Virus record (IMG/VR): IMGVR_UViG_3300028654_000234 | Span: 1 to 25,628 of that record | DNA: 25,628 nucleotides | Strand: one strand, 5' to 3' | Source: a virus | Shown: one piece after another, positions 1-25,628 of the stretch | How the letters are laid out: each line of letters opens with the position of its first letter | Numbering within the stretch: position 1 is the stretch's first letter | Notes under the pieces: generated by a model | What the model saw: only the letters and a program-made list of their open reading frames with translations | What the model was told of the DNA's origin: nothing | Database searches by the model: none | Made by a program: the position numbers and the translations under genes

Positions 1-636
1 AAAGCTAATCCGTTATTAGATTATAATAAAGATGGTAAGATCACCGTTGGTGATCTAACTAATGTATTAATGAGTATGGAAAAATCTTCTGGGTTCCAAA
101 AAATGCTTTCTCAATTTAATAGAGTTGCCGGTAATGGAGATGTATCTGAAAAATCAAAAGGCGTTCCACAACCACCAACACAAATGTTAGCAGAAAAAAA
201 TATACCATTGATGAATCAAATAAATAGTTTCTTAGATAGTTTTGCTGGAAAACAAGATTCAGATATAACTAAATATAGTTCATACCTAATATCAATTAGT
301 TCAGATAATGATTTTACTTCTAAATTAGAATATGCAAGAATACTATCATCAGCATTAAAAGAAGAGTTAAATATAAAATCTAATATATTTACGAATGGTA
401 AAGATGTTCAAATACAATGTAATTTAGATTTAGATAGTAAAAAAAGTGAATTAGTACTAAAAGAGTTGTGTTCAGCAATATCAGATGTGTTTTCATATGC
501 AACTAAAAAAATAGGTAGTCTAAAAATAGATACAAAAATTATACAAAACGGCACTCCAACATATCAAGAATTAGATATAAAATTAGCGGAAATAAATTAT
601 AGGAAGTTTCATCTTAAATTCGCAATAGGGAAATAA
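1..636 (+). CDS. 3' part of a gene of unknown function with an EF-hand/dockerin-like calcium loop
   Basis: The frame is open from base 1, so the gene begins upstream and the ATG at 70 is probably internal. Codons 7-18 (bases 19-54) read DYNKDGKITVGD, which has acidic/Asn residues at loop positions 1, 3, 5 and 12, Gly at 6 and Ile at 8, as in an EF-hand or dockerin calcium-binding loop. The rest (about 190 residues) is hydrophilic and mostly helical, ending in a beta-rich segment. I do not recognise a family. The stop overlaps the next start (TAATG), which suggests translational coupling in a polycistronic late operon. Calcium binding is an inference from the loop pattern; only one loop is visible and a partner loop may lie upstream of the window. 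Confidence 0.8.
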   Translation, partial: KANPLLDYNKDGKITVGDLTNVLMSMEKSSGFQKMLSQFNRVAGNGDVSEKSKGVPQPPTQMLAEKNIPLMNQINSFLDSFAGKQDSDITKYSSYLISISSDNDFTSKLEYARILSSALKEELNIKSNIFTNGKDVQIQCNLDLDSKKSELVLKELCSAISDVFSYATKKIGSLKIDTKIIQNGTPTYQELDIKLAEINYRKFHLKFAIGK

Positions 637-1037
637 TGAGCGATACACAGCAAATCGAAAATCCATTCGAATCATATAATGTATTGAGTGGTGATTTAAG
701 AAAGTTTTCCGATGAACTTCTTATTAAGTTTAAAGGAAAGGTATTAGAAATATATATTGGTGATCAAAGTGAGACAATAAATTATGATGATTATTCAGTT
801 CCAAAAAATTGTAGTATATTCGGAAAATTAATTGATGTATTAGATCGGTTCGTTATTTTTGATTGTTATTATATTGATCCAAAAACAAAAACATTAAGAT
901 CAGAAAATTATGTATATATAAATCTTTTTCAAATTAGGGCAATGACAGAAGTAAATGGCAAAGGTTCGCTTGGAGATATCTTTTTGAGCGTTGATGACTC
1001 AAAGGCAATAAGAAAACTAATTTTAGCGAGCCAATAA
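636..1037 (+). CDS. small beta-rich protein, possible Sm/Hfq-like pattern
   Basis: This 133-residue protein starts at an ATG that overlaps the previous stop, and its own stop overlaps the next ATG in the same way. It is not recognised by name. It alternates predicted beta strands. The segment FGKLIDVLDRFVIF resembles the Sm1 region of LSm/Hfq proteins (G-x-[LI]-x3-D-x-F-V-I), and VYINLFQIRAM further on could be the second Sm strand pair. The first strand is separated from this by a loop much longer than is typical, so the resemblance is weak. Context (coupled late operon upstream of head genes) says it is made with virion components. The fold call is inference; the CDS itself is well supported. 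Confidence 0.75.
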   Translation: MSDTQQIENPFESYNVLSGDLRKFSDELLIKFKGKVLEIYIGDQSETINYDDYSVPKNCSIFGKLIDVLDRFVIFDCYYIDPKTKTLRSENYVYINLFQIRAMTEVNGKGSLGDIFLSVDDSKAIRKLILASQ

Positions 1038-1735
1038 TGTCAATTACTAATGTATCCAAAATTGCTATATATGCACAAGAGTTTGAGGGCTTTTGTAATG
1101 ATACATTAGTCAAAGTTGCTTACATTAAAAAAAGAGACGGTAAGTGGGTGATACTATCAGAAAAAGGTAAAGTATTGGGGACATATGATACAAAAGTAGA
1201 AGCCGTTGAGAGATTGCGTCAAATTGAGTATTTTAAGAACCATAAGAAAAAGAAAGCCTCAAAAGAAGACAGCTACTCAAGTATTATGAGAGATTTACGA
1301 AAATCTTCAGATGAAGATACAATAAAATGTTTTCAGGAGGAATTTAAGAAAGCGTTTGATCAAGCAGTCATAGATGGCGATGAAGAACCAGAAAAAATTG
1401 CATTAGAAAAAGCAAAAGAAAATATAAGAGATGAAAGTGAGTTGATGGAGAAAGCTGCGTCCGCAATTAACCTTGGTGATGCTGAAACTGCTGGAAAATA
1501 TCTTGCTGATTTATTAAAGTTTGTTTTAAGGCGTATATCAGAAAACAAGCGACCGCGTGCTATTGAAGGGCTAAAAAGAAAAGTATATTATATAAATGAA
1601 TATCAAATTGCGGGAAAAAAAGTCCCAGCATCATCAGCAATTGGTCAGAGCATATCATTATTAAAAAACATATTATTAGAACACGAACCCCAATATATTA
1701 GAGGTGTTTTAAATTCAATAGTAAAGAATCTATGA
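1037..1735 (+). CDS. helical phage protein with an N-terminal GKW-LGTY-K.EA motif
   Basis: A 232-residue protein whose start and stop both overlap its neighbours. Residues 31-70 hold a compact beta-beta-alpha motif: GKWVILSEKGKVLGTYDTK, followed by EAVERLRQIEYFK. From memory, similar short modules (GKW..xSEKGK.LG.Y.TK.EA..RL.QIE.FK) recur in hypothetical and structural proteins of large phages and resemble the general DUF2188-type arrangement. The remainder is lysine- and glutamate-rich and helical. Residues 137-156 carry the helix-turn-helix-like hairpin MEKAASAINLGDAETAGKYL, which resembles segments in other proteins of this window. No enzymatic motif is visible. Function unknown; probably virion assembly or structure by context. 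Confidence 0.8.
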   Translation: MSITNVSKIAIYAQEFEGFCNDTLVKVAYIKKRDGKWVILSEKGKVLGTYDTKVEAVERLRQIEYFKNHKKKKASKEDSYSSIMRDLRKSSDEDTIKCFQEEFKKAFDQAVIDGDEEPEKIALEKAKENIRDESELMEKAASAINLGDAETAGKYLADLLKFVLRRISENKRPRAIEGLKRKVYYINEYQIAGKKVPASSAIGQSISLLKNILLEHEPQYIRGVLNSIVKNL

Positions 1736-2499
1736 TATCTAATTTTAGAAAAGTAGATACTAATTTATATGCCGGTGCCGCCCCGTCAATAAAAGATGTG
1801 GCATGGCTCAAACATAAATATGGAATAACTAAAATTGTTTCATTAGATGAAAATGCTGGGAAAAAAATTGATAGAGCAACCAAATTGCTTGGTATTAAGC
1901 ATATTATGCTACCAATAGATATTGGTAAGAAATCATCATTAATGAGATTCTTACATCATAATATAATAAAACTATTAGATGGTGAAAAAACTTATATCCA
2001 TTGTCAATGGGGGCGCGACAGAACAGGTCTTGCAATTGCTATGTATCGTTGTGAACATGACGGTTGGTCTTGTGGTAAAGCATTGAAAGAAGCGAAAAAA
2101 TATGGGTTTGGCATTGGTGTTGATCCAAAAGTAGTTCATTTATATAAAAAATTAATAGCGCAGTCATGTGGGTGTAAAGATAAAGATATAAACTCGGCAT
2201 ATGATATTGTTAGTAATGAAAGAGAATATCCAACAAACTATAATGATTACTCATTAGATGTTTGGCAACAAGGTAGCTGGAGCCCATATGAAGATTACCG
2301 TGTTCGAGAGTTTCCTTATGCTGATACATATCCTGATGCTGGCACTCAATATCCATCACGAATAGATCGTGGATTAGATGATAGCGATGCATTAAATGTA
2401 GAAAATATTGATGTCCCCCAGGTTGGTCAGTTCGACCAGAATACGCAGGGTATATCAGGTGCCGGTCCAAGTATGATTGGATCTGGCACTATTATTTAG
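1732..2499 (+). CDS. dual-specificity-type protein tyrosine phosphatase with Tyr-rich tail
   Basis: A 255-residue protein starting 4 bases inside the previous gene (ATGA overlap). Residues 1-155 form a cysteine-phosphatase domain. The P-loop HCQWGRDRTG supplies the C-x5-R-T signature, with Cys91 as nucleophile and Arg97 binding phosphate. Asp63 in LPIDIG, 28 residues upstream, is a plausible general acid. The N-terminal pattern (VDTNLYAGAAPS, then ITKIVSLDE) is typical of the DSP/PTP-like family. The last ~95 residues are low complexity, rich in Tyr, Asp, Pro and Gly, and probably disordered. The expected reaction is hydrolysis of phosphotyrosine or phosphoserine/threonine; the substrate is unknown. 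It sits in the late structural operon rather than among early host-takeover genes, so it may act on virion proteins or be packaged (inference). Confidence 0.88.
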   Translation: MISNFRKVDTNLYAGAAPSIKDVAWLKHKYGITKIVSLDENAGKKIDRATKLLGIKHIMLPIDIGKKSSLMRFLHHNIIKLLDGEKTYIHCQWGRDRTGLAIAMYRCEHDGWSCGKALKEAKKYGFGIGVDPKVVHLYKKLIAQSCGCKDKDINSAYDIVSNEREYPTNYNDYSLDVWQQGSWSPYEDYRVREFPYADTYPDAGTQYPSRIDRGLDDSDALNVENIDVPQVGQFDQNTQGISGAGPSMIGSGTII

Positions 2500-2509
2500 G
2501 TATAAAATT

Positions 2510-3130
2510 ATGGTGAATAAGCGCAAAATATATGCAGTTGATCTAACTTATGAGGTACCAAATGCCGAAAAAGACAAGGCTACTAAAATAGTTATGCATT
2601 TAGATCATCTATTAAAAATGCTTAAAGCATGCGAAGAACATCTCAATTTAATATATACTCCATTTAAAGATAATCAAAGCATATCAACTGAACAAATATT
2701 TTCCGCAAGAGCCGCATTGAGACGATATAGAGATAAGGCTGTTAGTAATTTTAATGATTTTAAACGACAAGCATTTAAGTGTTTCGTTCTTATGCAGCCG
2801 TTTTCATTCGACTCTCAAATGGTAAAATTAAGTAAATCATTCGTTCTTGCAATATCAGATATAGAAAAACAAGTAAACAGGTTTGCCGATGTATTTTCTA
2901 ATTTAGAATCCAAAGATTTTGGATCAACAATAGTAAAATCAATAGATAATATAAAAAAAGAATTAGCGCAAATAAATCAAATTATTGAAGATAGAATGAA
3001 AGATCATATACAAAATAATATATTGGCAAGAAGTTGGGTAGATACGGTTAGTGATGAATTACAGGAAAAAGTAGAAAAAAGAATACCGCTATCAGTTCAA
3101 CTGGTAGAACAAAGAAATAAAGGTAAATAA
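2510..3130 (+). CDS. helical protein of unknown function
   Basis: A 206-residue protein (MVNKRKIYAVDL...). I chose the ATG at 2510 because it follows the previous stop by ten bases, has an AGG at 2498-2500, and avoids a longer overlap from an in-frame TTG at 2477 that has no ribosome site. It is strongly helical with heptad-like hydrophobic spacing between about residues 110 and 185, consistent with coiled coil. No Cys-based or catalytic motif is seen. Function unknown. It sits between the phosphatase and the Cys-rich gene with almost no spacing, as part of the same operon. Confidence 0.82.
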   Translation: MVNKRKIYAVDLTYEVPNAEKDKATKIVMHLDHLLKMLKACEEHLNLIYTPFKDNQSISTEQIFSARAALRRYRDKAVSNFNDFKRQAFKCFVLMQPFSFDSQMVKLSKSFVLAISDIEKQVNRFADVFSNLESKDFGSTIVKSIDNIKKELAQINQIIEDRMKDHIQNNILARSWVDTVSDELQEKVEKRIPLSVQLVEQRNKGK

Positions 3131-3132
3131 TA

Positions 3133-3513
3133 ATGACAACTCATAATATGACCTCCATTATAAACTGTAATACTTGTGGTGGATATCAATCTGGTGCAAT
3201 AAATATGAGTTGTACTGTGCCTATAAAATTATGTTCTTGTTCTAATTATTATTCTAATTGTAGACAGGGCTGGATATGTTCAAGGTGCAATAAGAGCCTA
3301 TCTCCTGATACAAAAGAATGCGATTGCTCACAAGAGCAAGGGTGTTATCAGTTCATACCGTATGTTCCATGGTATCCGTATACGCCGGTAAATCCTTGGC
3401 AACCATTCACACCTATCAACCCATCATACCCGTTTATACCCGTTTACACCTATAATCCGTTGCAACACTGGGATATGACAATAACTTGTTCTACATATAC
3501 CATAAATTCATAG
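3133..3513 (+). CDS. small Cys-rich protein with Pro/aromatic tail
   Basis: This 126-residue protein begins 2 bases after the previous stop, with AAAGG upstream. By my count 11 of its 12 cysteines lie in residues 12-71, arranged as CNTC, LCSC, ICSRC, ECDC and single Cys, which suggests one or two zinc ribbons/knuckles. Residues 73-112 switch to a proline- and aromatic-rich stretch with repeated units such as PWYPYTPVNPWQPFTP. No family recognised. The two-part design (metal-binding head, rigid Pro/Tyr/Trp tail) suggests a binding or linker role, but this is inference. No stretch is hydrophobic enough for a clear membrane helix. Confidence 0.78.
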   Translation: MTTHNMTSIINCNTCGGYQSGAINMSCTVPIKLCSCSNYYSNCRQGWICSRCNKSLSPDTKECDCSQEQGCYQFIPYVPWYPYTPVNPWQPFTPINPSYPFIPVYTYNPLQHWDMTITCSTYTINS

Positions 3514-3571
3514 GAATAATTTTACATAAATATGCGCATAATAAGTTATTTAATTTAGACATAGGAATAAA

Positions 3572-3721
3572 ATGTTTATAAAAAACGGTGATCTACAGCC
3601 TATATCAATTGTTGAACCGTCAAAGATTGACGAGAAGAATGCTAAACAACAATTGAAAAAAGTATTAAGTGAAATGGAAAAAGAAGAATTGGAAAATAAC
3701 TCAAAAGAAAGTAAAAAATAA
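3572..3721 (+). CDS. 49-residue hypothetical protein
   Basis: A short gene whose ATG at 3572 has a good ribosome site (TAGGA at 3562-3566) and whose TAA ends exactly one base before the ATG of the protease/scaffold gene. The product begins MFIKNGDLQPISIVEPSKID and continues as a charged Lys/Glu-rich amphipathic helix. Exact abutment to the next gene and the ribosome site argue that it is real. It may couple translation of the long gene downstream. No function is known to me. The 58-base gap before it contains TATGCGCATA, a perfect 10-base palindrome at 3531-3540, and an ATAAATA at 3526-3532. Confidence 0.72.
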   Translation: MFIKNGDLQPISIVEPSKIDEKNAKQQLKKVLSEMEKEELENNSKESKK

Positions 3722-6700
3722 ATGTTTACTAAAATCGGAGAGTTGTCATCATTAGATGGTTCTAGCATTCAATCAGAAGAATCAGTGTTTGCAGATCCGT
3801 CAGTTGATGAAAGATTTAAAAAGTTTGCTACCGAGCTTCGAAGAGTTGCTCCGAAGGCAAATGATTTTCTTTATTTTTCAGCAGTTATGCTACATAGCGC
3901 TGAAGCTGCATTAGTCAACGCAGATGGAACAGCAAAACTTAATTCTCGTGGTGAACAAGTAAAAGCTCACTGGGAGAAAAAAGGTGATAGTTGGAAATGG
4001 GTATGTTCAGACGCGCACGTACGCCCACTGAAAAACTCAAATGGTGATATCTTTCCAGAAGAAGAATTGCTTAAAGCTTATAAATTATGGATTGGTAAAC
4101 CATTATGTGTTGATCATAAATCAAGTCAAGTAGATGCAATTCGTGGAGTAATTTTAGATACATATTATGATCGTACATTTAAACGAGTGATCGGGTTATG
4201 TGCATTAGATAAAATATCATATCCTGAATTAGCTCGCGGTGTATCAACTGGATATAAAACAAGTGTATCAATGGGTACCGCAGTAGGTAAAGCTATATGT
4301 ACTGATTGTGGAACCGTTGCTCGTACTGAACACGATTTTTGTTCACATATGCGCTCGAAGTCTTGTTATGGTGAAATTAACGTTGATTTACAACCGATTG
4401 AGCTTTCCATTGTAGTTAATGGAGCAGATCCGCAAGCAAAGATACGTACTATTCTTGCTCATGCACAAGAAATTAATAATGCTCTTGACGAAAGCGGAAA
4501 AAAAATAAATCAAATGATCAATGAAGAAATTGATCCTGCTAATAAAATTAACCAAATGATTGGTGAAGAAGTTAGCAAACCAGCGTTAAAAGCAAAATTA
4601 GACAAACTTATGGCAGAACATCACAAATTAAAGCTAGAAATTGCCGAACTTGAGAAGATGTATGCTCAAGCGCCAGATACAAATACAGCAACAGATCATC
4701 AATCATGCGGAACGGAATCTAGCCCAAGCGATGAAACAAATCAAGAATCTTTTGGATTAAATTTACCAGAACGATTCGCATCTAATAATAATACATTATT
4801 AGATCAGGTAAAGAATTTAATGTCTTCGGTAGAAGGAAGACTTAACAATATGGAAACTGCACTACATACATTAACTAACAAAGAGGATACTATGTCAAAG
4901 GATGCAATGAATAAAAAAGAAGCTTATTACCAAGGTGCCGGTGGCGTTAACGAACCAACCCCAGGTCAAAAGAAATATCCTGTTGATCCAGCGAATGAGA
5001 AACTTCGTATGGAAGATAAGCATATGCAAGGCGAATCTCCATTCCCAGAAGTTGGCGCCATTGATGGACTTCATCCTTCCCCAGAGTCAGCTGATCAAAA
5101 AGATGAGCTCGAACGCAAAAAAATGTTAGCTCGTGCAGAACGACGCAACGCTGCCCTACAAAAGGCTAAGGAGAATGTTATGAAAACAAAAGAGGCTTAT
5201 TGGAATGGTGGCGGTGGCGTTAACGAACCAACACCAGGTAAACAAAAATATCCCGTTGATAACCTTGAATACGAACTTCGTGAAAAAGAAGATAAGCAAA
5301 TGGTTGGACAAAAACCATTCCCAGGAGTTGGCGATGTAGAAGGTCTACATCCATCACCTCTATCAGCTGATCAAAAAGACGAACTTGCTCGTAAAAAGCT
5401 TCTACAACGTGCATCGCTAAAGGCTCGTTTCGTTCGCACTGCTAAAACAGATGGAACAAATGATCTTGGTAATAGTGCATGGCAGGTGTTCGCAAAGAAC
5501 GAAGACGGTGAAAAACTAGTTTTCACAGCATCAGTTAATGAAATAACTGGGGGTCGCAGTGATGTTCTTTTTGATATGGTTGCAACAAAAGAATTCGGCA
5601 CAAAAATGCTAGAAAAAATCAGAACAGTTGGTTTTGAACAAGCAAATGCAATTTACAAAAAAGGTCAAGCAGTAGCAGCACCAGGTGGTGCTCCAGGTGC
5701 AGCAGATGCCGGTGGTGCAGGTGCAGCTCCAGCAATGCCAGATATGGGTGCTCCAGCTGCTCCAGCAGATGCGGCTCCAGCAGGTGATGATGCTAAACCA
5801 GAAGATCAAGGTGGTAAAGGTGATCCAAAAGATACAGCTATGAAATTAGCTGAAAAAGTTCGCGATTACGCTTCTGATTTACTTGAAGCAGTTCGTTCAC
5901 TAACAGGTGAGCAATCACAAATGGGTGATATGGAACAAGGTTTAGAGGCTATGCCAAAAGCAGCAAGTCAAGTTCTTGCTCCAATGTACAAATCACGTCG
6001 TGAATTAAATTCTGGTCTTCTTTCAGGTGCAAAGAAATCTCTTGCAGAACTAAAAGATCATCACGATGAACTAAAACTAATCGCAAGCATTGTTGAAAAT
6101 CTATCAGAAGCAAATAAAGATTACGCTAATACAGTTGTAGAAGATGCTTTTGCAGATGCAAAGAAAGCATGCAATGATGCAGAAGTACTTCTAAAATCAT
6201 TCTCTTCATACGTAAAAGGTGTCGCTGGTCTTAATAAACGAGCTGAAGAAGCAAAACAAGCATCAATGTTCTCTTTTGCAGAAGACGAGGATATGAATGA
6301 TGCTCGTAAAAAGGCAAAGAAAGACAAAGAAGAAAAAGCCTCTAAGGAAAAAGCTTCTAAAGAAAAAGCCGAAAAAGAAGACAAGGCTGAAAAAGAAGAA
6401 GAGGAAGAAGACGAAGATAAGTCTGATGCAGATGATACCAATGCATTCATGGGTGATACGTTTGAACAAGCTGATAAACTTGATAAAACACAACCAGGTG
6501 ATGAGTCTTGGGAAATTCCAGGTCGTGGTGATAAAAATGACCACATGGATCATCCAGAGCATGATGACGGCGAACTTGGTTTAGAAGATCTAGATCTTCC
6601 AACAGATGGTGATGATGGTGAAGAGCATGAAGATGCAGATAAGCCAGTCTTCGATATGGACGCAGACGATCAAAATGATACAATGGTTGACCTTCCAGCT

Positions 6701-7504
6701 GGAGCGCCAGTTCCAAATGGAGCAAAAGCAGTGGAGACAAAGATGGCATTCGATTTAACAACAAAAGAAGGTCGTACAGCTTACCGAGCAAAATTAGCTG
6801 CTGATGCAACTGGTAAAGAAGATGATGGTGAGATTCAATCCGTCGAATCTATGAAGCATAGTGATATGCTAGATGAAGCCAACAAACTAACCGATGGTCA
6901 GACACAACTTGATGTCAAACCTTCAGATAGTCTTGGTCTAGTTGAAACAAAGCCAGAACAACAAAAAGCAGATCTAGAAGTAGCACGCGCAGAACCAAAA
7001 GTTCGCAAAGAAGCTGAACGTCTAAATCAACTAATCTCTGAAGGCAAAGTTAAAGTTGCAGAACTTGATTCACTAATTGCACAAGGTCTAGATTCAGAGG
7101 TTGTTAAATACTGGAAACAATACTGGGGTCAAGCTGGCAAAGAAGGTTCAGAGTTTGCTAAGCTTCTAACAACCGAAACAATGAAAGCAAAAGCACAAGA
7201 AGAAATTGCTGCTCACAAAGTCAAGCTAGGTCGTGCATATGAACTAGCAAACGAAATGGTTCGTCGTGGTCTATGTGAAGATGAACGAACCGCTATCGCA
7301 GGTCAAGTTGATCAAATCATGACATGGAACGATGAGGGTTTTGAAAGCATGAAACGAGTTATTGCAAAACATGCACCAAAATCATTGAAAAAACAAGCCA
7401 TGCCAGTAGTTGGTCTCAAATCAGAAGAAATGTTCTCTGAACAATCAACAGAGTCAGGTCTTCAAGATGAACTAGAAAACGCATTCTCAGGCAGAAAATA
7501 CTAA
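3722..7504 (+). CDS. prohead protease fused to scaffold (head maturation polyprotein)
   Basis: A 1,260-residue protein. Residues ~45-250 look like a phage prohead serine protease: His132 in CVDHKSS and Ser183 in TSVSMG are the likely catalytic pair, as in Caudovirus prohead (U35/S78-type) proteases. A CTDC...C-S-H cluster (Cys193, Cys196, Cys207, His209) just after Ser183 is probably a zinc site. Residues ~255-390 are linker and coiled coil. Residues 399-570 contain two tandem 91-residue repeats (KEAY...VNEPTPG...GLHPSP). Then come a compact domain (~565-645, with VATKEFG and IRTVGFEQA), an Ala/Pro/Gly linker, a long helical region, a Lys/Glu stretch near residues 860-905, an acidic stretch and a conserved-looking C-terminal helical domain (MTWNDEGFESMKR). 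Protease plus long charged coiled coil fits a self-cleaving scaffold. Codon use becomes richer in optimal-looking codons after about base 4,900. Confidence 0.85.
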   Translation: MFTKIGELSSLDGSSIQSEESVFADPSVDERFKKFATELRRVAPKANDFLYFSAVMLHSAEAALVNADGTAKLNSRGEQVKAHWEKKGDSWKWVCSDAHVRPLKNSNGDIFPEEELLKAYKLWIGKPLCVDHKSSQVDAIRGVILDTYYDRTFKRVIGLCALDKISYPELARGVSTGYKTSVSMGTAVGKAICTDCGTVARTEHDFCSHMRSKSCYGEINVDLQPIELSIVVNGADPQAKIRTILAHAQEINNALDESGKKINQMINEEIDPANKINQMIGEEVSKPALKAKLDKLMAEHHKLKLEIAELEKMYAQAPDTNTATDHQSCGTESSPSDETNQESFGLNLPERFASNNNTLLDQVKNLMSSVEGRLNNMETALHTLTNKEDTMSKDAMNKKEAYYQGAGGVNEPTPGQKKYPVDPANEKLRMEDKHMQGESPFPEVGAIDGLHPSPESADQKDELERKKMLARAERRNAALQKAKENVMKTKEAYWNGGGGVNEPTPGKQKYPVDNLEYELREKEDKQMVGQKPFPGVGDVEGLHPSPLSADQKDELARKKLLQRASLKARFVRTAKTDGTNDLGNSAWQVFAKNEDGEKLVFTASVNEITGGRSDVLFDMVATKEFGTKMLEKIRTVGFEQANAIYKKGQAVAAPGGAPGAADAGGAGAAPAMPDMGAPAAPADAAPAGDDAKPEDQGGKGDPKDTAMKLAEKVRDYASDLLEAVRSLTGEQSQMGDMEQGLEAMPKAASQVLAPMYKSRRELNSGLLSGAKKSLAELKDHHDELKLIASIVENLSEANKDYANTVVEDAFADAKKACNDAEVLLKSFSSYVKGVAGLNKRAEEAKQASMFSFAEDEDMNDARKKAKKDKEEKASKEKASKEKAEKEDKAEKEEEEEDEDKSDADDTNAFMGDTFEQADKLDKTQPGDESWEIPGRGDKNDHMDHPEHDDGELGLEDLDLPTDGDDGEEHEDADKPVFDMDADDQNDTMVDLPAGAPVPNGAKAVETKMAFDLTTKEGRTAYRAKLAADATGKEDDGEIQSVESMKHSDMLDEANKLTDGQTQLDVKPSDSLGLVETKPEQQKADLEVARAEPKVRKEAERLNQLISEGKVKVAELDSLIAQGLDSEVVKYWKQYWGQAGKEGSEFAKLLTTETMKAKAQEEIAAHKVKLGRAYELANEMVRRGLCEDERTAIAGQVDQIMTWNDEGFESMKRVIAKHAPKSLKKQAMPVVGLKSEEMFSEQSTESGLQDELENAFSGRKY
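4892..7504 (+). CDS. putative nested scaffold protein from an internal start
   Basis: An in-frame ATG (residue 391 of the protease/scaffold) is preceded by AGAGGA at 4882-4887, an excellent Shine-Dalgarno at about 4-5 bases spacing. Initiation here would give an 870-residue product lacking the protease domain, analogous to lambda C/Nu3, where scaffold is made from a nested start inside the protease gene. The ATG falls exactly at the end of the coiled-coil linker and the beginning of the repeat region, a sensible domain boundary. A second in-frame ATG at 5180 has a perfect AAGGAG at 5168-5173. The existence of the nested product is inference. Confidence 0.42.
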   Translation: MSKDAMNKKEAYYQGAGGVNEPTPGQKKYPVDPANEKLRMEDKHMQGESPFPEVGAIDGLHPSPESADQKDELERKKMLARAERRNAALQKAKENVMKTKEAYWNGGGGVNEPTPGKQKYPVDNLEYELREKEDKQMVGQKPFPGVGDVEGLHPSPLSADQKDELARKKLLQRASLKARFVRTAKTDGTNDLGNSAWQVFAKNEDGEKLVFTASVNEITGGRSDVLFDMVATKEFGTKMLEKIRTVGFEQANAIYKKGQAVAAPGGAPGAADAGGAGAAPAMPDMGAPAAPADAAPAGDDAKPEDQGGKGDPKDTAMKLAEKVRDYASDLLEAVRSLTGEQSQMGDMEQGLEAMPKAASQVLAPMYKSRRELNSGLLSGAKKSLAELKDHHDELKLIASIVENLSEANKDYANTVVEDAFADAKKACNDAEVLLKSFSSYVKGVAGLNKRAEEAKQASMFSFAEDEDMNDARKKAKKDKEEKASKEKASKEKAEKEDKAEKEEEEEDEDKSDADDTNAFMGDTFEQADKLDKTQPGDESWEIPGRGDKNDHMDHPEHDDGELGLEDLDLPTDGDDGEEHEDADKPVFDMDADDQNDTMVDLPAGAPVPNGAKAVETKMAFDLTTKEGRTAYRAKLAADATGKEDDGEIQSVESMKHSDMLDEANKLTDGQTQLDVKPSDSLGLVETKPEQQKADLEVARAEPKVRKEAERLNQLISEGKVKVAELDSLIAQGLDSEVVKYWKQYWGQAGKEGSEFAKLLTTETMKAKAQEEIAAHKVKLGRAYELANEMVRRGLCEDERTAIAGQVDQIMTWNDEGFESMKRVIAKHAPKSLKKQAMPVVGLKSEEMFSEQSTESGLQDELENAFSGRKY
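4916..5430 (+). repeat. two tandem 91-codon repeats in the scaffold region
   Basis: Unit 1 spans about 4916-5188 and unit 2 5189-5430. They share KEAY, GGVNEPTPG, KYPVD, PFP.VG, GLHPSP and SADQKDEL.RKK in the same order with an offset of 273 bases. The DNA has diverged at many third positions, so the duplication is old and kept by protein-level selection. Each unit is preceded by a strong ribosome-binding sequence and an in-frame ATG, which suggests that the unit may once have been a separate small gene. Confidence 0.85.
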
Positions 7505-7524
7505 ACGGTAAAAAGGATAAACAA

Positions 7525-8040
7525 ATGAAAAACGTAGATCTATCTAATAGTATTGCTGCCGATATGGATAAAGTATTAAATAGTGATGAGAATAAGCAGT
7601 TATTCTCATCCGCCTCAGTACTAGAAAAACTGGCATTCAAAAAAGTATCCGAAGACGATAAAACAACTGAAGTTGAAGTTGAGCTTGAAAATGCTCTAAC
7701 AAAGAACGCTTCAGCAGAAGTTGACGAAGTTGTATCAGAAGATGATGTAGTTGCTATGCTATTACAAGCATCAGAAGATCTTGATACTCTTGGTTTTGAC
7801 AAATTAGCTTCGTACAGCGCGCTTATAGCTGACAAACTAATGGTCGAAGCAAAAGCAAAGGCTAAAACAAAGTCTGATAAAAAATCAGACAAGAAATCAG
7901 ATAAGAAATCTGATAAAGCCAAATCTGATAAAAAAATGGATATGAAAGATCGCATGAAGAAAATGCGTGAAATGCAAGGTAAAGGAAAGAAAGATTCCAA
8001 AAAAGAAGATAAAAAAGATTCAAAGAAATCCTCTAAATAA
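7525..8040 (+). CDS. small highly charged protein, prohead-core-like
   Basis: A 171-residue protein starting 20 bases after the protease/scaffold, with AAAGGAT as ribosome site. Residues 1-110 are acidic and helical and include VAMLLQASEDLDTLGFDKLA (about 76-95), a helical hairpin resembled in neighbouring proteins. Residues ~114-171 are a very basic tail made of KSDK repeats and further Lys/Asp/Ser. Position immediately after the scaffold and the bipolar charge recall small core proteins of phage proheads such as T4 gp67/gp68, but no sequence match is claimed. It may fill the scaffold core or neutralise DNA. Confidence 0.75.
   Translation: MKNVDLSNSIAADMDKVLNSDENKQLFSSASVLEKLAFKKVSEDDKTTEVEVELENALTKNASAEVDEVVSEDDVVAMLLQASEDLDTLGFDKLASYSALIADKLMVEAKAKAKTKSDKKSDKKSDKKSDKAKSDKKMDMKDRMKKMREMQGKGKKDSKKEDKKDSKKSSK
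7870..7932 (+). repeat. KSDK codon repeats
   Basis: Four consecutive 12-base units encoding KSDK (7870-7917) and a fifth after one Ala codon (7921-7932). Serine and lysine codons vary between units, so the repeat is maintained at protein level and is not a recent slippage product. It forms the start of the basic tail of the 7525-8040 protein. Confidence 0.85.
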
Positions 8041-8049
8041 TCGGAACAC

Positions 8050-8871
8050 ATGTTCAATAAAAAAGATATATCATCAGAGTTAGCTGAATCAATGGCAAGT
8101 CATCTCGTTGGTAATACCATCGAGAAACGTGCAGAAGATTTAAATAAGTTTGCGACTGCAATTGATCATATCAGTGATGCAGCAGAAACGTTTGATAAAC
8201 TTGGAATGAACAAAGAAGCTGAAGCACTAACTACATTACTAGAAATAATAGCAGGTAAAAAATCAAAGAAAAAATCTAAACCAAGTAAATCCAAAAAGAA
8301 GCCATCAAAATCAAAGAAAACTGATTCGGCAACAAAAGGATTAACCGGTGAAAAAATGGTTGATAACCTAAAACACAAAGGTTGGGTTTTCAATGCTGAT
8401 GATCAAAATAATGGAAATGACCATACAGATGGTTGTATGTGCAGTATGTGTATGGATGTAAATGATGTTCGTCATGGTGATGATTGCGTATGTTCAATAT
8501 GTATGAAAGATGACGAGAATGATGTAAAGCATCATAATAAATCTGAGAATAAAAATCATTATTGGGACGGGCACTCTCGTGATGAGTGCGAAGAATGGTC
8601 TACATGCCCACAACATCGTAATCAGTCTAATACAAAAGAAGATGAGTGGTATCGACACTGGGCAGATAAAGATGATAAAAACGATCACTTCGATACAGAA
8701 GAAGATGCTGGATCTCATATAAATAGAGATGATAATTGTCATATAGATATAGAAGAAAGCGAACCATTCGATTTTAGTGATACTTCAATAGATAGAAATC
8801 ATAGCGATGATGATGTGAATTATGCAGAAATGTTCAAGCAATTTAATAATGATTTTGAAGATGAAGTATAA
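8050..8871 (+). CDS. charged protein with basic linker, paired CxCxxC motifs and acidic tail
   Basis: A 273-residue protein 9 bases after its neighbour. Residues 1-68 are helical and contain DAAETFDKLGMNKEAEALTT, similar in pattern to the hairpin of the preceding protein. Residues 70-90 are a Lys/Ser/Pro linker. Residues 129-134 (CMCSMC) and 146-151 (CVCSIC) are two identically spaced C-x-C-x2-C motifs, both framed by Asp and Met, and further Cys/His follow at 180, 186 and 189. The last ~100 residues are rich in Asp, Asn, Glu and His. Metal binding is likely from the Cys/His content. The N-terminal and basic-linker similarity to the 7525-8040 protein suggests a related head-core component with an added metal-binding half. 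Function otherwise unknown. Confidence 0.78.
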   Translation: MFNKKDISSELAESMASHLVGNTIEKRAEDLNKFATAIDHISDAAETFDKLGMNKEAEALTTLLEIIAGKKSKKKSKPSKSKKKPSKSKKTDSATKGLTGEKMVDNLKHKGWVFNADDQNNGNDHTDGCMCSMCMDVNDVRHGDDCVCSICMKDDENDVKHHNKSENKNHYWDGHSRDECEEWSTCPQHRNQSNTKEDEWYRHWADKDDKNDHFDTEEDAGSHINRDDNCHIDIEESEPFDFSDTSIDRNHSDDDVNYAEMFKQFNNDFEDEV

Positions 8872-8890
8872 AAATTAAGGGAGTAAAGAT

Positions 8891-8968
8891 ATGGAGAGCG
8901 AGGAAATTTTATGGTTTCCTCGCTTTTTGCTATTTAGAGTTTTATTTTTGGTGATATATAGTTATTGA
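8891..8968 (+). CDS. 25-residue hydrophobic micro-ORF across a terminator
   Basis: AAGGGAG (8877-8883), one of the strongest ribosome sites in the window, stands 7 bases before an ATG that opens 25 codons ending TGA at 8966-8968. The peptide begins MESEEILWFPRFLLF and continues hydrophobic and aromatic, like a short membrane-spanning peptide. The terminator hairpin 8897-8924 lies wholly inside the ORF, and its stop lies within the ATTGAAA of the next promoter candidate. No larger gene uses this ribosome site. It could be a leader peptide, a membrane micro-protein or an accident of a T-rich terminator. Confidence 0.4.
   Translation: MESEEILWFPRFLLFRVLFLVIYSY
8897..8928 (+). terminator. Rho-independent terminator
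   Basis: A perfect 10-bp stem AGCGAGGAAA (8897-8906) / TTTCCTCGCT (8915-8924) with an 8-base loop, followed by TTTTT. It closes the protease/scaffold unit. The micro-ORF 8891-8968 would run translating ribosomes through the stem. Confidence 0.88.
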
Positions 8969-8970
8969 AA
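8957..8970 (+). promoter_or_regulatory. candidate phage late promoter (TATAGT-TATTGAAA)
   Basis: TATAGT at 8957-8962 runs into ATTGAAA at 8964-8970, with TTTATTTTT at 8941-8949. The same elements recur before 15548, 17331 and (weaker) 21081. It lies just after a terminator and before the 8982 structural gene, where a promoter is needed. Confidence 0.4.
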
Positions 8971-8981
8971 GGAACAGAAAT

Positions 8982-9674
8982 ATGTTTAGATTAGTTCAAG
9001 AAAGCAATCAACTTCCTTATAGTTGGCAGGTTGATCCGAGTGCAGAGTTTGAAGCTGGAATGATAGCTCAACTAACAGTTATTGGTAATCAGGTAATGGC
9101 AACAGTTAGTAATGGTAGCGCCCCCATTGGTATCATAGATGACCAGAAAACAAAAGCATTTACCAGTAATGCTTGGGACGAATCCATAGTTATTCCAACG
9201 ACCGGTGTAGCCGGGCCTAATAATACAATCGTTACGCCAGTTGACATAAAATGGGAACTCAATAATCCAAATGTTGTTCCAAATAGTTTTATATCTATTC
9301 CGGTTGAGGTTCAATTGATTCCAAGAAACGGCGTAATAGTATTCCCAGCTGGTACATTATTGAATTATGATTTATTAGGAACAGGCGAACCTAATGCAAT
9401 TAAAACAAATGTTAGATATGCATATCAGATTCCAAATATAATTGGAGACGATAGCACGTTCGCATCACAGCGTATAACGGTTTGGTTCGGTCGTTTGATT
9501 GGTGAAACAAATATGTTTGAGGTAAATCAGATATATGAAGTTAACGCTAATTTATTCGTTAGTGAGTTGGGGCTGCTAACAACCAGACAACCAGCTCCTA
9601 ATTATCCAGCTATGGCTATAGTTACAGCTCCTCCTACCCCAATGTCATCAACTCTTCAGTTCTTATGGCTATAA
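8982..9674 (+). CDS. virion structural protein, probably head decoration/surface type
   Basis: A 230-residue beta-rich protein with AGGAAC upstream as ribosome site. It begins MFRLVQESNQLPYSW and contains EAGMIAQL and GSAPIGIIDD, features I associate from memory with structural proteins of large phages annotated only as virion protein. It lacks long helices, Cys and catalytic motifs, in line with a beta-sandwich/barrel capsid accessory. A terminator stands upstream and a candidate late promoter just before it, so it may be independently and strongly expressed. The overall style (small beta-rich protein with a short N-terminus and a Pro/Ala-rich C-terminus) resembles the 15548-16255 protein, though I see no direct alignment. 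The precise location in the particle is inferred. Confidence 0.72.
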   Translation: MFRLVQESNQLPYSWQVDPSAEFEAGMIAQLTVIGNQVMATVSNGSAPIGIIDDQKTKAFTSNAWDESIVIPTTGVAGPNNTIVTPVDIKWELNNPNVVPNSFISIPVEVQLIPRNGVIVFPAGTLLNYDLLGTGEPNAIKTNVRYAYQIPNIIGDDSTFASQRITVWFGRLIGETNMFEVNQIYEVNANLFVSELGLLTTRQPAPNYPAMAIVTAPPTPMSSTLQFLWL

Positions 9675-9736
9675 TAAATAATTGATATCTACCATTATTT
9701 TCTCATATTATTAGCCTACACCATCGGAGCAGATAT

Positions 9737-10855
9737 ATGGTATATACATTAAAAGATATAAAACATTTAGAAACTATTGCCAATCTTCAATCCAAAGAAG
9801 TAGAGCAATCAAAACCTATTTTTGTACAAGCTGAAGATACTTCGCTTACAGCTACAATATTAAAATTATGCAATAAACTTCGTGCTGAAGGTCATAATAA
9901 ATACGCGGAGTCAGTAGAAAATAAGTTTGTTAATTACAAAACTGCTGGTGTTCACTTATATCAAGCACACAAAGAAACTGGTGAAGATTTAGTTGATCAA
10001 GCACATCCAGATGGTGATAATAAAATAGTTTCAGATGTATCAGATAATAATGGTGATGTTGAAACTATTGTATCTAAACATAAAAAAATTGTTGATATTG
10101 TTAATAAACAACCAACTGGAAAATTAGCATCATATGTTGAGCAATGTAAAATTGCACTTGGTCAATCCATCACTATGCCAAAAACAATAGATACAATGAA
10201 TATTCGAGAGTTAATAAATTCTGCCAATGAAGATATACAAAAAATATATAATATGATTGTTAAATCAGGAGGAATAAGTTCTATAAGATTATCTGATATA
10301 AGAGATAGAATGTCTTTAATATCTAACTTAGTCAATACGCCTATTAAAGATATGTCAGCTGATGAAATCAATAAAGCCGTATCCGGAGTATCTGCCATAT
10401 CACAATGGCTACATCCAAATTTACTTCATAATTATTTACCAGATTTAATAAATAAAGGAGTTAGCACTGATGAATTATGGGATAAAATATCTGGAATTTT
10501 AAATGGTGCAACTTCAAAATTAAAATCAGCTATATCTAAATTAGTTGATGAACAATATAAGGATGAGCCAAAAGATAATGTATCAGTAAAACAAAATCCA
10601 CAAGCTGATAGCATAACAGAAAATTTTCAATCAATGATGGCGTTAATAACTCAGTTAGAAAGCCAAGTTAATAATGGTAAGTCTACTAATAAAGCTGCGC
10701 AATTAGCTTGGTTAGATCAGATGAATCAAGCTGTTGGTGATAAGATGGCTCAATATTCATCTATTCAAAATAAAGAACCTGTTGCAAAAGAATATACAGA
10801 TTTATTGGGTCAAGTTAAACAAAGATTAGATGCTTTCAAATCAAAACTCGGTTAA
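9737..10855 (+). CDS. virion-associated protein of unknown function (372 aa)
   Basis: Start supported by GGAG at 9726-9729, 7 bases before ATG. The protein is largely helical. Residues 38-57 (ILKLCNKLRAEGHNKYAESV region) form the hairpin pattern seen in other proteins here. Next comes GVHLYQAHKETGEDLVDQAH and HPDGD, then KHKKIVDIV. I recall closely similar strings in hypothetical proteins of large environmental phages, but no function. The C-terminal third is coiled-coil-like. It is the first of five long genes with minimal spacing (9737-15440), probably one functional module such as internal head, neck or tail proteins. No transmembrane segment is visible. Confidence 0.75.
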   Translation: MVYTLKDIKHLETIANLQSKEVEQSKPIFVQAEDTSLTATILKLCNKLRAEGHNKYAESVENKFVNYKTAGVHLYQAHKETGEDLVDQAHPDGDNKIVSDVSDNNGDVETIVSKHKKIVDIVNKQPTGKLASYVEQCKIALGQSITMPKTIDTMNIRELINSANEDIQKIYNMIVKSGGISSIRLSDIRDRMSLISNLVNTPIKDMSADEINKAVSGVSAISQWLHPNLLHNYLPDLINKGVSTDELWDKISGILNGATSKLKSAISKLVDEQYKDEPKDNVSVKQNPQADSITENFQSMMALITQLESQVNNGKSTNKAAQLAWLDQMNQAVGDKMAQYSSIQNKEPVAKEYTDLLGQVKQRLDAFKSKLG

Positions 10856-10857
10856 TT

Positions 10858-11958
10858 ATGAAAAATAAAATTAATAAAATAGCACAAAATACTCCTCAAA
10901 ATATTCCAGATTATTTTGAAGGAACTAAGCCGTCAGAAGTACCAGCAGATTTTGTTGGACCAACTCAACAAGGACAAGCAGCACCAGCAGCTACTCCTGC
11001 CCCCGCTACACAATCTACTTCACAATATCCTCGTTCACAGTCAATTCAAGAAATGCAAACTGCTCTTCAAAGTCTCTATGGTGCATTCAAGAATTACCCA
11101 ATGTTTAATAAAAAGCCAGACTATCGTGAACAAGACAAAGGTCAACGCGGCGCGGAGTACGGAGAAAACTACGAACATGGTAGCGATTCATTTTTGACAA
11201 CTATGATGAACCGACATGTAAATAAATCAGATATGGTTGGCACGGCAGATATGTCAGTGCAAGGTGCTCAAGCAGGTAAATCAGCAGATTTAATAAAACT
11301 ATTAGAATCACTAAAGACATTCGGCAAAGGGCTTAATAAGCCAGATGGTGCTTGGGGACCGTATACAAATAATGCATTAAAAAATCTATATGCTATAACA
11401 AAAGCGATGTTAGAAATGTTAGCTAACCTACATGTAAAACAAGACGTTTATACAAATAAAGATTTAGAAGAATTAAAATCTAGTATACCAGAAGATCCTA
11501 AACAAAATCAAAATCCAGATGAATCTGCTACAACTATAACAAAAAATATAGCTAAAGTAAAAATGCTACTTGGAAGTTTTGTAAATGGAACTACTGGTGA
11601 AAATAGTCAACTTGCTCCATATATAAATCAACAAAAAGCTTTTGAGACATCATTCAATAAGAAACCAATTAATTCAAGAGCATTAGTTGGATATAACGTT
11701 GCTCAATCACAAGTTCCAGTTCTAAATATACAGGTTCCAAAAGATCCAATGCATCCCGAACAAGGAACAGTTCCACTAGTATTAGGAAATCTTGCAACAG
11801 CACAAGATTTTAAAGAGTTTGTTGATAGCTCTGGTATTATGGTTGATCATAAAAAACCAACAGATAAAGAGTCTATGAATAAGATAATTGAAACAATAGA
11901 AAATAAAATAAAAGCGGTTAACACTAAAACCCCAGCAACAAATGAGCCCGGATACTAA
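10858..11958 (+). CDS. virion-associated protein with peptidoglycan-binding-like motif
   Basis: A 366-residue protein starting 2 bases after the previous stop. Residues ~33-60 form a Gln/Ala/Pro/Thr-rich linker. Residues 162-177 read PDGAWGPYTNNALKNL, which matches the core of PG_binding_1 domains (D-G-x-W-G-P-x-T-x2-A-L). The preceding helix (LIKLLESLKTFGKGLN) fits such a domain's first helix. In phages this domain usually anchors lysins or tail proteins to cell wall. No catalytic domain is seen here, so the protein may be a wall-contacting virion component, or the motif may be convergent. The rest is helical with a low-complexity N-terminus. Confidence 0.75.
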   Translation: MKNKINKIAQNTPQNIPDYFEGTKPSEVPADFVGPTQQGQAAPAATPAPATQSTSQYPRSQSIQEMQTALQSLYGAFKNYPMFNKKPDYREQDKGQRGAEYGENYEHGSDSFLTTMMNRHVNKSDMVGTADMSVQGAQAGKSADLIKLLESLKTFGKGLNKPDGAWGPYTNNALKNLYAITKAMLEMLANLHVKQDVYTNKDLEELKSSIPEDPKQNQNPDESATTITKNIAKVKMLLGSFVNGTTGENSQLAPYINQQKAFETSFNKKPINSRALVGYNVAQSQVPVLNIQVPKDPMHPEQGTVPLVLGNLATAQDFKEFVDSSGIMVDHKKPTDKESMNKIIETIENKIKAVNTKTPATNEPGY

Positions 11959-11959
11959 T

Positions 11960-13084
11960 ATGACTTTTTTATATGATGAACAGATACTAAAAGAGTTCTC
12001 TAAATTATTAGAGCCAAAGATTGCGCAACAAGCACCGCAACAAGCTTTTACGCCTGCTCAAATGCAAGATGTTGCATTAAAATTGTTAAATAACATCAAA
12101 ACAAGCTATTCACCAATAGAAGTTCCAGAAGGCGCTCAGTTATTCTCAAGAAACGCACAAAACCTTAATGAACTAACAATGTGGATGCTCAATAATAAGG
12201 TTAAGTATAATAACCACCCAATTGTATTACATGATAAGTTTCAATTAGATAAGTCGGTTCAATATACAGAATTTAATAATGCATACGTGTGGAAGGATGG
12301 ATTAGTAGAGTTCCTAAAAGATTTACAAAATCAAGCAAAAGATAGTAATAATAATTTATTTATGCAACATGTTAATGGATTAATATCTGATGCAAATAAA
12401 GATTTACAAGCAGGATTAGCAACAGAAGAAGATGCTAAATCAACAGGCGAAACAAAACAAAATCAACCAACACAACAAGGTCAACCAACAGCTCAACAAG
12501 ATCAATCTGAACAAGGTCAATCTCAACAAGGTCAGGGTTCAGCAGTACAAAAAGCCGTATATGAAACACAACAAGTACTGAAACAAAATACTGGTTCTGA
12601 TAGTTTCGAATTACCATTCGATGTTGATACTAATGATGTAGATATTAAACGAATGAATAATTTTGCTCGTCAAATAGGTTTTACGTTTCAAACGGCAATT
12701 GATCAAAGTAAATGGGGAATTATGAACTCACAAGTAGAACAGGTACTAAGTTCTATCTCTAAATGGTATATAGTCGCAACGCCAGAAGCAAAACAAGGTG
12801 GGTTCCAGCTCAGTATAAATACAAATATAGATTCTTTCGTAAATACATATGCTGATAAAGATTATACTAAAGCATTAGCAATGTTGAATAATTTAATACC
12901 ATTATTACAGGTAACTCATAATTTATTAAATACATTACTAGCAAGTAAAACATATGTACAACTTTCTAATGGTGCGGGAAATTTAACCAATCAAGCATCA
13001 AGGGCACAAGAAATGATTACTTGGGCTCAACACTGGATATCACGAATAGAAGATATTTTACGAAACAATGCCGTTAGGAAATAA
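11960..13084 (+). CDS. virion-associated protein of unknown function with Gln-rich linker
   Basis: A 374-residue protein. I prefer the ATG at 11960 (MTFLYDEQILKEF), one base after the previous stop and with CGGA upstream, over an in-frame ATG at 11942 that overlaps the previous gene and lacks a ribosome site. Residues ~155-200 are a Gln-rich disordered linker (QQGQPTAQQDQSEQGQ). On either side are helical domains: an N-terminal one with VPEGAQLFSRNAQNLNELTM and a C-terminal four-helix-like region. No recognised family or catalytic motif. It shares length, layout and operon position with the preceding two genes. Confidence 0.75.
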   Translation: MTFLYDEQILKEFSKLLEPKIAQQAPQQAFTPAQMQDVALKLLNNIKTSYSPIEVPEGAQLFSRNAQNLNELTMWMLNNKVKYNNHPIVLHDKFQLDKSVQYTEFNNAYVWKDGLVEFLKDLQNQAKDSNNNLFMQHVNGLISDANKDLQAGLATEEDAKSTGETKQNQPTQQGQPTAQQDQSEQGQSQQGQGSAVQKAVYETQQVLKQNTGSDSFELPFDVDTNDVDIKRMNNFARQIGFTFQTAIDQSKWGIMNSQVEQVLSSISKWYIVATPEAKQGGFQLSINTNIDSFVNTYADKDYTKALAMLNNLIPLLQVTHNLLNTLLASKTYVQLSNGAGNLTNQASRAQEMITWAQHWISRIEDILRNNAVRK

Positions 13085-14104
13085 ATGCGCCCCCAACTGC
13101 AATATATAGCCGATACTATTTTGATAGAGTCTTTAACAAAAGAAGATGGTAAAATTGCCATTGCTCAAGATAGTTCTGCTTCATCACCAGTTAGCAGTTT
13201 GAAATCATATGTATCATCAATTTTTAATAAAGATAAACCTACTATATCTGGTGTCATGTCTCTTTTTACTGATGGTCTTATATTTAGTCTTGGTGGCACC
13301 AAATTAAAAATACTATATGCTCTTGCTAAAGCGTTTGGATTTAATTGGCAAGGATTTTGGCATACAGTTGGAACAGATGTTGTGGATTTTGTAAAAGATA
13401 TATTGTCATCTGGTAAAAAAGCAGACCCTAATACAACCGCTACAAAAGCCAATGATATTGCAGCAAATGCAGTTAATGCTAATTTTACTGGAACCGTAGA
13501 TCAATCTAAAATAAAAGAGATGTTAGGTCAAGGTTTGCTAAAATCTTTTAGTATTGAATACAACTCAAACTTAGTTAAAACTGCCAGTATAACAAGTAAA
13601 ATAGCAGGAGTTTTAATTAGGATAGTTGGGTGGTTAATAATAACAGTTATAGGTATGATAGGTCTTTCAGAAATCGGTAAATTGGTTTCTGGTAAGGGTT
13701 CTGAAAAAGAAGAAACATCACAGAATACAGGTAAGCTAATTCAGATATCGCCAGATGCACCGTCAGATTTATTTTCTATGCATAGAAACAATATGTCATC
13801 AATATGGATTGAACACGGTAATATAGAAGATATTGAAAACATATTAAAAAATTGGATATTTTCTGCGTACCCTCAATTGAAAAAATATGAAAATTTATTA
13901 ACAACTTCTCCTGCTTTTCAGTCAATGTTAGATAAGTTTGAAGAAAGAAATAAACTTGCAAACGGATTAGGGTTTATATCAGTGCCTAGACCATATCAAA
14001 GAAAAATAGATATAGTTTCTATGATAGTTGGATCTTTTCTACGAGCAGCCGGCGTTAAAGAAAACTCAAGTATAGGAACAGACAGCAGGGCTATAACTGC
14101 ATAA
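13085..14104 (+). CDS. predicted membrane-interacting protein of unknown function
   Basis: A 339-residue protein whose ATG directly follows the previous TAA, with TAGGA as ribosome site. Residues 173-194 (IAGVLIRIVGWLIITVIGMI) are a clear hydrophobic membrane-type helix. Residues 57-83 and 85-107 are amphipathic/hydrophobic, including GFNWQGFWHTVG. The C-terminal ~130 residues are soluble and helical. There is no N-terminal signal peptide. Within a late structural operon, a mid-protein membrane helix suggests a virion protein that inserts into the host membrane during genome entry, or a holin-like or assembly factor; the former fits the neighbour better. Function inferred only. Confidence 0.75.
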   Translation: MRPQLQYIADTILIESLTKEDGKIAIAQDSSASSPVSSLKSYVSSIFNKDKPTISGVMSLFTDGLIFSLGGTKLKILYALAKAFGFNWQGFWHTVGTDVVDFVKDILSSGKKADPNTTATKANDIAANAVNANFTGTVDQSKIKEMLGQGLLKSFSIEYNSNLVKTASITSKIAGVLIRIVGWLIITVIGMIGLSEIGKLVSGKGSEKEETSQNTGKLIQISPDAPSDLFSMHRNNMSSIWIEHGNIEDIENILKNWIFSAYPQLKKYENLLTTSPAFQSMLDKFEERNKLANGLGFISVPRPYQRKIDIVSMIVGSFLRAAGVKENSSIGTDSRAITA

Positions 14105-14129
14105 TTAGCAATATATTATAGGAATAAAT

Positions 14130-15440
14130 ATGCGACATAGTGATATTTTTGATAGTTATGCCAAAATTGCAGAAGAGCAGGGATTAGTCTCTCTTTCAGA
14201 GGATGAGGTAAAAACCCCATCGGATAAGCCAAAAGAATCTGCAAAAATGAAGCGATACAAAAAAAGTCCCGCTCCACGAATGGGTTCAGATACTATTGAA
14301 GTAATTGAAGCATTGTATGGTGTTAAACCAGATAATTCCATTGAATATGAAAATAATATAATGGAAGCCGCGCATAAAACTCCAGTTGTAATTGCTCCAG
14401 CATATGATAGACTAAATGCTCTTGTAGAAAATAACAATGAACAAAACAATATAATGTGTAATATTGTTATGAAACAAAATGATAGTATTCAATCAATGCA
14501 TCGATATGCTGAAAAAGAATTGCTACTACAATTAGTTCGTGTTGCAAATGATATGGATAATTGTGGTAATGAAGATATACGCGTGCTTGCAGACGCGTGC
14601 ATAGAAAAACTAGCATTAAAAAAAAATGCTGATTTTTGGGATGAAGTAAAAAATAAAGCCAAAGACTGGTTCGGTGTTGGCGAAGGCGCCGTAACAGGGG
14701 CAACAGTAGGCGGAATTGTTGGTGGAATTATTGGTGCGTTTTTTGGTAGTCCGTTAGTTGGCGCAAAGATTGGTGCCTGGGCTGGCGGAGGAATTGCTGG
14801 ATTAGTAGCATCCGTAGAAAAAACAGCTCCTCATGTAGTTAGCATATCAGCTAACGCCAAAGATACAGTAGAACAATTAAATGATCTAATAAGCAAAATA
14901 CCAACAGCAAAACAAGAACGAACATTTTTAGTTAGTTTTCAGGGCATATTGAAATATCTATCAGTAGCTGCTGATAAATATAGTGGAATGATCGCTGGTA
15001 TTGGTAAAGACAATAATAAAGATACCGAAGAGTCTCATAAAATAACAGATGACTTAATCAAACTAACAGATGAAACAGAAGAATATATTGAAAAATTTAA
15101 TCAGAACGTAAAACAAAGTTTATATAATGAATATGATCAACATAATAAAATTGTCGACCCAATTTATTCAATAATTGGAACAGATATTGAGGATGTTCAA
15201 AAATCAATTCAATCATTAGAAACAACTATAAAGCAGTTTGATGAAGTTGTTGGGCACGTCAGACAAGCGGCAGCTCCAGCAGTTGCGCAAGCTCAACAAA
15301 GTCCAGCTCCACAGGCTACTAATCCTGAATCGGAAGATGATGAACGCGCAAAACAATTAAAGAAAATGGTTCAAGAAATTGGCGCTCCAGCAGGTAAAGA
15401 AGAACAGATGGCAGAAAATATTAAACAGTGGATAAAATAA
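14130..15440 (+). CDS. glycine-zipper membrane-active virion protein candidate
   Basis: A 436-residue protein with a clear AGGA ribosome site. The N-terminal half contains KKSPAPRMGSDTIEVIEALYG, YENNIMEAAH and ALVENNNEQNNIM; I recall similar strings in large-phage proteins without known role. Residues 136-155 hold the hairpin VRVANDMDNCGNEDIRVLA. Residues 184-227 form two Gly-rich hydrophobic helices with repeated G-x3-G spacing (GATVGGIVGGIIGAFFG and GAKIGAWAGGGIAG), a glycine zipper typical of membrane pores or oligomers. The remainder (230-380) is coiled coil, then an Ala/Pro/Gln linker and a charged C-terminus. Together with the preceding membrane protein it could form a DNA-ejection conduit. 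This is inference. Confidence 0.76.
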   Translation: MRHSDIFDSYAKIAEEQGLVSLSEDEVKTPSDKPKESAKMKRYKKSPAPRMGSDTIEVIEALYGVKPDNSIEYENNIMEAAHKTPVVIAPAYDRLNALVENNNEQNNIMCNIVMKQNDSIQSMHRYAEKELLLQLVRVANDMDNCGNEDIRVLADACIEKLALKKNADFWDEVKNKAKDWFGVGEGAVTGATVGGIVGGIIGAFFGSPLVGAKIGAWAGGGIAGLVASVEKTAPHVVSISANAKDTVEQLNDLISKIPTAKQERTFLVSFQGILKYLSVAADKYSGMIAGIGKDNNKDTEESHKITDDLIKLTDETEEYIEKFNQNVKQSLYNEYDQHNKIVDPIYSIIGTDIEDVQKSIQSLETTIKQFDEVVGHVRQAAAPAVAQAQQSPAPQATNPESEDDERAKQLKKMVQEIGAPAGKEEQMAENIKQWIK

Positions 15441-15459
15441 TTTAGATTTATAGTAATAA

Positions 15460-15472
15460 TATAGTATTGAAA
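15460..15472 (+). promoter_or_regulatory. candidate phage late promoter (TATAGTATTGAAA)
   Basis: TATAGT (15460-15465) is followed directly by ATTGAAA (15466-15472). A T-rich stretch precedes it and AAGATCA follows at 15486-15492. The downstream gene looks highly expressed from its codons. Similar sites stand at 8957 and 17243. Confidence 0.42.
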
Positions 15473-15547
15473 TAAGAACTTTTGTAAGATCAAGATGAAA
15501 GACACGCTATATCGTATAACGAATAGCAGATTAACAAGGAAAATAAA

Positions 15548-16255
15548 ATGGCTCTTATATTACACAATCCTGGGGCAAACCCCTTAGGGCAATTTGACGG
15601 TTATTTTGGCGAAACACTAAACTTCAAGGGCGGCGAAGTCTGCACTTGGGCAGGCATGGCATTCCCAGCTGCTGGCGCAGTTGACGTTGATGCTGACGGT
15701 TATGTCATTACATCAATGGGTAAAGCAGTTCCAGGCGTTTCACGCGCTCTTCTAACTGCAACCAGCAAACCACTCTTCCTATCGGATGATGGTATTACTG
15801 GTTACGGCACACTATTCGGCGCAGTAGTTGGTGGTCTACTTGGTCAACAAGTAAATGGTCCATATTCTTACACTGGCGCAGTTCTCGGTCCACACACCGC
15901 AACTGCTTCAGGCAAAGTAACAGTATGGGACAAACCAGGTCTCTACGGAACAACTCTTGATGCAGTTGATACAGCTGCAACCGGTCTAGTTCCAACTAAC
16001 TTCACCCTATCAGTTGGTGCAGCTCTAACATACACAGCAACTGGTCTTCTAACTCCAGTTGGCAGTGCAAATGCTCTAGCTGGTGCATCAGTTGTCGCAC
16101 GTCTAGCATCATTCGAAAATAACGGTTCACTCGTAACTACACCAAGCTCACTAGTGTCAGCTCTAAACAGCCCATCTGGTAGCGTATCCAGCCTACAACA
16201 ACTTCGTTTTACACAAGCTGTTTACTGGTACAACGGAGCTGGTGGTAACGCATAA
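15548..16255 (+). CDS. abundant virion structural protein (head decoration-type)
   Basis: A 235-residue protein with AAGGA at 15537-15541. It is rich in Gly, Ala, Thr, Ser, Val and Leu, and beta in character, beginning MALILHNPGANPLGQFDGY. Codon choice is visibly different from neighbours: more C-ending and GGT/CTA/GTT/GCA codons, as in the MCP, suggesting strong expression. It has its own upstream candidate promoter and a strong terminator 36 bases after the stop, so it forms a single-gene unit. Proximity to the MCP and composition fit a capsid decoration or another major virion protein. A tail-tube identity cannot be excluded from sequence alone. Confidence 0.7.
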   Translation: MALILHNPGANPLGQFDGYFGETLNFKGGEVCTWAGMAFPAAGAVDVDADGYVITSMGKAVPGVSRALLTATSKPLFLSDDGITGYGTLFGAVVGGLLGQQVNGPYSYTGAVLGPHTATASGKVTVWDKPGLYGTTLDAVDTAATGLVPTNFTLSVGAALTYTATGLLTPVGSANALAGASVVARLASFENNGSLVTTPSSLVSALNSPSGSVSSLQQLRFTQAVYWYNGAGGNA

Positions 16256-16290
16256 TAGTAACTAACTAGAAATAGTTATTAGATAGTTTC

Positions 16291-16326
16291 AAAAAGCCTG
16301 GCGGAAATGCTGGGCTTTTTGTTTTT
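16291..16326 (+). terminator. strong Rho-independent terminator
   Basis: Left arm AAAAAGCCTGGC (16291-16302) pairs with GCTGGGCTTTTT (16309-16320) including two G-T wobbles, around a 6-base loop, then GTTTTT. It ends the 15548-16255 unit. Confidence 0.92.
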
Positions 16327-16336
16327 AATAATAAAT

Positions 16337-16344
16337 TATAAATA
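16337..16344 (+). promoter_or_regulatory. TATAAATA, T4-late-like promoter candidate
   Basis: An exact TATAAATA octamer, the consensus -10 element of T4-type late promoters, located between a terminator and the next single-gene unit (16421-17161). The background is AT-rich, so chance occurrence is possible. ATAAATA also occurs in the gaps at 3526, 9674, 22586 and 25366. Confidence 0.35.
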
Positions 16345-16420
16345 ATAATCAACAATGCACAATGTTGTATTCGGTTAGAAGATGAATGTAAGTAAACAAT
16401 CTAACTAAGGATATAATACA

Positions 16421-17161
16421 ATGACAAATTATAGAAATCCAAATGTTGGTGGTATTCCCGTAATACTACCACAATCATACTGGGATGAACAACAAAGACT
16501 CATAGATCATGCAAACGGATATGATTATACTACTAACCCTACTAACAACAATCCTGTTAATAATACTGTAAATGGGCGCACATTTAATCGTACATTTGAT
16601 GGTCGCAGGAATAATTTTGGTTTTAGAGACGGCTATCATGATGGCTACGGTTTTAGAGACGGCTATCAAGACGGTTACGGTTTTAACAATGGCTATGGGG
16701 ACGGCTATGGTAACAGAAACTGGGACGGCAGCAATAATTGGAATGGAAACGTAGACGCTAATGGCAATTGGAATGGAAACGTAGATGCTAATGGTAATTG
16801 GAATGGTAATGTAGACGGTAGTGGTAGACCACACGGTCAATTTGCTGGTCGTTCACCAACAGACGGTTCTACTGGAATGGAATGGTACTTGCCTCAAAAT
16901 CAAGGAGTTATTCCACAACAACAACGATTACATATGAATACATGGAATCAATTTGGTCGTTATAATACTAGGTTTGTAAATAGTTCAAGCAATCCATCAT
17001 ATAATAACAATCCTTACAATAATGTTCCATATAACAACGGTCCAACAAATAATAACCCATACAACAATGGTAGATTTAATAATGGTCCGTACAACAACGG
17101 TCCAAATAATAATCAATTCGGTAATCCTAATAACAGGTTTGCACGTCGTCGTATGTTCTAA
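16421..17161 (+). CDS. Asn/Gly/Tyr-rich low-complexity repeat protein
   Basis: A 246-residue protein with AAGGAT upstream. Residues 1-33 are ordinary (VGGIPVILPQSYWDEQQRL). After that it is almost entirely low complexity: by my count 58 Asn and about 35 Gly. Three 10-residue units of the type GFRDGYHDGY (16619-16708) are followed by three 10-residue units NWNGNVDANG (16736-16825). A second short ordinary patch follows (TGMEWYLPQNQGVIP). The last ~60 residues repeat PYNNGP and end in the basic ARRRMF. It has no cysteine, signal peptide or membrane helix. It occupies its own unit, with a strong terminator before and another after, directly between an abundant structural gene and the MCP. The function is not recognised; a disordered, aromatic-spaced Asn-rich protein could coat the capsid surface or form a condensate. 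Both are speculation. Confidence 0.8.
   Translation: MTNYRNPNVGGIPVILPQSYWDEQQRLIDHANGYDYTTNPTNNNPVNNTVNGRTFNRTFDGRRNNFGFRDGYHDGYGFRDGYQDGYGFNNGYGDGYGNRNWDGSNNWNGNVDANGNWNGNVDANGNWNGNVDGSGRPHGQFAGRSPTDGSTGMEWYLPQNQGVIPQQQRLHMNTWNQFGRYNTRFVNSSSNPSYNNNPYNNVPYNNGPTNNNPYNNGRFNNGPYNNGPNNNQFGNPNNRFARRRMF
16619..16825 (+). repeat. two consecutive arrays of 3 x 30-bp coding repeats
   Basis: Array A: units at 16619-16648, 16649-16678 and 16679-16708 (GFRDGYHDGY type), with a partial fourth. Array B: units at 16736-16765, 16766-16795 and 16796-16825 (NWNGNVDANG type), nearly identical in DNA for the first two. Both have 10-codon periods but unrelated unit sequences, pointing to repeated local amplification within one gene. 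Confidence 0.88.
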
Positions 17162-17182
17162 TAAGTAGATTATATACTATAT

Positions 17183-17217
17183 AATGCTGAGTAGCTTAAG
17201 TGCTATTCGGCATTTTT
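17183..17217 (+). terminator. Rho-independent terminator
   Basis: A 13-bp stem (17183-17195 with 17202-17214, two G-T pairs), 6-base loop, and TTTTT at 17213-17217. It closes the Asn/Gly-rich gene unit just ahead of the MCP promoter region. Confidence 0.85.
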
Positions 17218-17242
17218 AGTTTAAATAATTTATTTTTATAAA

Positions 17243-17258
17243 CATAGTAATATTGAAA
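17243..17258 (+). promoter_or_regulatory. candidate late promoter of the MCP gene
   Basis: CATAGT (17243-17248) then ATTGAAA (17252-17258), preceded by TTTATTTTTATA (17229-17240) and followed by AAGATCA (17262-17268). It resembles the sites at 8957 and 15460 and lies between a terminator and the MCP. Confidence 0.42.
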
Positions 17259-17270
17259 CATAAGATCAAA

Positions 17271-17299
17271 GGAATATTTTATTCCAGCTGGGAAACTGG
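17271..17299 (+). promoter_or_regulatory. hairpins in the MCP mRNA leader
   Basis: GGAATA-TTT-TATTCC (17271-17285) is a perfect 6-bp stem with a 3-base loop near the probable 5' end of the MCP mRNA. CCAG (17284-17287) can also pair with CTGG (17296-17299). A terminal hairpin in a highly expressed leader often stabilises mRNA. No poly-T follows, so it is not a terminator. Confidence 0.4.
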
Positions 17300-17330
17300 C
17301 AACAAACTCAACAATAATCGGAGAAAATAC

Positions 17331-18347
17331 ATGTCTAATTCAATGTTCGATTCAAAAGGCGAAATTAACGCCTCTAACGTAAAAGAAGCTTTTGCACTTA
17401 TTGCAAAATTCGCACAGACAATGGAGTCAGGTGCACCAACAAATACTGGTCTAACATCACCATCAGTATCAGATAACAAACGTGATGAACTTATTTCTCG
17501 CGCGATTTTAACTAATGAAGGTAAACTAGCTCTTGCACAAGCAATGGCAAATCCAATTCGTAGGAATTTAGACTATCACGGAATTGCGCGACGCGCATTA
17601 GTCGTTGATCCTTTGCCACAAGGTGCACTACCAACATACGATCGAGATATCGATGTTGCAGCAGTCGTAATCTCATCCAACGGTACCGGTCCAGAATCAC
17701 GCGTATTCGGTGACCGCGTAACAGTTCCAGAATTCGAAGTCTATTCGAATCCAACTGTTCGTATCGCAGAAGTTAAACGACGCCGCTTCAACGTAATCGA
17801 CCGTGCTGTTCAAAAGGCACGTCAAGAAATCATGGCACAAGAAGACACGAACGTTTTCGCAGCCATCGATTCAGCAGCATCAGTTGAAAACACTGTAATG
17901 GATATCAGCGATGCTGGTCTTCTAAAGCGTGACCTTCGTGAAATCAAAGTTCAAATTGATCGTTGGGACTTAGTAACAACCAAGTTCTTCATGAACATCA
18001 ATGAGTTCAATGATATCCTCGGTTGGGGCTCTGGTGGTGGACAAGGCGTTGGCGGTGGTGAAGTTGACCCCGTTACACAACGTGAAATTCTACAAACAGG
18101 TCTATACGCACACATCTGGGGTGCAGACATTCTCGTGTCGAAGATTGTTCCTGCTGGTACAGTCTACGGCTGCAGCGACCCTGAGTTCGTGGGCGTAATG
18201 CCAATCAGGCAGGATATCGAAGTTCTTCCAGCCGATGAACCAAAACAACTAAAGTTGGGCTGGGTTGTCAATGAAATAATAGGGATCGGCATTGTGAATC
18301 CACGTGCCGTTGCAAAAGGCAATAAATCAGTAATAATCGGAGCCTAG
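17331..18347 (+). CDS. major capsid protein (HK97-like fold)
   Basis: A 338-residue protein starting at ATG 17331, 7 bases after GGAG (17320-17323). The frame stays open upstream to a TTG at 17253, but that lies inside the promoter motif and lacks a ribosome site. Characteristic MCP features are the N-terminal helical arm, DYHGIARRALVVDPLPQGALP, the E-loop/beta region (FGDRVTVPEFEVYSNPTVRI), the spine-helix segment (AVQKARQEIMAQEDTNVFAA) and the C-terminal GWVVNEIIGIGIVNPRAVA. Codons are strongly biased to optimal-looking choices, as expected of the most abundant protein. It is a single-gene unit with its own promoter candidate, leader hairpins and terminator. The N-terminal arm may be trimmed by the 3722-7504 protease. 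Confidence 0.9.
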   Translation: MSNSMFDSKGEINASNVKEAFALIAKFAQTMESGAPTNTGLTSPSVSDNKRDELISRAILTNEGKLALAQAMANPIRRNLDYHGIARRALVVDPLPQGALPTYDRDIDVAAVVISSNGTGPESRVFGDRVTVPEFEVYSNPTVRIAEVKRRRFNVIDRAVQKARQEIMAQEDTNVFAAIDSAASVENTVMDISDAGLLKRDLREIKVQIDRWDLVTTKFFMNINEFNDILGWGSGGGQGVGGGEVDPVTQREILQTGLYAHIWGADILVSKIVPAGTVYGCSDPEFVGVMPIRQDIEVLPADEPKQLKLGWVVNEIIGIGIVNPRAVAKGNKSVIIGA

Positions 18348-18379
18348 TAGTTTTCTTCGATAAATCAAGTAGTTAGCTT

Positions 18380-18417
18380 AACGGCATCGAAATAAAAACT
18401 CGATGCCGTTTCTTTTT
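18380..18417 (+). terminator. Rho-independent terminator after the MCP gene
   Basis: A perfect 11-bp stem AACGGCATCGA (18380-18390) / TCGATGCCGTT (18400-18410), 9-base loop, then TTTCTTTTT. It separates the MCP from the endonuclease cassette. Confidence 0.93.
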
Positions 18418-18462
18418 GTCTCTGCATATCTGCCTATTATGTCATTTACTTGCTACCCGCAC

Positions 18463-18490
18463 TTGACAAACTCGTACAGGTGCTTATATT
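18463..18490 (+). promoter_or_regulatory. consensus sigma70-type promoter of the endonuclease gene
   Basis: TTGACA (18463-18468), a 16-base spacer and TATATT (18485-18490). It is the only clear host-type -35/-10 pair I find between genes in the window. The surrounding 90 bases are less AT-rich than other gaps. The ribosome-like AAGGAG at 18493-18498 sits just downstream. Confidence 0.7.
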
Positions 18491-18512
18491 GTAAGGAGAA
18501 ATGGAGATCGTC

Positions 18513-19562
18513 ATGGCAAAAAATCAGGGCAAACTGACAGGAAAAGAAGATCAAATAATCAAAGATTATATCTCAGGTGATGGATCAGAAATTCTTGCAC
18601 AAAGATACGGAGTAAGTGGAAGCTCGATTCTCAAATTTTTGAAGAAGCATAATGTTCCAATTCGTCCACGTAAAATCACACCAAAAGATATGAAAGAGCG
18701 TTGTATTGAAAGATATAAATCAGGTCTCTCATTAGAAGCCTCGGGAGAGCCAGACGGATTAAGTGCAGCTGCCGTTCTCATGTACATGGAAGAGTATAAT
18801 GTTCCAACACGAAGTGCCGAAGAAGCACATAGAAAATATCCTATCAATGAAGATTTTTTTGACAAAATAGATACCGAGGAGAAGGCTTATTTTCTTGGCT
18901 TCCTATATGCTGATGGATGTAATCAGATGGCTAATTATTGGGCAACTGTAATATCATTAGATGTTATTGATGTTGATATTTTATACCGTTTTTCGAAGAT
19001 GATATACAAAGATGAAAATACCGCGAAAGAACAGATAAAATTTAGCAATAGGGAACACGAAGGTAAAAGAATAGAAGCTCGTCTATCAATCAATAGTAAA
19101 TATATATGCCAGCAAATGCAAAAATTAGGCTGCGTATCACGAAAGACATTCATATTAGAATATCCTAAATGGATGCCAGAACATCTACATCGTCATTTTA
19201 TTCGCGGATATTTTGATGGTGATGGAACTATCAACAATGAAACTAAAACCCTCTCTGGATGTAAGATTGTGTCAACTCTACAGTTTTTGGAAGGATTGAA
19301 AAAGGTTGTTGGAATAGATTCTAGTATTGGTAAACACGACCCAACTAATAATAAAAATACCTATCTTTTATATTATTCTGGTAATCGAAATCAATGGTTA
19401 TTCCTACACTGGATCTATTCAGGATCTACAATATATCTTCAACGCAAGTACGATGCCTACATGCGTTTCGCAGAAAAGATGCGCGTAATAGACGAAAAAA
19501 CATCTGCCGGAACACAAGGATATAAAAAATCTAATCTACTAAAAACATCATCACTAAAATAA
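18513..19562 (+). CDS. LAGLIDADG homing endonuclease with two N-terminal HTH units
   Basis: A 349-residue protein. I chose the ATG at 18513 (MAKNQGK), which has GGAG 6 bases upstream; the in-frame ATG at 18501 is only 2 bases from AAGGAG. Residues ~10-55 and ~60-105 are two helix-turn-helix units, both ending in a similar phrase (HNVPIRP, YNVPTRS). Two LAGLIDADG motifs follow: FLGFLYADG (127-135) and FIRGYFDGDG (229-238), each supplying an acidic catalytic residue, so it should act as a monomer cutting a long DNA site. The HTH units may add specificity. It is free-standing: the MCP upstream is intact and terminated. It has its own sigma70-type promoter. It probably spreads by cutting phages that lack it, with the target near this site (inference). 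Confidence 0.9.
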   Translation: MAKNQGKLTGKEDQIIKDYISGDGSEILAQRYGVSGSSILKFLKKHNVPIRPRKITPKDMKERCIERYKSGLSLEASGEPDGLSAAAVLMYMEEYNVPTRSAEEAHRKYPINEDFFDKIDTEEKAYFLGFLYADGCNQMANYWATVISLDVIDVDILYRFSKMIYKDENTAKEQIKFSNREHEGKRIEARLSINSKYICQQMQKLGCVSRKTFILEYPKWMPEHLHRHFIRGYFDGDGTINNETKTLSGCKIVSTLQFLEGLKKVVGIDSSIGKHDPTNNKNTYLLYYSGNRNQWLFLHWIYSGSTIYLQRKYDAYMRFAEKMRVIDEKTSAGTQGYKKSNLLKTSSLK

Positions 19563-19595
19563 CAACTACCCCCAATAATCTCACATATATACATA

Positions 19596-20327
19596 ATGAA
19601 CAACAACATCTTCAAGCTAATTCTAAACAACGTAAAACAAGTACACTCTTCAATAGAAGATCGCGTTGATGCACAAGAGCTACGTGTTAGTGCGTTGAAA
19701 AATCTCGCTCAACCAATAGTAAAAAATGCTTTCGACACACGTAGGATAAATCAAGATACGGATTTTAATCCACGCAGAAATCTTCAACATTACCATAGAA
19801 GTGAGCCATTTATTACTAAGGATGCTGCCGAACAAATAAAAACATTTTTCAAACTAAAGACAGCTGTTGATTCTATAAAAGAAGATTTTCTTGGAGATTC
19901 AGATTGGTTAGATAGTTATGCAAGAATACTTAGTACAGCGTTAGACAGGACACTTCGCGTTGAGCAAAAAGATATGGATTTTTTTCAACCACAGATGGAT
20001 TATTTAAATGAAATGCTATATCTAAGATACAGAATCAAAGATGATGATATTTCTAAAATGAGTGAAACAGAATTAAAAAGCATCATACTCAATAGAGATG
20101 AAAAATTATTTCATAAACAGATTTTTGCTAAATATAAAAATAATGAAATAAAAAAAGAAACAGCTGAACAACCAGTAAATAATATTAAAAAAGAAACAGC
20201 TCAACAATCTAATGATATAGTAACTGGGCAACAGCAAGAGTCAAAAATTATTAGTAATAATAATTCTAACTCTCTTCGTAGTAAAGATGGTGATAAAGAA
20301 ATTAATATCACAATCAATGTATCATAG
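19596..20327 (+). CDS. virion-associated protein of unknown function (243 aa)
   Basis: The protein is hydrophilic and helical. Residues ~60-165 contain FITKDAAEQIKTFF, DSDWLDSYARILSTAL and MDFFQPQMDYLNEMLYLRYR, and the last ~60 residues are a disordered Lys/Asn/Gln-rich tail with IKKETAEQ and IKKETAQQ repeats. No family recognised. The ATG has no visible ribosome site in the 33 bases after the endonuclease stop, unlike nearly all neighbours. The first ~35 codons use more C-ending codons (AAC, ATC, TTC) than the AT-rich remainder, which suggests the endonuclease insertion altered or replaced the upstream edge. It abuts a conserved phage structural gene, so a neck/head-completion role is plausible. 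Confidence 0.72.
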   Translation: MNNNIFKLILNNVKQVHSSIEDRVDAQELRVSALKNLAQPIVKNAFDTRRINQDTDFNPRRNLQHYHRSEPFITKDAAEQIKTFFKLKTAVDSIKEDFLGDSDWLDSYARILSTALDRTLRVEQKDMDFFQPQMDYLNEMLYLRYRIKDDDISKMSETELKSIILNRDEKLFHKQIFAKYKNNEIKKETAEQPVNNIKKETAQQSNDIVTGQQQESKIISNNNSNSLRSKDGDKEINITINVS

Positions 20328-20336
20328 GATAATATA

Positions 20337-21002
20337 ATGGGAATGGATAGTTTTGCGCCAGGGTCTAGAAATCCAAACTGCTTCGTAGTGCAGAATATCA
20401 CTCATCCTAAAAAATTAATTCATATATTCCACTATCCAATACATCATGGTCGTACTCGAGATCTGCTTAAGATCCCTGGTGTAGCGGAAGATGATATTAG
20501 AGCATCGCTATTAAAAGGAGAAATAAAACATAAAATATTATGTCGTGATATAATTGTTTTATGTAGTGATATTGATCTATTGCAATTTAATGCAACGCAA
20601 AAGGCATTTCTTCAATCAGCTGGAATAGTAAATGGTCTTAGTGTAGATTTTCCAGAATTAACACAGGAAGTAGTGGACGCCATAAATGCTGGTGGCGGCG
20701 GGGGTGACGGATATATTACTTACTTATTTAGACAGCGCCAAACATTAGTTGGTGCGATAAATGGTACTAATAGAGTTTTTACAACTCCTAATTCTGATAA
20801 GTTTATTGATGGTATTTATAATAATAATGAGTTTCATATTTATGTTACACATAATGGGCATGGCATGAAATACGGGATTGATTATTTAATATCCGAATCT
20901 GGTGGTGCAGGAACAGGATATGATACTATAACATTCATAAGTTTTACGCCTATACATAATAGAAGTATTATTGAAGCTACCTATGTAATTAAATCTCCAT
21001 AA
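20337..21002 (+). CDS. conserved large-phage virion protein with fibre-like C-terminal domain
   Basis: A 221-residue protein with AGGAT upstream. The N-terminal ~118 residues (RDLLKIPGVAEDD, RASLLKGEI, CSDIDLLQFNATQKAFLQ, GIVNGL) are a conserved block I recall from many large-phage genomes downstream of the capsid gene, where it lacks an assigned role. After a Gly-rich hinge (GGGGGDG), residues ~125-221 form a beta-sandwich-like module of a common fibre/virion surface type (GTNRVFTTP, GMKYGIDYL, ITF, IIEATYVI). Location after the MCP suggests a head-tail joining or capsid surface protein. Assignment is from motif memory and context only. Confidence 0.78.
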   Translation: MGMDSFAPGSRNPNCFVVQNITHPKKLIHIFHYPIHHGRTRDLLKIPGVAEDDIRASLLKGEIKHKILCRDIIVLCSDIDLLQFNATQKAFLQSAGIVNGLSVDFPELTQEVVDAINAGGGGGDGYITYLFRQRQTLVGAINGTNRVFTTPNSDKFIDGIYNNNEFHIYVTHNGHGMKYGIDYLISESGGAGTGYDTITFISFTPIHNRSIIEATYVIKSP

Positions 21003-21040
21003 TTATTTTTATATCTATGGGTAATAATTTGATATTGAGT
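21001..21040 (+). promoter_or_regulatory. weaker copy of the late promoter/leader motif
   Basis: ATTATTTTTATA (21002-21013), then GATATTGAGT (21031-21040) and AAGATCA (21045-21051), in the same order as before the MCP. TATAGT is not conserved here. It precedes the 21081 structural gene. Confidence 0.28.
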
Positions 21041-21080
21041 AAGAAAGATCATATCAATTTTATAATCAACAAGGAAAGCA

Positions 21081-22583
21081 ATGGCTTCATATAGACTTAA
21101 TGCACTTGACCAAGCTTTAGATATAGCTGGTTCGTTATTTCAAACATCAAATATGGTACTTGCCGATGAGTCCAATTTTCTTGGCGTTGGCATATTTGCA
21201 CAATCTGGTTCGGCTGCCAGTATCACTACTGTGAGCGCCGGGGATGCAACTATTACTGGTCTAAGTGGTATGACAGCCACATCGGTTGGACATTTTCTAA
21301 CAATATCCGGTGCAGCAAGCTCCGGAAACAACGGAACATTCCTAATTGATTCTTTTATATCAGGCACATCGGTCACAGTATCAAATCCAAATGCCGTAGC
21401 AGGAGATGCAAATAACGGAGCAATAACCTGGACAGAACGAAATCCATACAGTCTACAAGATGATCTTAACTACGAACGTACAGACCGCGCTGCAATCAAG
21501 GGTGTTGGTTACGATGCACCAATCCCAACATATCAACGACCAACAGCTGTTGGCACTAACGTTCCAGCAAATCTATCAAACATTGCAACAAAAACTACAG
21601 ATGCCGTTGCATATAACGTAAATCGTGGAATATTTGGTGTTGCCGTTCAAGATGGTTATACACAAGTAACTCTCACATCTGCTGGCAATTTCAAACATGC
21701 AGATACTGTAAATCAAACTGGTGTTCCATGTTTTGATGCTGCACCATTTACTGGTGATTGGGCATCATGCTATGTACACATAGTTGACGGTTATAATACC
21801 GGTGATGAGATGGTTGTTCTTTCTGGAGCTCATGCTGGCGAAAGAATCTTCGGTGTTACATATGCTGGCGCGTCTACTTCACCAAATTCGGTTGAAGTTC
21901 ACTTCTATTCATCTCCATTCCCAGATAGTTTCGTAACAACGAACACACCATACACTTGGGAATCTGGTCAATCATTAACAGTAAATATGTTATATGGTTA
22001 TAGTGAACGACTTGATCTTCTAGATGTAAATGCATTTAGAACTGTACCTGCTCTTGGTATTTTAACAGATGCTTCAAATCTAAATGAGATTAATGACCTC
22101 GTAAGTGCAACTGGTATTCCAGATGGCTATAACAGTCTTGCTGGGTTAGTAAACAATACTTCTCAATACTTCCCATTTTACTTCTTGCCAAATGCAACTC
22201 CAACAGTTGTTCAGGCACTCAATACACTAAATAGTCAAATTGGTAATGAGACATATACCGGACCAATTCTAACAAGCGGTCAAACAATAACGGCATCATT
22301 ACAGGCGCTATCAAATGCAATTTCTGCAAGTACAATAACTCGTACTATTGAGTTGCTTGGAGCCGATCTATCACCAGGAACGCCACACACGCTTCCAGGT
22401 GGATTAACATATGTATTAGATGGAACTAACAATGGTCGTGGCTTGTATTTATACACTCGTGGAGTGCTTCGTCATCCAGGACTTATAACTCAAAGTGCTG
22501 ATTATACTGAAACATCAACCACATCGGTAACATTCTTCGCTACACAAAGATCTGGTGATATTATAGACTATTTCATAGTCTAA
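21081..22583 (+). CDS. virion structural/fibre-like protein (500 aa)
   Basis: Start supported by AAGGAAAG just upstream. The protein is Ser/Thr/Gly/Asn-rich and beta in character. Residues ~45-115 hold a module with NNGTFLIDSFISGTSVTV, a short beta motif that recurs in the 23332-24081 protein. The middle contains VNRGIFGVAVQDGYTQ and YNTGDEMVVLSGAHAGERIFG. Residues ~420-500 end in a module like that of the 20337 protein (GRGLYLYTRGVLRHPG, SGDIIDYFIV). No receptor-binding domain can be named. It has its own promoter-like leader and is closed by a terminator, so it is a single unit and probably made in quantity. A fibre or capsid surface protein is the best reading. Confidence 0.75.
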   Translation: MASYRLNALDQALDIAGSLFQTSNMVLADESNFLGVGIFAQSGSAASITTVSAGDATITGLSGMTATSVGHFLTISGAASSGNNGTFLIDSFISGTSVTVSNPNAVAGDANNGAITWTERNPYSLQDDLNYERTDRAAIKGVGYDAPIPTYQRPTAVGTNVPANLSNIATKTTDAVAYNVNRGIFGVAVQDGYTQVTLTSAGNFKHADTVNQTGVPCFDAAPFTGDWASCYVHIVDGYNTGDEMVVLSGAHAGERIFGVTYAGASTSPNSVEVHFYSSPFPDSFVTTNTPYTWESGQSLTVNMLYGYSERLDLLDVNAFRTVPALGILTDASNLNEINDLVSATGIPDGYNSLAGLVNNTSQYFPFYFLPNATPTVVQALNTLNSQIGNETYTGPILTSGQTITASLQALSNAISASTITRTIELLGADLSPGTPHTLPGGLTYVLDGTNNGRGLYLYTRGVLRHPGLITQSADYTETSTTSVTFFATQRSGDIIDYFIV

Positions 22584-22605
22584 AAATAAATAAGTTCTGA
22601 TATAT

Positions 22606-22636
22606 AAAAGAGAATAGAGAAATCTATTCTCTTTTT
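22606..22636 (+). terminator. Rho-independent terminator with GAAA loop
   Basis: AAAAGAGAATAGA (22606-22618) pairs with TCTATTCTCTTTT (22623-22635) around a GAAA tetraloop, with poly-T following. It closes the 500-residue protein unit, 23 bases after its stop. Confidence 0.9.
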
Positions 22637-22650
22637 ATTTTAAGGAATAT

Positions 22651-22881
22651 ATGAAAGCAGATTTAACATATAGAGAAATTCCAGCACCGTTTAATCATTG
22701 GTGTTCGTCTGGGCATAAAGCTCCAAAAATGTTCCGTCGTAATGGACCAGACTTACCAGAAGAACCAACTAAATTTTATATTGTTAGTGGTAGTGATATA
22801 GATAATTTAGTAGTGTGTGAGCCTTGCTTGATAGTAGCGCAACATATTGCACAAGAAAAAAAGAAAGGAAATATAATATGA
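22651..22881 (+). CDS. 76-residue putative zinc-ribbon protein
   Basis: Ribosome site TAAGGA lies directly before the ATG. Cys18 and His22 (HWCSSGH) and Cys56 and Cys59 (VCEPC) are spaced like a small zinc-binding domain. The C-terminus is a Lys-rich helix. Its stop overlaps the next ATG (ATGA), so the two are coupled. No function recognised; DNA-, RNA- or protein-binding are all possible. Confidence 0.72.
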   Translation: MKADLTYREIPAPFNHWCSSGHKAPKMFRRNGPDLPEEPTKFYIVSGSDIDNLVVCEPCLIVAQHIAQEKKKGNII

Positions 22882-23252
22882 GTTATGGAGAAGAGATTCT
22901 AAAATTACGAAAACGCGTTGCAGATGCTGTATCGCATAGTGTTTTTAATACAGACAATAAAGATATAATTGAAGCATTATTAATTCAAGTTATGAATGAT
23001 GCCGAACGAAATAGACAACAGTGTGTTTCTCAAGCTGAAAATCTAAGGAAACAAGCATCAACATTAGACGGTCAAGCAGGTGCATTCGCCTCAATGGGAA
23101 GCATTGTGTATAATGTTATTAATGGTTTTGTTATGAAAGCAGAACACTCTCAAAAGGAGAAGGAAGAATTGGATCAAGATAAGAATCATGAGATTCCTGG
23201 GGTTGTCGCTGAGGAGACAACAACTAAAACAAAATCAAAAAAGAAGAAGTAG
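22878..23252 (+). CDS. small helical protein with Lys-rich tail
   Basis: A 124-residue protein. I use the ATG at 22878 (MSYGEEILKLRKRV), 7-8 bases after AAAGGA and overlapping the previous stop, instead of an in-frame TTG at 22824. Residues 1-95 are helical with a short hydrophobic patch (AFASMGSIVYNVINGFVM). The end is Thr/Lys-rich (TTTKTKSKKKK). No family recognised. Coupled to the zinc-ribbon gene, so they may act together as assembly factors or chaperones of the following fibre-like proteins (inference). Confidence 0.74.
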   Translation: MSYGEEILKLRKRVADAVSHSVFNTDNKDIIEALLIQVMNDAERNRQQCVSQAENLRKQASTLDGQAGAFASMGSIVYNVINGFVMKAEHSQKEKEELDQDKNHEIPGVVAEETTTKTKSKKKK

Positions 23253-23331
23253 TTTCAGTTCCAATGTCAATAAAATCATATTTTAGTAGATCAAATGGCT
23301 ACTATCATATATTTATTGATGCAGGATAATA

Positions 23332-24081
23332 ATGCCTATTAGGAAAAGTGATATATTTCGTTCAGATATAATATCACCTCAGGAGCTTTTTTCTGATGGT
23401 TATTCTGTATATCTAAGTTCCGTTGCAAGCGCTGGCACAACCTCAGGGACTAAAACTGTTGTAATAAATACGATCTCGGATGGTGAAGGGCTTTTACTAC
23501 CATCATTTGATCATCCCGCACAAGCTGGAGATATTGCTTATATTTTTGGCTCATCAGGAGCAGATGGTTATTATACTATTGCTAGTATAGTAAGTGATAC
23601 TGTTTTTACAGTTGTTGAATCAATAAATAATTCAACTGGTGGGTATGTAGATTTTATGTTTCCAGTAGGAGCTGGATTAGTAGGTTTTAATCCAACCGGT
23701 TTAACAATTACTGATGCTACCAATGTTCAAGGGGCGATTAAAGATATTGATCAAAATGCTGTACAGCCAACAAGTCACGAAACACTACGGCAGTTAATCC
23801 ATTTTATTAGTGAAGGTCCAGGCGATTTATTCGCAGTTAATGCGTATAAAGAAGTAACCCCATTTGCTAATCCGTTTCCAACTAATATAGTTTGGTATAA
23901 TGATAATACAAAAACTAAAAAGATTATTGAAAAAATAATTACTTGGAGTATCCCATTTCCAATAAATATAACTTGGAATATGTATGGAACAGATGGTGTG
24001 ACAATTATAGAAAGTTTAACAGATACTATAGTCTATAGCGGTCCATTCGAAACTTCTCGTACAAGACATATTAATTTATAA
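23332..24081 (+). CDS. virion structural/fibre-associated protein (249 aa)
   Basis: GCAGGA upstream of the ATG at 23332. The N-terminal half carries GYYTIASIVSDTVFTVV, resembling the module in the 21081 protein, then TITDATNVQGAIKDID, a trimerisation-like motif (T..NVQ.AI..ID) common in phage fibres and structural proteins. The C-terminal half (HETLRQLIHFI, ENPF-like PFPTNIVWYND, KKIIEK, then a mostly beta segment ending FETSRTRHINL) is a domain I recall from other phage surface proteins without a function. No catalytic motif. It lies between the small coupled genes and the tandem repeat proteins, in keeping with a baseplate, fibre or head-fibre module. Confidence 0.73.
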   Translation: MPIRKSDIFRSDIISPQELFSDGYSVYLSSVASAGTTSGTKTVVINTISDGEGLLLPSFDHPAQAGDIAYIFGSSGADGYYTIASIVSDTVFTVVESINNSTGGYVDFMFPVGAGLVGFNPTGLTITDATNVQGAIKDIDQNAVQPTSHETLRQLIHFISEGPGDLFAVNAYKEVTPFANPFPTNIVWYNDNTKTKKIIEKIITWSIPFPINITWNMYGTDGVTIIESLTDTIVYSGPFETSRTRHINL

Positions 24082-24148
24082 AATATGTAATATTATTGTA
24101 TATAATTGTAAGACCAACAAATAACAATGATCTACCGAAAGGTCTAAC

Positions 24149-25276
24149 ATGTCTTCAGAATCACCAGCGTCAATAATTTATTCATCGTTGGGCGTTGAGA
24201 TTAGCGCCCCTAACGGATCCTCAGTAGGGTCTACTCAACCAGGTTTACTAATTGATGGGTATAATTACTCAACTGGATTAGCACAACTTGTTGCAGTTAA
24301 CAATGTTGGCGACTTGTTAGTCGCTGGCTCAGGTACTGCCGGTTCAGCAGCATCTGGTGTTGTAAGCATTCAAGGTATCGCAGGTATGACTTCGGTGCTA
24401 GTAAATACATCAAGCGGTAATTTCAATAACGGTGCGATTTCCAATACTGGCGCTTCTCCTCCAGCACAAGCAACATATATGGGAGCAAGCGTAACAACTG
24501 CCGCTCCAACTTATACAACTGGTCAGATGGATCCTCTTTCACTAACAACATCTGGTCTTCTCCGTGTAGACGGTGTTTACCCAGTAAACGCAACTACTCC
24601 AACAAGCGATGCGGTATTCGTTGCTGGTGCAGTAACAACTGCGGCTCCTGCTTATACAACCGGTCAGATGAGTGCTCTATCACTAACAACAGCTGGTCTG
24701 TTACGCGTTGATGGAACAGGCGGTACATTCAATAGTAGTGCTACTTCTGCAACCGCAGCTACTACTCCTTCTACTGCAAGTCTAATGGGTGGTGCAGTAA
24801 CAACCGCTGCTCCAACTTATACAACTGGTCAAATGGATCCTCTTTCATTGACTACAGCTGGTGCATTACGTGTTGACGGATCAGGTGTTACACAACCAGT
24901 AACTGGAACGGGTACAGCGGGTACCCCAGCAACTGGTGTAGTTACTATTCAAGGTATTACAGGAGGTACTGCTATACCGGTATCAGGAACGTTGACAATT
25001 GATAAATCAACTGTTGGTACAATGACATCGGTTGCGGCATCTGTTACAAGCGTAAGCGTTTTAGCATCAAATGCAAATAGAATTAGCGCTGCATTTTATA
25101 ATGACAGCTCTTCTGTATGTTTCCTTGCTCTTTCTGCAACCGCTGCATCTAACACAGCATTTACAATTAGATTGCTTCCAAACTCATTTACTGACCTTAA
25201 TATTGCTTATACTGGTCAATGTAATGCGATTTGGACAACTGCTGCAGGTTCATTAAGAGTTACCGAGTGGACATAG
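24149..25276 (+). CDS. repeat-containing virion surface protein, first tandem paralogue
   Basis: A 375-residue Ser/Thr/Gly/Ala-rich protein with GAAAGG upstream. It has an N-terminal motif (MSSESPASIIYSS), then GTAGSAASGVVSIQGIAG, three copies of a ~28-residue unit (VTTAAPTYTTGQMDPLSLTT then LLRVDG), a second GTAGTPATGVVTIQGI, and a C-terminal ~80-residue domain (NRISAAFYNDSSSVCFLAL...ARIWTTA-like...RVTEW). The last domain type, ending in RVTEW/RVTEL, is common at the C-terminus of phage surface or head-fibre proteins. The repeats probably form an extended beta shaft, with the C-terminus as a tip or anchor. The next gene starts with the same N-terminal motif, so this is a tandem duplication. 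Confidence 0.78.
   Translation: MSSESPASIIYSSLGVEISAPNGSSVGSTQPGLLIDGYNYSTGLAQLVAVNNVGDLLVAGSGTAGSAASGVVSIQGIAGMTSVLVNTSSGNFNNGAISNTGASPPAQATYMGASVTTAAPTYTTGQMDPLSLTTSGLLRVDGVYPVNATTPTSDAVFVAGAVTTAAPAYTTGQMSALSLTTAGLLRVDGTGGTFNSSATSATAATTPSTASLMGGAVTTAAPTYTTGQMDPLSLTTAGALRVDGSGVTQPVTGTGTAGTPATGVVTIQGITGGTAIPVSGTLTIDKSTVGTMTSVAASVTSVSVLASNANRISAAFYNDSSSVCFLALSATAASNTAFTIRLLPNSFTDLNIAYTGQCNAIWTTAAGSLRVTEWT
24491..24879 (+). repeat. three coding repeats of about 83 bp
   Basis: Units begin at 24491, 24632 and 24797, each starting GTAACAAC and encoding VTTAAP.YTTGQM..LSLTT..LLRVDG (third: ALRVDG). Spacing is 141 and then 165 bases, with divergent linkers. Units 1 and 3 are most alike. A separate pair of GTAG...GVV.IQGI segments flanks them. 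Confidence 0.88.
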
Positions 25277-25309
25277 TCATAGAACTAATATCCTAATAAT
25301 ATAAATTTG

Positions 25310-25346
25310 AAAATCCTACAACTAAAAACTGTAGGATTTTTATTTA
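25310..25346 (+). terminator. Rho-independent terminator
   Basis: AAAATCCTACA (25310-25320) pairs with TGTAGGATTTT (25330-25340) around a 9-base loop, then a T-rich tail. It separates the two tandem paralogues into different units. Confidence 0.92.
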
Positions 25347-25425
25347 ATACTAATGTAGTTAAAACATAAATAGGCATCAATCGACATTTATTTAGTAGAT
25401 CAATCAAGCAACTAAAATAGGAAAT

Positions 25426-25628
25426 ATGTCATCAGAATCTCCCGCCGCAGAACTGTATTCAAGTGATGGATTTGAGCTAAGCGCCCAAAATGCAACGTCT
25501 ATACCAGTTGGTACACGTGGATTATTATCCATGGGTTCTGATGGAACTAATTCTCGTTTCATAAAAGTAGATGCTTCCGGAAACGTTATAGTTGTTGGTG
25601 CGGGTGTGGCAGGTACTCCTGCTGGTGG
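25426..25628 (+). CDS. second tandem paralogue of the repeat surface protein (5' part)
   Basis: Starts at ATG 25426 with AATAGGAAAT upstream and is cut by the window end. The first 67 residues align with the start of the 24149-25276 protein: MSSESPA, YSS, G.E.SA.N, then GNVIVVGAGVAGTPAG, equivalent to GDLLVAGSGTAGSAAS. It has its own terminator before it and a probable promoter in the gap (ATAAATA at 25366-25372), so the duplicates are separately transcribed. The missing part probably continues with the GVV.IQG motif. Confidence 0.82.
   Translation, partial: MSSESPAAELYSSDGFELSAQNATSIPVGTRGLLSMGSDGTNSRFIKVDASGNVIVVGAGVAGTPAG

Follow-up and report, generated by a model that had tools for sequence, protein, structure and literature searches.

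This locus raises the question of whether an extremely asparagine-rich, low-complexity gene located directly beside the major capsid protein (MCP) gene of a large phage is part of the capsid module, or whether it arrived there by another route. The window, i.e., the whole stretch of 25,628 nucleotides of viral DNA that was analysed, derives from a phage-G-like jumbo phage, a relative of Bacillus phage G, and contigs related to it reach 480 kb. All features described below between positions 15548 and 19562 lie on the plus strand.

Genomic context of the asparagine-rich gene

The MCP gene (17331-18347) was identified by its matches to phrog_2522 (E 8.8e-78) and to the PDB entry 6wkk (E 7.7e-96), the cryo-EM entry of phage G gp27, with which the MCP shares 54% identity. 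On the far side of the MCP gene lies a LAGLIDADG homing endonuclease gene (18513-19562), which matches PF14528 (E 3.7e-9) and phrog_4645 (E 5.6e-59). Upstream of the Asn-rich gene, the gene at 15548-16255 matches phage G gp26 in predicted fold and in position. The AlphaFold model of its product, built from 35 relatives with a mean pLDDT of 70.5, gave gp26 as its top fold match in BFVD (E 4.5e-4, probability 1.00), and gp26, which is annotated as a capsid decoration protein, adjoins gp27 directly, the same placement as that of 15548-16255 before the MCP gene. It was the fold comparison that gave this match; a sequence-level link between the two proteins was not found by hhalign (probability 0.2). 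The gene is referred to here as the decoration gene. The initial annotation had placed the Asn-rich gene between a structural gene and the MCP gene, and both neighbours are confirmed.

Sequence and composition

The open reading frame at 16421-17161 was confirmed exactly as first annotated, with an ATG start, an SD-like AAGGA upstream and a length of 246 amino acids. It codes for an Asn/Gly/Tyr/Arg-rich, Lys-free orphan protein. The estimate that about a quarter of its residues are Asn also holds, with 58 of 246 (23.6%) as opposed to 6.1% in the other genes of the window (binomial P 5e-19). The protein further contains 35 Gly, 19 Arg (7.7%), 17 Tyr, 17 Pro, 14 Asp and 2 Glu, no Cys and no Lys, the last of which has a probability of about 2e-9 at the Lys frequency of the window; Tyr, Phe and Trp together make up 15%. 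With 28.5% Asn plus Gln, no Lys and two Glu, it fits a prion-like composition, which is Asn/Gln-rich, of low complexity and poor in charges. Among 1345 distinct ORFs of this phage and its relatives it has the highest Asn content, followed by one with 13.9%, and no close look-alike in composition was found among the 1345 ORFs of related phages. The GC content of the gene is 38%, compared with 48% and 45% in its two neighbours and a range of 27-48% for the genes of the window, and its codon usage is ordinary for the window.

Two stacked 10-residue repeats with three units each, followed by a PYNNGP region, had been noticed in the protein, and this arrangement was recovered by TRF and by the number of period-10 self-matches (73 versus 24.6 +/- 4.4, maximum 41, in 2000 shuffles). 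Repeat A (GFRDGYxDGY, 16619-16708) corresponds to a 30-bp DNA repeat at 16619-16711 and repeat B (NWNGNVDANG, 16736-16825) to a 30-bp DNA repeat at 16735-16826, and the PYNNGP region (17003-17113) is a loose 30/45-bp array with 71-75% matches. AlphaFold prediction from the single sequence, which is a weak test of disorder, gave a mean pLDDT of 42.9 and one weak helix at residues 18-31, and the charge-hydropathy plot places the protein on the disordered side (0.339 versus a boundary of 0.418). The description of the protein as low-complexity and aromatic-spaced is supported, and it is predicted to be disordered.

The search for homologues returned contigs of the same species only, whether with tblastn of the full-length protein against phages and plasmids, in which low-complexity filtering may hide most of the protein, with the N-terminal 36 amino acids alone against phages, or with pattern scans of IMG/VR and of GTDB genomes (two queries each). 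The protein had no match in the PDB (phmmer), Pfam or PHROGs, and these three sources, together with the absence of a confident AlphaFold fold, gave no homology or fold linking it to a decoration family. The suggestion that no described family resembles this protein thus stands for all collections searched. The protein is a new orphan, and the genomic event that brought it to this site, described below, is of a known kind.

The structural module also contains, at 1732-2499, a gene resembling dual-specificity/tyrosine phosphatases, with a tail rich in Tyr and Asp. The product of 3133-3513, in the same module, is rich in Cys, resembles a zinc ribbon and has a low-complexity tail of Pro, Tyr and Trp. 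In contrast to the Asn-rich protein, it has a conserved homologue in the sister phage (L117:1739-2089), and of the two it is the stronger candidate for a disordered core factor of the head or of its assembly. In the 1260-amino-acid product of 3722-7504, the match to a head maturation protease is confined to the N-terminal part, at residues 103-213; the long remainder is charged and of low complexity, which suggests a protease-scaffold fusion.

An insert at the decoration-MCP junction

Homology between the window and L012 ends at 16328 and restarts at 17239. The inserted segment (16329-17238, with ends approximate to about 10-20 bp) comprises a leader, the Asn-rich gene and, 3' of it, the gene's own terminator. 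In L012 and L013, whose MCPs are 98% identical to that of the window, the gap between the decoration and MCP genes is gene-free and measures 185-187 bp, and the homology breakpoints lie directly after the decoration terminator and then before the MCP leader. A search of 27 further large records or loci, among them the 406-kb L012 and the complete phage G, found no copy of the gene, which is confined to contigs of one near-clonal phage species. The Asn-rich gene is therefore a separate inserted unit that brings its own terminator; it occurs in a single species, and the exact site is empty in the closest relatives. One gain in the lineage of the window is a simpler explanation than several exact losses in its sisters. 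The proposal that the gene is a member of the capsid module is not supported by this comparison, as it is missing at the exact site in phages with 97-98% identical MCPs and in all other relatives examined. Nor is a gene at this position conserved in general, since gp26 and gp27 are adjacent in phage G and the gap is gene-free in 65 of 84 relatives.

These 84 distinct contigs, which carry both genes, show the gap either empty (65 contigs, 85-233 bp) or occupied (19 contigs). Most of the occupants are HNH-type genes in minus-strand orientation, with GIY-YIG genes in L043 and L046; strain L011, a further occupied case, was merged with the species of the window in this tally. Insertions thus recur in the gap between the decoration and MCP genes, a hotspot used mainly by homing-endonuclease genes. 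In the window itself, an endonuclease gene is found only on the right side of the MCP gene (LAGLIDADG), and an HNH gene on the left flank occurs within the species only in L011, where the Asn-rich gene is followed by the gene of a 130-amino-acid orphan, a gene with a match to elongation factor Tu domain 3 and the HNH gene. The orphan and the protein with the EF-Tu match are further cargo at the hotspot (L011:3857-4666). A recombination reading across the whole of strain L011 was rejected, since its MCP DNA matches that of the window exactly over about 800 bp and departs from it only towards and within the LAGLIDADG gene. At the same spot, L014 carries a PIN-domain gene and an HNH gene 79% identical to that of L011. 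A small ORF precedes the PIN-domain gene on its strand (L014:3933-4415), and the two are possibly a toxin-antitoxin pair. In L242, the same slot holds a plus-strand gene for a Gly-rich protein (PF21722, with PHROG tail-fibre matches) beside an HNH gene, and the relatives of the PF21722 domain include tail-fibre proteins.

Translation and selection

The repeat units, defined at the DNA level by TRF, allow selection on the gene to be assessed from a single sequence. Between units in the frame of the ORF, repeat A shows a pS of 0.52 and a pN of 0.12 (pN/pS 0.24) and repeat B a pS of 0.44 and a pN of 0.04 (pN/pS 0.09). In adjacent units of both repeats, synonymous sites had changed in 11 of about 23 cases and nonsynonymous sites in only 8 of about 97 (Fisher P 4e-5), and 13 of 19 differences fall on third codon positions (P 0.002), an excess that was not seen in the two other forward frames. 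The looser PYNNGP array follows the same trend, with a less certain alignment of its units. Because the differences between repeat units are mostly synonymous and at third positions, the Asn-rich ORF is a real gene whose protein has been translated and has been under purifying selection after unit duplication. The divergence of the units (pS 0.44-0.52) is similar to the synonymous divergence of the MCP gene from sister phages (0.42-0.46), and the gene is therefore older than its near-clonal present distribution.

The strains of the species have an identical Asn-rich protein, with one SNP in the ORF (17134, third position, synonymous by inspection), and since there is only this one, a comparison of strains has no power to detect selection. 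No orthologues, truncated or frameshifted forms included, were found in related phages, and the gene is intact in all contigs of the species that span it.

Terminators and expression signals

The presence of terminators on both sides of the gene was confirmed. The upstream one (16290-16321) has a 14-bp stem and a T tail (-19.3 kcal/mol, z -5.1), and the downstream one lies at 17183-17214 (-21.1 kcal/mol, z -6.6); both are strong. The upstream terminator also occurs in L012, L013 and L014, relatives that lack the Asn-rich gene; it is therefore ancestral and belongs to the decoration gene and not to the Asn-rich unit. The downstream terminator, which is found in neither L012 nor L013, is part of the insert.

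In the window, the motif GTAATA occurs in intergenic plus-strand DNA only at 15453, 17247, 21021 and 24087, and is absent from the intergenic minus strand. These elements are located 60-95 nt before the starts of the decoration gene, the MCP gene (17247-17252) and two further genes, with distances of 84-95 nt for the decoration and MCP genes. In relatives, GTAATA is concentrated upstream of both genes, at about -74 to -87 for the MCP gene (25 of 93, shuffle mean 5.8) and -82 to -95 for the decoration gene (24 of 78, compared with 11.1 in shuffles). We infer that GTAATA is a candidate promoter element of structural genes in phage-G-like phages. This assessment uses a plain count against shuffles in place of an EM motif matrix from MCP leaders, which was set aside because the GCTGG..CTGGCAA leader hairpin and mixed families prevailed in it.

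The leader of the Asn-rich gene lacks GTAATA, and the search for a promoter of its own yielded weak sigma-70-like matches only, no more than in shuffles. A T4-like late promoter TATAAATA at 16337 was considered and is unsupported, being one among three intergenic plus-strand matches. The expectation that the protein is made late and in quantity is accordingly unsupported, though not disproved, because the GTAATA element is missing and the ancestral terminator before the gene would stop read-through.

Two RNA features were observed in the same gap. The leader just 5' of the MCP ribosome-binding site (window 17271-17330) has the consensus GCTGG-N4-8-CTGGCAAAtAATTC, kept in nearly all of about 60 related loci, and forms a hairpin by pairing of GCUGG with CUGGC or CCGGC; it is possibly a translation or RNA-stability element, and a search of ten loci against Rfam gave no match. 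In L028, L035, L049, L058-L062, L066, L077 and L078, where the hotspot is empty, a G+C-rich and apparently multi-stem RNA (..CTCTGGCCGGGAGGCTGGGGGAGA..) is located where other relatives have the GTAATA promoter-like element.

Proposed origin and role

Taking these results together, we consider the Asn-rich gene to be probably an accessory, moron-like insert at a homing-endonuclease hotspot, coding for a disordered, sticky protein that may have an optional role at the virion surface or in adhesion. The gene would have entered one phage-G-like lineage by insertion into the decoration-MCP gap, presumably carried in by homing-driven recombination there, a route that is inferred from L011 and L014 because the insert in the window adjoins no HNH gene. 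The product would be disordered, with Tyr, Phe, Trp and Arg as sticky residues and Gly, Asn, Asp and Pro as spacers, and the short N-terminal helix at residues 18-31 might act as an anchor. Made in the infected cell, it may reach the virion surface or be freed at lysis, and its weak multivalent contacts would help particles to stick to cells, matrix or each other, while the protein would be dispensable for building the head. The adhesive or coat role, taken by itself, is a tentative assignment by analogy, which we hold with rather low confidence. Two points favour it: the plus-strand cargo of L242 is a member of a Gly-rich family of tail-fibre type, and a survey of phage prion-like domains located most of them in proteins for attachment or structure (Tetz and Tetz, 2017; PMC5694896).

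A sticker-and-spacer composition is a feature of condensate proteins, and accessory genes carried beside homing genes often have a part in conflicts. The protein might thus act inside the cell as a condensate-forming or host-interfering factor, which phase-separates and gathers assembly intermediates or sequesters a component of the host or of a rival phage. This is a possible but doubtful reading: the aromatic residues (15%), Arg (7.7%), lack of Lys and low-complexity repeats agree with it, as does the PIN-domain gene at the same spot in L014, whereas a partner or nucleic-acid-binding domain and a homologue were not found in the searches described. The likeness to sticky, condensate-prone proteins is in any case a resemblance in composition. 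Between the two, an adhesive or optional virion-surface role is somewhat favoured, with an intracellular condensate or conflict factor nearly as likely. An unlikely further variant is that this Lys-free, Tyr/Arg/Asn-rich protein forms a condensate or sticky coat around the very large capsid, as an optional module swapped by homing endonucleases; the Gly-rich protein of L242 would then suggest a second, unrelated example at the same slot.

A passenger, i.e., a low-complexity gene that homing or recombination brought along and that has no present benefit, would also be expected at such a hotspot, and the one synonymous SNP among the strains sampled leaves present-day selection unmeasurable. However, the gene is intact in every spanning contig and has its own leader and terminator, and selection on the repeat units indicates that it was functional at least before its arrival, so that we regard this as improbable. 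A conserved structural part of the capsid module, such as a coat, scaffold or cement, is brought to mind by the position between the decoration and MCP genes on the same strand; the absence of the gene from phages with nearly identical MCPs and from every other relative examined, its separate terminators and the unshared GTAATA element make this very improbable. The accessory insert is thus the reading that we retain.

Comparison with known systems and significance

The locus indicates that large phages gain strongly biased new proteins via a homing-endonuclease hotspot beside the capsid gene, with cargo that differs between sisters: the Asn-rich protein, a PIN-domain gene or a Gly-rich tail-fibre-like protein. 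It also calls for caution, as a position next to the MCP gene need not mean a capsid function. Should the product coat virions or form condensates in cells, it would offer a compact system in which to test low-complexity proteins encoded by phages.

Like morons, the Asn-rich gene is a single gene between conserved genes, with its own terminator, restricted to one lineage and with an empty site in sisters; unlike in morons, an own promoter was not found, apart from the weak matches mentioned. In HEG islands, essential genes of phages are flanked by homing endonuclease genes, which take cargo along with them (Barth et al., 2023; PMC10448857). This is similar to the LAGLIDADG gene after the MCP gene and to the HNH or GIY-YIG genes with travelling cargo before it in many relatives, although the window has the right-hand endonuclease gene only. 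With capsid decoration or cement proteins, such as phage G gp26, the gene shares its place adjoining the MCP and decoration genes, and P30 is a precedent that a capsid protein can be largely disordered. However, the Asn-rich protein has no homology to them and is not conserved, and the gp26 counterpart is already present at 15548-16255. The survey by Tetz and Tetz (2017; PMC5694896) located prion-like phage domains chiefly in proteins for attachment, penetration and structure, and the Asn-rich low complexity of the protein is similar to theirs; those domains are part of larger, known proteins, whereas here nearly the whole protein is of low complexity, orphan and specific to one lineage.
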